A DNA stretch of 54,526 nucleotides from the NCBI GenBank assembly GCA_913031575.1, contig CAJWEV010000010.1, forward strand, positions 1 to 54,526, given 5' to 3'. A program made the translations under genes and the position numbers. Below, piece by piece: positions 1-54,526 of this stretch. This DNA comes from an uncultured Halieaceae bacterium (GTDB lineage: Bacteria; Pseudomonadota; Gammaproteobacteria; Pseudomonadales; Halieaceae). Below the pieces are notes generated by a model. That model worked only from the letters and a program-made list of their open reading frames with translations. It searched no databases and was not told the origin of the DNA. The stretch's first letter is position 1, and each line of letters starts with the position of its first letter.

Positions 1-947
1 GCATCTCTAAAATCTTCGTAGTCGTCGGCATTTATGGTGAAAATGCCTGCATAGACCTGCGGTTTTATTTCCTGAAAGCCCGGTAATGTCGCTGTCTCAG
101 GTGCACCAGATGCAATTAGCGTGTCGCCCACCGGCGCACCCTTAATATCTTTGATACCAGCGACGATGAATCCAACTTCACCTGCTCGAAGTTGATCGGT
201 AACCGTTCGCCGGGGTGTAAACACGCCGATCATGTCGGCTTGATGAACCTTGCCGGTAGACTTCACCACAAATTTATCGCGCTTTTTAATCTGTCCCTGC
301 TTGACGCGGACCAGCGAGACAACCCCCAGATAGTTGTCAAACCATGAGTCAATGATAAGCGCCTGTAGCGGCTCATCTCGATCGCCCTCAGGCGCGGGAA
401 TATGCTCCACTAAGTACTCAAGGGTGTCTTCAATTCCGAGACCAGTCTTGGCACTGACAGGCACAGCCTTGCTAGCCTCAATGCCAATAATCTCCTCGAT
501 CTCATTTTGAACACGCTCAGGTTCTGCCTGCGGCAAATCCATCTTGTTGAGTATTGGCAGTACCTCAAGGCCCTGTTCGATCGCGGTGTAACAGTTTGCA
601 ACCGACTGAGCCTCGACACCCTGCCCCGCGTCCACCACCAACAGGGCACCTTCACACGCTGCTAAGGAGCGAGAAACCTCGTAGGAAAAGTCCACGTGTC
701 CAGGCGTATCAATGAAATTAAGCTGATAAACCTCACCGTTGCGGGCCCTGTAGTTCAGCGTAACGCTCTGCGCCTTGATCGTAATGCCGCGCTCACGCTC
801 GAGATCCATAGAGTCAAGCACTTGTTCGGCCATCTCTCTGTCGCTTAAGCCGCCGCAGTGCTGGATAAAACGATCAGCCAACGTCGACTTACCGTGGTCG
901 ATATGGGCAATGATGGAAAAGTTGCGAATGTGACTCAGATCAGTCAC
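1..947 (-). CDS. lepA: Elongation factor 4 (LepA), N-terminal part, cut by window edge
   Basis: Ribosome-associated GTPase that acts on stalled or mistranslocated ribosomes. The frame opens with GTG at 945-947, preceded by a GGAG-type ribosome binding site, and runs off the left edge, giving about 315 of the roughly 600 residues usual for the family. The G1 motif AHIDHGKST lies at residues 14-22, followed by the switch II motif DTPGH near residue 79 and NKMD near residue 134. Domain II follows, with the sequence [20 protein letters not shown] typical of LepA. It lies downstream of mucD, as in the Pseudomonas algU locus. The C-terminal half, including the LepA-specific domain, is outside the window. 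Confidence 0.96.
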
Positions 948-1035
948 GACGGCTCCCTAAAGACGAATGAGGGCTTTGATTGCTCCCGAGCGCGCGAAGT
1001 GTAGCGCAGGGTTCTGAGCAATGACCACTCAATGT

Positions 1036-2436
1036 TCAGTCATTTTCTGGTACTTTGATACCAATGAACTGTGGCGCACCCTGCCGGATTAGACGCACCG
1101 ACACCGATTTTCCTGGCTCTAGGCCATCTGCCGCCGATGAGATGTCACTCAGCCGACTAATCGCAGAGCGTCCAAAACGGGTCAAAATATCTCCAGCCCT
1201 CACGCCACCCTTAAAGGCGGGAGATCCGGGCTCGACTGAGCTGACAACCACACCACCACGAACTGCGGGACCAGGTTCATCAGAATCATCTAACTCCTTT
1301 ACGGTCATGCCCAACATACTTACCGTTCCCGGTTCACTGGGTTTTGTAACAACTCTCGCGATCTCATCGGCCTCCAAAGCGCCAATTTCAACCTCAAGCA
1401 GCATTTCCTCTCCGTCTCTGATAACAGTGACATCTACCGCAGCTCCCGGCGCGAGTAATCCCACGATGTGCGGAAGGTCGGCAGAAACCTCTATCTGTGC
1501 ACCATCAACTGCGACGATGATATCCCCGGACTCGATACCCGCACGTTCAGCAGGCGAGTTGCCGCCTACCTGCGCTACTAACGCCCCTCGCGGACGATCC
1601 AAGTCAAACGACTCGGCGAGCGTTCGATCAACATTTTGAATACTGACACCCAACCAGCCTCGAACCACTTCACCACTGGTCTGCAACTGCTTCACGATGT
1701 TAGTGACAACACGCGCAGGAATGGCGAAGGACAGGCCAATCGAGCCACCCGAGCGCGTAAAGATCTGCGAATTCACCCCGACAACCTCTCCAGCCAAATT
1801 AAAGAGTGGACCTCCTGAATTACCGGGATTAATAGCCACGTCCGTCTGAATGAAAGGAACATAGTTTTCGCCCCTTTCCGTTGGCAAACTTCGCCCTTTG
1901 GCACTGACAATGCCAGCAGTCGCTGAATAGTCCAGGCCAAACGGTGACCCAATCGCGAGAACCCACTGCCCTACCTTCAAATCCTCGGATTTACCCAAGC
2001 TCAAAAAAGGTAATCCATTGGCATCAACTCTAAGTAATGCAAGATCTGAGCGCTGATCAGTGCCGATGACTTCTGCATCGAACTCTCGACGGTCCGCAAG
2101 TCTTACAATTACGGTATCGGCGCCATCCACTACGTGATGGTTGGTGACGATGTATCCATCCCTCGAAATGATAAATCCAGAGCCTGTGCCACCACCTCGG
2201 GGTGCCGGTGGATTGCGATCCTGAAAAAATCGACGAAGCGCCTCAGGTAATTGCTCCAGCTCTTCCAGCTCTTCCATTTGCCCACGTCCGGAGCGCGATG
2301 GAGCCTCCACCTCCGCAATAATCTTCACTACAGCAGGCGACCTCTCTTCCACGATAGTTGCAAAATCGGGAAGTGCCGCCGCCGCGAGCTGACTGACACC
2401 AATAAACATCAGGGCCAAAGTGAGTCTAAGCATCAT
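1036..2436 (-). CDS. mucD: Periplasmic serine protease DegP/MucD family
   Basis: HtrA-type periplasmic protease/chaperone, 466 residues, that degrades misfolded envelope proteins. A signal peptide covers about residues 1-21. The protease domain carries the triad His101 (TNHHVV), Asp131 (RSDLAL) and Ser207 (GNSGGP). Two PDZ domains follow, at about residues 260-350 and 375-460. An acidic stretch at residues 54-65 sits in the LA-loop region. It is the last gene of the rpoE-rseA-rseB-rseC-mucD set, 73 bases after rseC. AAGGAT seven bases before the ATG serves as ribosome binding site. In Pseudomonas the same gene is mucD and restrains sigma-22 activation; that role is inferred here from position and family. 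Confidence 0.95.
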   Translation of the reverse strand: MMLRLTLALMFIGVSQLAAAALPDFATIVEERSPAVVKIIAEVEAPSRSGRGQMEELEELEQLPEALRRFFQDRNPPAPRGGGTGSGFIISRDGYIVTNHHVVDGADTVIVRLADRREFDAEVIGTDQRSDLALLRVDANGLPFLSLGKSEDLKVGQWVLAIGSPFGLDYSATAGIVSAKGRSLPTERGENYVPFIQTDVAINPGNSGGPLFNLAGEVVGVNSQIFTRSGGSIGLSFAIPARVVTNIVKQLQTSGEVVRGWLGVSIQNVDRTLAESFDLDRPRGALVAQVGGNSPAERAGIESGDIIVAVDGAQIEVSADLPHIVGLLAPGAAVDVTVIRDGEEMLLEVEIGALEADEIARVVTKPSEPGTVSMLGMTVKELDDSDEPGPAVRGGVVVSSVEPGSPAFKGGVRAGDILTRFGRSAISRLSDISSAADGLEPGKSVSVRLIRQGAPQFIGIKVPEND

Positions 2437-2509
2437 TTATTTTATCCTTTTAACTAAAACGTTAGGTGGACATCCGAACGGCACGAAGAGATGGTCGGTC
2501 TGAAATCCA

Positions 2510-2986
2510 CTAGTGGTTGATGTCAATGATGATTTCATCCAACTCATGATCGACCACCCGCTCCAGTTGAGGCTCGACCGTGCCAAAGAGGGATCGACTA
2601 CTCATCCAGCGTAGCCCAGCAAATGTGCCCAACAAACCAATGAAGAAACCAGCAGCTGCTCTAACATCACTGTCAGCGCCAACCACAAGCGCTAGCGTAA
2701 TGCCGAAAAACAACGGCAAGCCGTATAACATTAGCGCTCCCACCGACAATGTGGATCTAGGAATCGATATTTCAACCCTGTCATTTACTGAACAGTCGGT
2801 TGCTTTTAAAGTTTCTGACTCGCGCGCTCGCACAAGCCCTTTATCACTTGTCAGGACACCAGCCAGCGTTCTGTGACCGCAGCCAGAGCGAGCGACACAG
2901 GCGCCGCAAGCAGAGTTCCGACTGGTCTCGACCCATACGGCAGCCCCCTCTAGCGCCACAACTCTGCCGGTCTCAAAAATCGTCAT
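2510..2986 (-). CDS. rseC: RseC/MucC family sigma-E modulator
   Basis: Small inner-membrane protein of the RseC/MucC (SoxR-reducing complex) family, 158 residues from the ATG at 2986. An in-frame upstream extension would run into rseB, so the internal start MTIFETGRVV is preferred. An N-terminal cysteine cluster (CGACVARSGCG, about residues 23-33) could bind a metal or redox centre. Two hydrophobic segments follow, near LMLYGLPLFFGITLALVVGA and AAGFFIGLLGTFAGL. The rseB stop is four bases upstream, so the two are probably co-translated. The family modulates sigma-E activity and, in RsxC-linked systems, SoxR reduction. The exact role here is not visible from sequence. Confidence 0.9.
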   Translation of the reverse strand: MTIFETGRVVALEGAAVWVETSRNSACGACVARSGCGHRTLAGVLTSDKGLVRARESETLKATDCSVNDRVEISIPRSTLSVGALMLYGLPLFFGITLALVVGADSDVRAAAGFFIGLLGTFAGLRWMSSRSLFGTVEPQLERVVDHELDEIIIDINH

Positions 2987-2990
2987 TACT

Positions 2991-3854
2991 TCAACGACTC
3001 GGTACAACACGCACTGCTTCAGCAATCAGCCGAGCAGCGGCGAGTGGTACCTCGCCAATTACAGTCACCAAAATACGCGTACCTGAGACAACACTGCCCC
3101 TGGAATAGGTCAAGGTGGCACCGTGGCGCACGGCACCCTCACCCGCCGATAAATCATCCGCGAGCGGTTCGAATACAACCGTCGCAGCAGCGATGCCGTC
3201 ACTAACAAACAATGCTTTTTCCTCGAAACCTCGCGCAAGGCTAGCCTTGTAGCCAAGGGGCAAACCGATAATATCAAGATGCTGCATCAGCGAAGTAGCG
3301 CTTTCCGCCGTTATTGTGTCGTCTCTCGGCGTTACCGTGATTGAAGCATATTCATGTCGTTCTAGAAGCTTCCCATCCTCGCTGAATGATTCTGATTTAA
3401 GAACTAACCCAGAAACATCATCCAGTGCCAGGCGATACCCCAGACGCAGTCCGTCTCGCGGCCTGAGGTGCAATGAAGCCGTGGGCCTTCCTGCCACTTT
3501 GGGGCCGAGCTTCAGATGCAGCGAGTAAAAAACGCTTAGCTCGCAGGCAGTGACAGCGGGACCACGTGGCGCCCAAAAAGTTTGCGTCTCCTCAGCCGCA
3601 GGAGCATTTAGGTAATTAAGTTGTCCCAGGTCTTGCCCGGCCACATGCGACTTCGAAATAAAGTTCCTTGCGCCGGAAGACTCCTTGAGAAACGTGCCGG
3701 AGTAAGAGAATTTCTGATGCGACTCCTGTATCTGATCGATAGCACGCGCAATCGATTGGTCTACATCACATTTATCTTGAGCGTTTGCGCGCGAGGACAG
3801 CACAACAGCAGTGGCGATAGCAATGGAGAAAAACGCGCACCTCAACTGGTTCAC
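2991..3854 (-). CDS. rseB: Periplasmic sigma-E regulator RseB/MucB
   Basis: Periplasmic protein that binds the anti-sigma factor RseA, shields it from DegS cleavage and senses mislocalised lipids or lipopolysaccharide. It has a signal peptide (hydrophobic run FFSIAIATAVVLSS, cleavage after RANA) and then the two-lobe MucB/RseB fold. The N-terminal lobe contains FSYSGTF, and the smaller C-terminal lobe lies after about residue 210. The frame opens with GTG at 3860, but GTG at 3854 has GAGG at proper spacing and is preferred (about 287 residues). It is 14 bases after rseA and four bases before rseC, in a single operon. Confidence 0.92.
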   Translation of the reverse strand: MNQLRCAFFSIAIATAVVLSSRANAQDKCDVDQSIARAIDQIQESHQKFSYSGTFLKESSGARNFISKSHVAGQDLGQLNYLNAPAAEETQTFWAPRGPAVTACELSVFYSLHLKLGPKVAGRPTASLHLRPRDGLRLGYRLALDDVSGLVLKSESFSEDGKLLERHEYASITVTPRDDTITAESATSLMQHLDIIGLPLGYKASLARGFEEKALFVSDGIAAATVVFEPLADDLSAGEGAVRHGATLTYSRGSVVSGTRILVTVIGEVPLAAARLIAEAVRVVPSR

Positions 3855-3868
3855 CGCCACCTCAGCCG

Positions 3869-4498
3869 CTATTGGCTGTCCGCTGGATCAACTGACCGAG
3901 AAACAAGGGGCATAATAGAGACCGCTGATGCAGTGGTGATATGCACTTGCAGCAGTGACTTGAAACGTTCGTCGGCAAGCCGGTTATAGCTCGCCCTGTT
4001 GCTGTACGGGTCAACTGTTGTCACCGATGCCGGCGAGGTTACAGTGCGTGGCTGCATTACCTGAGATTCTGCAAAACTCGCTTGTACCGCGCCTGTGCCC
4101 GGGACTTGGACAATCGCACCCGGAGCAGTAACTGAGTTTATGGGTGTCTCGTTAAATAACAGGGCCTGCTGGCCGCCAAGAACAACAGCAAGGGTGACCG
4201 ATGCCGCAACGGCCATTGAAATCAGTGGATTCGCATACCGCCTTTTCTCAGATAAAATCGTCTTTCGAACAGCCTCACTCACGTCGATTTCTAGTGCCGA
4301 AACTCGCTGACCAACTATCGCCTCACGGATCAGCTGCTGTCGCCGCCAATACACACGTAATTCCTCGGATCCAGCAGTACCCCGGAGCGCTCGCGCCATA
4401 TCAAGATCATTGGCCTCTCCATCCATCAGGGCTGACAGGCTTTCCTGATCAACCGATGAAACTGTGCCGCTCACAAGTTTATCGTCGTCTTTTATCAA
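3869..4498 (-). CDS. rseA: Anti-sigma-E factor RseA/MucA
   Basis: Inner-membrane anti-sigma factor, 209 residues. The cytoplasmic N-terminal domain (about residues 18-65, ESLSALMDGEANDLDMARAL) is the RseA_N helical domain that clamps RpoE. One transmembrane segment lies near residues 91-109 (PLISMAVAASVTLAVVLGG), and the C-terminal part is periplasmic and binds RseB. The ATG overlaps the rpoE stop by four bases, so translation is coupled and the partners are made together. Regulated proteolysis by DegS/RseP is expected from family knowledge; those proteases are not in the window. Confidence 0.93.
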   Translation of the reverse strand: MIKDDDKLVSGTVSSVDQESLSALMDGEANDLDMARALRGTAGSEELRVYWRRQQLIREAIVGQRVSALEIDVSEAVRKTILSEKRRYANPLISMAVAASVTLAVVLGGQQALLFNETPINSVTAPGAIVQVPGTGAVQASFAESQVMQPRTVTSPASVTTVDPYSNRASYNRLADERFKSLLQVHITTASAVSIMPLVSRSVDPADSQ

Positions 4499-5094
4499 CC
4501 TTCATTCCCCTGAAGTTGCCGAGCCACTTTTATATCGATGGCTTCGCGTGCCCGAAAAATCCGGGACCTGACTGTACCAATCGGACACTCTAAAACGTCC
4601 GCTATCTCCTCATAACTCAAGCCTTCGAACTCACGCAGTGTCAGCGCGGCTCTCAACTCTACTGGTAATTCCTCTATCGTTCGAGAAATTAACGCCTGTA
4701 ATTGTTCACCCATAATCACCTCGTCTGGTGACTCGTGATCTTTTAATCGGCCTGGAACATCAAACACTTCCAAAGCGTCCAATGCCATATCAGACGAAGG
4801 CCTCCGCCCCATTGCAACGAGATAATTCTTCGCCGCATTGGCCGCAATACGATACAGCCAGGTGTAAAACGCACTATCGCCGCGAAAACTGGGGAGTGCT
4901 CGATAGGCTTTGATAAACGCCTCCTGAGTCACATCCTCTACCTCAGCCGCATTGTTTAGGTAACGAGAAACGAGCTGCGCCACCCTCCCCTGATACTTCA
5001 AAACCAGAAGATCGAACGCGCGCGAATCCCCCTTTTTTGCGCGTTTTACGAGCTTGTCGTCACCATCGCTGAGTGCCAAAGTACCGCTTCCCAC
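4495..5094 (-). CDS. rpoE: RNA polymerase sigma factor RpoE/AlgU (sigma-E)
   Basis: ECF sigma factor directing the envelope-stress regulon. Region 2 is clear (DVTQEAFIKAYRALPSF, then FYTWLYRIAANAAKNYL), as is region 4 with its helix-turn-helix (LREFEGLSYEEIADVLECPI, then GTVRSRIFRARE). The longest frame starts with GTG at 5094 and has no ribosome binding site. TTG at 5079 has GGGAAG seven bases upstream and gives an N-terminus (MALSDGDDKLV) closer to the family length, so it may be the true start. The gene heads the rseA-rseB-rseC-mucD operon and diverges from nadB, as in Pseudomonas. A sigma-E-like promoter lies 50-76 bases upstream of the GTG. Confidence 0.96.
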   Translation of the reverse strand: MGSGTLALSDGDDKLVKRAKKGDSRAFDLLVLKYQGRVAQLVSRYLNNAAEVEDVTQEAFIKAYRALPSFRGDSAFYTWLYRIAANAAKNYLVAMGRRPSSDMALDALEVFDVPGRLKDHESPDEVIMGEQLQALISRTIEELPVELRAALTLREFEGLSYEEIADVLECPIGTVRSRIFRAREAIDIKVARQLQGNEG

Positions 5095-5143
5095 TTAGCA
5101 GATCTGGCGTCTATCACTTCTGCCCAATCTGTTTTCTGTTTCA

Positions 5144-5170
5144 TATGATGTTTGATGTTTCGAAAAGTTC
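5144..5170 (-). promoter_or_regulatory. Candidate sigma-E promoter for rpoE (autoregulation)
   Basis: On the minus strand TGAACTT (GAACTT at 5165-5170) is followed after 16 bases by TCATA (5144-5148). This fits the sigma-E pattern GGAACTT-N16-TCNNA well at the -35 and moderately at the -10. Autoregulated rpoE promoters are known in E. coli and Pseudomonas algU; the match here is by eye only. Confidence 0.5.
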
Positions 5171-5177
5171 AATTTAT

Positions 5178-5205
5178 TTGACACAATATTCGATACTCAT
5201 TCTAT
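5178..5205 (+). promoter_or_regulatory. Possible sigma-70 promoter for nadB
   Basis: A perfect TTGACA (5178-5183) lies upstream of nadB. The hexamer 16 bases further on, TTCTAT (5200-5205), is a poor -10 element, so the assignment is weak. It lies back to back with the rpoE promoter in the 5095-5242 spacer. Confidence 0.3.
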
Positions 5206-5242
5206 CCCTCCAGAGTGCCGCAGCTGTTGCATGGAGTCCATG

Positions 5243-6877
5243 ATGCGAGATACACATTTTGATGTTCTAGTCGTCGGAAGCGGCGCAGCAGGTCTCAGCC
5301 TTGCACTACAGCTCCCAGAAACCCTCTCCATCGGCTTGTTATCTAAGTCTGATTTGAATTCCGGCTCTACATCATGGGCCCAGGGTGGAATGGCCGCGGT
5401 ATTGCACGAGCGTGATACGATTGAATCGCATGTCGCCGACACCCTGCAAACCGGGGCGGGTCTCTGTCATGAGGGTGCAGTGATATTTACCGTCGAGCAA
5501 AGCCGCTCTGTTGTCGACTGGCTTGTAGCTCAGGGGGTAGATTTTGATCTGAGAAACGACCAACCGGACGATGAGCTTAGAGAGTTTCACCTGACGATGG
5601 AGGGTGGGCACTCCATACGCAGAATCCTGCACTCTGCCGATCATACCGGCAGCGCGATCTCAAAAGCGCTCAATGCGCGCATTACTGAACGCTCTAATGT
5701 AGAAATTCTAACTGACCGTTGCGTTGTCGATCTAATTGTTAAGGATGGCGAAGCTACCGGTGCCTATGTGCTAGATACAAGATCTGGCCTAGTGGAAACT
5801 ATGGGAGCGAGGGCGATTGCATTGGCGACAGGTGGAGCCAGCAAAGCCTATTTGTATACTAGTAATCCGGACGGAGCGACAGGCGACGGTATCGCTCTGG
5901 CATGGCGCGCAGGTTGTCGGGTCGCGAATCTTGAATTCAACCAATTTCACCCAACCTGTCTATACCATCCGAAGGCTCGAACATTTTTGCTGACGGAAGC
6001 GCTACGAGGAGAAGGCGCGACGCTTCATCTGCCGTCGGGCGAGCGGTTTATGCCGCGCTTTGACCATCGAGCGGAACTCGCGCCTCGCGATGTTGTTGCT
6101 CGCGCAATTGACCATGAAATGAAGCGATTGGGTCTTGAGTGTGTCTACTTAGATATCACACATAAATCGAGTGAGCAGATTCAGGAACACTTTCCCACGG
6201 TTCAAGCCCTATGTGCGGAGCTGGACATTGATATCGCTAAAGAACGAATACCCGTTGTGCCGGCAGCACACTATACCTGCGGCGGTGTGGTCACAGACCA
6301 GTATGGCGCCACCGATGTACGAGGACTTTACGTTATAGGCGAAACTGCTTGTACAGGCCTGCATGGCGCCAATAGGATGGCGAGTAACTCATTGCTCGAA
6401 TGCTTTGTTTACGCGGCTAGTGCTGCAGAGCACATGAGTATCAACCTGCCCGATACAAGGCCCGGTCGACTGCCAAGCTGGGACGACAGCAGGGTCCGAA
6501 TGTCGGACGAAGCAGTTGTTGTTCAGCACAACTGGCATGCCCTGCGACGTCTCATGTGGGATTATGTTGGTATTGAGAGGACCAATAGACGACTCAAGCG
6601 AGCGGCGAACCATATTTTCGTCCTCGAGCAGGAGGTCGACGAGTACTACGCGAGCTTCACCATTACCAAAGAGTTGCTTGAACTCAGAAATTTAACACTG
6701 GTTGCCAAGTTGATGGTCGACTCAGCCCGGAGCCGAAAAGAGTCAAGGGGGCTGCATTTCAACAGTGATCACCCCGCGATGCTCAGCGTAGCCCGGGATA
6801 CCGTACTAGTACCTAAGGACGGACGGAACACCTCTACAAAACTGCCTCAGTACATACAAGTCGGATCTAGCGTTTAG
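5243..6877 (+). CDS. nadB: L-aspartate oxidase
   Basis: FAD enzyme oxidising L-aspartate to iminoaspartate, the first step of bacterial NAD synthesis; 544 residues from ATG 5243. The N-terminal dinucleotide-binding motif VVGSGAAGLSLAL is followed by SGSTSWAQGGMAAVL, typical of NadB. Further family segments are EFNQFHPTCLYH, LTEALRGEGATL, PAAHYTCGGV and GANRMASNSLLE. A longer frame starts at 5231, but ATG 5243 has GGAG six bases upstream and is preferred. It diverges from rpoE, a neighbourhood conserved in Pseudomonas. Its 3' end overlaps the oppositely directed sdhE by 11 bases. Confidence 0.96.
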   Translation: MRDTHFDVLVVGSGAAGLSLALQLPETLSIGLLSKSDLNSGSTSWAQGGMAAVLHERDTIESHVADTLQTGAGLCHEGAVIFTVEQSRSVVDWLVAQGVDFDLRNDQPDDELREFHLTMEGGHSIRRILHSADHTGSAISKALNARITERSNVEILTDRCVVDLIVKDGEATGAYVLDTRSGLVETMGARAIALATGGASKAYLYTSNPDGATGDGIALAWRAGCRVANLEFNQFHPTCLYHPKARTFLLTEALRGEGATLHLPSGERFMPRFDHRAELAPRDVVARAIDHEMKRLGLECVYLDITHKSSEQIQEHFPTVQALCAELDIDIAKERIPVVPAAHYTCGGVVTDQYGATDVRGLYVIGETACTGLHGANRMASNSLLECFVYAASAAEHMSINLPDTRPGRLPSWDDSRVRMSDEAVVVQHNWHALRRLMWDYVGIERTNRRLKRAANHIFVLEQEVDEYYASFTITKELLELRNLTLVAKLMVDSARSRKESRGLHFNSDHPAMLSVARDTVLVPKDGRNTSTKLPQYIQVGSSV

Positions 6878-7124
6878 GTGCATCTCGCTTATACCCTCTT
6901 ATTACTGATACGATCGGCCGTAACGCATCGCCGGGGTGTGCGCGCCCCATTAACCATTCCAACATATCTTGGTCAGTCGAACTCATAAGCTCTCGATAGA
7001 GCGCTTTGAGATCGGGTGATAAACGCGGGTATTCGTCAGCCACAAAATCGGCCAAAAACAGGTCAAGTTCAAGTAACCCACGCCGACTTGCCCAACGCAT
7101 TCTGTTATGGTCATTATCCGTCAT
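6867..7124 (-). CDS. sdhE: Succinate dehydrogenase flavinylation factor SdhE (YgfY/CptB)
   Basis: Small cytoplasmic assembly factor, 85 residues, that promotes covalent FAD attachment to flavoproteins such as SdhA. The family signature RRGLLELDLFL is at residues 14-24 and a second conserved segment is EWLMGRAHP. It sits beside ygfZ in divergent orientation, whereas sdhE and ygfZ are also neighbours in E. coli. An internal Met at residue 9 (MRWASRRG) is an alternative start that would lengthen the spacer to ygfZ. Confidence 0.92.
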   Translation of the reverse strand: MTDNDHNRMRWASRRGLLELDLFLADFVADEYPRLSPDLKALYRELMSSTDQDMLEWLMGRAHPGDALRPIVSVIRGYKRDAPKR

Positions 7125-7187
7125 GGCTGGAGCGTAACGGAAATAAGAAAGTCATTCGATAGTGACGTGACATATGGGAATAAAATC

Positions 7188-8000
7188 GTGAGTCAAAACT
7201 TGACCGACCACATACTTTCGTTCGATGGAACCGATGTTCGCGACGTACTTCATGGTCAAACGACGCGGAATTTTAAGACACTCGATCTACATAAGCCCAT
7301 TGACGGCGCTTTTTGTGATCTTAAAGGTCGTGTCATCACCGACTTCACAGCTGTGCTCTCGTCAGAGGCGACCGCACTTATGCGGGTGAGCGGGACTGTT
7401 GCTGCACTACTTCAAGAGCATCTGGCCAAATATCTGATGTTCTCGAAAACAAAAATGACCACACACGACTGGCAATGTTGGGGCTGCAAAGACAGATCAG
7501 ATAGCTTACCCACGGGTATACGTATCCCGCGCGAGGATGGCCACTGTGAAATATGGTCGTCGCCATCCACTCCGCCCACGGACGCGATATCACCGGACGA
7601 GTGGCTGCTATTCCGAGTTACCCATGGAATGGCTCGTATCAATGAGCACAGCGTAGGAAAGTATTTGCCGCAAGACCTGAACTACGATCTCAATGGTATG
7701 ATTGATTTTGATAAGGGGTGTTACACGGGGCAAGAAATTATTGCCCGCCTCCACTACCGAGGCCAACCAAAACGGCGCCTCAGCCTGCTAATGGTGAGCT
7801 CATCGGCTCAGCCAGTCAACGACGCGCGAATCATCAATAGATCAACGGGAAAGTCAATCGGCTCAGTCATTGAGTCAGTTCGAGATGAAGACGCCTATCT
7901 TTGTCTCTGCGAAGTTGTCACGGACGTAGCCTCTCTAGATGTTGAGCTGGACGGCAACCTAGCCAAACCAGTGCCCGTTCTCGGAAAAACTAACGATTGA
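7188..8000 (+). CDS. ygfZ: Folate-binding protein YgfZ (iron-sulfur cluster maintenance)
   Basis: GcvT-like tetrahydrofolate-binding protein that supports assembly or repair of some Fe-S enzymes. The hallmark KGCYTGQE motif, with its conserved cysteine, is at about residues 176-183 and is followed by IIARLHYRGQ. The frame is open back to 7107, overlapping the start of sdhE. GTG at 7188, with GGGA eight bases upstream, gives MSQNLTDHILSF, matches the family N-terminus and leaves room for a promoter between the two genes. The product is about 270 residues. It ends five bases from the convergent ung gene. Confidence 0.92.
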   Translation: MSQNLTDHILSFDGTDVRDVLHGQTTRNFKTLDLHKPIDGAFCDLKGRVITDFTAVLSSEATALMRVSGTVAALLQEHLAKYLMFSKTKMTTHDWQCWGCKDRSDSLPTGIRIPREDGHCEIWSSPSTPPTDAISPDEWLLFRVTHGMARINEHSVGKYLPQDLNYDLNGMIDFDKGCYTGQEIIARLHYRGQPKRRLSLLMVSSSAQPVNDARIINRSTGKSIGSVIESVRDEDAYLCLCEVVTDVASLDVELDGNLAKPVPVLGKTND

Positions 8001-8005
8001 CGCTG

Positions 8006-8689
8006 CTAGCAGGCGCTCTCCCACCGAATAGTCTGCTCCCCCCTCGATGCGAGCCATTTGTTAGTCATACTGAAATGGGCGCAATCAAAGAATCCGCGAT
8101 ACGCACTCAGCGGTGATGGATGTGGGGCAGTCAGTACCAGATTGCGGGGCCCATTCACCAAGACGTGTTTCTTCTGCGCATGAGCACCCCAGAGTAAAAA
8201 AGCGGTGGGCTGATCTGACGCAGCAACGAGGCTGATTATGCGATCAGTAATCGTCTGCCAGCCAATGCCTTTATGTGACTCAGGCTCACCCGCACGGACA
8301 CTCAAGGTTGTGTTAAGTAGTAAAACGCCTTGCTCCGACCAGCGTCCGATTTGAAAACGACTTCCCGCCGTCGCGCCTAAATCTCGCTCCAGCATCTTCC
8401 GAATATTTAGGAGTGAGGGCGGCGCGGGGGTCGACGCTAAGACCTCGAACGCACGGCCCGTCGCCTGATGCTCACCGTGATACGGATCCTGTCCCAGGAT
8501 CACCACCCGAACGTCTCTTGGTCTCAGGCCTTCGAGCGCAGCAAATAGAAGCTCAAATGGAGGGTAGTAGCTATGGCCGCTGGCAAGCTCTTCGCCTAAT
8601 TTCTCCTCAATGCTTCGCGCAGTGGCGCTGGTCAACACGCCTTCGAGTGCGGATTGCCAATCAGCGGGGCAAATGTCTAAGAGGGTCAT
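8006..8689 (-). CDS. ung: Uracil-DNA glycosylase (family 1)
   Basis: Removes uracil from DNA as the first step of base-excision repair. The catalytic motif GQDPYHG is at residues 66-72 (Asp68 activates water), and the DNA-intercalation loop HPSPLSAYRGF is near the C-terminus. VLLLNTTLSVRAGEPESHKG is also diagnostic. The frame extends upstream to 8743, but ATG 8689 (MTLLDICPADW) fits the family N-terminus and avoids a hydrophobic extension. No good ribosome binding site is visible for either start. The gene converges on ygfZ with only five bases between the stops. Confidence 0.94.
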   Translation of the reverse strand: MTLLDICPADWQSALEGVLTSATARSIEEKLGEELASGHSYYPPFELLFAALEGLRPRDVRVVILGQDPYHGEHQATGRAFEVLASTPAPPSLLNIRKMLERDLGATAGSRFQIGRWSEQGVLLLNTTLSVRAGEPESHKGIGWQTITDRIISLVAASDQPTAFLLWGAHAQKKHVLVNGPRNLVLTAPHPSPLSAYRGFFDCAHFSMTNKWLASRGEQTIRWESAC

Positions 8690-8916
8690 GAGGGTCAGAA
8701 GGTTCGGAATGTAGCTCAAAAAACAGTACATCAACTGTAACACTCCGATTCATCGTATGTGAGATACGCTGGACACTTGGGCACCGCCACCAGGAATTAG
8801 ATCATCAGACAAGTGGGGACTCTCAGTGCAAAGCGATTGATGCGCGTTGCGCTCCATTAAATGTCAAATTGTTATCGAGAACTTCAACCCAGCACGCAGC
8901 AGTTCCGAGGCTATCC

Positions 8917-9267
8917 ATGAACTTCATGCCAGAGATCATTTTAGAGCCTTATTTCTGGAAGCGTGCTGCTCAAATAGGACCACGGGCAACGGTCCTTCCG
9001 AAAATGATCTCAGATACCCACCATTTAATAGGGCAAACTGTAACCGTCAGAAACTCTCAGATAACGCACACTATCGAGACCAGTGGCATAGATTACATCG
9101 GGTGCCATCCAGCGGCTGCACTGTCACCAATCGAAATTTTGAACTACCTCGAAAAGGCTTCACTCAGCGAGGCGCGAGGAACGCCAAGCGTCAACGCTAA
9201 CGGCGATTACACCCAGCCACACCAATCCAAAAGTCAGTGCGGTAATGAGGTTTGCGGGCTCCTTTAA
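8917..9267 (+). CDS. Small hypothetical protein, doubtful
   Basis: I do not recognise this frame. It could encode 116 residues from ATG 8917, which has GAGG six bases upstream, in a 470-base stretch otherwise without a gene. Up to about 9160 the codons look natural and the peptide is plausible (EIILEPYFWKRAAQIG, SPIEILNYLEKASLSEARG). The last 108 bases run antisense through the 3' end of the permease gene, so the natural stop may have been lost. It could be a young gene, a remnant or chance. No signal peptide, membrane segment or known motif is seen. Confidence 0.3.
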   Translation: MNFMPEIILEPYFWKRAAQIGPRATVLPKMISDTHHLIGQTVTVRNSQITHTIETSGIDYIGCHPAAALSPIEILNYLEKASLSEARGTPSVNANGDYTQPHQSKSQCGNEVCGLL

Positions 9268-10041
9268 AATAAAAATGGCCACTAGCAACTGTAAGGTCGG
9301 ACCAACGTAGGTCAGTAGCCCAATGGTCGAGAGTGATAACGATCTTGCGGCAGCCACGTATGTCAGCAGTGGGATTGCAGTAAATACGCCACTGAATAAC
9401 AGAAAAAGATCAACTCGAACCCCATGAACACCCAAGCCGGCACCATTAGTCAAAGCCAGCCATATAATGGCAAATGGCGCCATACACAGAGATTCAAGAA
9501 ACAGTCCCTGAAGTGAATCAGCCTCGATCTGCTTTCTTACGGCGGCGTAGAGCGCAAAACTCAGCGCCAGTGTTAGCGATACCCAAGGAAGACTCCCGTA
9601 AGACATCAGCTGAACTAGCACGGCAGCAATCGCCAGACAGATCGCAAGCATCTGCACTGGCTTAGGCTTCTCTCCAAACACAAAAACACCCAGCGCGATG
9701 GTGAGCAAAGGCAACATAAAGTAGCCGAGACTTGCCTCAGTCGCTCGTTCGTTAGTCACCGCAAAAACGTAGACACCCCAGTTGATGGTTAGCATGAAGG
9801 CTGCCAGCGCTACCCAAGCAAGAAACCTAACGGTCGACACGAGTGCTAGGGTCTCACGGAGCCTCCGGCAAAATAAAATTATTACCAGTGTAACGGGCAA
9901 AATCCAAAGGCCGCGATGCGCCATCACGTCAGTGGCTGCAACTGGCTTGGTTTGCATCCAGTAAAGCGCGGCCAAACCCCAAATAAAGTTAGCAATGAGT
10001 GCGAGTCCTACACCTCGCAGCGCTCCGGTATTACTGCTCAA
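9160..10041 (-). CDS. rarD: RarD/EamA-family permease
   Basis: Integral inner-membrane transporter of the drug/metabolite superfamily, 293 residues with about ten hydrophobic segments. RarD features are IANFIWGLAALYWMQ at the first helix, MAHRGLWILPVTL, INWGVYVFAVTNERATEASL and the second EamA repeat with YAAVRKQIEADSLQGLFLES. Substrates of RarD proteins are not firmly known (E. coli RarD is annotated chloramphenicol-sensitive). The start is TTG with GGAAG eight bases upstream. It diverges from the secreted protease gene across about 105 bases. Confidence 0.88.
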   Translation of the reverse strand: MSSNTGALRGVGLALIANFIWGLAALYWMQTKPVAATDVMAHRGLWILPVTLVIILFCRRLRETLALVSTVRFLAWVALAAFMLTINWGVYVFAVTNERATEASLGYFMLPLLTIALGVFVFGEKPKPVQMLAICLAIAAVLVQLMSYGSLPWVSLTLALSFALYAAVRKQIEADSLQGLFLESLCMAPFAIIWLALTNGAGLGVHGVRVDLFLLFSGVFTAIPLLTYVAAARSLSLSTIGLLTYVGPTLQLLVAIFILKEPANLITALTFGLVWLGVIAVSVDAWRSSRLAE

Positions 10042-10145
10042 ATGATATACTTCCGTCTGGCTGCCCGACCTTGGGCGCGCTACTTAATCATCCACGCGTC
10101 TGAGGTGCAAGCGATGAGTCAAATCAACGATACAAAGCACTCGGT

Positions 10146-10832
10146 GTGCTAAACAGGACTTCCTTTGCTACACGCTGGGGTTTTGCAGGCACGCTAGCAA
10201 TGTTTGGGACATTGATAGTTCCAACTAATACGAGTGCGCAAAACCCTGAACAATACGCATCAGTCCTACCTTTGGAGGTCAGTCTGCAGCGGATCGAGGG
10301 GCAAGCTCGGCGCCACTTTTCCGAGCGATGCAGTGCGTTTTTCGTAGGCTTCGATGACCGAGAAGCTATCTTACTCTCCGCATGGCACTGCATTGATGGT
10401 CAGCTGTCGCCTTTGCGACAACCCAAAGTGTCGGTGCAGGGCGATCTTGTCGAGGTAAACATCGTTGAAAGCGGAAAAACTATGGATCGGGACTGGCTCG
10501 TCATGAGAGCACCGCGTGCCCCCTTCACCTCGCTAATCCCCTTCAAACTCAGTCGGCGTCCTGTGGCTGAAAATGAATCGCTCATTGCCCTTGGTTGGGG
10601 GCGCGAGAATGTTTGGACTGACAGCGAGGCTATCGCTGTGGAGTGCCCCGTTATCAGCGCAACCTCATCAATTGAGCTGCGCTGCGGACTGACAAAAGGT
10701 GATTCCGGTGGTGTTTTAGCAAGACAGCTTGAAAACGGTAAGCTCGAGGCGGTTGGAATTATCTCGAGCGGAGATTCGCTCTCGCTGAGTTACGCTTTCC
10801 CATCGTGGCGGCTGCCCAATGTCTTTGACTAA
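10146..10832 (+). CDS. Secreted trypsin-like serine protease
   Basis: Chymotrypsin-fold protease of 228 residues, probably exported. The signal peptide has an Arg-containing start, hydrophobic core [16 protein letters not shown] and likely cleavage around TSAQ (residues 29-32). The triad is visible as His81 (LLSAWHCID), Asp116 (DRDWLVMR) and Ser187 (TKGDSGGVL). Cys62-Cys82 and Cys167-Cys180 could form the usual disulfides. The start is GTG. A 12-codon frame with its own GAGG site (ATG at 10114) overlaps this start and could couple translation. The gene converges on trhO with a four-base overlap of stops. The target is unknown. Confidence 0.82.
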
Positions 10833-11779
10833 TAGCCTTGCCTAGCGGGCGCGGGTGCACCAATGTGTGATTCGCCCCGGCGCTTTGCCAAACCGATCTG
10901 CTTCTGACGCTCCGCGAATCGGTGTTTCTGCTCCTCGGTGTGCGCGTCATAGCAGCGCGGACAGGACACCCCTATTACGTAATGCGGTGACCGCTTTTGA
11001 GCATCGTCGATGGGAAAGCGGCAGGCAAAACACTGATCGTAACTGCCCTTCTCCAGTTTGTGGTTAACTGCAACGCGGCTATCAAAAACAAAGCACTCGC
11101 CTTCCCAGCGCGAATCATCATCTGGGGTCTGCTCAAGGTAACTTAGGATGCCACCTTTCAGATGCCAAACGTCCTCGAATCCCCTCGAGATCAGCAGTGA
11201 CGTCGATTTCTCACACCGAATACCACCAGTACAAAACATCGCCACTTTTTTATGTTTTCTTGGATCAAGGTTTTGATCTACCCAATCAGGGAACTCTCTG
11301 AAACTCTTGGTATGTGGGTTTAACGCTCCTTTAAAGGTGCCAATTTCAACCTCATACTCATTACGCGTATCGATTACCAAGACTTCTGGATCGTCGATGA
11401 GAGCGTTCCACTCTTGAGGCGACGCATAACACCCAACATATTCGTTGGGATCAATATCCGCCTGCCCCATGGTAACGATTTCGCGCTTTAGCTTGACCTT
11501 CATTCGAAGGAACGGATGTTCCTCGTGATATGAAAATTTGTAGTCTAGGTCTGCCAACCGTTCGTCGGCGGCTAAGTATTCGAGTAGCGCTTCAATGGCG
11601 GCGCTACTGCCTGCCACAGTTCCGTTGATGCCCTCCCGTGCGAGCAGCAACGTTCCCTTGATGCACCTGTCGAGGCAAAAATTGAGAAGCGGCTCACGTA
11701 GCGACTCGAAGTCATCCAGCCGCACAAACCGATAGAGAGCAACCACCTGGGTGGATGCACTCGTCTGGTCCTCACTCAC
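10829..11779 (-). CDS. trhO: tRNA uridine-34 hydroxylase TrhO (YceA, rhodanese fold)
   Basis: Catalyses oxygen-dependent hydroxylation of uridine 34 in some tRNAs, the precursor step to 5-methoxyuridine. It has 316 residues: an N-terminal acylphosphatase-like domain with [14 protein letters not shown], then a rhodanese domain with the active loop CTGGIRCEK (Cys183). A C-terminal cysteine-rich segment ([10 protein letters not shown], then SCPRCYD) may bind zinc. The GTG start overlaps the stop of the upstream BolA-like gene by four bases, so the two are translationally coupled. Confidence 0.92.
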
Positions 11780-12090
11780 GCTTGACTACCACCCATACAG
11801 TTAGGTGAATCTGGTGAGCCATTTCGCTCACGCCACTCGCTCTCAGTATAGGTATGGAGGGCCAGTGCGTGAATTGGCGCTCCCATGAGCGGCTGCAGAA
11901 TGCGGTAAACCTCTTGGTGACGTTTCACCAGTCGTAGACCTGAGAATACATCCGAGACAAGCGTCACCTTGAAATGACTTTCTGACCCTGGAGGGACATT
12001 GTGCATGTGACTCTCGTTCACAATTTCTGCAAAAAATGGGGCGAAATGATCGGTAAGGCGCTGCTCAACTTGATTTTGGATGACGGGCAT
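11776..12090 (-). CDS. BolA family protein
   Basis: BolA-fold protein of 104 residues. The segment [20 protein letters not shown] contains the family's V-S..F.G...V.RH pattern, and [13 protein letters not shown] is the typical C-terminal part. BolA proteins pair with monothiol glutaredoxins in Fe-S trafficking or act as transcription factors. The conserved histidine region (VNESHMHN) is present. It is the first gene of a two-gene unit with trhO. Whether it is BolA proper or the IbaG branch is not settled; the longer N-terminus and SHMH motif favour BolA. Confidence 0.9.
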
Positions 12091-12580
12091 ACGTTGGACT
12101 CATGGTAGTTAGGTATAGGATATCAGATACCTTTTTCAGCTGGGAACTGTCACCTGGTCACTGAGTGATAGAGGCGACACCAAGTTCGATGTGTGGTTTA
12201 ACAATAAAGGGGCGGAGCCAGTCGCCATGCATCAAATCGAAACGAAGCGTCAAGAGCCCTCTAACCTGCTGACCACTCAGATCGCTTTGTTTATCAACGG
12301 CAATTCATAGCATCAAGCACGGTCGCGGTGCTGCTAAGGCGCAGGAATTGGCGGCCCAAATTCCATCTTGGGGTGTAAAAGTTCATCTCGAAGCGATTGA
12401 TCATGCCATCGGACCCAGCACATACGAATAAGTGCCATCACCCAACGCAGCGTTACCGACCAGCTCACTAACCCTCGCGGCAGCCGCTAGACTGCGCCTA
12501 ACCAACCGTTGACATGACCCCACCATTGGTTACGACATATCATTTACACTTGGAGGGTAACTAGCCTCAAGGAACTCATT
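12091..12580. other. 490-base stretch without an intact gene; possible gene remnant
   Basis: No complete gene is visible here. On the plus strand a frame without a start is open from 12119 to a TAG at 12308-12310. A second frame, shifted by one base, is open from 12273 to a TAA at 12429-12431. Both have ordinary codon use; the second ends KVHLEAIDHAIGPSTYE. A single frameshift between 12273 and 12307 would join them into about 100 codons, which suggests a decayed gene. TTGACA at 12509-12514, with a weak TACGAC 16 bases on, could drive the RDD gene. Confidence 0.4.
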
Positions 12581-13117
12581 GTGAGTGATACTGAAGACGG
12601 CACTTCCCTGCCTAAAACGCCTTTTTGGCGTCACCTATTGGCCATGGTGTATGACCTATTTCTTGTCATCCCGCTGCTTATGGTTACAACGGCTATTTTG
12701 GTTGCAATACACGGTCCGACAGACACGGCAGCTGTAAGGACAGTGCCGGCTTGGCAGCAATGGACTCTGGCTTATGTAACCTTGATCGGCTTCTACGGCA
12801 CCTTTTGGCGGCAAAAAGGCCAGACCCTGGGTATGCAGGCGTGGCGAGTCAAGCTGGTGCCCAAGGGGACGTCGAGCAGAGTTACCTGGGGTCAGGCGGC
12901 CGGTCGCATCATTGTGGCGTCTATGCCCTTTATCTTGGGCTTAATGCCCTACCAGATTTTCGATGTAAACGATGCGGATCTTTGGATTTACGTGGCTAGC
13001 GCAGTAATCGTGAGTTGTGGATTTTTATGGAGATTTTTCAATAAGGAGCGGTTGTACCTCCACGATTTAGTGACCGGCACTGAACTTAGGCTGACACCTC
13101 CGAGAAAAAAAAACTAG
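12581..13117 (+). CDS. RDD family inner-membrane protein
   Basis: Integral membrane protein of 178 residues with an RDD domain. The first helix begins with HLLAMVYDLFLVIPLLMV, where the expected R-x-x-D pattern is partly replaced. Further on come GFYGTFWRQKGQTLGMQAW, the highly conserved family stretch after the second helix, and LYLHDLVTGTEL near the end. Three or four membrane segments are likely. Some RDD proteins are Na+/H+ antiporters or stress-response proteins; most are uncharacterised. GTG start with AGGA seven bases upstream. It converges on lptG. Confidence 0.88.
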   Translation: MSDTEDGTSLPKTPFWRHLLAMVYDLFLVIPLLMVTTAILVAIHGPTDTAAVRTVPAWQQWTLAYVTLIGFYGTFWRQKGQTLGMQAWRVKLVPKGTSSRVTWGQAAGRIIVASMPFILGLMPYQIFDVNDADLWIYVASAVIVSCGFLWRFFNKERLYLHDLVTGTELRLTPPRKKN

Positions 13118-13127
13118 GATCCCATTA

Positions 13128-14207
13128 CTATTGCTTTTTGAGGAGCAAGACCAATCCGAAGCTCCAGCAAAGTATCACGGTCATAAGTGAGGCTACGCCA
13201 CCACTCATCCCCATCAGAAGCGTCACTGGGCCGAAAAAATCCTGACTGATTCGGAAAACGACGCCCACTAAAACGCCCACAAAAATACGTGAGCTCATGT
13301 TCGTCTCCCTCAGTGGACCAAAAATGAATGACATAGCGAGAATGACCAGTCCGGCACATGATAAGGGCTGTAGCACCTTATTCCAGAAGGCTAACTCGAT
13401 GTCGTTAGCAAGCAGACCTTGGCTGCGGAGGTAGTCGGAATAACCCCAGAGTTGACTGGCGGGCAAACTCTCTGGCTTTACCGTGTCCAATGTAAGTAGA
13501 TTGGGGGTAATCCCGGACACCCATTCGCGTGTTGTTTGACGCGATACTTGAGTGCCGGAAGCGGTCATCTCTGTCGCCGCGACGCCCTCGAGTAGCCAGC
13601 GATCACCTTGAAACGTTCCACGGTCAGCGGCAACCGAGCGCTCTAGCGCACCAGACTCATCAAACTCAATCAGTGTGACACCAAAAATCAGGCCTCCGCG
13701 TTGCACCGCGTCGACATGAACAAATGTACTGCCATCCCTGTTCCATGTGCCGTATCGGCCCGCCAAATTGGGATCATCACGCTGCGCAAGCGCACGATGA
13801 CTAACCGCAATTTGCTCCGAAACTGGTGCGACATATTCACCAACGCCAAACCCTACGAGGGCGACAATGAGTGCAGGCTTTACGGCCATCCACGCCAGCC
13901 GAGGCATCGCTACGCCCGCACTCCTGATAATCGTGAGCTCGCTACTCGATGCTAACCGCCCAAGCCCTAAGAGTGCGCCAATTAAAGTTGCGTAGGGCAC
14001 GAACTCCTCGACCCGTCGGGGCAGCGTCAGGGCAATATAAATCAAAAGATCTGCGAAACCGTAGGTATCACTCAGGTCACCTAAACCGTCTATTAGATCA
14101 CTGAGACCATCCAAGACTACCAGCACGCCAAGCACACCCACAATTGACCACAGCAACGTCTCTAGCAGATAGCGGTCTAGCTGTTTCACACGCGTCCATT
14201 GAGCCAT
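13128..14207 (-). CDS. lptG: LPS export permease LptG
   Basis: Transmembrane subunit of the LptB2FG ABC transporter that extracts lipopolysaccharide from the inner membrane. It has 359 residues: hydrophobic helices at the N-terminus (ETLLWSIVGVLGVLVVLDGL), a periplasmic beta-jellyroll domain in the middle (about 130-265), and helices 4-6 at the C-terminus. RRVEEFVPYATLIGALLGLG and SSELTIIRSAGVAMPRL, which holds the coupling helix, are diagnostic. It overlaps lptF by 22 bases and is translated after it. The LptB ATPase is elsewhere. Confidence 0.95.
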   Translation of the reverse strand: MAQWTRVKQLDRYLLETLLWSIVGVLGVLVVLDGLSDLIDGLGDLSDTYGFADLLIYIALTLPRRVEEFVPYATLIGALLGLGRLASSSELTIIRSAGVAMPRLAWMAVKPALIVALVGFGVGEYVAPVSEQIAVSHRALAQRDDPNLAGRYGTWNRDGSTFVHVDAVQRGGLIFGVTLIEFDESGALERSVAADRGTFQGDRWLLEGVAATEMTASGTQVSRQTTREWVSGITPNLLTLDTVKPESLPASQLWGYSDYLRSQGLLANDIELAFWNKVLQPLSCAGLVILAMSFIFGPLRETNMSSRIFVGVLVGVVFRISQDFFGPVTLLMGMSGGVASLMTVILCWSFGLVLLLKKQ

Positions 14208-15271
14208 CGTGGCAGCTCTTCTTTAAACAGCAGGTATAGGCCGCTCAGTAAAAACAGCGCATGCACAGCAATGAATATCAGAGCCGAACTCGAATCTTCG
14301 GAGATCGCACGCGCCTGTGACAGGGCAACAAAATAAAGTAGGAATACGACCAATGCAGGACCCAACCGCGCATAACGACCACGACGTGAGTCTGTACGGC
14401 TAAGAGGAATCGCAAACAACGCCGTGATTGGAACGATCATTGGCAGCGACACCCGCCAGCCAAATATTGCTAAATGCTCTGGATTATCGGATGAGAGCAG
14501 CATACCAGTTGGCAGAGTTTCTATACGGGCTTGCGATCGCAATCCTCCTTCCACCTCCGGTATGAGCGAACGATAGCCACTGAATTGTGTCTCGGTCAGC
14601 TCAGCACTGCCGAGCGTCATGTCGTACCGCTTTCCATCAGACAAAGCCAAATATCGCCGGCCCGACGCTTGATCGATCTCGATCGAACCGGCGTCGGCAA
14701 GCGTGGCCGACAGTGACATACCCGATTCGGTGCGCTGACGCTCTGCTACAAAAACAGTGTCCATGCGCCCATCATCATCGATGCGCGCCACGTAAGTAAC
14801 GTAGTCACCACCACGCTGTTTCTTGAAACGACCCTCTGCCAAGACGTGCATGCCTTCAGCCGAGCGTGGCTCCGAAAGCAGTGCATTGGCTTTGAGCGCG
14901 CCATAGGGTCCGGCGAACAGTGCAATAACGGCAACGCCAGTGGTGATTGCCAATATTGCGGGAGCCACGTACTTATACAGCTGCGCCTGACTCGTGCCAC
15001 TTGCCCTCAAAATAACCATCTCGCTATCCGCATACAGGCGGCCAAATGACAATAGCAAGCCAATATAGAACCCGAGCGGGAGAATAAGTTCGAAAAAAGC
15101 TGGCAACTTGTACAGCATCACTGGAAGCAAAACTCCCGCAGACAAATCGCCAATAGCGGCTTCGGCTAGGTATTTTATGAAGCGCCCACTGAACACCACT
15201 AGGAACAATACCAGCGATACCGCTAGCGTGTGGGTTACGACGTCGAGCGTAAGATAACGAAGTGTACGCAT
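14186..15271 (-). CDS. lptF: LPS export permease LptF
   Basis: Partner of LptG in the lipopolysaccharide-extracting ABC transporter; 361 residues with the same layout of helices 1-3, periplasmic jellyroll and helices 4-6. LPAFFELILPLGFYIGLLLS and YADSEMVILRASGTSQ mark the LptF/LptG family. The gene is first in the lptFG pair and diverges from pepA across 108 bases, an arrangement also found in E. coli and Pseudomonas. No clear ribosome binding site precedes the ATG. Confidence 0.95.
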   Translation of the reverse strand: MRTLRYLTLDVVTHTLAVSLVLFLVVFSGRFIKYLAEAAIGDLSAGVLLPVMLYKLPAFFELILPLGFYIGLLLSFGRLYADSEMVILRASGTSQAQLYKYVAPAILAITTGVAVIALFAGPYGALKANALLSEPRSAEGMHVLAEGRFKKQRGGDYVTYVARIDDDGRMDTVFVAERQRTESGMSLSATLADAGSIEIDQASGRRYLALSDGKRYDMTLGSAELTETQFSGYRSLIPEVEGGLRSQARIETLPTGMLLSSDNPEHLAIFGWRVSLPMIVPITALFAIPLSRTDSRRGRYARLGPALVVFLLYFVALSQARAISEDSSSALIFIAVHALFLLSGLYLLFKEELPRWLNGRV

Positions 15272-15379
15272 TTTTTTAGGCGGTTAGTGTGCTTAATTGG
15301 CCATCAAGGTTTTGTTCTGGCTTTCATCATCATACACTACGCCGCAGTTTGACCAGCCCGATTTACGTAAGGAAATACC

Positions 15380-16867
15380 ATGAGTAAACTCACGGTTCAC
15401 GGTGCCAAGGCGGCAAGTGCAGCCACGTCTAAAAGCGATATTGTCGTTGTCCCGTTGTTCACAAACGAGGACCTCAGTGCTTCCGCATCTCAGGTCAACA
15501 CTGCAGCCGGGGATGTCTTGCAGCGAGCAATCTCCATTGGCGATGCAGATGCAAAGCTAGGAAAAATAACCACCATGGTCGGCAGTGGCAATATCGCACG
15601 CGTGATGTCGGTAGGTTGTGGTGATCGCGCGAGCTTCAATCTTGAGGCTCAACTGGTGGTAACGGCTGCAGTGTCGGGGGTCCTCGCCGCATCGAAGGCG
15701 AAAAATGTCATGTTCGTCGGAGATACAATCGCTGACAACAAGGTCGCCCTAGCTCAATTTTTGGAGTTTTTAGGCCGTGATACGGCGATGGCATGCTACC
15801 GCTACACAGCAACTTTGGGTACGCCTAAACCAGGACCTACGCTTACTAAGCTGACCGTCGCGGTCGACAGCATCTCAGCCGCCAAAGTAAAACAAGCGTT
15901 AAGTGTAGGCGCCACTATCGGCAACGGCGCTAACTTGACGCGCGAGCTAGTTAATTTGCCTGGCAACGTGTGTACTCCGTCTTATCTCGCCAAAGAAGGA
16001 CGTGCGCTTGGCCGCAAATATGACAAGCTGTCAGTTTCGGTGCTCGATGAAAAGAAAATGGCCAACATGGGTATGGGTTCGCTGCTATCAGTTGGTAATG
16101 GGAGTGATGAACCATCCAAACTCATCGTAATGAAATACGATGGCGGCCCTGCCAAGCAAGCCCCCTACTGCTTAGTCGGGAAAGGCATTACGTTTGACAC
16201 TGGTGGTATTTCCCTCAAACCCGCCAAAGGTATGGAGTCCATGAAGTTCGATATGGGTGGGGCGGGATCAGTATTTGGTGTGATGCAGACGGTCGCCGAG
16301 TTGGGTCTCAACATCAACGTAATCGGTGTTGTTGCCGCGGCCGAGAACATGCCTAGCGGCTGCGCGACTAAGCCCGGCGATGTCGTTACATCGATGTCCG
16401 GTAAAACGATAGAAATTTTGAATACCGATGCAGAGGGCCGACTTGTCCTTTGCGATGCCCTGACTTACGTCGAGCGGTTCAAACCCGCAGAGGTCGTGGA
16501 CATTGCGACACTTACTGGCGCGATCATCGTGTCATTGGGTCATGAGGCGTCTGGTCTTTTTGCCAATGACGATGGGTTAGCCGAATCACTGACTGCTGCG
16601 GGCCTCGCCTCTGGTGATGAAGCGTGGAGGCTGCCCATAAATAAACGCTACGACCGTCAGTTGAATAGCAAATTCGCCGACATGCAGAACATCGGCACGG
16701 GTACAGCAGGCAGCATCACTGCCGCATGCTTCTTGGCTCGTTTCGCTGAAAAATACAAGTGGGCGCATCTCGATGTCGCTGGGACAGCATTTCAGAATAT
16801 GCAAAAAGGAGCCACTGGCAGGCCTGTACCGTTGCTAGTTGAGTACCTGCGCCAGAGAGCGGGTTGA
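15380..16867 (+). CDS. pepA: Leucyl aminopeptidase (PepA, M17)
   Basis: Cytoplasmic hexameric metallo-aminopeptidase releasing N-terminal residues; in E. coli PepA also binds DNA. The active-site signature NTDAEGRL and metal ligands in GKGITFDTGGISLKP and KFDMGGAGSV are intact. Length of 495 residues is normal. AAGGA precedes the ATG. Divergent from lptF and followed 10 bases later by holC, the conserved gammaproteobacterial pepA-holC-valS order. Confidence 0.96.
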   Translation: MSKLTVHGAKAASAATSKSDIVVVPLFTNEDLSASASQVNTAAGDVLQRAISIGDADAKLGKITTMVGSGNIARVMSVGCGDRASFNLEAQLVVTAAVSGVLAASKAKNVMFVGDTIADNKVALAQFLEFLGRDTAMACYRYTATLGTPKPGPTLTKLTVAVDSISAAKVKQALSVGATIGNGANLTRELVNLPGNVCTPSYLAKEGRALGRKYDKLSVSVLDEKKMANMGMGSLLSVGNGSDEPSKLIVMKYDGGPAKQAPYCLVGKGITFDTGGISLKPAKGMESMKFDMGGAGSVFGVMQTVAELGLNINVIGVVAAAENMPSGCATKPGDVVTSMSGKTIEILNTDAEGRLVLCDALTYVERFKPAEVVDIATLTGAIIVSLGHEASGLFANDDGLAESLTAAGLASGDEAWRLPINKRYDRQLNSKFADMQNIGTGTAGSITAACFLARFAEKYKWAHLDVAGTAFQNMQKGATGRPVPLLVEYLRQRAG

Positions 16868-16877
16868 TAATCCGGTA

Positions 16878-17300
16878 ATGACGCGAGTCGATTTCTATGT
16901 GGTTAAGTCATCCGGAGCCCAAGCACGACTGAGCATCGCTGCACGTTTGACGGAAAAAGCTTTAGGTAGGGGCCATCGCGTCTTCATCAACTGCGATTCA
17001 AAGATACAGCTAGATACGCTGGACGACTATCTCTGGCGATTCAAACCTTCTAGCTTTGTTCCCCATTGCCCCGCTTCAAGCGATGCAGAAGAGCGAGTCG
17101 TGCTCGCTTTTGAGGACGCTCCTGGCTCGCACAATGATTTTTTGATTAATCTCGCGTTAGCACCTCCTAGCTTTTTTGCGCGCTTCGAGCGAGTGGCCGA
17201 GGTGGTAACACAGGATAAGGATTCGCTTCGGGCGCTGCGTGACGCGTGGCGCCATTACAAGGATAGAGGCTATCCGCTGACCAAGCACGATCTTCCCTAG
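16878..17300 (+). CDS. holC: DNA polymerase III chi subunit
   Basis: Chi subunit links the clamp loader to single-stranded-DNA-binding protein. From ATG 16878 it has 140 residues beginning MTRVDFYVVKSSGA. An open extension to 16839 lies inside pepA and is not supported. LDDYLWRFKPSSFVPH and the acidic, proline-rich middle region match HolC. Position between pepA and valS is the usual one and is strong support for the call. Confidence 0.92.
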   Translation: MTRVDFYVVKSSGAQARLSIAARLTEKALGRGHRVFINCDSKIQLDTLDDYLWRFKPSSFVPHCPASSDAEERVVLAFEDAPGSHNDFLINLALAPPSFFARFERVAEVVTQDKDSLRALRDAWRHYKDRGYPLTKHDLP

Positions 17301-17340
17301 GGCATAAAAAAACGGGCAGTGCATGAGGTTTACTTAAGCC

Positions 17341-20100
17341 ATGGATAAGACATTTTCACCCGCCGATATCGAAACGCGCTGGTACGAGGAATGGGAAGCA
17401 AAAAATTACTTCGCCCCAGGTTCCGGTGAGGAGTCATACTATATCCCCATCCCACCACCGAATGTCACCGGCACCCTGCACATGGGGCACGGGTTTCAAC
17501 AAGCGATTATGGACGCACTCATTCGCTACAACCGAATGAAAGGCCGAAGCACGCTCTGGCAAGTCGGAACCGACCATGCGGGCATTGCAACGCAAATGTT
17601 GGTTGAACGTCAGCTGGGGGCTGAAGGCATAAGTCGTAGTGATCTTGGTCGCGAACAGTTTATCGATAAAGTCTGGGAGTGGAAGGAAGAGTCTGGCGGC
17701 ACAATAACGCGTCAACTGCGACGGCTGGGCGCGTCGGTCGATTGGTCCCGTGAACGTTTTACTATGGATCCGGAGTTATCCGAGACAGTCAAGGAAGTCT
17801 TCATTCGCCTTTATGACGAAGGCTTGATTTACCGAGGCCACCGCCTCGTAAACTGGGATCCCAAACTTCATACCGCTATCTCAGATCTTGAAGTCGTTCA
17901 AGAGGAAGAAGACGGGAGCCTCTGGCATTTGCGTTACCCCATTTCTGGTAGCGAGGAGACCGTTACGGTCGCAACGACACGTCCCGAAACGATGTTAGGT
18001 GATACGGCTGTCGCGGTAAATCCTACAGATGAGCGATACGCGCACCTGATTGGAAGGACAATCCTCCTTCCCCTGACGAATCGCGAGATACCTATCATTG
18101 CCGATGACTACGTAGATACGGAATTCGGATCGGGCTGCGTAAAAATCACGCCAGCACACGATTTTAACGATTACGCCATAGGCGAGCGGCACCAGCTACC
18201 AATTATCAACATACTGACCGCGGATGCGCATTTGAATGATAACGTGCCAGAACCTTTTAGAGGCATGGATCGCTATGAGGGCCGTCAGGCGGTGGTCAAG
18301 GCAATGGACGCACTTGAGCTACTAGAAAAAGCTGAGGATCACCGCCTTAAGGTGCCGCGTGGCGATCGCTCTGGCGTGGTGATTGAACCTTGGTTGACGC
18401 CTCAATGGTATGTCGACGCGAAAAAACTCTCGGGCCCCGCGATGGAGGCCGTAGAAAGTGGAGCCATCGAGTTCGTGCCCAAGCAATGGGAAAACACCTA
18501 CTTCGCCTGGATGCGCGATATTCAGGACTGGTGTATCAGTCGGCAGCTTTGGTGGGGACACCGAATTCCCGCCTGGTACGACTCTGAGGGCAACGTCTAT
18601 GTCGGTAAGGACGAAGCGGCGATCCGTGCGAGACACGATCTCCCCGACAGCCTTGCGTTGAGTCAAGACGAAGATGTGCTTGACACCTGGTTCTCCTCGG
18701 CACTCTGGACATTTTCAACATTGGGTTGGCCCGAGGAGACGGAAGAACTAACCAAGTTCCATCCCGCGTCGGTCCTGGTAACAGGTTTCGACATCATCTT
18801 TTTCTGGGTCGCACGGATGATCATGATGTCGCTGCACTTGAAGCATGAGGTGCCATTCAAGCAGGTATATGTTCACGGACTGGTGAGAGATGGAGATGGG
18901 CAAAAAATGTCCAAATCCAAGGGAAACGTGCTTGATCCAATCGATCTTATCGATGGGATAGATCTTGAAACGCTGGTGAGTAAAAGAACATCGAGCATGA
19001 TGCAACCGCAGCAGGCGGCCAAGATTGAAAGGGCAACGCGCAAGCAATTTCCTGATGGCATACCTGGATACGGCACTGATGCACTTCGCTACACGTTTTA
19101 TTCGCTGGCATCGACGGGCCGTGACATTAAGTTCGACTTAGGTCGAATGGAAGGGTTTAGAAATTTTTGTAATAAGCTGTGGAATGCTGCTCGCTATGTA
19201 TTGATCAACACCGAAGGCTTTAACCCCGCCGCACCCAGTCATCGAAGCCAGGCTGATGACTGGATACTGAGTCGCTTGCAAACAACGGCTCAAGAGACCG
19301 CAAGCAGCATAGAGCGATATCGATTCGACCACGCAGCTCAAACGCTCTACGACTTTGTGTGGAACGAATATTGTGATTGGTATCTGGAGCTATCTAAACC
19401 CGTTTTATGGGACGACACATCATCGAATGAACTAAGGCAAGGCACCCTCCGAACACTTTTGGAGGTACTTGAAACCACTCTGCGGCTAATGCACCCGTTA
19501 ATGCCATTTATCACCGAGGAAATTTGGCAGAATGTGGCGCCGAGGCTCGGGATTAGCGGCGATACAATTATGCTCGCCCAGTGGCCTAAGGCCGACCATA
19601 GTCAGATCAATGCCGAAGCCGAAGCTGAAATTGAGTGGCTCAAATCCATTATCGTGGCTGTCCGAACTATTCGCAGCGAGTCAAATATCCCCCCGGGAGA
19701 CGAATTGGCACTTATTCTCGGCAACACGGTTGCAGAGGACGACGCCCGTATAACTCGACACACGCAGGCACTGGGCAAACTTGCCAAAGTGGTAAGCATA
19801 AAGATTGCATCATCTGACGAGGAGCAACCTCCCACGCTGAATGCGCTGGCGGGAACCATCGAGGTGATGGTCCCGATGGCCGGTGTGATTAATGTAGAAA
19901 AGGAGTTAGCTCGACTTGATAAAGAGCTCGATCGACTGACTGCAGAGCTAGGTCGACTCACCCGCAAGCTGAACAATGAAAATTTTGTCGCGCGAGCACC
20001 CGCCGATGTTGTGGACAAGGAAAGAGCAAAACTGGCCGATATTGAGATGTCAATTTCGGCAATCACGGCTCAAAAAAGCAAGATGGAAGAGTTGCGTTAG
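17341..20100 (+). CDS. valS: Valyl-tRNA synthetase
   Basis: Class I aminoacyl-tRNA synthetase charging tRNA-Val; 919 residues. The HIGH-type motif lies in [15 protein letters not shown] near residue 40, and the editing (CP1) domain with [17 protein letters not shown] follows. [15 protein letters not shown] and the KMSKS loop ([14 protein letters not shown]) follow in order. The anticodon-binding domain comes next, and a C-terminal coiled coil ([20 protein letters not shown]) contacts the tRNA. It is the last large gene of the pepA-holC-valS unit. Confidence 0.97.
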
Positions 20101-20155
20101 GACTCAACCGCTGTTATAGCTAATAAGACGATAATAATGAAAAGCGGAGCGAGAG

Positions 20156-20371
20156 ATGGCAGAGCGCTGCATCGGCACCGTAAAGTGGTTCAACAATGCT
20201 AAGGGGTTTGGTTTCATTACGATGCCAGATCGGTCTGAGGACATATTTGTTCACTTTCGTGCGATTGAAGGAGATGGCTTTAAAAGCCTGGCTGAGGGTG
20301 AGGAAGTCGAGTTCGAATTGACGGAAGGGCCCAAAGGTTTACAAGCCGAGTCTGTTAAAAAAACTGGTTAA
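20156..20371 (+). CDS. Cold-shock domain protein
   Basis: 71-residue CspA-type single-stranded nucleic-acid-binding protein. RNP1 is KGFGFI and RNP2 is DIFVHF, with the aromatic residues needed for base stacking (Trp, Phe) in [18 protein letters not shown] six bases before the ATG is a strong ribosome binding site. It follows valS by 55 bases. Whether it is cold-induced cannot be told; the leader is short and not the long structured CspA type. Confidence 0.94.
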
Positions 20372-20383
20372 CATCGAGCATCT

Positions 20384-21031
20384 GTGCCAAACGCTCGAGT
20401 TATAGGCGAGCAAATGGCCACCCACGACCCTTCTATAAAACAACTCGCGGGTTTAAAAATTCCCTACGCACGACACCCTCGTGTTCGCGCTATCAAGCGT
20501 CAGGGACACTACCCGAGTATGCATGGGACCAAGTTGTGGAGTGCCAGTGGCGTTCTCATTGATTACATAGCATCGACCACTGCTATTGCACCTCAATCCG
20601 TGATTGATGCGGGTTGTGGCTGGGGCCTCGCGGGTATTTGGTGCGCTAAAACCTTTGAATCTGCGGTTGCCTCGGTTGATGCCGACGCCTCTGTCATGCC
20701 CTACCTTGAGCTAGTTGCCGATCTGAATGAGGTTGAGATAACCCCCGTAGTGGCTCGATTTGAGCAGCTAGATACCGCTTTATTGGGTGCCACCGACTGG
20801 TTGATTGCCGCTGATGTCTGCTTCTGGGACGAACTGGTCAATCCGGTAACCAGCATGATTAAAAAAGCTATAGAGAGTGGGACCAAGCGAATTATGATAT
20901 CTGACCCCCGACGGGAACCCTTCTTTGATATGGCCGACACCATCTTATCGGACTATGGAGGGGAGCTTGTTGAATGGCGTGTCGGTGACAGTCGGCATTC
21001 TGGCGTTATTCTGGTAGTCGAAAACGCCTAG
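20384..21031 (+). CDS. Class I SAM-dependent methyltransferase (METTL/Methyltransf_16-like)
   Basis: Predicted cytoplasmic methyltransferase of 215 residues, substrate unknown. SAM-binding motif I reads VIDAGCGWGLAGI, motif post-I is SVDADASVM, and LIAADVCFWDEL fits motif IV. The preceding HGTKLWSASGVLIDYI resembles the G..VW.S...L..Y segment of protein-lysine methyltransferases such as the ETFB/METTL20 group. The GTG start at 20384 is 12 bases after the cold-shock gene; ATG at 20414 is an alternative. Its stop shares a CTAG with the convergent TPR gene. Confidence 0.75.
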   Translation: MPNARVIGEQMATHDPSIKQLAGLKIPYARHPRVRAIKRQGHYPSMHGTKLWSASGVLIDYIASTTAIAPQSVIDAGCGWGLAGIWCAKTFESAVASVDADASVMPYLELVADLNEVEITPVVARFEQLDTALLGATDWLIAADVCFWDELVNPVTSMIKKAIESGTKRIMISDPRREPFFDMADTILSDYGGELVEWRVGDSRHSGVILVVENA

Positions 21032-22251
21032 CGTGAGCGTGTCTCTCGATAGGTTTTGGTCACCGTGACCTTTACCCGTTCGGCGGAGCCATCGAGTACC
21101 GGTCTAAATCGCAATTCGCGCAGGCTCTTTTTGATTCTTATCGCATCCCGAGCGCCATTCGTACTCGAAATTTCCCTTATTTCTCTTACCCTTCCGCGCG
21201 TTGTTACATCAAACGAGAAAGTCGCTTGAGCTACCTTTCTCACAGGTAATAGCGAAGCGGTAATTAATCCGTGAGGCAACTCGACTGGTTCAGAGAACAG
21301 TTCAGGAGATTTTTCTGCCAAGCGTCCATAAGTACTGACGGCATCACCGCTTCTACCATAGAACCAACGCCAATCTGCCAGAGCCAACTCTAGTTCGTCA
21401 TTTCCTGAATCGAGCTCTATCGCCTCTTTCATCATCCGCACCCCGATGCGAAAAGCGCCACGCTCGATATTCGCAAGCTGCTCGTTAGTCACTGACCGCT
21501 CCTGTAAAACCCTGGGCTTATAGAGTGGCAGTGATTGGCTCTCCTCCACGTAGGGCTCAACCGCAAATGAAATCAAATACAGGATCTGCAAACGTCGTTT
21601 CACCAATGCTGAACATGCCGTTACATCAACTGTGTCACCTCGACAGGCTCTGTGGACGACATCTTCAAGATGCTCAGCAAACTTTAGGACATCACGCTCG
21701 ATGGCATGCCACTGAGCTACCGCCAGCATCGACAACTCATGGTCGTAGTACTCCAATGCAAACTCTAGACCTTCGTCAGTCCAAGACTCAGCGCCTAATC
21801 CGGCGATGCGATAACGATACGATAACTGCCGAGAGAGACCTTCACTGTCGCCTAAACGGCGAAGCACGGTTATCCAGTCATTGAGCGCTTCTATCTGAGA
21901 GTCAGTTGTCAAACCAGAATTCAGCCGTAAATTGTGGAGACCCTGTTGAAAAAGGTTGGCGGCTGACTCCGATTGCCCCAAACGCATAGCCTCGTGTGCG
22001 AGCGATAACCAGCGCTCTGCTAACGCGGGGTGGTACGCCCCCAGGTCCGTTTGTAATGCGAGCACGTCTCGAACACGACGTTCGTGATCGAATAGCGCTT
22101 TTGAATCAAGTATGACATCGTCATCGACAGTCTGTTTCTCAATGGGCAACACAAACATACCGACTGGCTGAGGCACCACTACCGCATCAACCACGGCTGA
22201 GAAAAAAAAGCTAAGAATCGTGAATCCGGTGATGAGATTGACTTTGCGCAT
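21028..22251 (-). CDS. Exported TPR protein with TonB-like C-terminal domain
   Basis: Unnamed protein of about 407 residues from ATG 22251 (MRKVNLITGF). A signal peptide or anchor covers residues 1-24. The middle is helical with TPR-like repeats: HPALAERWLSLAHEAMRLG, then SAANLFQQGLHNLRLNSG, and later ELELALADWRWFYGRSGDAV. The last 75 residues (FSFDVTTRGRVREIREISS ... LRELRFRPVLDG) look like a TonB C-terminal domain, which usually contacts outer-membrane or peptidoglycan-linked partners. The role is unknown. It is divergent from a LysR gene, and a terminator-like hairpin lies within its leader. No good ribosome binding site is visible. Confidence 0.7.
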   Translation of the reverse strand: MRKVNLITGFTILSFFFSAVVDAVVVPQPVGMFVLPIEKQTVDDDVILDSKALFDHERRVRDVLALQTDLGAYHPALAERWLSLAHEAMRLGQSESAANLFQQGLHNLRLNSGLTTDSQIEALNDWITVLRRLGDSEGLSRQLSYRYRIAGLGAESWTDEGLEFALEYYDHELSMLAVAQWHAIERDVLKFAEHLEDVVHRACRGDTVDVTACSALVKRRLQILYLISFAVEPYVEESQSLPLYKPRVLQERSVTNEQLANIERGAFRIGVRMMKEAIELDSGNDELELALADWRWFYGRSGDAVSTYGRLAEKSPELFSEPVELPHGLITASLLPVRKVAQATFSFDVTTRGRVREIREISSTNGARDAIRIKKSLRELRFRPVLDGSAERVKVTVTKTYRETRSR

Positions 22252-22281
22252 TACGACAATATAGCGCAAAACATCGTAGGC

Positions 22282-22307
22282 AAAAAAAGGCCCGCAAGCA
22301 TGCGGGC
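22282..22307 (-). terminator. Rho-independent terminator inside the leader of the TPR gene
   Basis: GCCCGC (22290-22295) pairs with GCGGGC (22302-22307). With one inner A-T pair this gives a 7-base stem and a 4-base loop. On the minus strand it is followed by seven T residues (22288 down to 22282). No minus-strand gene lies upstream, because the next gene is the plus-strand LysR, so it sits between the predicted promoter and the TPR start. Confidence 0.65.
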
Positions 22308-22343
22308 TAAAAAAATTCTGAGCGGATCGCATAACTAGTTGCG

Positions 22344-22371
22344 AACATACTTATGATAAAAACAGTGTAAA
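22344..22371 (-). promoter_or_regulatory. Predicted sigma-70 promoter of the TPR gene
   Basis: Minus strand TTTACA (22366-22371) and TATGTT (22344-22349) are separated by 16 bases in AT-rich DNA between the divergent genes. Transcription would begin near 22337 and cross the hairpin at 22282-22307 before reaching the ATG at 22251. Confidence 0.45.
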
Positions 22372-22421
22372 TTAATTCAAATTTATTATTATTATGAAAT
22401 ACATTCCTAAAGGTTATGATT

Positions 22422-23363
22422 ATGGACATTAGCAAGCTCGCGAAAGCCGATCTAAACCTACTCGTTGCACTTCATGTACTAATCGAAGAGCGGAGCGTTT
22501 CCAGGGCTGCAACCCGACTGCACGTTACGCAACCTGCCATGTCCAAAACACTGAATCGGCTGCGAGACACATTCGACGATCCACTCTTCGCGCGAAGCAA
22601 ACGTGGCATCCAACCGACACCGCGTGCGGAGGCGCTTGCCAACGAATTAATTCACGTTCTGTCAGACATCGAGGGATTACTCGATGCGGGTGAATTCAGC
22701 CCACAGGCCTTCAGGGGTGAAATCGTCATCGCGATTTCCGAGTACGTGGGTTTCACATTGCTACCCTCCCTCACCGCCAGGCTTGAGACGCGGGCACCTA
22801 AGTTAAAGTTGAGAACTATTACCCGTGCGGAGCAGCAACTCGATCTTCTAGCCGACGGTCGCTTGGACTTTGCTATCCAGCTGAGCCGAAATAGCTATCC
22901 ATCAGAGTTCAGGCACCATGAGTTAGCTAGTTCGCCGCTAGCGGTGTTCGTGCGCCGAGATCATCCCCTGACTCAGCAGCCGATCACGGAAGATAACCTT
23001 CGGCTCTTTCCACAGATTAATCTATACATCGCTGACAGAGCAGAAATCGATGACGTGGATCTGCCAGCGTCAGAGGTGCTTGGTAGCGCAAAAGGTACGG
23101 TGGAAACCTCTCACCTACTCACCGCATTTGAAATCCTTCGAAGTACCAATTATTCCCTTGTCTGTCCAGCTTATATGGCGCGAAATGATGGTGCGACGCG
23201 CGATTTGGTGACATTGCCGATCCCAGAAAAGTATGGTCGGACCGTTGAGTATTCGCTGGTAGCGCACGACCGAACAGCGCGGTCGCCCATTCATCAGTGG
23301 TTCTGGAATGAAGTGATTGACGCGGTACGGGCATTACGTGTCCGAACCGTGCACAGAGGTTAG
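22422..23363 (+). CDS. LysR-family transcriptional regulator
   Basis: DNA-binding regulator of about 313 residues. The N-terminal winged helix-turn-helix is DLNLLVALHVLIEERSVSRA, then ATRLHVTQPAMSKTLNRLRD and DPLFARSKRGIQPTPRA, in the LeuO/NahR branch. A periplasmic-binding-protein-like effector domain follows from about residue 90. ATG 22422 has AAAGG eight bases upstream; the ATG at 22416 is too close to it. It diverges from the TPR gene across about 170 bases and may control it and itself, as LysR proteins often do. The effector is unknown. Confidence 0.9.
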   Translation: MDISKLAKADLNLLVALHVLIEERSVSRAATRLHVTQPAMSKTLNRLRDTFDDPLFARSKRGIQPTPRAEALANELIHVLSDIEGLLDAGEFSPQAFRGEIVIAISEYVGFTLLPSLTARLETRAPKLKLRTITRAEQQLDLLADGRLDFAIQLSRNSYPSEFRHHELASSPLAVFVRRDHPLTQQPITEDNLRLFPQINLYIADRAEIDDVDLPASEVLGSAKGTVETSHLLTAFEILRSTNYSLVCPAYMARNDGATRDLVTLPIPEKYGRTVEYSLVAHDRTARSPIHQWFWNEVIDAVRALRVRTVHRG

Positions 23364-23430
23364 GGTCAAAGGCGCAACCTTTTTCACGTCACCTATGCCA
23401 TAATCCGCGCCGTTTTTTGTGGAGTGACAT

Positions 23431-24246
23431 ATGAGCAAGAAGGCTCGACCACCAATCCCTCAACTAAATGGCAGAATTATTGAGACGCATTGCCATCTCG
23501 ACTACTTATCTGAGGCAGAACTCGAGTCTACGATGAGCAAGTCGCTAGCTGTTGGTGTTGACCGTATCATTACCATCGCGGTGTCGCGCGACAATCAGCA
23601 AGTGGTACAGGAAATTGCCTCGCAATATGACAGTGTCTGGTGTACTCAAGGCCTGCATCCCCATGAGGCCGCAACTTGGGACACCGCATTTAACGACGAA
23701 CTTAGGCAGCGAGCGACCGACAAAAAAGTCGTAGCGGTAGGCGAGATTGGCCTCGATTACTACTACGAGCATTCAGATCCAAAGACACAAATCGCCGCCT
23801 TTGAAGGACAGCTAGAAGTTGCCATAGAGACTCAGAAGCCGGTGGTGATTCATACCCGCGAGGCAGAGAGTGACACCAAAGTCGTTCTGGGGAATGCGGC
23901 GAAAGAGCTTAACATCAAAGGCGTGATACACAGCTTCACTAGTAGCGTAGACTTGGCGGAGTACTGCCTCGAAGAGGGCTTCTTCCTCGGATTTAATGGC
24001 ATCGCGACATTTAAAAATGCTGATAACGTACGCGAGGTAATCCGCAAGACACCAATGGACCGCATTCTGCTCGAAACGGACGCGCCTTATTTGACGCCAG
24101 TGCCCTACCGCGGCGTGCCGAACGCGCCTTTCTACCTCCCTTTCATCGCTGAAGCTGTTGCGGATCTCAAAGAGGTTTCAACCGACGAACTACTCGCGAC
24201 CGTTCACAAGAACAGTCTAGATTGCTTCTTTCCTGATTCATCATGA
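23431..24246 (+). CDS. tatD: TatD-family metal-dependent hydrolase
   Basis: TIM-barrel hydrolase of 271 residues of the TatD DNase family. Metal ligands are seen in ETHCHLDYL (His20, His22), VAVGEIGLDYYY (Glu), VIHTREAE (His), IHSFTSS (His) and LLETDAPYLTPVPYRG (Asp). Such proteins have 3'-5' DNase or deaminated-nucleotide-end processing activity. It overlaps rapA by four bases (ATGA), so the two are translationally coupled. It starts 67 bases after the LysR gene. Confidence 0.92.
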   Translation: MSKKARPPIPQLNGRIIETHCHLDYLSEAELESTMSKSLAVGVDRIITIAVSRDNQQVVQEIASQYDSVWCTQGLHPHEAATWDTAFNDELRQRATDKKVVAVGEIGLDYYYEHSDPKTQIAAFEGQLEVAIETQKPVVIHTREAESDTKVVLGNAAKELNIKGVIHSFTSSVDLAEYCLEEGFFLGFNGIATFKNADNVREVIRKTPMDRILLETDAPYLTPVPYRGVPNAPFYLPFIAEAVADLKEVSTDELLATVHKNSLDCFFPDSS

Positions 24247-26942
24247 GTTTTGCTATTGGACAGCGCTGGATCAGTCACGCTGATCTGGAACTTGGGCTTG
24301 GCATATGCGTTGAAGCCGATAGCAAAAGGGTTACCTTGCTTTACCCTTCAGCCGAGGAGGAGCGGACTTATGCAACTGACAGAGCGCCCCTCACTCGCTA
24401 CGAGCTAAAGGTTGGTGACCGCCTTGTGCACATAAATGGTCGCGCATTGGAAGTCACTCAGGTTGATGCGATCGCTGGAACACTGAGTTACGAAACTATC
24501 GAGCGCGAGTCAGGCGAGACCTTCACGGTACACGAGCAATTCATCGCCCCCGAAGTAGCGGTTAACTCACCGCAGGACCGACTGCTTAATAATCAACTAG
24601 ATAAGGTCGGTGACTTTAACCTCCGATACCAAACGCTATCAGAGCGTGCGCGTCTACTGTCGAGCGATACCAGTGGACTAATAGGTGCAAGAACGTCCCT
24701 TCTGTCACATCAACTCTATGTCGCCAGTGAAGTGGGTAATCGATTTGCCCCGCGCGTCTTATTAGCCGACGAGGTAGGCTTAGGTAAAACTATTGAAGCA
24801 GGCCTCATTCTCACTCAGCAGATTCTGAGAGGTCGGGTACAACGCTGTTTGGTCGCAGTCCCCGACCCATTGCTGCACCAGTGGCTTGTTGAAATGCTGC
24901 GACGGTTCAATCTGCAGTTCGCTATTTATGATGAGGCACGTCTCGATGCTGAGGCGGAGGAGTTCGATTTCGAAAACGACCAGCTGGTCCTCATCCCATG
25001 GTCATTTATTCAGGAAAATGACAGCGCGACGGGGCAGCTATTGGCATCGGAGTGGGATTTTCTCATTGTTGATGAGGCGCACCACCTGAATCTAGGGGAC
25101 GACGCGAAAACCGCTGCCGATAGGGCGTTGACGAAGTTAGCAACTTCCACTCGAGGCCTTCTGTTGCTGACAGCGACGCCTGGACAATCTGGAGTCGATA
25201 GCCATTTTTCTCGTCTGAAATTACTCGACTCAAATCGATTTAATAGCTTTGAGCAATTTATCGAAGAACAGAAGCGGTTCGAAGATACCCATACCTTGAT
25301 TGAGGCACTGCGCAACAGTAAAACTACCCCCGAGCTTCCTGAGGGTATCGATCCCTCACTGACTGCAGACGAAATCGCAAAAGCGCTTGTCGACCAATAC
25401 GGCACGGGTCGGGTCTTATTTCGAAATTCAAGAAAGTCGGTGCAGGGCTTCCCCAAGCGGCACTTGCATCATTACGCTCTTCCTAAGGAGTACGGTACTG
25501 ATATTGTCGATTCAGAGCGCCCCAAGTGGCTGGCTGAGCTCTTGAAGTCTCTAAAACACAAAAAGGTACTGGTGATCTGCCGTGACAAGTCTACCGCGAT
25601 GGCACTTGAGCATTACCTTCACCTTCAAGTTGGTATCCGGTGCGCTTCATTTCATGAAAATTTATCACTGATAGAGCGAGATCGCGCTGCCGCCTATTTT
25701 GCCGATGCAGAAAGTGGTGCGCGCGCGCTGATTTGCTCCGAGATTGGTAGCGAGGGGCGCAATTTCCAGTTCGCACAGCACCTGGTCTGCTATGACTTAC
25801 CCGCGCATCCAGACCTTCTTGAACAGCGAATTGGTCGCCTTGATCGGATCGGTCAAAGTGGCGTTGTGAATATCCATGTGCCAGTCTCAGAAGCTTCTGT
25901 CGAATGCGTGCGGTTTAGATGGTTCCATAAGGGCTTGAACGCCTTCGAGACAAGCTGCTCGATTGGGCACTTAATCTACTCAGAGTTGGGAAAAGAGCTG
26001 TTGCAATGCGAGGACAGTGGAAACTTATCTGACACATTGCTGCAACAGACAGTTGCGCTCAAGGAGCAGCTTTCTGCTCAAATGGATCGGGGGCGAGATC
26101 GTTTACTCGAAATCACTTCCCATGATCCCGACAAAGCCGCTGGACTGATCGCGACCATTGAGCAGAACGAGCGCATAGACAGTTTAATGGAGTTTACTGA
26201 CCACCTATTTGACCGCCTGGGGATCTATACTGAAGCTGGCGCGGACGAAACACTGATTTTAAAGCCAACTGAAAATCTGGTCACTGGCGATCTACCCCTG
26301 CTGGACGACGAAGGCATCACATGTACGTTCTCAAGAGAACTTGCACTGAGTCGTGATGACCTCCACTTCCTGACATGGGAGCACCCACTCGTTCGAGAGA
26401 CTATAGATGTGGTTTACAACTCCGAACTAGGTAACGCAGCAGTCGCACTGATCAAGCAAAAGAGTATCAAGCCCGGGACGGTACTCATCGAAACGCTGTT
26501 TAACGCGGACTGCCCAGCGCCCAAGCGCCTGCAGATCGGACGCTACCTCGATCAGCAGCCCATTCGTTACCTGATAACGCTCGACGGTCGAGACCTCAGT
26601 GAAGCCATTGATTGCGAAGCATTCACAAGATTGCTTAAGCCAACAAGCATCACACAAAGCGCAGGTGTCGTGAGAGAGCTCCGGACCAAAATTTCGGCTG
26701 CGCTCACCCATCTGGAGGGTCGCGCCGCGGAGCAAGTCAGTCTATTACGCGATGCTGCAACGTCCATGATCAGTCAGGAGCTCAACAGTGAGGCCACTCG
26801 GCTAGAGGCGTTGGGACGCCGCAACGGTTCGGTGCGCGATGACGAACTACAGATGATCAAGCAGATTCAAAAGGACAGCCTAGAAGCCGTTACTCGAGCG
26901 GAAGCAAGACTTCAAGGCGTGCGGGTAGTAGTTGCAATCTAA
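24243..26942 (+). CDS. rapA: RNA polymerase-associated ATPase RapA (HepA, SWI2/SNF2)
   Basis: SNF2 translocase that binds RNA polymerase and helps recycle it; 899 residues, somewhat shorter than the 968 of E. coli. Order: N-terminal Tudor-like domains (GQRWISHADLELGLGICVEA), helicase motif I in LADEVGLGKTIEAGLIL, motif II DEAHH, motif III LLTATPGQ, and the C-terminal helicase lobe with EIGSEGRNFQFAQHLVCYDL and EQRIGRLDRIGQ. The RapA-specific C-terminal region follows. It is coupled to tatD by a four-base overlap and ends four bases from the convergent DUF3604 gene. Confidence 0.95.
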   Translation: MSFAIGQRWISHADLELGLGICVEADSKRVTLLYPSAEEERTYATDRAPLTRYELKVGDRLVHINGRALEVTQVDAIAGTLSYETIERESGETFTVHEQFIAPEVAVNSPQDRLLNNQLDKVGDFNLRYQTLSERARLLSSDTSGLIGARTSLLSHQLYVASEVGNRFAPRVLLADEVGLGKTIEAGLILTQQILRGRVQRCLVAVPDPLLHQWLVEMLRRFNLQFAIYDEARLDAEAEEFDFENDQLVLIPWSFIQENDSATGQLLASEWDFLIVDEAHHLNLGDDAKTAADRALTKLATSTRGLLLLTATPGQSGVDSHFSRLKLLDSNRFNSFEQFIEEQKRFEDTHTLIEALRNSKTTPELPEGIDPSLTADEIAKALVDQYGTGRVLFRNSRKSVQGFPKRHLHHYALPKEYGTDIVDSERPKWLAELLKSLKHKKVLVICRDKSTAMALEHYLHLQVGIRCASFHENLSLIERDRAAAYFADAESGARALICSEIGSEGRNFQFAQHLVCYDLPAHPDLLEQRIGRLDRIGQSGVVNIHVPVSEASVECVRFRWFHKGLNAFETSCSIGHLIYSELGKELLQCEDSGNLSDTLLQQTVALKEQLSAQMDRGRDRLLEITSHDPDKAAGLIATIEQNERIDSLMEFTDHLFDRLGIYTEAGADETLILKPTENLVTGDLPLLDDEGITCTFSRELALSRDDLHFLTWEHPLVRETIDVVYNSELGNAAVALIKQKSIKPGTVLIETLFNADCPAPKRLQIGRYLDQQPIRYLITLDGRDLSEAIDCEAFTRLLKPTSITQSAGVVRELRTKISAALTHLEGRAAEQVSLLRDAATSMISQELNSEATRLEALGRRNGSVRDDELQMIKQIQKDSLEAVTRAEARLQGVRVVVAI

Positions 26943-26978
26943 TCATCACTCATTTGGGCGATACCAAATGGGTGATGA
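26943..26978. terminator. Hairpin shared by the convergent rapA and DUF3604 ends
   Basis: Bases 26943-26957 pair with 26964-26978 over 15 positions (one G-T wobble) around a six-base loop GCGATA. The stem begins right after the rapA stop and encodes the last codons of the DUF3604 protein. No T-run follows on either strand, so it may stop polymerase with Rho or protect 3' ends. Confidence 0.5.
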
Positions 26979-28805
26979 GTAGGCACGCTCCTGTACGGTG
27001 TCAGGTCTGCGGGTATCTACATCGCCGCCTAGTGCTAGCTTGTCGAGTAGTGAGTGTCTCGGCGTTGGCACCTCGAGGACACGCACGTAATAAAAAGCGG
27101 CCACCGCAGGATCAAACTCAGGGTCGCGCCACTCGGATGTCAACGTAGCAGCGCCGGCATCGTTGCTCCAGGTGCCGGCCTCCAGATCAACCGTATTCGG
27201 CACTGGACGTAAGGATCCGTCTACCTGCAATCGATCTGGGGAGGACCACGCGATATCAAAGATTTGCTCGTTTGCCTCACCGGCCTCATCAACCCAGCCT
27301 TTCACTATCTGGATCCGATCCAATGTGCCTGATTTCGGATCAGCCATTGCGTGCACCAGGAAAACAGGCGCATTGCCCTCTTTTTGATAGAGTTCGCCTC
27401 CCATGGGTACGGCACCGCTGCTCGCATAAGGAAAGGGCGACGCCTCCAGCGCAGAGGCGTCTAAGTTATAACCGCCGTAAAATCGTAACCCTATACGCGA
27501 CCCTGTCGTCGCATAGGTTTCACGACGCTTCATCGCCTGCATGATGGATTCCCGAGTATTTTCCTCGGCCCACACAGCCGCTAAACCCTGAGCACCCATC
27601 GCCCAACCAAACGAGCTGTTTGCATTATCCGACCACCCCACTCGTTTTAGAGAAGGCCGGGAGTCAGTAGCGAACTTTCCGTGAAAATTATTTTCCTCAG
27701 CCGCAGACAAACCAGTATGAGAATCCGTTGATCCGATGACGCCAAATTGATACGGATTTAGGCCGATTTCGCGCTCAATCTGCATCCCTCTTACCAATGC
27801 AGATCGAATAAAATCCCCAACTTGCGGCTTGTACTCTGTCCAATCGCGCTGAATGTAGTAAGGGTAATCCTCAAAATCAGCAAACAGATCATTCGGTGAC
27901 AATAGGGGATGTGTTTCGGAGTCGCCTTTATATTGAGTTATTTCAACAATGGGCTCCCAGCGGCGCCTCATCTCGGCGTACTCCACACCAATGGGCTCGT
28001 TGCGCATAGTAATGGTGTCGAACATGGCGCCTTTTGAAATGTTAGAGTTGTGAGGAATTGCGATGAAGTTACCACCCGTTGCTTTGCTTGTTTTCTCTAG
28101 CCACTGCCACAAATCTTGTGGGTAGCGGCTATCGTCGAAGCCAAATGGTTGAAACGTCTTCACTGCGTCACTATCGAGGTCAGTCATAACCACTCTGTGC
28201 AAATTCGCGCCGCCGGGAATCAAACTGTATTCCCAGCCCAAAATCGCCGAGAAGGTTCCTGGTACGTTATTGGCGGCCGCAGCATCGGCTGTCTCATGCC
28301 AAGCCTTGTATTCCACCGAGGGTATCTGAGGAAATACTGACGTAGCTGCATCAAAGGCTTCAATTGCTTCCTGGGGAGTATCGTATGGATCCGGCAACTG
28401 ACTAACGAAGAAATTTCGACCCTCACCCTTACTGATCGCATCTCTGATCAAATACTGGCCGTACCACAATCGCAATTTTTGCCAAATACTCATCCCCTGC
28501 GTTGGTAACCCAGCCTCATAAAGTTGGCGAACACTTCCCAGGTACTCGGCGTGATCAGATATGACCAAAAAATCCAGTGGCGTTCCTATTTGTACCCTTG
28601 CTTTATGTCCTGGGTGCTCGACTGGAAGCCCACGGGCAAAGCGATATGCTCTGTCAGGGCCCACAGAAAAGTTTTGATTTGTAAAGGCATCGAAAGATAA
28701 ATTCGTGTGGAGGTGCGTATCACCCCACAAAATTTGCTTTTCCGTGGCCCATGCTTGGGCACATAAGAGCGCAGACAAAATGCCCGCGGCTACGCGTATT
28801 TTCAT
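26946..28805 (-). CDS. Exported DUF3604 (PHP-like) protein
   Basis: Probably periplasmic protein of about 619 residues of the DUF3604 family. ATG 28805 has GAGG nine bases upstream and opens a signal peptide (IRVAAGILSALLCAQAWA). Metal-binding motifs of a PHP-like fold are visible: WGDTHLHTNLSFDAF, FLVISDHAEYLG, IPHNSNISKG and GSTDSHTGLSA. These suggest a metal-dependent phosphoesterase or related hydrolase, but no substrate is established to my knowledge. It lies 32 bases after the crotonase and forms one unit with it and an acyl-CoA ligase, which links it to uptake or activation of an organic acid. Confidence 0.85.
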   Translation of the reverse strand: MKIRVAAGILSALLCAQAWATEKQILWGDTHLHTNLSFDAFTNQNFSVGPDRAYRFARGLPVEHPGHKARVQIGTPLDFLVISDHAEYLGSVRQLYEAGLPTQGMSIWQKLRLWYGQYLIRDAISKGEGRNFFVSQLPDPYDTPQEAIEAFDAATSVFPQIPSVEYKAWHETADAAAANNVPGTFSAILGWEYSLIPGGANLHRVVMTDLDSDAVKTFQPFGFDDSRYPQDLWQWLEKTSKATGGNFIAIPHNSNISKGAMFDTITMRNEPIGVEYAEMRRRWEPIVEITQYKGDSETHPLLSPNDLFADFEDYPYYIQRDWTEYKPQVGDFIRSALVRGMQIEREIGLNPYQFGVIGSTDSHTGLSAAEENNFHGKFATDSRPSLKRVGWSDNANSSFGWAMGAQGLAAVWAEENTRESIMQAMKRRETYATTGSRIGLRFYGGYNLDASALEASPFPYASSGAVPMGGELYQKEGNAPVFLVHAMADPKSGTLDRIQIVKGWVDEAGEANEQIFDIAWSSPDRLQVDGSLRPVPNTVDLEAGTWSNDAGAATLTSEWRDPEFDPAVAAFYYVRVLEVPTPRHSLLDKLALGGDVDTRRPDTVQERAYSSPIWYRPNE

Positions 28806-28837
28806 TGTTATTGTCCTCATTAAGACGCCGATTTCAC

Positions 28838-29626
28838 CTAGCGACCTTTCCACTCAGGCTTTTGCTTATTGAAGAAGGAAATAACAGCGTTTTTGGCGTC
28901 TTCACTATCAATGCAAATGGCCTGTAGCTCGGCCTCTTTAGAAATCGTTTCATCGAGGGTGTGCGTTTGACCAAAACTTACAGCAGCTTTGGTGTAGCTC
29001 AGCGCAAGTGGCGATCTATCGGCCACTTCTTTAGCGTAAGCGATACCGTCCTCACGAAGTGATTCGTCGGAGAACACCCTGTTGACCATACCCATCGCCA
29101 TAGCCTTCTCCGAGCTCAACTTTTCTCCCAGTGCCATGAGTTCATAAGCGCGTTTGGTTCCAACTAGTCGGGGAATCAACCAAGTTGCTCCACCATCTGG
29201 CACCAGGCCGATAGCCGAGAAGGGTTGGTATAAATAAGCGCTCTCTCCCATACAGGCTAAGTCGCAAGCCATAGCGTAGGAGTAGGCAATACCAGCACAA
29301 GGACCATTGATCACCGCTATCCAGGGCTTTGAGCTGTTATAAATAGCAAGCACACCGGGCTTATACTCATAATTCAGATCACTCTCTACCGACTTACCGT
29401 TGGCCATCCCGTCTCCCTCCGACAGGTCTGCGCCTGCGCTAAACGCGCGTCCATTGCCTGTAAGCACCACGGCCCTGACTGATTCATCGAGATTGGCCGC
29501 TATTGCAGCCTCTGCAATTTCACGCCGCAGGGCAATGTTGAAGGTATTCATTTTTTCGGGGCGATTGAGCGCAATGACCATTACGCTGCCATCTTGAGTC
29601 AACTCAAGCGTCTCATACTGACTCAT
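28838..29626 (-). CDS. Enoyl-CoA hydratase/isomerase (PaaG-like crotonase)
   Basis: Crotonase-fold enzyme of 262 residues. ATG 29626 has GGAG seven bases upstream; the in-frame extension to 29680 has no support. The CoA-binding segment GRAFSAGADLSEGD and the oxyanion stretch NGPCAGIAYSYAMACDLA are present. At the position of the first catalytic Glu of enoyl-CoA hydratases there is none, while Asp144 sits in IGLVPDGGATWLIPRL, which resembles PaaG-type isomerases. It is therefore perhaps an isomerase rather than a hydratase. It lies between an acyl-CoA ligase and DUF3604 in one operon. Confidence 0.88.
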   Translation of the reverse strand: MSQYETLELTQDGSVMVIALNRPEKMNTFNIALRREIAEAAIAANLDESVRAVVLTGNGRAFSAGADLSEGDGMANGKSVESDLNYEYKPGVLAIYNSSKPWIAVINGPCAGIAYSYAMACDLACMGESAYLYQPFSAIGLVPDGGATWLIPRLVGTKRAYELMALGEKLSSEKAMAMGMVNRVFSDESLREDGIAYAKEVADRSPLALSYTKAAVSFGQTHTLDETISKEAELQAICIDSEDAKNAVISFFNKQKPEWKGR

Positions 29627-29686
29627 AATTATGCTCCGTTTTGCTGGTATACCCTCTAGGGCATTTGCTGTTTGAATCAAGGGTGT

Positions 29687-31396
29687 TCAGTCTGCGGATG
29701 CTGGATCGAGTACTTCACGAAGCTCCCGCTTCAAGAACTTCCCGTTAGCATTTCGTGGAAGTGGTTCCGCCAAGAACCAAATGTACCTGGGCACCTTGAA
29801 AGCTGCTAGGCGTGTAGACAGATGCTCGCGAAGACCCGATGCATCCAACATGGCACCGTCTTTCACGTGAATTGCTACACCAACTTCCTCGCCCAGTCGT
29901 TCGTCCGGCACAGCGAATGCGACGCATTCGAGGACCGCCGGATGATCGAAGACCGCGAATTCTACTTCGGCACCATAGATGTTCTCGCCACCTCTGAGGA
30001 TCATATCTTTCGCGCGATCCACCAAGTACAAGAATCCCTCTTCATCAAAGTAGCCAATGTCACCAGTGTGCAACCAGCCATCAACAATTGTCTCGGCGGT
30101 GGCCTCGGGGCGGTTCAAATAGCCCTTAATTACCGCCGCGCCTTTGACACAAATTTCTCCCATCTCTCCCACGGGAAGATCCTTTCCATTTTCGTCAATC
30201 ACTTTGCCGTCAAAAGTGGGCGCCAGGTAGCCGCAACTAGACGGGCGCTCTACGAATACGTCCCCAGCAATATAGGTGATGATCCCGCAGACTTCGGTCA
30301 TACCATAGCCCTGCGCTGGTCTCGCTTTTTTAGTGACCGCATCCACCTTTTTCACAAGATCCGGCTGAACCGCCGCACCACCACCACCCATGCTTGCGAG
30401 GCTAGAGGTGTCGTAATCGTTAAAATAAGGATGCGTCAATAGCTCCCGCGTCATCATGGGGACCGCGCTAAGCATGTTTACGCTCTCTGCCTCGATGAGT
30501 TTTAACGCCTCGAGCGTATCCCATTTGTACATGAGGACAAATCGGTTTCCAGCCAACGTCCCTGCTTGGACTGAACAGTTGTTTGCTGTTACGTGGAACA
30601 GTGGCGTAGCAATCAAGGAGGTTGCTGGGGGTGGCGATTGCACGTCGACTTCGCTACCGCCTTCAGATTTCGAAAGCGCCGATGCCGTCGCGAAGGCCCG
30701 CCCCATTGACACCACGTTCAATACATTGGTGATGCACCCACGGTTCGTTAATTGCGCTCCTTTAGGCCGGCCGGTCGTACCTGAGGTGTAAAAAATACAG
30801 GCGACGCTGTCGGGGTCGATGTCAATCGTAGGTAGCTGAGCACCCTCAACCATTGCCGAGTGAAAGTCGGTGGCTGCAACGGGCGAGTTAGGCTCACGCA
30901 CAGAGACCACCTTGATATCGGTATATTTCTCCTGAATTTGCGCAAAAGCCTCTAATCGACGATCGTCTGCGATCAATACTTTGGGCCTCGAATCATTGAG
31001 GGCATAATCCATTTCATCCGCCACCCACCAAGCGTTCATACCCACAATGGCCGCCCCAATACTATTAACCGCCCAATGCGCCATCATCCACTCCGGATAA
31101 TTGCGCATGGCAATCGCCACATGATCTCCGGGGCCCACACCCTGCTCCATCAACCAACCGCCGAATTCCGCGACTAACTTGGCAGTTTGCGCGTAGGTCC
31201 AGCGTTCATCATTGTAGATTAAGTATTCCGCATCCCCATGACCGATCGACAATGCCCAGAGATCGCGCATCGAACCCGGGGCCTGAGCAAAGGCTTTGAC
31301 AGGCACGCCATCGCGCTCGATCGTGGTTAACTCGAGCAACCCACCAGGCGCCGTGGTCATCTCAAGAGCTTCTTTGAATTGGGCTACAACAGACAT
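29687..31396 (-). CDS. AMP-dependent acyl-CoA ligase (first of two)
   Basis: Activates a carboxylic acid to its CoA thioester via an acyl-adenylate; about 569 residues from ATG 31396 (MSVVAQFKEAL). A TTG-led extension to 31444 is unlikely. Motifs are A3 YTSGTTGRPKGAQLTNRG, A5-like QGYGMTEVCG, the hinge VDRAKDMILRGGENIYGAEV, and C-terminal Lys in LPRNANGKFLKREL. Substrate class cannot be told; medium or long-chain fatty acids or ring acids are possible. It heads the operon ligase-crotonase-DUF3604 and diverges from the phosphotransferase gene. Confidence 0.9.
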   Translation of the reverse strand: MSVVAQFKEALEMTTAPGGLLELTTIERDGVPVKAFAQAPGSMRDLWALSIGHGDAEYLIYNDERWTYAQTAKLVAEFGGWLMEQGVGPGDHVAIAMRNYPEWMMAHWAVNSIGAAIVGMNAWWVADEMDYALNDSRPKVLIADDRRLEAFAQIQEKYTDIKVVSVREPNSPVAATDFHSAMVEGAQLPTIDIDPDSVACIFYTSGTTGRPKGAQLTNRGCITNVLNVVSMGRAFATASALSKSEGGSEVDVQSPPPATSLIATPLFHVTANNCSVQAGTLAGNRFVLMYKWDTLEALKLIEAESVNMLSAVPMMTRELLTHPYFNDYDTSSLASMGGGGAAVQPDLVKKVDAVTKKARPAQGYGMTEVCGIITYIAGDVFVERPSSCGYLAPTFDGKVIDENGKDLPVGEMGEICVKGAAVIKGYLNRPEATAETIVDGWLHTGDIGYFDEEGFLYLVDRAKDMILRGGENIYGAEVEFAVFDHPAVLECVAFAVPDERLGEEVGVAIHVKDGAMLDASGLREHLSTRLAAFKVPRYIWFLAEPLPRNANGKFLKRELREVLDPASAD

Positions 31397-31557
31397 AACG
31401 TATTCATCTCCGAACAACTTGTGCTTATCGTTATTAGCCGCCAAGGCGGTCGCACGCGTTTACTCACTCTGGTTTGCGAGTCGCAATACCAGCGTGTATA
31501 ACGCACCCAAGAACAATACTGAATCGGTAAGCACTTAGCTACATTGGTGATCAAAAA

Positions 31558-32571
31558 ATGGCGCAGGGACTCGACTTAACGCATTTAGATCAATGGATAC
31601 GAGACCATGTGCCCGCCTTCGAGGGCGATCTCAAAGCGGAAAAATTCGCCGGTGGGCAATCGAACCCAACATTTAAGTTAACGGCCGGCGAGAACAGCTA
31701 CGTCCTTCGTCGCAAGCCCATGGGAACATTGCTAGCGTCGGCGCACGCCGTTGACAGAGAGTTCAAGGTTTTATCTGCGCTGGCGCCGACAAATGTACCA
31801 GTACCCAAACCTGTCACTCTGTGCGAGGACGATTCCGTTATCGGTTCGATGTTTTACATAATGGAATACCTTGAAGGGCGTGTCTTTTGGGACCCCGCTT
31901 TACCAGAGGTATCGGATCAGGATCGTGCAGCCATTTACGATCAGATGAATCAGGTGATGGCAGATATGCACAGTGTGGATATCCACCAGGTTGGCCTGAG
32001 TGACTATGGCAAGCCAGGTAATTACTTCGAGCGTCAGATCGGACGGTGGGAAAAACAATACCGGGCCGCAGAGACGGAAACGATTCCCGAAATGGAAAAG
32101 CTCATCGATTGGCTACCTCGGAACATGCCGATAGATGATGGCCGTGTCTCACTGGTGCACGGCGACTATCGATTGGACAATTTGATCTTTCATCCCTCGG
32201 AGCCGCATATTATCGGCGTCCTAGACTGGGAACTATCGACTCTAGGTCACCCGCTCGCCGATCTCGCTTACCAGCTTATGGCGTGGCAGTTCCCACGCGA
32301 AGCCGGCATTAACGGTCTTGCCGGGCTTTCTCGCGGCGTTTTAAACATCCCAGATGATGAGAGTTACATCCGGCTATACTGCGAACGCACAGGACAGCCT
32401 GGTATCGAAGACTGGAATTTTTATATGGCCTTTTGCTTCTTTCGACTAGCCTCAATAACACAAGGCATCAGAAAGCGGGCTTTAATCGGTACAGCATCAA
32501 GCCCTGAAGCCGAAGCAAAAGCGGCAATGGTAGGTCCTTTGTCCACCATGGGCGCTGCTTACACCGACTAG
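31558..32571 (+). CDS. APH-type phosphotransferase family protein (ACAD10-like)
   Basis: Protein-kinase-fold enzyme of 337 residues. Features: AGGQSNPTFKLTAGENSYVL (nucleotide loop), LRRKP, the Brenner-type catalytic motif LVHGDYRLDNLIFHP, and IGVLDWELSTLGHPLADLAY with the metal-binding Asp. This branch is commonly encoded beside acyl-CoA dehydrogenases and ligases and is related to the N-terminal kinase part of human ACAD10/11, which phosphorylates 4-hydroxyacyl-CoA. A role in hydroxyacyl-CoA breakdown is an inference from family and neighbours. No acyl-CoA dehydrogenase is present in the window. Confidence 0.85.
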   Translation: MAQGLDLTHLDQWIRDHVPAFEGDLKAEKFAGGQSNPTFKLTAGENSYVLRRKPMGTLLASAHAVDREFKVLSALAPTNVPVPKPVTLCEDDSVIGSMFYIMEYLEGRVFWDPALPEVSDQDRAAIYDQMNQVMADMHSVDIHQVGLSDYGKPGNYFERQIGRWEKQYRAAETETIPEMEKLIDWLPRNMPIDDGRVSLVHGDYRLDNLIFHPSEPHIIGVLDWELSTLGHPLADLAYQLMAWQFPREAGINGLAGLSRGVLNIPDDESYIRLYCERTGQPGIEDWNFYMAFCFFRLASITQGIRKRALIGTASSPEAEAKAAMVGPLSTMGAAYTD

Positions 32572-32591
32572 TCTGACGCTCCTTGGAAAAA

Positions 32592-32640
32592 TGTGGCTAA
32601 GCCACAGCAGTGCCAGCTCAGGCCAAAAACTTGCCCTGAG
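32592..32640 (+). other. Two consecutive hairpins before the permease gene
   Basis: TGTGGC (32592-32597) pairs with GCCACA (32601-32606) around TAA. CTCAGG (32617-32622) pairs with CCTGAG (32635-32640). Neither is followed by a T-run. They lie in the 97-base spacer between the phosphotransferase and GntP genes and may be a processing or stability element. Confidence 0.35.
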
Positions 32641-32668
32641 TCTCACCAACGAAACATAAGGAATACGC

Positions 32669-34030
32669 ATGGAGATTTTTGGCTATCTGGGACTTCTTGG
32701 CAGCGTTGCCTTACTGATATGGATGGCTCTGCGCGGTGTGGAAATTATGTTCGCGGCGATATTGAGTTCGCTCTTCGTCATCATTTCAAACACCATGCCC
32801 CTCGCAGATTCACTGGTAAACGGCTTTGCGGGCGGACCATTAGGCGCTTTTACCTTCGCCGGTAAGTTCTTCTTCCTATTTGCCGCTGGCGCCATATTTG
32901 GCAGGGCTATGGGAGACAGCGGCGCAGCGGCGAGCATCGCCATGGCGTTAGTAAAGAAACTAGGGGCAGATAGAGCACTAGTCATTACTACGTTGGCCTG
33001 TGCCGCACTGACTTACGGCGGCGTCGTTGTCTTCGTCGTTATCTTTGCCGTTTATCCCTTGGGTCTACAATTACTTAAAGAAGCTGATATTCCCAAGCGG
33101 TTGTTCTGCGCCGCACTGGCCTTAGGGGCCGGAACCTTCACCCTCACCGCGCTACCGGGAACTCCTTCGATTCACAATGCGATATCGGCCTCTGCACTAG
33201 GCACCAGCTTGACTGCGGCGCCACTTCTCAGTTTTTTAGCCGCCGCGGTTATGGTTAGCTTGGGTCTCTGGTACCTCGAGCATCAACGTGCGATTGCAAA
33301 AGCGGCTGGAGAAGGCTTTGTTCCGGGACCACGCGATGTGATTCAGGACAGCAGCGATGCCAATCTCCCACCCTGGCAGGCCGCTGTCTTCCCACTCATT
33401 GTCGTAATTGGGCTTATCGTCTTGCCGCGACTAATCAGCCCAGAGTCGGGATCGCTCGCTGACCTAATGCAATTCGCCGCATCGCAGCCAATCATGTGGC
33501 CCAGCATTTCGCTAGCCATGGGCACAATGTTGTGCCTGGGACTATTCAGCAATATTCGAAAAACAGGCTTTACGACCCTAGGTAATGGTACTAACGACTC
33601 ACTGATGCCGATGCTCAACAGCGCGGCGATCATTGGTTATGGCGGTGTTGTGGTGCAGACAGCGGGATTTCAGCAATTTGGTGATCTTGTACTCAACTCA
33701 GGTCTACCGCCCCTGCTGTCCCTATTTGGTTCGATTAGCGTCATTTCAGCCATTACCGGATCGGCATCCGGTGGTCTGCAGATCTTCATGCAAACCATGG
33801 CACAAGATTATGTCGCCATGGGCTTAGATCCTGAGGTCGTTCACCGAGTGGCTACCGTGGCAGCTGGTGGCTTTGATTCGCTGCCACACTGTGGTGCAGT
33901 CGTTACTATGCTCACCATAACGCAGTTGACTCATAAGGAAGCGTATCGAGACACCGGCATCATCACAGTCGTTATCCCCGTCATCGCCACACTGACCATT
34001 ATGGCTGCAGCGAGCTTGGGACTGCGCTAG
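32669..34030 (+). CDS. GntP-family organic-acid permease
   Basis: Inner-membrane symporter of 453 residues with about 12 hydrophobic segments. GAIFGRAMGDSGAAASIA, TYGGVVVFVVIFAVYPLG, LTALPGTPSIHNAI and the late GGFDSLPHCGAVVTMLTI are typical of GntP-type transporters of gluconate and small hydroxy- or keto-acids. AAGGA six bases before the ATG. It follows the phosphotransferase on the same strand and ends at a bidirectional terminator facing an acyl-CoA ligase. The context suggests it imports the acid the ligases activate; this is inference. Confidence 0.88.
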   Translation: MEIFGYLGLLGSVALLIWMALRGVEIMFAAILSSLFVIISNTMPLADSLVNGFAGGPLGAFTFAGKFFFLFAAGAIFGRAMGDSGAAASIAMALVKKLGADRALVITTLACAALTYGGVVVFVVIFAVYPLGLQLLKEADIPKRLFCAALALGAGTFTLTALPGTPSIHNAISASALGTSLTAAPLLSFLAAAVMVSLGLWYLEHQRAIAKAAGEGFVPGPRDVIQDSSDANLPPWQAAVFPLIVVIGLIVLPRLISPESGSLADLMQFAASQPIMWPSISLAMGTMLCLGLFSNIRKTGFTTLGNGTNDSLMPMLNSAAIIGYGGVVVQTAGFQQFGDLVLNSGLPPLLSLFGSISVISAITGSASGGLQIFMQTMAQDYVAMGLDPEVVHRVATVAAGGFDSLPHCGAVVTMLTITQLTHKEAYRDTGIITVVIPVIATLTIMAAASLGLR

Positions 34031-34043
34031 CGCCTCGGATATG

Positions 34044-34073
34044 AAAAAAAGGGCAGCCATCGCTGCCCTTTTT
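34044..34073. terminator. Bidirectional rho-independent terminator
   Basis: GGGCAGC (34051-34057) and GCTGCCC (34062-34068) form a perfect 7-base stem with loop CATC. It is flanked by seven A residues on the left and five T residues on the right, so it can stop both the permease transcript (plus) and the convergent ligase transcript (minus). Confidence 0.85.
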
Positions 34074-34084
34074 ATTGGATGGTT

Positions 34085-35602
34085 TTATTTATAGGAATCC
34101 ATCAAATGGCGCTTGTAGAGCTTGCCGTTATCCATTCGCGGTAACTGCTCCATGAAATCAATCGATCGTGGCACCTTTAATGAGGCGAGACGTTCCTTCA
34201 TCCACAAGGTGAGGTCCTCTGCGGTTTCAGTCGACGCGTCGCCGTGATCCATCAACTGCACAACGGCCTTAACCTCCTCACCAAACTCTTCATTCGGTAT
34301 GCCGAATACCGCGACGTCAGCGACTTTTGGATGTGTTACAAGTAGACCCTCTATTTCAGCGGGGTACACGTTAACCCCCCCTGTAATGATCATGAAGTTC
34401 TTTCGATCGGTGAGATAGAGGTAACCCTCCTCATCCAAATAACCCATATCGCCAACAGTTCCCCAACCTCTGGAGTCGAAGGCTTCGTCAGTCTTCCCGG
34501 GTTCGTCGAAGTATTCGAAGCGCGCTACCTCGGCAAAGTAGATTTGACCCACCTCGCCGACGGGCAACTCTTGGAGGTTATCGTCGAGAATTTTGGGAAT
34601 ACCAGTCAGTGGTCGGCCCACCGACCCCGGATGTTCAAGCCAATCCTCAGAGTCGATAAGGGTGAAACCAACACCTTCGCTGGACGAGTAATACTCGCAA
34701 ATAACGGGACCCCACCAATCAATCATCTGGCGTTTAATATCGATAGGACAGGGTGCTGCCGCATGAATGGCGCGTTGCATACTGGAGACGTCGTATTTCG
34801 ATCTACGCTCCTCGGGCAGTTTCAGCATGCGAATAAACATGACAGGTACCCACTGGCTATGGGTCGCCTTGTGGCGTTCTATGAGGGCTAGCGCCTGCTC
34901 GGGATCAAAGCGCTCCATGATTACCGAGGTGCCACCCTGTATCAGATTCAGCGTGTTGTAGTGCAGCGGCGCAGCGTGATAAAGCGGTGCCGGCGAGAGA
35001 TAAATGGTGTCCGTGTTAAAGCCGTAGTACGTGCCTGCAAGTTTAAGCGGGTGTGGTGCATCCAAATCAATGTTTTCAGGCGCTCGAAAGACACCCTTGG
35101 GTTTCCCGGTCGTTCCGGACGAATACAGCATGGGGACGCCAAGACTTTGATCCGCAATGGGCTCTGATAACTGCCGCGCCAAGGTTGAATGCCAATCGAC
35201 AAATCCTGCTCTTTCGCCACCGACGATGAAGCAATGCTCTAATGCCGGTGCTTGCGCTGCGGCTTCTGCGGCAACGTCCGCTAGCGAGGCAGATGCAATA
35301 AATAATTTCGCTCGGCAGTTGTTGATGATGTAGGCCGTCTCATCTTTTTTCAGATGAGTACTAATCGGCGTGAAAACAACACCAGCTCGCATACAACCGA
35401 ACATGATCTCCATAAACTCTCGGCAGTTTTTCATCATCATGGCGATGTGCTGCCCCGGCAGAACGCCAGATTCTCGCAGTAGCTGAGCTACTTGATTAGC
35501 AATGGCATCCAGTTCGCCAAAGGTTACTGTCTCCCCCGATGACCCCATGATGAAGGCGGGCTTATCCGGGGTCGCAATTGCATGATCGGTAATAGTGGGC
35601 AT
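34085..35602 (-). CDS. AMP-dependent acyl-CoA ligase (second of two)
   Basis: 505-residue acyl-CoA ligase, different in length and sequence from the one at 29687. A3 motif LYSSGTTGKPKGVFRAPENI, A5-like CEYYSSSEGVGFT, hinge LTDRKNFMIITGGVNVYPAE, and Lys near the end in LPRMDNGKLYKRHL. This type is often annotated as fatty-acid or bile-acid CoA ligase. It is transcribed convergently to the permease, sharing its terminator, and diverges from the aminotransferase. Two ligases in one cluster suggest two acids or two steps. Confidence 0.9.
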   Translation of the reverse strand: MPTITDHAIATPDKPAFIMGSSGETVTFGELDAIANQVAQLLRESGVLPGQHIAMMMKNCREFMEIMFGCMRAGVVFTPISTHLKKDETAYIINNCRAKLFIASASLADVAAEAAAQAPALEHCFIVGGERAGFVDWHSTLARQLSEPIADQSLGVPMLYSSGTTGKPKGVFRAPENIDLDAPHPLKLAGTYYGFNTDTIYLSPAPLYHAAPLHYNTLNLIQGGTSVIMERFDPEQALALIERHKATHSQWVPVMFIRMLKLPEERRSKYDVSSMQRAIHAAAPCPIDIKRQMIDWWGPVICEYYSSSEGVGFTLIDSEDWLEHPGSVGRPLTGIPKILDDNLQELPVGEVGQIYFAEVARFEYFDEPGKTDEAFDSRGWGTVGDMGYLDEEGYLYLTDRKNFMIITGGVNVYPAEIEGLLVTHPKVADVAVFGIPNEEFGEEVKAVVQLMDHGDASTETAEDLTLWMKERLASLKVPRSIDFMEQLPRMDNGKLYKRHLMDSYK

Positions 35603-35691
35603 GTCTCTTTTTCCTTTTTATAGACTGCTCTACTCCAGTACTATAAGGCGTTCTTTGAATGTGACAAGAGACGGGAAAAACAAAGGACACT

Positions 35692-36561
35692 ATGGCAATG
35701 ACAGTCGCTTTTTTAGATGACGAGTTCGTTCCCCTGGAGGAAGCGAAAATATCGCCGATGGACCGAGGCTTTTTATTCGGAGATGGCATCTACGAGGTGA
35801 TTCCCTCTCACGGTGGAAAATTGATTGGCCTTGATCTTCACCTCGCACGACTCGAGAACGGACTCAATGAGATTGGAATCAAGATACCCTGGAGTCGCGA
35901 TCAGCTAACCAATATTTTCACAGAGCTCATGGAGAGAAACGGTAACGGGAACCTGGGCGTCTATCTTCAGATTACTAGGGGTGTCACAATGAAACGGAAT
36001 CATGCTTTTCCGGCGAATACCCCGCCTACACTTTTCGCCTACACATTTGATATTCCCGCGCCTTCATCGGGAGACCCTGGCAAAGTGACACATTGGAAGG
36101 TAACGACACGCCAGGACCTGCGTTGGCAGCGCTGTCACCTCAAGACCACATCGTTGCTAGGCAACGTTTTGCACATGATGGAAGCTGTCGATGAGGGTGA
36201 AAGTGAAATCCTACTTTTCGATGCGAATAATCGACTGACTGAAGCCGCAGCCTGTAACGTCTTCGTTGTCCACAATAACGAGGTCAAAACCCCGCCTCTG
36301 GACCAACATAAGCTGGCTGGTGTCACCCGTGATATGGCGCTCCACATACTTCGAGTACACAGCTCGCTAAACGTGCGCGAAATTCAGATCACTAAAGAGG
36401 AAGTACTCTCCGCTGACGAAGTTTGGTTAAGCAGCTCAACTAAAGAACTAGCACCCGTTGTGAGTATTGATGGCCAACTGGTTGGCGATGGCGTCCCCGG
36501 ACCGGTTTGGGTGCAAGCCCAGAGTTTATTTGATCAGCATCGCTTCGATCACTTCGAATGA
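35692..36561 (+). CDS. Class IV aminotransferase, probable D-amino-acid transaminase
   Basis: Fold-type IV PLP enzyme of 289 residues. The opening FLDDEFVPLEEAKISPMDRGFLFGDGIYEV is typical. The PLP lysine lies in RWQRCHLKTTSLLGNVL, closest to D-alanine transaminases, and EAAACNVFVV and KLAGVTRDMAL bind PLP phosphate. AAGGA precedes the ATG. It overlaps alr by four bases, so the pair is translationally coupled and would interconvert L-Ala, D-Ala and other D-amino acids such as D-glutamate. A branched-chain aminotransferase is the alternative, judged less likely. Confidence 0.85.
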   Translation: MAMTVAFLDDEFVPLEEAKISPMDRGFLFGDGIYEVIPSHGGKLIGLDLHLARLENGLNEIGIKIPWSRDQLTNIFTELMERNGNGNLGVYLQITRGVTMKRNHAFPANTPPTLFAYTFDIPAPSSGDPGKVTHWKVTTRQDLRWQRCHLKTTSLLGNVLHMMEAVDEGESEILLFDANNRLTEAAACNVFVVHNNEVKTPPLDQHKLAGVTRDMALHILRVHSSLNVREIQITKEEVLSADEVWLSSSTKELAPVVSIDGQLVGDGVPGPVWVQAQSLFDQHRFDHFE

Positions 36562-37640
36562 GCCGACCAACACAATTCACCATTGACCTGCAGGCGCTTT
36601 GCGAAAACGCAAGGACGCTAAAAAGGCTTGCCGGCCCCCGAAGTACAATGGCTGTAGTCAAGGCCGACGCTTATGGACATGGCGCAGTGCCCTGCGCGAA
36701 GGCCCTCGCTCCGCTAGTTGATGCGTTTGCAGTGGCCATCGGAGAAGAGGCGATAGCACTCCGCGAGGCAGGTATTAACTTGCCTATCCTTGTCTTACAA
36801 GGACCCCATTCCCGTCAGGAGGCACAAGTCATGTCCTCAGCCGGATTGTGGCCTGCCATATCGAGTGAACGCCAAATTGACTGGCTTGAGCAATCAGGTG
36901 TTCAGTTCGAACGGGTTTGGATGAAATGCGATACCGGCATGCATCGACTGGGCTTCATGCCCCATGAGATTGCATCTGCTCGGTCTCGTCTCACAACTCA
37001 CAGCGCTAATGACATCGTTCTGATGAGCCACTTTGCCGATGCTGAAACGCCTGACTCAAGGTTAACCGAGCGACAGCTGACACGCTGGCATGAGGTGAGC
37101 GACGCCTCATCATCTGGTAGTTTCTCAAATTCAGCTGCAACAACAGGGCAAATTGCAACGCGGGAAAACTGGATACGACTTGGCTATTCTCTATACGGAG
37201 GCTCCTTGGTTGCCTTACCTGAGAAGTTTTCACTCAAACCCGTAATGCAGTTTGAGTCCCGTATTGCCAGTGTTCGATGGATCGACGTTGGTGAAAGTAT
37301 TGGCTACGGCGGTCGGTGGGTGGCGCGCAGGCGCTCGCGCATCGCAACCATCCCAGTGGGCTATGGCGACGGCTATCCGCGAGCCGCTCGCGATGGAACC
37401 CCGATTGGCACGCAGGAAGGAATCGTGCTCTTAGCCGGTAAGGTCTCGATGGATATGATCACAGCTGATATCACCGACCTCCCAGTACTGAATTTTGGGA
37501 GTCCCGTAACGCTGTGGGGAAACTCGCCTAGCATTGACGAGGTTGCAGGACACTGTGACTCGATTGGCTACGAACTTTGCACTCGGATAACTCAGCGTGC
37601 GCCGCGCAGGTTTCATCACGTAACTAGCGACCGACACTGA
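36558..37640 (+). CDS. alr: Alanine racemase
   Basis: PLP enzyme interconverting L- and D-alanine; 360 residues. PLP Lys is in AVVKADAYGHGA at the N-terminus. MKCDTGMHRLGF, RLGYSLYGG and the C-terminal catalytic Tyr region ESIGYGGRWVARRRSRIAT, followed by VSMDMITADIT, complete the family picture. The ATG overlaps the stop of the aminotransferase. Whether it serves peptidoglycan synthesis or D-alanine use depends on whether other racemases exist in the genome. Confidence 0.94.
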   Translation: MSRPTQFTIDLQALCENARTLKRLAGPRSTMAVVKADAYGHGAVPCAKALAPLVDAFAVAIGEEAIALREAGINLPILVLQGPHSRQEAQVMSSAGLWPAISSERQIDWLEQSGVQFERVWMKCDTGMHRLGFMPHEIASARSRLTTHSANDIVLMSHFADAETPDSRLTERQLTRWHEVSDASSSGSFSNSAATTGQIATRENWIRLGYSLYGGSLVALPEKFSLKPVMQFESRIASVRWIDVGESIGYGGRWVARRRSRIATIPVGYGDGYPRAARDGTPIGTQEGIVLLAGKVSMDMITADITDLPVLNFGSPVTLWGNSPSIDEVAGHCDSIGYELCTRITQRAPRRFHHVTSDRH

Positions 37641-37707
37641 CCCCGCAGTGAGTTTGAATTATGCTTCAGACATCTCGCCATCACAGACTGCAAAGTGACG
37701 TATCACA

Positions 37708-39243
37708 GTGAAGCTTGAACTCTCCGTGCTCCCAAATGACAAAGACACAGCGGCAGGGCCCATATTTGCGGCGATCGATATCGGGAGTAATTCGTTTCAC
37801 CTGATCGTGGCCCGCCTGGAGCACGGTGAAATTCGGCCCCTCCACGTTTTGGCTGAAAAGGTTCAGTTAGGCAAGGGCCTTAAAGATCATCGTCTAACAC
37901 CCGAGGCCATCGAGCGCGGCCTTGCCTGCTTGGAGCGCTTTCAACAGCTTTTGTCATCGGTTAAGCCCCATCAAGTGAGGGCGGTCGGTACAAATGCGCT
38001 GCGACAAGCTTGGAATCGCTGTGACTTTACTGAGCCAGCCGAGGCGATTTTGGGTACACCGGTTGACGTTATTTACGGCCGAGAAGAAGCTAGGCTCGTT
38101 TATCTCGGTGTCGCTCACACATTGTCAGATGATGAAAAAAGTCGCCTGGTGGTCGACATTGGTGGCGGCAGCACTGAGTTCATTTTAGGACAGCGCTTTG
38201 AACCCAAGCGATTGGAGAGCTTGCAGCTGGGATGCGTGAGCTACTCGGACACTTTTTTCCCCGATGGCAAGCTATCAAAACAAAGTTTTTGGGCAGCATA
38301 CGATCACGCGAGCCTGGAAGTTTCACATATTCGGCGCAACTTCAAACACAGCCACTGGACAGAGGCCGCAGGATCCTCCGGAACGCTTCAGGCAATTGAA
38401 CTTCTTATAACCACCGCCGGTTGGCGCTCTGAAGGCATAGACCCGAAATCGCTTAAAAAACTGCGTAAAACACTCTTGAAATTCGAATCAGTCGATGACA
38501 TCAATCTACCAGGCCTAAATGACCGGCGGCGCGGCGTAATTACGGCGGGTGTGGCTATCACCACAGCAATTTTTGACGTCTTAGGTGTCGAGGTCATGCG
38601 GACCTCTTCAGGAGCGCTTCGTGAGGGCGTGATTTACGATCTGATGGGACGCTCGAGGCACGAAGACGTTCGTGAGCGCACTATTCAGGCTATGCTTCAG
38701 CGTTATTCAGTCGATCAGCCCACGGCGGAGACGGTAGGTAATTACGCCCGTCACTTAGCGGCACAAACAGCTTCCTCCTGGCGCCTATCTGATAACGACA
38801 TTGAGCTCTTGGTGTGGGCCGCAAGGCTTCACGAGGTCGGTGTCGCAATCTCCCAGAAACATTATAACCGACACTCGGCGTATCTCATTGAAAACTCAGA
38901 TATGCCGGGCTTCTCGCAGGGCGATCAGCTAACTATGAGTCGTTTGTTGCGTGGACATCGCGGAAAGCTGCCCTCTCATTTATTAGAGGACATACCAAGC
39001 AAAAAACGCGAGAGGCTTGCGCGAATGCTGGTTTTACTTCGGATGGCCGTGATCCTCAAGCACGCCGGGCCATCGACCATGCAGGCAGACTTCTCTGCGC
39101 GTGCCAAAGGTAATAAGTTAAGGGTGTACTTCCCAGCACAATGGCGAGCAGACTTCCCACTCACTATCTGGGAAATTTCAGAATCAAAGTCTGCGTTTGA
39201 GAAACTAGGGGTTAAAGTGAGGTTGACCAAAAACACCGACTAG
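37708..39243 (+). CDS. ppx: Exopolyphosphatase (Ppx/GppA family)
   Basis: Hydrolyses polyphosphate chains or pppGpp; 511 residues. N-terminal ASKHA fold: phosphate loop 1 FAAIDIGSNSFHLIVARL, second loop VVDIGGGSTEFILG, and catalytic segment REEARLVYLG. A C-terminal HD-like domain follows from about residue 320 (WAARLHEVGVAISQKHYNRH). The length fits Ppx. The start is GTG with no clear ribosome binding site. It stands alone downstream of alr, converging on amtB. Confidence 0.93.
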   Translation: MKLELSVLPNDKDTAAGPIFAAIDIGSNSFHLIVARLEHGEIRPLHVLAEKVQLGKGLKDHRLTPEAIERGLACLERFQQLLSSVKPHQVRAVGTNALRQAWNRCDFTEPAEAILGTPVDVIYGREEARLVYLGVAHTLSDDEKSRLVVDIGGGSTEFILGQRFEPKRLESLQLGCVSYSDTFFPDGKLSKQSFWAAYDHASLEVSHIRRNFKHSHWTEAAGSSGTLQAIELLITTAGWRSEGIDPKSLKKLRKTLLKFESVDDINLPGLNDRRRGVITAGVAITTAIFDVLGVEVMRTSSGALREGVIYDLMGRSRHEDVRERTIQAMLQRYSVDQPTAETVGNYARHLAAQTASSWRLSDNDIELLVWAARLHEVGVAISQKHYNRHSAYLIENSDMPGFSQGDQLTMSRLLRGHRGKLPSHLLEDIPSKKRERLARMLVLLRMAVILKHAGPSTMQADFSARAKGNKLRVYFPAQWRADFPLTIWEISESKSAFEKLGVKVRLTKNTD

Positions 39244-39264
39244 TCCCACGCCCCACAATGAGAT

Positions 39265-40572
39265 TTAAAGGTCATAGCCACGCTCATCATGAAGCACGAG
39301 GTCGAGACCTTCTGTCTCTTCATCATCATCTACCCGTAAGCCAATGAGTTGATCTACCAGCTTCAGCAAAATCCAGCTTCCTGCCAAAGCAAACAGGAAG
39401 GTCACGACAACACCGAAGATCTGGATGTAAAGCTGTCCACCCATGGAAGAGACGCCATCTGAAAAACCATTGCCGCTAAAAATTCCTATAGACGGAGCAG
39501 CAAAGACGCCGATCATAATAGTGCCGAGCATGCCGCCGACACCGTGAACGGGGAATACGTCCAAGCTATCGTCGATCTTGAGTGTGTTCTTTAGAGTGAT
39601 TGTGGCGAAATAGCACACGACACCTGCCGTGAGACCAATAACAACGGCTGCCGCGGGCCCCACTGAACCCGAGGCTGGTGTGATGGTGCCCAATCCAGCA
39701 ACCATACCTGTGACAATACCTAGTACCGAGGGTTTGCCGTGACGAATCCACTCCATTGCCATCCAGGCTAGCGATCCACAGGCGGCGCTCAAATGCGTGA
39801 CCAACATGGCCATCGCTGCGCTGTTATCAGCAGCCAGTGCCGAACCCGCATTAAAGCCAAACCAGCCTACCCAGAGCATGCCTGCGCCCGTGACTGTCAT
39901 CGTAAGGTTATGCGGAGGCATCGCTGTTGCCCCAAAACCTTTACGCGAACCCATCATTACAGCAGCGACGAGAGCCGCAACACCCGCTGTAATATGGACA
40001 ACGGTGCCACCCGCGAAATCCTGTAGCCCCATGGAACCGAGCCACCCGCCGCCCCAAACCCAGTGGCAAACGGGCGCGTAAACCAAAAGCATCCAAGCTG
40101 CACTAAATAACATCATGGCAGAGAACTTCATCCGCTCCGCAAATCCACCAACGATCAACGCCGGCGTAATCACCGCAAAGGTCATTTGAAACATCACAAA
40201 CAATGTCTCAGGAATCCCGTTTCGCACACTATCGATCGATACATTTCCCAGGAAGAGGTTACCCATGTCGCCCATGTAAGGACCGGGCTCCACACCATCA
40301 GTGCCAAAGGCAATCGAATAACCGGCGACGAACCACAGCAGTGACATGAATCCGGTGATCGCGAAACACTGCATGAGGACAGATAGTACGTTTTTTGCGC
40401 GAACCAAACCGGCGTAGAATAAAGACAAGCCTGGAATAGTCATGAAAAGAACCAGTGCAGTTGCCGTTAACATCCATGCAGTATGACCCGTGTCTGCCGC
40501 AAAACTTGGTGCACTAAAGATCACTAGCGCGATCATCGACGGTACTCGAGCGCCTTTTACAAAATTCAACAC
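39265..40572 (-). CDS. amtB: Ammonium transporter AmtB
   Basis: Trimeric ammonium channel of 435 residues with a signal-type first segment (SMIALVIFSAPSFA) and 11 helices. The twin-His pore is seen in CHWVWGGGWLGSMG and VFPVHGVGGMLGTI, and the Phe gate region in MTIPGLSLFYAGLVRAKNVL. The start is GTG with a poor ribosome binding site. The usual partner glnK is not next to it; upstream lies a divergent phosphatase. A sigma-54-like promoter and a 13-base inverted repeat sit in the upstream spacer, consistent with nitrogen control. Confidence 0.95.
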   Translation of the reverse strand: MLNFVKGARVPSMIALVIFSAPSFAADTGHTAWMLTATALVLFMTIPGLSLFYAGLVRAKNVLSVLMQCFAITGFMSLLWFVAGYSIAFGTDGVEPGPYMGDMGNLFLGNVSIDSVRNGIPETLFVMFQMTFAVITPALIVGGFAERMKFSAMMLFSAAWMLLVYAPVCHWVWGGGWLGSMGLQDFAGGTVVHITAGVAALVAAVMMGSRKGFGATAMPPHNLTMTVTGAGMLWVGWFGFNAGSALAADNSAAMAMLVTHLSAACGSLAWMAMEWIRHGKPSVLGIVTGMVAGLGTITPASGSVGPAAAVVIGLTAGVVCYFATITLKNTLKIDDSLDVFPVHGVGGMLGTIMIGVFAAPSIGIFSGNGFSDGVSSMGGQLYIQIFGVVVTFLFALAGSWILLKLVDQLIGLRVDDDEETEGLDLVLHDERGYDL

Positions 40573-40587
40573 GATGAAAAAACCCTA

Positions 40588-40677
40588 GATAAAAACCCTG
40601 TCTCGCAGTTTGTCACAATGTCTGTAGGCTAGCGAGCTGCTTGCCTGAAAATCGTCTCGATCGTCAGGGTTTTTATC
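40588..40677. repeat. Perfect 13-base inverted repeat between amtB and the phosphatase
   Basis: GATAAAAACCCTG at 40588-40600 is exactly complementary to CAGGGTTTTTATC at 40665-40677, with 64 bases between. A third, partial copy (GATGAAAAAACCCT) covers 40573-40585. It may be a pair of operator half-sites or a long-range stem. Confidence 0.7.
40631..40646 (-). promoter_or_regulatory. Candidate sigma-54 promoter for amtB
   Basis: The minus strand reads AGGCAAGCAGCTCGCT, against the consensus TGGCACG-N4-TTGCW. The invariant GG and GC dinucleotides have the required 10-base spacing, and three consensus positions differ. It ends about 60 bases before the GTG start. Sigma-54 and NtrC control of amtB is common in Proteobacteria. 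Confidence 0.4.
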
Positions 40678-40741
40678 CAACTACATTGGGTTTATTCTGG
40701 GTATTGAATAACGATAACTTTTTCTAGTTGATAGGTGCCTC

Positions 40742-42103
40742 ATGCGTAAAATCGTGACCGTAGCAGTTACCCTAACTGCCATGGCTACACAGCCCGTAAT
40801 CGCAGATGAACGGGCTGTCATTCTCATCATCGGTGATGGATTTGACGATACACACGTCACCATGGGCCGGAATTATCTCAAGGGACACGCAGGACAATTA
40901 CTGCTCGACCAAATGCCCTTTCGGGGTGCTGTGCAGGTAGAGACGGTCGATAGCGAAGGAACGCCGATTTACGTCGCGGACTCAGCAAATACAGCGACAA
41001 CGCTATCGACGGGTGCCATCACGCAAATTGCAAGAATTGGGAAAAATGCAGCCGATGAGCCGGTAAAAACCGTACTCGAGTCTGCGGCAGCTAACGGCTA
41101 TAAGACGGGGATCGTCAGCACTGCATCTGTGACCGATGCATCACCCGCAGCGTTTGCTGCTCACGTCACGATTCGTGCTTGTGAAAACCCAGTGACGATT
41201 CGCGGTGGCGAAAAATACGGTGTGATGTTTGACGGCTGTCCCGAGGACCTGAGAGAAAATGGCGGCATGGGTTCTATTTCCGAGCAACTCGCTTTAGCTG
41301 ATGTTGACGTCATCCTCGGCGGTGGTATGGAGCATTTCGTCGCTCAGTATGAGTCGTATCCAACAGCGCTTGCGTTGGCTAAGGAACAAGGTGTGACTAT
41401 CTTGACCGAGCGTGATGCCCTCAAGCAGCAACACTCTGGTCGCGTTATCGGTCTATTTTCCGAAGACACCATGCCAGTGGCATGGCGCGGAACGGATGGT
41501 CGAATCGCCGAGTCCATTGAGCGCAGTTGGCTGAACTACATCCATCAAATGATCGGCTCCATCACTCAACCTGAGGTAATCGAGTGTGAAGCCAACCCGA
41601 CCTTCACAGAGATGCCCACCATGGAGACGATGACACGTTATGCCCTCGATCACTTGTCGCGCGATAACGATAAAGGCTTCTTCTTAACCATCGAGTCAGC
41701 CTCGATCGATAAGAAAGCTCACGAACGCGATGCTTGCGGTTCAATTGGGGAAATAAAACAACTAGAAGAAGCGCTAGCGGTTGTCATGGATTACGCGACT
41801 GAAAATCCCAATACTCTGATTTTGGTCACAGCTGACCACTCCCAAGCTGCTCAGATCGTGCCGGATCCCACCTTGTACACGTCTTTACCCATACCTGTAT
41901 TTAGTCCAGGAAAGGTGTCTCGCGTTGTGACGCCCGAAGGCAGTGTGATGCGAATTAACTACGCCACAAATAACATCCGCTCAGAGGAACACACAGGCGC
42001 CAACGTACCCCTATTTGCAAATATTGAGGGAAAATCAGTTTTGAGTCCTTTCATGCGTCAACGCGATATCTACGATGCGATGATGCGCTACCTGGAGCTG
42101 TAA
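40742..42103 (+). CDS. Alkaline phosphatase (PhoA superfamily), exported
   Basis: Periplasmic phosphomonoesterase of 453 residues. Signal peptide MRKIVTVAVTLTAMATQPVIA. Nucleophile loop VADSANTATTLSTG with Ser after Asp; metal ligands in ILIIGDGFDDTH (Asp), TIESASIDKKAHERD (Glu, Asp, His), LVTADHSQAAQ (Asp, His) and SEEHTGANVPLFA (His). It is likely used to scavenge phosphate from organic esters. It diverges from amtB over 169 bases that contain an inverted repeat. It is followed two bases later by an aldo/keto reductase, probably in one transcript. Confidence 0.9.
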   Translation: MRKIVTVAVTLTAMATQPVIADERAVILIIGDGFDDTHVTMGRNYLKGHAGQLLLDQMPFRGAVQVETVDSEGTPIYVADSANTATTLSTGAITQIARIGKNAADEPVKTVLESAAANGYKTGIVSTASVTDASPAAFAAHVTIRACENPVTIRGGEKYGVMFDGCPEDLRENGGMGSISEQLALADVDVILGGGMEHFVAQYESYPTALALAKEQGVTILTERDALKQQHSGRVIGLFSEDTMPVAWRGTDGRIAESIERSWLNYIHQMIGSITQPEVIECEANPTFTEMPTMETMTRYALDHLSRDNDKGFFLTIESASIDKKAHERDACGSIGEIKQLEEALAVVMDYATENPNTLILVTADHSQAAQIVPDPTLYTSLPIPVFSPGKVSRVVTPEGSVMRINYATNNIRSEEHTGANVPLFANIEGKSVLSPFMRQRDIYDAMMRYLEL

Positions 42104-42105
42104 AC

Positions 42106-43134
42106 ATGACGCTAAGAACAATTGCTGGCCGCGAGGTCTCTAAAATTTGCCTCGGCACCATGACCTGGGGTCAACAAAACACTGAGGCGGAAGCCCACGA
42201 GCAGATTTCCTATGCGATTGAGCGAGGCATCAACATGCTGGATGCGGCAGAGATGTACCCAGTTCCACCGCGCGCTGAAACTCAGGGTCGAACCGAAGCA
42301 TACATCGGCACGTGGTTTAAGAAGACTGGGCTTCGAGATAGCTATGTACTGGCCACAAAAGCAGCTGGACCTAATCCAGAGTTTCACTATTTGCGAGGTG
42401 GTCCGAAATTCACAAAAGATCAGCTCACTGAGGCGGTCAACGGCTCTTTGCGGCGACTTCAGACCGAGTGCATTGATCTCTACCAGCTACATTGGCCAGA
42501 CCGGTACACCAACTTTTTTGGTCAGCGGGGATACTTCCAAAAAGAACAACCCGAAACTCCAGTCGAGGAAACACTCCGAGCATTGGAGGACGTTGTTCAA
42601 TCAGGAAAAGTACGAGCCATCGGCCTCTCGAATGAAACGCCCTGGGGCACAATGAAGTTTCTGGAACTAGCAGATCGTGAGGGACTTCCGCGCGTCGAGA
42701 GCGTTCAGAACCCTTACAGTCTTTTGAATCGCACCTACGAAATTGCTATGGCGGAGGTGTCGCATAGGGAAGATGTTGGCTTACTTGCCTATTCACCACT
42801 GGGTATGGGTTTGCTAACCGGCAAATATCGCAACGGGGCCAAGCCCGAGGGTTCACGGATGGTGGTCTTTGAGCGTTTTACGCGCTACGAAAGTGCTGAG
42901 ACCTGGGAGGCAACGGAGCGTTATTTGAGGTTAGCTGATGATTGCGGCGTAAACCCAACTCACATGGCCTTGGCCTTTGTGAATACGCGCCCGTTCGTCA
43001 TATCCAACATCATAGGTGCGACGACCATGGAACAACTAAAAATGAACATCGACAGTCTAGATGTCGTTCTGAGTAAGGATGTCTTAAAGGCCATTGAAGC
43101 TGTACAGCAGACCATCCCGAATCCTGCTCCTTAA
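42106..43134 (+). CDS. Aldo/keto reductase (Tas-like)
   Basis: NADPH-dependent TIM-barrel oxidoreductase of 342 residues. Catalytic tetrad: Asp and Tyr in NMLDAAEMYPVPP, Lys in YVLATKAAG, His in LYQLHWPDR. LGTMTWGQQNTEAEAHEQ and the insert between strand 1 and helix 1 are typical of the Tas group. GGAG in the end of the phosphatase gene acts as ribosome binding site. The substrate is unknown. Pairing with a phosphatase is not an arrangement I recognise. Confidence 0.9.
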   Translation: MTLRTIAGREVSKICLGTMTWGQQNTEAEAHEQISYAIERGINMLDAAEMYPVPPRAETQGRTEAYIGTWFKKTGLRDSYVLATKAAGPNPEFHYLRGGPKFTKDQLTEAVNGSLRRLQTECIDLYQLHWPDRYTNFFGQRGYFQKEQPETPVEETLRALEDVVQSGKVRAIGLSNETPWGTMKFLELADREGLPRVESVQNPYSLLNRTYEIAMAEVSHREDVGLLAYSPLGMGLLTGKYRNGAKPEGSRMVVFERFTRYESAETWEATERYLRLADDCGVNPTHMALAFVNTRPFVISNIIGATTMEQLKMNIDSLDVVLSKDVLKAIEAVQQTIPNPAP

Positions 43135-43145
43135 TCATCGTAGCG

Positions 43146-44072
43146 TTACATATTAATCCAGCTATTGCGCGCGCGGACCCTAAATTGGGTCTCGCGCCAT
43201 CGCAGGATGACGCTATCGGGCAGAATCTTTACAACTGTAAACGGACCTACACGCTGTCGCTCGCTCAACGACTGACCGTTGAGAACCACCTCAGAGCGAC
43301 CGTTTGCCGAATACTTGTGCTCGCTGTAAATTAACGACGGTATTTGGTCTTTCGTCTGCTGCGACAGTGTTTCCAATAATGGCTCATCGCTTTCCACTAA
43401 CGCTTGTACGCCCAATTCCTTCTGCGCTTGAGCGAGAATCTCCGCGAAGTCGATCGCAGTAATGTCGTCACCGCCCTTCGACGCTTCCGATACCTCAGAC
43501 ATCTGATCAAGCGTATCGGCAACAACCTCTGTTTCCGCCTCAGAAATGGTTGACGAGTCGAGTGCAGCTTCAGCCTCCTCGTTCATCGCGGCGTAGAGCG
43601 ATGACAGCGCCTCTGCATTGAGCGCGCCAGTCTTTGTCGGTTGGGTCTCAGTCGGGATGACGATCGGTCGTATATCCCTCATGTCCTCATTTAATACCTT
43701 TGCACTTTTTTCTCGTATTGACGACGCCGAAACAGGTGTCGCAGACGCCCGAACCAGCTGCGACTCTGTGTCGGGCGATATATCCTTTAGTGATGCCGCT
43801 TGAGAACCACCACCCTTTATGTCGGCCGGTTCGTTTGTCGAAATATTGCCCTCAATGTCTGCTGGGGCGGATCCATAGTGATTGGTTAAAAACACTAGAG
43901 CCAAGACAGCAACCAGAACGCTAACAGCAGTCAATGCGACAGACGTAAGTCCCACCTTTTTCCAGGTTGACTCATCAGGTAACACGTGATGTTTGGTGTC
44001 GAGAGACGGAACAGACCCTCCCCTCTCAGGCGCCTCTCTGGAGCGCTTAATAGCATCAAGGATCATGGACAT
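43146..44072 (-). CDS. gspB: Type II secretion accessory protein GspB
   Basis: 308-residue inner-membrane protein: short cytoplasmic N-terminus MSMILDAIKRSRE, one transmembrane helix at about residues 42-65 (LTSVALTAVSVLVAVLALVF), an acidic linker, and the C-terminal GspB domain (VGPFTVVKILPDSVILRWRE). With GspA it helps assemble the outer-membrane secretin through peptidoglycan. Its start overlaps the gspA stop by one base, so translation is coupled. The remaining secretion genes are not in the window. Confidence 0.88.
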   Translation of the reverse strand: MSMILDAIKRSREAPERGGSVPSLDTKHHVLPDESTWKKVGLTSVALTAVSVLVAVLALVFLTNHYGSAPADIEGNISTNEPADIKGGGSQAASLKDISPDTESQLVRASATPVSASSIREKSAKVLNEDMRDIRPIVIPTETQPTKTGALNAEALSSLYAAMNEEAEAALDSSTISEAETEVVADTLDQMSEVSEASKGGDDITAIDFAEILAQAQKELGVQALVESDEPLLETLSQQTKDQIPSLIYSEHKYSANGRSEVVLNGQSLSERQRVGPFTVVKILPDSVILRWRETQFRVRARNSWINM

Positions 44073-45709
44073 CAGCGCGCATCCTGCCAGTTTTGAGCAC
44101 GGATGAGCGCCCTGCTCACCGTCAGACCAACGCCCAAACGATCGTTTAGCCTTAGCAAGGTGGGCTGATTCATAACACCATCTATTTTTAACCCCGCAGC
44201 TTCCTGAAATAGCCGTACCCGAGCTTCAAGCGCAGGACCGAACTGAGTGATCTCGTTGAGCTCCATCCCATCAAGCGTCGCAAACATTTGCGCTACCTGA
44301 GTGACCGCGGCACCCGAATCACCGAGAGAAAGCGTGCCTTCCCAGCCGGCGGGTGCCTGCCAGAAAAATCGATACGCTCCTGTCCAGGCGTCGGCAATGT
44401 CGGCCAGCGGCACCCACTGCAAACCCTGATCTGTCCAAACAACCGCATCAGATCCGTCGATCTGAAATACAAGGACACTCGCGAAAAATTTATCCTGAGT
44501 GACGATTTCTAGCAGGACCGGTCGATTAAGCGAAGCTAACTCATCCCAAACTTTTGCAGACCCAACAGTACATGAAAGGCGCGTAATCTTTGGTGGTGGG
44601 CACAGCGATCTGGGGGCCGGTAGGTCCGTTGCCGCCATCCAAAGTTTTGCCAACCCTTCGGATTCACTAAATTCCCATTGAGGGCTTGCAGGCGCTGTAA
44701 ATGCCTGTGTAGTAGGCTCATTTAGGTCTGCTACACCTGGCATATTTGCCGATGTCGGATTTTCAATATCCTCGGCACTCATAATATCGACGGGTACCTT
44801 ACCCATGTAAGCGAGCATTGAACCGACGAGGACTAGCATCATCAAAGCAAGCGACCACCAACTTACACGACTAAACGACAGCCCCTCGCTGTGGCTCTCG
44901 ACAAACACCTCTCTCGCAGCCGAGCGGACCAGGGCGCGGCTAACGCGCTCTCTCTTTTGGCCGTAGGCCCCTAATAAGGCTCGATCGCACAACACATTAA
45001 TTAAACGCGGAATACCCCGCGTGAGGCGGTAAACTTGCTTCACTGCTGACATATCAAACAAACGTCGATCACCCTTTAAACCGCCTACCTCTAGGCGGTG
45101 TCGGATGTAGGCACTGGTCTCGTCGAGATTGAGTGGCTTCAGGTTATAGCGGGCGGTAATCCTTTGATTGAGCTGACGCAATTCGGGCCGAGCTAGCTTA
45201 TCCGACAACTCTGGCTGTCCGATGAGAATAATCTGGAGCAATTTCTCGTCGTTGGTCTCCAGATTCGTCAGCAGGCGTATCTGTTCGAGAACATCAAAGT
45301 CGAGATGTTGTGCCTCGTCGATCATGAGCACTGTCTTTCGCCCGCGATCGTAATTCTCAAGAAGATAGCTATGCAAAGCGTCGGTCAGTGCTTTTAGGCT
45401 GTGGGTTTCCCGAGGGTAGTCGATACCTAGTTCATCACACGCACTGGCCAATAACTCAACGGCACTTAAAGCCGGATTCAAAATGATGGCTAAATCAGTG
45501 GTGTCAGGTAACTGCTCTAGCAAGCATCGGTTAACCGTTGTTTTCCCTGTGCCGACCTCGCCGGTAAGCAAAATGAAACCACCACCCCCGCTAATCCCGT
45601 AAAGTAGATGAGCAAGAGCGTCGCGGTGCCGCTGACTCATGAAAAGGTAGCGCGGGTTAACAGCGATAGAGAATGGCGCTTCGTTGAGTCCAAAGTGTTG
45701 GTAATACAT
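44072..45709 (-). CDS. gspA: GspA/ExeA AAA ATPase with peptidoglycan-binding domain
   Basis: About 545 residues from ATG 45709 (MYYQHFGLNEAPFSIAVNPR, the standard start of ExeA proteins); the frame is open to 45820 without support. AAA domain with Walker A LLTGEVGTGKTTVNR and Walker B VLMIDEAQHLD. One transmembrane helix at about residues 285-305 (WWSLALMMLVLVGSMLAYMG). A periplasmic part ends in a peptidoglycan-binding repeat (VRLFQEAAGLKIDGVMNQPT). It works with GspB to open a path through the wall for secretin multimers. Confidence 0.9.
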   Translation of the reverse strand: MYYQHFGLNEAPFSIAVNPRYLFMSQRHRDALAHLLYGISGGGGFILLTGEVGTGKTTVNRCLLEQLPDTTDLAIILNPALSAVELLASACDELGIDYPRETHSLKALTDALHSYLLENYDRGRKTVLMIDEAQHLDFDVLEQIRLLTNLETNDEKLLQIILIGQPELSDKLARPELRQLNQRITARYNLKPLNLDETSAYIRHRLEVGGLKGDRRLFDMSAVKQVYRLTRGIPRLINVLCDRALLGAYGQKRERVSRALVRSAAREVFVESHSEGLSFSRVSWWSLALMMLVLVGSMLAYMGKVPVDIMSAEDIENPTSANMPGVADLNEPTTQAFTAPASPQWEFSESEGLAKLWMAATDLPAPRSLCPPPKITRLSCTVGSAKVWDELASLNRPVLLEIVTQDKFFASVLVFQIDGSDAVVWTDQGLQWVPLADIADAWTGAYRFFWQAPAGWEGTLSLGDSGAAVTQVAQMFATLDGMELNEITQFGPALEARVRLFQEAAGLKIDGVMNQPTLLRLNDRLGVGLTVSRALIRAQNWQDAR

Positions 45710-45818
45710 ACGAGGCTGCCACAAATTCCGTACCGACATTATGCACGGGCAAAACCACGATGAATACGCGGAATCATGCCGTGTTTGCTTGCTGGCTAAA
45801 AAAACATACTGTAAGTTC

Positions 45819-45830
45819 AAATTCGAATTT
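45819..45830. repeat. 12-base palindrome upstream of the FMN protein gene
   Basis: AAATTCGAATTT is a perfect palindrome 39 bases before the ATG at 45869, in the spacer shared with divergent gspA. It could be an operator. A single small palindrome in AT-rich DNA may also be chance. Confidence 0.25.
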
Positions 45831-45868
45831 TTATCAAACGCTCAGCCCTGCGTCATTAGGAGACTCTC

Positions 45869-46828
45869 ATGGCAGTACCATCAATTTTTAAAGACAATTT
45901 GTCGATTCCGGTCATTGGTGCACCCCTTTTCATCATTTCCAATCCGGATCTCGTCATCGCACAATGCAAGGCCGGTGTTATTGGTTCGTTCCCAGCGCTC
46001 AACGCGAGACCAGAACCCGCACTAGAAGAGTGGCTCGAGCGCATAACCTCAGAGCTGAAGGATCACGACAAGAACAATCCCGATAACAAAGCGGCGCCGT
46101 TCGCAGTAAACCAAATCGTTCACGGCTCAAACGCTCGACTAAAGCACGACATGGATATGTGTGAAAAATATGAGGTGCCTATCATCATTACATCGCTGGG
46201 TGCTAAACAATGGGTGAACGATCAAGTTCATGGTTGGGGCGGCATCGTCATCCACGACATCATTAACAACCGATTTGCTAAAAGCGCCATTAGTAAAGGC
46301 GCAGACGGTCTGATCGCAGTCGCTGCCGGTGCCGGCGGCCACGCAGGTCAGCTGTCACCGTTTGCGTTGATTCAAGAAATTCGCGAGTGGTTCGACGGAC
46401 CACTTCTGCTCTCAGGCTCTATGGCAACGGGTGACTCTGTCCTGGCGGCTCAAGCAATGGGTGCTGATATGGGCTACATTGGCTCAGCTTTTATCGCTAC
46501 TGAAGAGGCCAACGCGGACGAGGGCTACAAGCAAGCTATTGTTGACTGTGGAGCTGACGACATCGTCTACAGCAGTCTCTTCACAGGCGTCCATGGCAAT
46601 TACCTGAAGCCGTCAATTGAAAACGCTGGCCTCGATCCCAACAACCTGCCAGAGAGTGATCCCACCAAGATGGACTTTGGGTCAGGTGGCAACACCGATG
46701 CGAAAGCGTGGAAGGACATTTGGGGCTCTGGGCAAGGCATTGGAGCGGTAAAAGCGCGCGAGACAGCAGGCGAATACATCGCCACTCTGGTTGAGCAGTA
46801 CAACGCGGCAAAGGCACGGATTCTTTAA
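45869..46828 (+). CDS. Nitronate monooxygenase-family FMN protein
   Basis: TIM-barrel FMN protein of 319 residues related to 2-nitropropane dioxygenase. Family segments are PVIGAPLFIISNPDLVIAQC at the start, GADGLIAVAAGAGGHAG, which holds FMN phosphate, LLSGSMATGDSVLAAQAMGA, and GYIGSAFIATEEA. A strong AGGAG lies seven bases before the ATG. The family includes oxygenases of nitronates and unrelated reductases (FabK-like), so the reaction is open. It is two bases from the following HMG-CoA reductase gene, an operon that hints at an acyl-CoA or isoprenoid-linked role. Confidence 0.85.
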   Translation: MAVPSIFKDNLSIPVIGAPLFIISNPDLVIAQCKAGVIGSFPALNARPEPALEEWLERITSELKDHDKNNPDNKAAPFAVNQIVHGSNARLKHDMDMCEKYEVPIIITSLGAKQWVNDQVHGWGGIVIHDIINNRFAKSAISKGADGLIAVAAGAGGHAGQLSPFALIQEIREWFDGPLLLSGSMATGDSVLAAQAMGADMGYIGSAFIATEEANADEGYKQAIVDCGADDIVYSSLFTGVHGNYLKPSIENAGLDPNNLPESDPTKMDFGSGGNTDAKAWKDIWGSGQGIGAVKARETAGEYIATLVEQYNAAKARIL

Positions 46829-46830
46829 TT

Positions 46831-48027
46831 ATGAGCGGCCAACGCGCAAAAATTCCTCGTTCGAACGAGGACGACTACAGCGAAGATATCATTGCTGAAC
46901 GTCAAGCGTTTATCGAAGCCCAAACGGGAGCGAAGTTACACCACACCAAGCAATTCTCATATGACCCGCATGTCATGTCCGGAAATATCGAGAACATTTG
47001 GGGAGTTTCCCAGATCCCTATCGGGATCGCAGGACCGCTTCTCGTAGACGGTGAATATGCTAACGGTGAGTTTTTTGTCCCTATGGCGACCGTTGAGGGC
47101 ACCATGCTGGCAAGCTACAACCGAGGGATGAAGGTAATTCGTGAGTCTGGCGGTGTGAAAACCACTGTCTCTGCTGAATCGATGCAAAGAGCGCCCTTAT
47201 TCATTTTTAGCGATGCACGAGAAGCGCGGGACTTCCAGTTGTGGCTGCGAGCCAACGTCGACGCGATCAGAGAGCAGGCAGAGAGCACAACCTCTGTAGG
47301 AAAACTGCTCGAAATCGAGAATTACCACACGCATAACTTTGTGGCGTGTCGCTTCGACTACTCGACCGGTGATGCTGCGGGTCAGAATATGACCAGCCGT
47401 GCCACTTTTTTTGCTTGTGAATGGATACGTAAAAACTACCCAGGAGCCATGCGTAATTACATGCTGTCGGGCAACTGGGACACTGAGAAAAAGACATCAG
47501 CCGTCAACATGTTGAAAGGTCGGGGACGTCGGGTTACGGCTGAAGTTACGATTCCGCGTAAGGTCCTGATGGACAACCTTCGCATCACGCCTGAGCAGAT
47601 GCAGTATGGCTATCAGATAACGACGCTGTCCGCGTTGACGACCTCAAGCTCCAACAATGCAAGTCACCCAGCCAATGGCTTGGCAGCCCTCTACGCGGCC
47701 ACCGGTCAGGACTTGGCCAACATTGGTGAGTCCAACCAGTGCACGGTGTATCAACGTATGACGCGTGAAGGCGATCACTATTTCTCGATCACTCTGCCCT
47801 CTATTATCATGGCCAGCTACGGCGGTGGCACTAATCTTCCAACACAGCGAGAATGCCTTGAGATGATGGATTGCTTTGGCGAGGATCGCGCTCTCAAGCT
47901 TTGTGAAATCGCAGCGGGGCTTGTTGTTGCGGGCGAGTTGTCACTGGCAGCGGCAACCCGAGTCGACAAAACAACACGAACCAATGAATGGGTCGATGCG
48001 CACGAGAGGCTCGGTCGAAACCGTTAA
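46831..48027 (+). CDS. Class I-like hydroxymethylglutaryl-CoA reductase
   Basis: 398-residue HMG-CoA reductase homologue. Visible class I signatures: PMATVEGTMLASYNRG with Glu89, GDAAGQNM (180-187) of the NADPH site, KKTSAVNMLKGRGRRV with Lys220, ATGQDLANIGES with Asp294, and YGGGTNLPTQRECLEM. By alignment in my head these match the human residues Glu559, Lys691 and Asp767. The catalytic His near the end is probably His391 in DAHERLGRN, but the surrounding residues differ from SHM..NRS. Class I enzymes make mevalonate in archaea and eukaryotes. Most gammaproteobacteria use the MEP route, so the role here is unclear. It is co-transcribed with the FMN protein. Confidence 0.85.
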   Translation: MSGQRAKIPRSNEDDYSEDIIAERQAFIEAQTGAKLHHTKQFSYDPHVMSGNIENIWGVSQIPIGIAGPLLVDGEYANGEFFVPMATVEGTMLASYNRGMKVIRESGGVKTTVSAESMQRAPLFIFSDAREARDFQLWLRANVDAIREQAESTTSVGKLLEIENYHTHNFVACRFDYSTGDAAGQNMTSRATFFACEWIRKNYPGAMRNYMLSGNWDTEKKTSAVNMLKGRGRRVTAEVTIPRKVLMDNLRITPEQMQYGYQITTLSALTTSSSNNASHPANGLAALYAATGQDLANIGESNQCTVYQRMTREGDHYFSITLPSIIMASYGGGTNLPTQRECLEMMDCFGEDRALKLCEIAAGLVVAGELSLAAATRVDKTTRTNEWVDAHERLGRNR

Positions 48028-48089
48028 TCGTTACGTTAGCGGTGGTACCTAAACACCTTGGTGTGATTAGATTCCCTCAGGGTGTTTTT

Positions 48090-48518
48090 ATGAAGCGCAA
48101 CATGATGAGGAATACAAAGAACGGAGGAATGACGCTCGTAGAATTGCTGATCGTTGTGGCCATCGTCGCCATTCTCGCCAGTATTACTTTTCCCTCATGG
48201 AACTCACAGGTCCTAAAAGCGCGTCGCGCCGACGCGAAGAACACATTGATGTTTGTGCTAGCAGAACAAGAAAAATATCGCGCGGATAATGGAAGCTATG
48301 CATCGAATATGAGTGCCTTGGGACTGAGCACTTATAACTCAAGCTCACGTGATTACTACAACGTGTCGATTGTCTCGAGCAGTGCTTCAGCGTTTGTTGC
48401 CAGCGCTGCGCCAAACACCAATAGTGAACAGCACGGAGATGGTTGCGGGACCTTTGCTGTCAACCAATTAGGACCCGATGATTCAAGCGGCTACGCTTCC
48501 ATTGCGGATTGCTGGTAA
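48090..48518 (+). CDS. Type IV pilin (PilE-like)
   Basis: Prepilin of 142 residues. Cleavage and methylation site GGMTLVELLIVVAIVAILAS: prepilin peptidase cuts after Gly, leaving Met-Thr-Leu-Val-Glu with Glu5. One hydrophobic helix, then KARRADAKNTLMFVLAEQEKYRADNGSYAS, typical of PilE minor or major pilins, and a C-terminal loop closed by two cysteines (GDGCGTF ... IADCW). ATG 48090 has AGGG upstream. The frame is open to 47988 inside the reductase gene, without support. It stands apart from any pilus operon visible here. Confidence 0.88.
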   Translation: MKRNMMRNTKNGGMTLVELLIVVAIVAILASITFPSWNSQVLKARRADAKNTLMFVLAEQEKYRADNGSYASNMSALGLSTYNSSSRDYYNVSIVSSSASAFVASAAPNTNSEQHGDGCGTFAVNQLGPDDSSGYASIADCW

Positions 48519-48537
48519 GCGCATTAGCTAGCGCTTA
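48516..48537 (+). terminator. Hairpin at the end of the pilin gene
   Basis: TAAGCGC (48516-48522, including the stop codon) pairs with GCGCTTA (48531-48537). No T-run follows, so Rho-independent termination is doubtful; it may protect the pilin mRNA 3' end. Confidence 0.35.
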
Positions 48538-48615
48538 ATTCACTCGAAGATTAGTAGCACTTGCTTGAATTGTGATCACCCCATCAATAAAACGGGTAAA
48601 CTCGACGTTTTCGAC

Positions 48616-49161
48616 ATGGAACAAATCGTGAAGCGCTTCATCACTGCACTAATTACTGTCAGCTCCCTCCTCACTCTGGGCGCTCATGCTGCGGGCAAAA
48701 ATAATGTGGTTGCCGTGAACCCGCCCGTGCCCGCACCAAATTGGACACTACCGGCGATTCAGAATGCCGAGGGCGACCTGTCCATGTCCGATTTCCGAGG
48801 AAAGATTACGTATGTTGATTTCTGGGCGTCCTGGTGCGGCCCTTGTCGTTTGTCGCTTCCTGCCCTCAATAGCCTAAATGAGGCATTTTCTGAGGACCCC
48901 GTACAGTTTCTCGCGATCAGTATTGATGTCGTTGAAGAAGATGCATGGGATTTTCTGAAACGATACGCAGTGAATTATCCCGTTGTTATCGATATTGAGG
49001 GTGACATAGCGCGCCTATTCGCGGTTGATGGCATGCCATCAGGCTACCTTGTGGACGCATTGGGACGTGTTAGGGAGATCCACATTGGATTCAAGCGCGG
49101 TGATGAGCTGAAGCTTGCCGAAAGCATAAAAAAAATGCTCGCGGAAATGGACGCTAGTTGA
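48616..49161 (+). CDS. TlpA/ResA-like thioredoxin-fold protein, exported
   Basis: Membrane-anchored or periplasmic thiol-disulfide protein of about 181 residues. Hydrophobic N-terminus FITALITVSSLLTLGAHA, then the AhpC/TSA-Redoxin domain with active site DFWASWCGPC and cis-Pro segment GMPSGYLVD. The start is uncertain: ATG 48616 or GTG 48628 (MKRFITALIT), the latter giving a more usual signal peptide. It lies between a pilin with a C-terminal disulfide and a DCC-type thiol protein. Reductant for cytochrome maturation or other periplasmic thiols is the family role. Confidence 0.87.
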   Translation: MEQIVKRFITALITVSSLLTLGAHAAGKNNVVAVNPPVPAPNWTLPAIQNAEGDLSMSDFRGKITYVDFWASWCGPCRLSLPALNSLNEAFSEDPVQFLAISIDVVEEDAWDFLKRYAVNYPVVIDIEGDIARLFAVDGMPSGYLVDALGRVREIHIGFKRGDELKLAESIKKMLAEMDAS

Positions 49162-49225
49162 GCAATGTAGGTTTTCGCGCCTCCAAGGCTCTACGATGTT
49201 TCAAGAAATAGCCCTGGGATCAATA

Positions 49226-49591
49226 ATGACTAAGGATATCCTTTATTACGACGGTGCCTGTCCTTTGTGTGCGCGAGAAATGAAGCATCTCGCCAAACTA
49301 AAGCGTGACGGTTTGGATTTGGTTGACATCCACCAGACCGATATCACCCACGAGATGCCTTCTAAGGAAGACTTGCTGCTAACTTTACACCTCAAACGAG
49401 GTGATGAATGGGTGATAGGTGCCGACGCAAATGTTGCCGCTTGGCAGCATACCCAATTTGGGATGCTGTGGACTTGGCTGCGCTGGCCTGTCATTAAACA
49501 GATTGTGGACCCGGTCTACGCGTTCTGGGCTAAGCGACGCTATGACGGTCTGTATGGCGCATCGCCTAAGAAAACGAACTCTCACCAGTGA
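49226..49591 (+). CDS. DCC1-like thiol-disulfide oxidoreductase (DUF393)
   Basis: 121-residue protein with the DxxCPLC motif (YYDGACPLCAREM, residues 6-18) and a C-terminal W.AKRRY segment. Such proteins have a thioredoxin-like fold; function is little known. ATG 49226 has GGGA seven bases upstream; the frame is open from 49196. Its stop overlaps the GTG of the next gene by four bases, so the two are translated together. Confidence 0.87.
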   Translation: MTKDILYYDGACPLCAREMKHLAKLKRDGLDLVDIHQTDITHEMPSKEDLLLTLHLKRGDEWVIGADANVAAWQHTQFGMLWTWLRWPVIKQIVDPVYAFWAKRRYDGLYGASPKKTNSHQ

Positions 49592-50220
49592 TCGACAGGC
49601 AAGCGCTCTATTCATTGGACAAGCGCCAGCGCGTCGCACTAATTAACAGCCTTCCAGGATTTAAACCCGTTGTGCTTGTGGGTACGGTCAATGAGGAAAG
49701 CCGCACCAATGTTTGCGTAATCAACTCATGCTTCCACGTGGGCGCAGATCCCGCTCTTATGGGTATGATTATTAGGCCTGCGCCAGAAGGCACCGAGCGG
49801 CATACCCTCGAGAATATCCTCGCGACTAGGGCGTACTCGGTCAACGCAGTCACTCGCGCCATGGCGCAGCGTGCGCATCACACGTCCGCCAGATTTACCC
49901 GTGATCAATCAGAGTTCGACGCCTGTGGTTTCACGGAGCATTGGCATGAGGATTTCACAGCACCATTTGTCTCTGAATCCCCTCTGCAGTTAGGCCTTAA
50001 ATTGGCGGAATACCTACCACTAACCATCAACGGTACACACCTCATCATTGGTTCCATTGAGCTGGTTCACCTGCCCGATCATGCGAGGCGCGACGACGGA
50101 ACGCTGGATCTCAAAAGTATGGATATCGTCGCCGGCGTCGGTCTTGATGCATATCACGCTGTGAATACAGGCCAACGTTTCAGGTACGCGAAACCGGACA
50201 AGCCCCCAGAACTTATCTAA
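49588..50220 (+). CDS. Flavin-reductase-like domain protein
   Basis: 210-residue protein of the FMN-binding split-barrel flavin reductase-like family. LPGFKPVVLVGTVNEESRTNVCVINSCFH fits the FMN-binding opening, and RHTLENILATRAYSVNAVTR the second. The family includes flavin reductases and FMN proteins of unknown reaction. GTG start coupled to the DCC gene, suggesting a shared redox task. No partner monooxygenase lies next to it. Confidence 0.82.
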   Translation: MIDRQALYSLDKRQRVALINSLPGFKPVVLVGTVNEESRTNVCVINSCFHVGADPALMGMIIRPAPEGTERHTLENILATRAYSVNAVTRAMAQRAHHTSARFTRDQSEFDACGFTEHWHEDFTAPFVSESPLQLGLKLAEYLPLTINGTHLIIGSIELVHLPDHARRDDGTLDLKSMDIVAGVGLDAYHAVNTGQRFRYAKPDKPPELI

Positions 50221-50280
50221 AAGTCGCAGGTCTAATGTTTCTTCGGTAGGCTCTAACAAATCACGACTGGGGGCACATCA

Positions 50281-51123
50281 ATGAGTGAAGAAACGGCTGA
50301 CAACAAAGTCAATCCAATCATTCTCGCCATCCTTTTTGCAGGGATTTTGGCGACGTTAATGTTTATGCTGATGACCGGAAACTCTGGAAAGTCGGAAGTT
50401 ACCGAGCAAGTTAACGAAATAAAACCTCTTGAGATGGAGATGGTCCCGACTCCCAAGCCTGAGCCTATCGAAGAGGAGGTCGTTGTCCTCGAAGAAAAGG
50501 TTTTACCTGAGCGATCACCGGAGCCGACGGTTACTGAGGAAACTGCCGATACATATGCTCGGCAAACAATAGAAGCCGTCAATGGTGGCAACGCGCTCGC
50601 TCAATTCGTTGCTGGCGACTACATTGTGGAACGAGCGGTGGCTATTGTTGATGCGCTACGAAGGGGCGAAGTACCCTACAAGCTCCTGCCTGTTAGCCGT
50701 CCATCAAAGTCCTTCCCCATCATCGATGACGGACTCCGAGTGACAATGGATCCTTCTGGCTTCAGTCGTTATGACGGTTTTGCACAGTGGGTCAATGGCA
50801 TTGATGTTTTGGCTATCGTCGAACTACTCAACGATTACGAGCAAATCGCAACCGAAGCCCTGTCCCGTATGGGCGTAGGCGATTTTGGTATTCGCAGCGC
50901 AGTGCTCGCCGCAACTACCGAAATTTTAGCGACACCGATAGCGCACCAGAGTGCAGAGTTAATGAAACGCGAGGCAAATTGGGTCTATATGGATCCTGCG
51001 CTGGAGGCACTGAGCTCACTACAAAAGCAAGTCTTACGGATGGGTCCTGAAAACTCGGAAATCGTTCAGGCAAAGGCCAGGGAATTACGCGGAGCAGTAC
51101 TCGAAAGTGGCATGGGCAGCTAA
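50281..51123 (+). CDS. DUF3014 domain protein, membrane-anchored
   Basis: 280 residues: one N-terminal transmembrane helix (PIILAILFAGILATLMFMLM), an acidic proline-rich linker (about 45-90), then a DUF3014 domain with AGDYIVERAVAIVDALRRGE, VPYKLLPVSRPSKSFPII and DPSGFSRYDGFAQWV. The soluble part is probably periplasmic. Function unknown. GGGGG seven bases before ATG. It stands alone between the flavin gene and convergent recX. Confidence 0.85.
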   Translation: MSEETADNKVNPIILAILFAGILATLMFMLMTGNSGKSEVTEQVNEIKPLEMEMVPTPKPEPIEEEVVVLEEKVLPERSPEPTVTEETADTYARQTIEAVNGGNALAQFVAGDYIVERAVAIVDALRRGEVPYKLLPVSRPSKSFPIIDDGLRVTMDPSGFSRYDGFAQWVNGIDVLAIVELLNDYEQIATEALSRMGVGDFGIRSAVLAATTEILATPIAHQSAELMKREANWVYMDPALEALSSLQKQVLRMGPENSEIVQAKARELRGAVLESGMGS

Positions 51124-51150
51124 TTTTTGTTGAGATGCCTCGATTAGTCG

Positions 51151-51669
51151 TTACAAGTCCCGCTCACCCATCTCATGCGGTGTTGCCTCGAGCAAGTGCA
51201 TGAAGTGAGATGGCAAAAAGCCTCGAGATGCCATGAACCTCCCCCGCTTCGCCCGATCTCGTTGTTTACTGTCCCAATCTGATGGAAACGGCCTCCCTCC
51301 AAACTTACGCTCGTAAACCTCTTCTGCGAGTGCGAACCAGTCGATACCGTCGGGGAAGGCAGCGCTGACCGCGCTGTCGGGATCACAGCCCTTTTGTCGA
51401 AGTTCAAACGATAGCTTCTTGGGACCACAACCTCGGTTGACCAGCTGACGGGCCATGGAGGCCGCATACCGCTCATCGCTTAGCAGTCCATCCACGATCA
51501 AATCATCTACCACAGTGTGGTAAAGATCATCTCCCTCTAATCGCTCTCGAAAGCGTCGTTTGAGTTTGGCGATCATTTCCTGTGAGGAATGCTCACGCCG
51601 AGCCAGTAAATCCATTGCAGCTCGGCGTAAATCCGAGGAACACACCTCCACTGGCAGTTTATCCCTCAA
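51151..51669 (-). CDS. recX: Regulatory protein RecX
   Basis: Inhibitor of RecA filament growth and ATPase; up to 172 residues of three-helix repeats. [22 protein letters not shown] is the RecX signature, followed by [20 protein letters not shown] and [15 protein letters not shown]. The frame begins with TTG at 51669, overlapping the recA stop by 11 bases; GTG 51651 with GGGA upstream is an alternative. It is transcribed with recA, so SOS-induced. Confidence 0.93.
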
Positions 51670-52714
51670 CAGATACCTCGGCCGGAGCTGGATCTGGATC
51701 CGCGGCGGCTTCAGGTTCTGGTCCGGGCAAATTCATGGTCTGACGTCGAATCTCATCCTCAATCTCGGTTGCGAGCGCCGGATTATCGTCCAGGAACTTC
51801 GCAGCGTTTGCCTTGCCCTGACCGATCTTGTCACCCTTGTAGGCATACCAAGCGCCTGATTTATCGACAAGATTAAGCTTCACGCCCCAGTCGAGTACCT
51901 CACCCATGTGATAGATACCTGCGCCATACATAATCTGGAATTCGGCCTGTTTAAACGGCGGTGATACTTTGTTCTTCACCACCTTAACTCGGGTTTCATT
52001 GCCTACGATCTCGTCGCCCTCCTTAATCGCCCCAATACGGCGGATGTCGAGACGAACCGATGAGTAAAACTTGAGGGCGTTACCACCCGTCGTAGTCTCG
52101 GGACTGCCAAACATAACGCCAATCTTCATGCGAATCTGGTTGATGAAGATAACGAGACAGTTAGTTTGCTTGATGGCGCCCGTGAGCTTGCGCATTGCCT
52201 GGCTCAGCAGTCGTGCCTGAAGACCAACATGCGAATCACCCATATCGCCCTCGATTTCAGCTTTTGGTGTCAAGGCTGCGACCGAGTCGACAACCAGCAC
52301 GTCTACAGCACCTGATCTGACCAGCATTTCTGCCACTTCGAGTGCCTGTTCGCCGGTATCGGGCTGTGAGACAATTAAATCATCCATCTGTACGCTCAGT
52401 TTCTCAGCATACTGTGGGTCCAGGGCATGCTCAGCATCGACAAACGCAGCCGTACCGCCCATTTTTTGGGCTTCAGCGATGACCTGAAGCGTTAGTGTTG
52501 TTTTACCCGAGGACTCAGGACCATAGATCTCTACGATGCGTCCGCGCGGCAACCCGCCGATGCCCAGGGCAATGTCTAGACCGAGTGAGCCGGTGGATAT
52601 CGCGGGGATTGCGACGCGCTCCTGATCACCCATCCGCATGACGGTACCCTTTCCGAACTGACGTTCAATTTGCGCTAGAGCGGCATCCAAAGCCTTTTGC
52701 TTATTCGGGTCCAT
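51659..52714 (-). CDS. recA: Recombinase RecA
   Basis: Homologous-recombination and SOS coprotease ATPase of 351 residues. Walker [10 protein letters not shown], Walker [21 protein letters not shown], the L1/L2 DNA loops ([20 protein letters not shown], then [20 protein letters not shown]), and an acidic C-terminal tail. GGAG six bases before the ATG. A LexA box lies 25-40 bases upstream, overlapping the -10 region. recX follows in the same transcript. Confidence 0.98.
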
Positions 52715-52738
52715 GAGTTTCTCCGTAAAAATTAAGTA

Positions 52739-52754
52739 CTGTATATATAATCAG
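52739..52754 (-). promoter_or_regulatory. LexA (SOS) box upstream of recA
   Basis: CTGATTATATATACAG on the minus strand matches CTG-N10-CAG exactly with an AT-rich core close to the consensus. It overlaps a probable -10 TATATA that has TTGCAT 16 bases upstream. Confidence 0.9.
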
Positions 52755-52798
52755 TATTTTTTAATGCAATTGCAATGCAGTTTACGTGGCTTTTTCAC

Positions 52799-52845
52799 GG
52801 TTGAAATCAACCTATCTAATCCCCTGTCGCCTAAAGCGACAGGGG
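52799..52845. terminator. Strong hairpin between the isoaspartyl peptidase gene and the recA promoter
   Basis: CCCCTGTCGC (52821-52830) and GCGACAGGGG (52836-52845) form a perfect 10-base stem with loop CTAAA, 18 bases after the peptidase stop. No T-run follows on either strand. A smaller palindrome GGTTGAAATCAACC lies beside it at 52799-52812. It probably insulates recA from upstream transcription. Confidence 0.55.
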
Positions 52846-52862
52846 ATGTCATTAAAGCTCAC

Positions 52863-53858
52863 CTAGGGTTCGTCACCAAAGATACCGATGCGCTTTTCGC
52901 CCGAACCGCTCACGCTCGCGCGATACATGCCCGGGGTGTTAAAGACCATAGACACCTCACCACTCGCACCTACCGCCACAATACCGCCATCACCACCCGC
53001 TACCACCAACTCATCCATAATGACGGCTTCCGCGGCCTCTTGGAGGCTCTGTCCAGCGAGCTGCATCCGAGCACAAATATCTCTCGCAACTGTATGACGA
53101 ATGAAATATTCGCCGTGGCCCGTGGCAGAAACCGCGCACGAGCGATTGTCCGCATAGGTCCCGGCACCTATCACTGGCGCATCACCTATGCGACCCCAGC
53201 GCTTACCAGTCATGCCACCCGTTGAGGTGCCCGCAACAAGGTTACCTTGGGAATCAAGTACCACAACACCCACGGTGCCGAACTTGTGATCAACATTAGG
53301 GTCGAGACCTGCTTGCTTGCGCCGTTTGTAGGACTCGAGGGTACGTTTACGCCGCTCGGTCTCAAAATACGCAGGTGACACCTCAGGAATGCCCAACTCC
53401 CTCGCAAACTGTTCAGCGCCTCGGGACGCGAGCATAACGTGCGGTGACTGCTCCATGACAGCCCTTGCGAGCGCGATGGGAGATCTAATAGTAGTGACAC
53501 CCGCAACTGCGCCTGCATCCATCTGCTCGCCATGCATGATCGACGCATCGAGCTCATGCTGCCCGTCCCAAGTGTACACGGAGCCCTTACCCGCATTGAA
53601 TAAGGGTGAATCCTCCATGCGTTGGATAATGGCGACAACAACGTCCAGGCCTTCTTCGCCGGCCTGCAGCCGCCGATAACCGTCGGATATCGAGTCTTCA
53701 AGAAAGGTGCGATATTCAGCCTCGATCTCGGCACTCATACGATCGCGCTCGATTGTCCCAGCTCCTCCGTGTAAAGCGATCGCCACGGGGGCGTCCGCGG
53801 CCAGAACCCCGAAGGGTAAAAGGCAAAGAAATAAGCTGCTAACGAAACGCACGATCAT
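52863..53858 (-). CDS. Isoaspartyl peptidase / L-asparaginase (Ntn hydrolase), exported
   Basis: Plant-type asparaginase of 331 residues with signal peptide ([18 protein letters not shown]). The precursor self-cleaves before Thr195 in [10 protein letters not shown], which becomes the nucleophile of the beta subunit; [20 protein letters not shown] follows, with the substrate Arg. [14 protein letters not shown] opens the alpha subunit. It removes isoaspartyl dipeptides or deamidates asparagine, here in the periplasm. The start overlaps the stop of the upstream amidohydrolase gene by four bases, which points to a shared dipeptide or amide catabolic task. Confidence 0.93.
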
Positions 53859-54526
53859 TCACCATCATGTCGGAATACGACACCCGCTTTCATAACGAAA
53901 TTTGGTCGCTCCAACACCCGCACATCCTCAAGAGGATTTTCATTGAACGCGACAATATCAGCGTGAAATCCAGGTGCAATCTGCCCCAACTCACCCTCGA
54001 CCTTGAGCAAATCTGCAGCGTTTACCGTTGCTGACTGTATCGCCGCCATGACGGGCATACCGGCCTCAACCATAAACCGAAACTCCTTGCCATTGGCTCC
54101 ATGCGGGGACACTCCCGCATCAGTGCCAAATGCAATTTTTACACCAGCCTCGTAGGCCGCACCAAAGGTATCTTGTATCTGGGGTCCAATCGCCGCTGCC
54201 TTTGGACGAACTACCGCCGGCAACTTATTGTCGAGCTCAGCTAAGTCACCTACCCATTTGCCCGCGGAAATGGTGGGAACGTACCAAGTGCCATATTTGC
54301 GCATGAGGCGAATAGCTTCCTCGTCCATATAAGTTCCGTGCTCGACAGAGTCGACACCGGCTCTAATGGCACGCTTCATACCAAGGGCACCATGAGCGTG
54401 TACTGCCACCACGAAGTCATAGTCCTTAGCCGCGGTAACCACCGCTTCCAACTCCTCGTCCGTGAACTGCGGGTTGTCGCCACTCTTTGCAAGCGACAAC
54501 ACACCCCCGGTCACCGTCAACTTGAC
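53855..54526 (-). CDS. Amidohydrolase family protein, C-terminal part, cut by window edge
   Basis: The frame is open through the right edge (codons upstream of the TTG at 54520 read Val-Lys-Leu), so the first half is missing. The visible 224 residues resemble the imidazolonepropionase/Xaa-Pro dipeptidase-like amidohydrolases: [20 protein letters not shown], the His ligands in VVAVHAHG and [15 protein letters not shown], the catalytic Asp in [14 protein letters not shown], and the closing [19 protein letters not shown]. It hydrolyses an amide or peptide bond. It is coupled by a four-base overlap to the isoaspartyl peptidase. Confidence 0.88.

Follow-up and report, generated by a model that had tools for sequence, protein, structure and literature searches.

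A class I-type HMG-CoA-reductase homologue lacking the carboxylate-anchoring lysine, encoded beside an NMO-like gene in a Halieaceae genome, may act outside the mevalonate pathway

What does a homologue of HMG-CoA reductase, the enzyme blocked by statins, do in a bacterium in whose genome the MEP-route enzyme Dxr is present and no mevalonate pathway was found? The question is raised by a stretch of 54,526 nucleotides from an uncultured Halieaceae bacterium (the whole stretch of DNA analysed, called the window here), in which the gene of such a homologue lies directly behind that of an FMN-binding TIM-barrel protein. A previous reading of the sequence alone had proposed that the two genes form an undescribed small pathway or, alternatively, that the reductase has been repurposed. 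In open-licence papers nothing was found on this pair of genes or on HMG-CoA reductases of Halieaceae. The locus contains the following features:

43146..44072, minus strand: GspB-like protein, adjoining the ExeA-type ATPase
44072..45820, minus strand: ExeA-type AAA ATPase with a peptidoglycan-binding domain, divergent from the NMO gene
45869..46828, plus strand: FMN TIM-barrel protein of the nitronate monooxygenase (NMO)/FabK superfamily (PF03060), 319 residues, upstream of the reductase
46829..46830, plus strand: gap of 2 bases between the stop codon of the NMO gene and the start codon of the reductase gene
46831..48027, plus strand: class I-type HMG-CoA-reductase homologue (the window reductase; PF00368, TIGR00533 and alignments), 398 residues
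47988-48518: match to a type IV minor pilin (ComP-like), in the ORF directly after the reductase

The 2-base spacing of the sequence-only reading was recovered, with both ORFs at these coordinates. The window reductase matches PF00368 with 364.6 bits (cut-off 27) over residues 21-396 of its 398 and positions 2-368 of the 368 in the profile, a near-full-length domain that it shares with the archaeal (6hr7), human (1dq8) and plant-type (8ecg) class I enzymes, the archaeal one being its best solved relative (259 bits). Its score against the class I/NADPH model TIGR00533 is 307.4 bits, under the model cut-off of 441.8, and this cut-off was dropped as a discriminator because three controls of the mevalonate type (275-285 bits) likewise miss it. 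The score with the class II model TIGR00532 is 32 bits (cut-off 259.95). The predicted structure is a poor model, with a mean pLDDT of 41.7. The NMO-like ORF scores 74.8 bits against PF03060 (cut-off 28) and matches solved FabK and NMO-type proteins (4iql, 2z6i and 3bo9) although, unlike FabK, it stays far under the threshold of the FabK equivalog model TIGR03151 (69.6 bits, cut-off 453.1). Both genes of the pair are under purifying selection, with dN/dS values of 0.013 for the reductase and 0.014 for the NMO between the window and locus L032, the one unsaturated comparison of four (synonymous sites are saturated in those with L040, L042 and L046). Among 50,697 phage records, a partial reductase match was present in one, that of Halorubrum virus BJ1 (AM491333.1, 8404-8646), where a partial HMG-CoA reductase lies at the end of the record; a phage origin of the gene was rejected.

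That the reductase is class I-like, as previously proposed, was borne out by two trees, in both of which it is found on the class I side, apart from class II. The first tree contains 77 rows, and its 17 class II rows form one separate group (100/98); in the second, to which 18 more mevalonate-type rows were added and in which class II served as outgroup, seven class II rows are grouped with 100/100. The class II labels had initially been assigned by weak similarity, and all four of the rows tested against TIGR00532 pass it (332-459 bits); row L112_II, which has an aberrant branch of about 10 in the first tree and may be badly cut out, was left out of the second. A class II catabolic enzyme was rejected on the TIGR00532 score together with the separate placement in both trees. 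In the first tree, the window reductase falls inside a clade of 21 rows (100/100), composed of 20 Halieaceae rows and L076, which comes from a genome of another family (G093); its sister clade has also 21 rows, and both together are supported with 100/98. The statement that characterised bacterial HMG-CoA reductases are class II was incomplete, as class I enzymes are encoded within mevalonate operons of Streptomyces and several gammaproteobacteria. A Streptomyces class I HMG-CoA reductase has been characterised, and class I HMG-CoA reductases of Vibrio were reportedly discussed by Boucher and Doolittle around 2000.

The catalytic residues of the class I enzymes are conserved in the window reductase. 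Alignment to the human enzyme confirmed the class I contexts that had been described for Glu89, Lys220 and Asp294 in this 398-residue protein, and these residues align with human Glu559, Lys691 and Asp767. The column of His391 holds His in all 75 rows that reach it, and it was linked to the C-terminal His of the human enzyme through L071, because the aligned human row ended before that column. Arg590, Ser684, Lys691, Lys692 and Asn755, which are likewise HMG-pocket or statin-contact residues, are all kept as well. The position of human Lys735, the residue that bridges to the HMG carboxylate and anchors it, is occupied by Thr264. A one-residue gap follows this position in the alignment, and neither Lys nor Arg is present from Met257 to His279 of the window reductase, so that the loss does not depend on the exact alignment. 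Column 735 contains Lys in all 20 bacterial rows of the mevalonate type and in both reference rows, and in none of the 55 others (0/21 of the window clade, 0/21 of the sister clade, 0/6 Vibrio-type and 0/7 other rows), one of which (L093, from Vibrio campbellii) has a Lys elsewhere within the 731-752 stretch.

Other changes, compared with the class I enzymes 6hr7, 1dq8 and 8ecg, concern Asp690, Cys688 and Arg627. Of the cis-loop residues Ser684, Asp690 and Lys692, Ser213 (Ser684) and Lys221 (Lys692) are kept in the window reductase, whereas Asp690 is replaced by Glu219, a Glu found in 21 of 21 window-clade rows. The position of Cys688 is Asp in the whole window clade (21/21) and in 18 of the 21 sister-clade rows, and that of Ser684 is Glu or Asp in all six Vibrio-type rows. 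Arg627, an NADPH-pocket residue (PMC7503714), is replaced by Ser155 (Ser in 20/21 window-clade rows), although it is also missing from two of the 20 mevalonate-type rows. The retention of the catalytic set together with changes in acyl-end residues makes it probable that the enzyme has retained its chemistry and that its acyl end differs.

These counts come from a residue table of 77 rows, from which class II rows were omitted, as was L124, a gene already represented by L127. The loci taken, 30 from a reductase search in 146 genomes and 29 new ones from a search in 276 gammaproteobacterial genomes, are a part of the places found (the mevalonate-type places of G169, G187, G190, G226 and G338, from the second search, were left out); the longer regions comprise two sets of 20 and another 15 that are NMO stretches. 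Some rows share one genome: four in G136 and two each in G073, G118, G093 and G070. The mevalonate-type controls were obtained from the gammaproteobacteria-wide search and checked by tblastn with annotated Streptomyces mevalonate genes; in 17 of the 18 new control loci, the fetched stretch contains one or more mevalonate-gene matches (in L137 it is HMG-CoA synthase alone), and the eighteenth, L128, is on a 6.8-kb contig, with HMG-CoA synthase elsewhere in the same genome. In the 20 loci L057-L076, L071 is of the mevalonate type and L070 of class II, and the remaining 18 have no mevalonate-gene match. Of the 55 rows devoid of Lys735, eight (L042, L051, L053, L090, L091, L092, L093 and L095) are from named records, and the HMG-CoA synthase search covered the genomes of the other 47, with no match in the genomes of 45 of these. 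The remaining two are L096 (G266), with a match of 30.5 bits in the genome, and L098 (G292), where the match shares its contig with a second reductase gene that was assigned to class II because its frame is long.

In the second tree, the 22 rows bearing Lys735 (human, archaeal and bacterial mevalonate-type) form one clade (99/97) that leaves the window reductase outside and that, with class II as outgroup, is nested among the 55 rows without it. This nesting is provisional, because the class II branch and some single rows are long and the human and archaeal enzymes are represented by one row each. Given the absence of Lys735 and its position outside the Lys735 clade, the window reductase was filed as a variant of the family rather than as a proven HMG-CoA reductase. 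Class I enzymes within mevalonate operons (Streptomyces sp. NBC_00019 and the gammaproteobacterial L127-L144) have the Pfam family and the catalytic residues in common with it and are 32-37% identical to it, but they differ in keeping Lys735 (20/20) and in having mevalonate genes as neighbours. Closer in this respect are genes of Alteromonas (48% identity), Vibrio (38-39%) and a Sinorhizobium plasmid (33%) called 'Hydroxymethylglutaryl-CoA reductase', which are also class I-type and lack Lys735, although their neighbours differ; no mevalonate genes are listed in the three annotated stretches of these records.

Of the earlier proposals, that of a repurposed reductase is the one favoured by the evidence, and the source genome has Dxr without a mevalonate pathway that could be found. 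Among named records, those nearest to this genome are from Halieaceae and Luminiphilus, HTCC2080 being one of them; the genus is therefore called Luminiphilus here, and the source genome (G000, 79% complete) presumably belongs to it. A search of 146 genomes, the source genome included, detected Dxr in G000 and gave Dxr matches in 138 of them at E up to 0.001, 136 being over the cut-off. HMG-CoA synthase (PF01154) has no match in G000 at its 79% completeness and is matched in one of the 146 genomes, G127, which is not the source genome and has no Dxr match; the mevalonate kinase model TIGR00549 reaches only 38.8 bits in G000, below its cut-off of 163. A mevalonate pathway in the source genome was rejected on these grounds, at the completeness given. 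The reductase family, counting mevalonate-type and class II genes, was found in 85 of the 146 genomes and in 55 of the 276 gammaproteobacterial genomes sampled. In G129, a near-complete genome, the reductase lies in an open frame of 768 residues, and neither Dxr nor HMG-CoA synthase is matched at the thresholds used.

The arrangement with the NMO-like gene is real, but limited to the genus among the genomes examined. The reductase is present in 50 of the 57 Luminiphilus genomes, whole or as a fragment at the end of a contig, and the NMO in 49; both occur in 47, in every one of which they are adjacent on one strand, and they are close together or overlapping in the 14 loci listed. The pair is presumably co-transcribed. 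In the three genomes with the reductase only (G031, G045 and G055), the match is within 63 bases of the contig start, and the two with the NMO only are G033, where it is at a contig edge, and G053, a single contig with the order ExeA-NMO-TlpA and no match to the reductase or to the minor pilin (47988-48518) between NMO and TlpA. Outside the genus the conservation breaks down: in none of the 15 other Halieaceae genomes that have both genes are they adjacent, being on different contigs in 11 and on one contig, at least about 10 kb apart, in four. In G073, whose reductase (L061) branches beside the genus rows in the first tree, the NMO gene adjoins ExeA, GspB and a PadR-like regulator; the reductase follows 9.9 kb further downstream in the same orientation, and the genes that separate the two include cysS, an FAD oxidoreductase, an amidohydrolase and an SDR. 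The simplest history would be that the intervening genes were lost in the ancestor of Luminiphilus and the reductase was later lost in G053.

Outside the genus, NMO has ExeA, GspB and PadR-like genes as neighbours instead of the reductase. In eight Halieaceae NMO stretches (L125 and L152-L158), an ExeA-type gene is beside NMO and divergent from it in all, a GspB-type gene is present in seven and a PadR-like gene in six (in L154 an overlapping ORF masked the NMO frame in that scan), and two of these stretches belong to genomes without a reductase match (G081 and G088). Across the 34 Halieaceae genomes outside the genus, counting window-type reductases and NMO matches of at least 60% identity, 15 contain both, eight the reductase only, two the NMO only and nine neither, a co-occurrence above expectation (Fisher p = 0.026, from hand counts uncorrected for relatedness). 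This mildly positive association makes a functional link between NMO and reductase possible but unproven.

Neighbours of the reductase were examined as a substrate clue in other Halieaceae loci, and they point to no substrate. An ORF cluster, whose two scanned members are alpha/beta hydrolases by Pfam, is beside the reductase in L057, L059 and L061, and a short ORF is near it in L057, L059 and L074, of which L057 and L059 belong to one genus; no other partner directly beside the reductase and common to several genera was seen among the loci compared. Several homologues have acyl-CoA genes in their surroundings, from which no single substrate emerges: L067 is accompanied by a wax-ester synthase, AMP-ligases, a lipase and an acyl-CoA dehydrogenase, L068 adjoins an enoyl-CoA hydratase and L075 an acetyl-CoA hydrolase/transferase C-terminal domain, and TonB receptors adjoin L062 and L069. 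On plasmid pMl1 of Sinorhizobium meliloti (L091, 4037-13733), the reductase is between acyl-CoA carboxylase subunits, in a locus that also includes an indolepyruvate ferredoxin oxidoreductase and a MmgE/PrpD gene and that looks like a catabolic cluster. G136 contains four homologues (L002, L067, L068 and L069), one of which adjoins a luciferase-like monooxygenase and a TonB receptor. L065 (6702-9500, in G118) joins an HMG-CoA-reductase domain to a phosphotransferase (APH) domain at its C terminus, and a PPDK_N/PEP-utilizer gene comes next; L103 and L095 are long frames similar to it in length, the domains having been scanned in L065.

Taken together, the window reductase is probably a class I-fold NAD(P)H-dependent acyl-CoA reductase (or works in the reverse direction) outside the mevalonate pathway, with a substrate that is probably not HMG-CoA. 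With its Glu/Lys/Asp/His set it most likely reduces a CoA thioester to the alcohol in a four-electron step that uses NAD(P)H, or catalyses the opposite reaction, outside any mevalonate pathway. An acyl-CoA different from HMG-CoA is the probable substrate, given the loss of the carboxylate-anchoring lysine and the acidic residue in the substrate loop; the acyl-CoA genes beside some of the homologues agree with this reading. Both the activity and the change of substrate are deduced from residues, and the loss of one pocket lysine is no proof of a changed substrate, since another residue could anchor the carboxylate. A genuine HMG-CoA reductase working outside isoprenoid synthesis, either converting leucine-derived HMG-CoA into mevalonate or turning scavenged mevalonate into HMG-CoA for cleavage by the lyase, would agree with the retention of the catalytic set and most HMG-pocket residues, and HMG-CoA may exist in the cell, as the source genome carries an HMG-CoA-lyase-family gene (G000:C5:11537-12409; 288 bits, cut-off 246), found above the model cut-off in 115 of the 146 genomes. 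We consider it rather unlikely, given that Lys735 is missing from 55 of 55 rows of these lineages and present in all 22 mevalonate-type and reference rows. The lyase itself is ambiguous as a partner and was not retained as one: its matches separate into two score groups, one high and one lower, and matches above 390 bits occur in two of the 57 genus genomes (G005 and G039), although 50 have the reductase, a split that is a weak argument because both groups pass the cut-off; besides, no lyase gene was noted beside the window reductase in the part of the window ORFs that was scanned.

A small dedicated pathway, with the NMO-like protein and the reductase each catalysing one of its two steps, had been suggested in the sequence-only reading; it is not supported and appears improbable. 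The constant adjacency in the 47 genus genomes, the close or overlapping genes of the 14 loci and the co-occurrence in other Halieaceae speak for it, but the pair is apart in all 15 Halieaceae genomes with both genes outside the genus, G053 retains the NMO without the reductase, and relatives of the NMO (57-68% identity) occur in order-level genomes with no reductase match (G099, G114, G115 and G133). It is very improbable that the reductase gene has no function, having been acquired recently or being in decay: its absence from the single-contig genome G053 would fit, but the gene or a contig-edge piece of it is found in most genus genomes and throughout the family, its catalytic residues are intact and its dN/dS is about 0.013 (from the single unsaturated comparison). 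For the acyl-CoA reductase outside the mevalonate pathway that we favour, the NMO-like gene directly before it is a trait of Luminiphilus alone among the genomes seen, and a shared pathway may still connect them.

A broader proposal places the window reductase in a large, so far undescribed family of class I-fold acyl-CoA reductases from bacteria lacking the mevalonate pathway, whose substrates would be acyl-CoAs with neutral or positively charged tails in place of HMG-CoA; it is more speculative and on balance unlikely. The nesting of the Lys735 clade among lineages without this lysine suggests that mevalonate formation might have arisen secondarily, from an acyl-CoA-reductase fold that is older. 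HMG-CoA reductase family genes are common in bacteria having the MEP route, and the substrate of a new acyl-CoA reductase activity would still have to be found. If the group without Lys735 has another substrate, many annotations are wrong. In one survey, HMGR is named among four marker genes of the mevalonate pathway, of which two are required (PMC10663253). With another substrate in the group without Lys735, genome-based calls of the mevalonate pathway may also be inflated.
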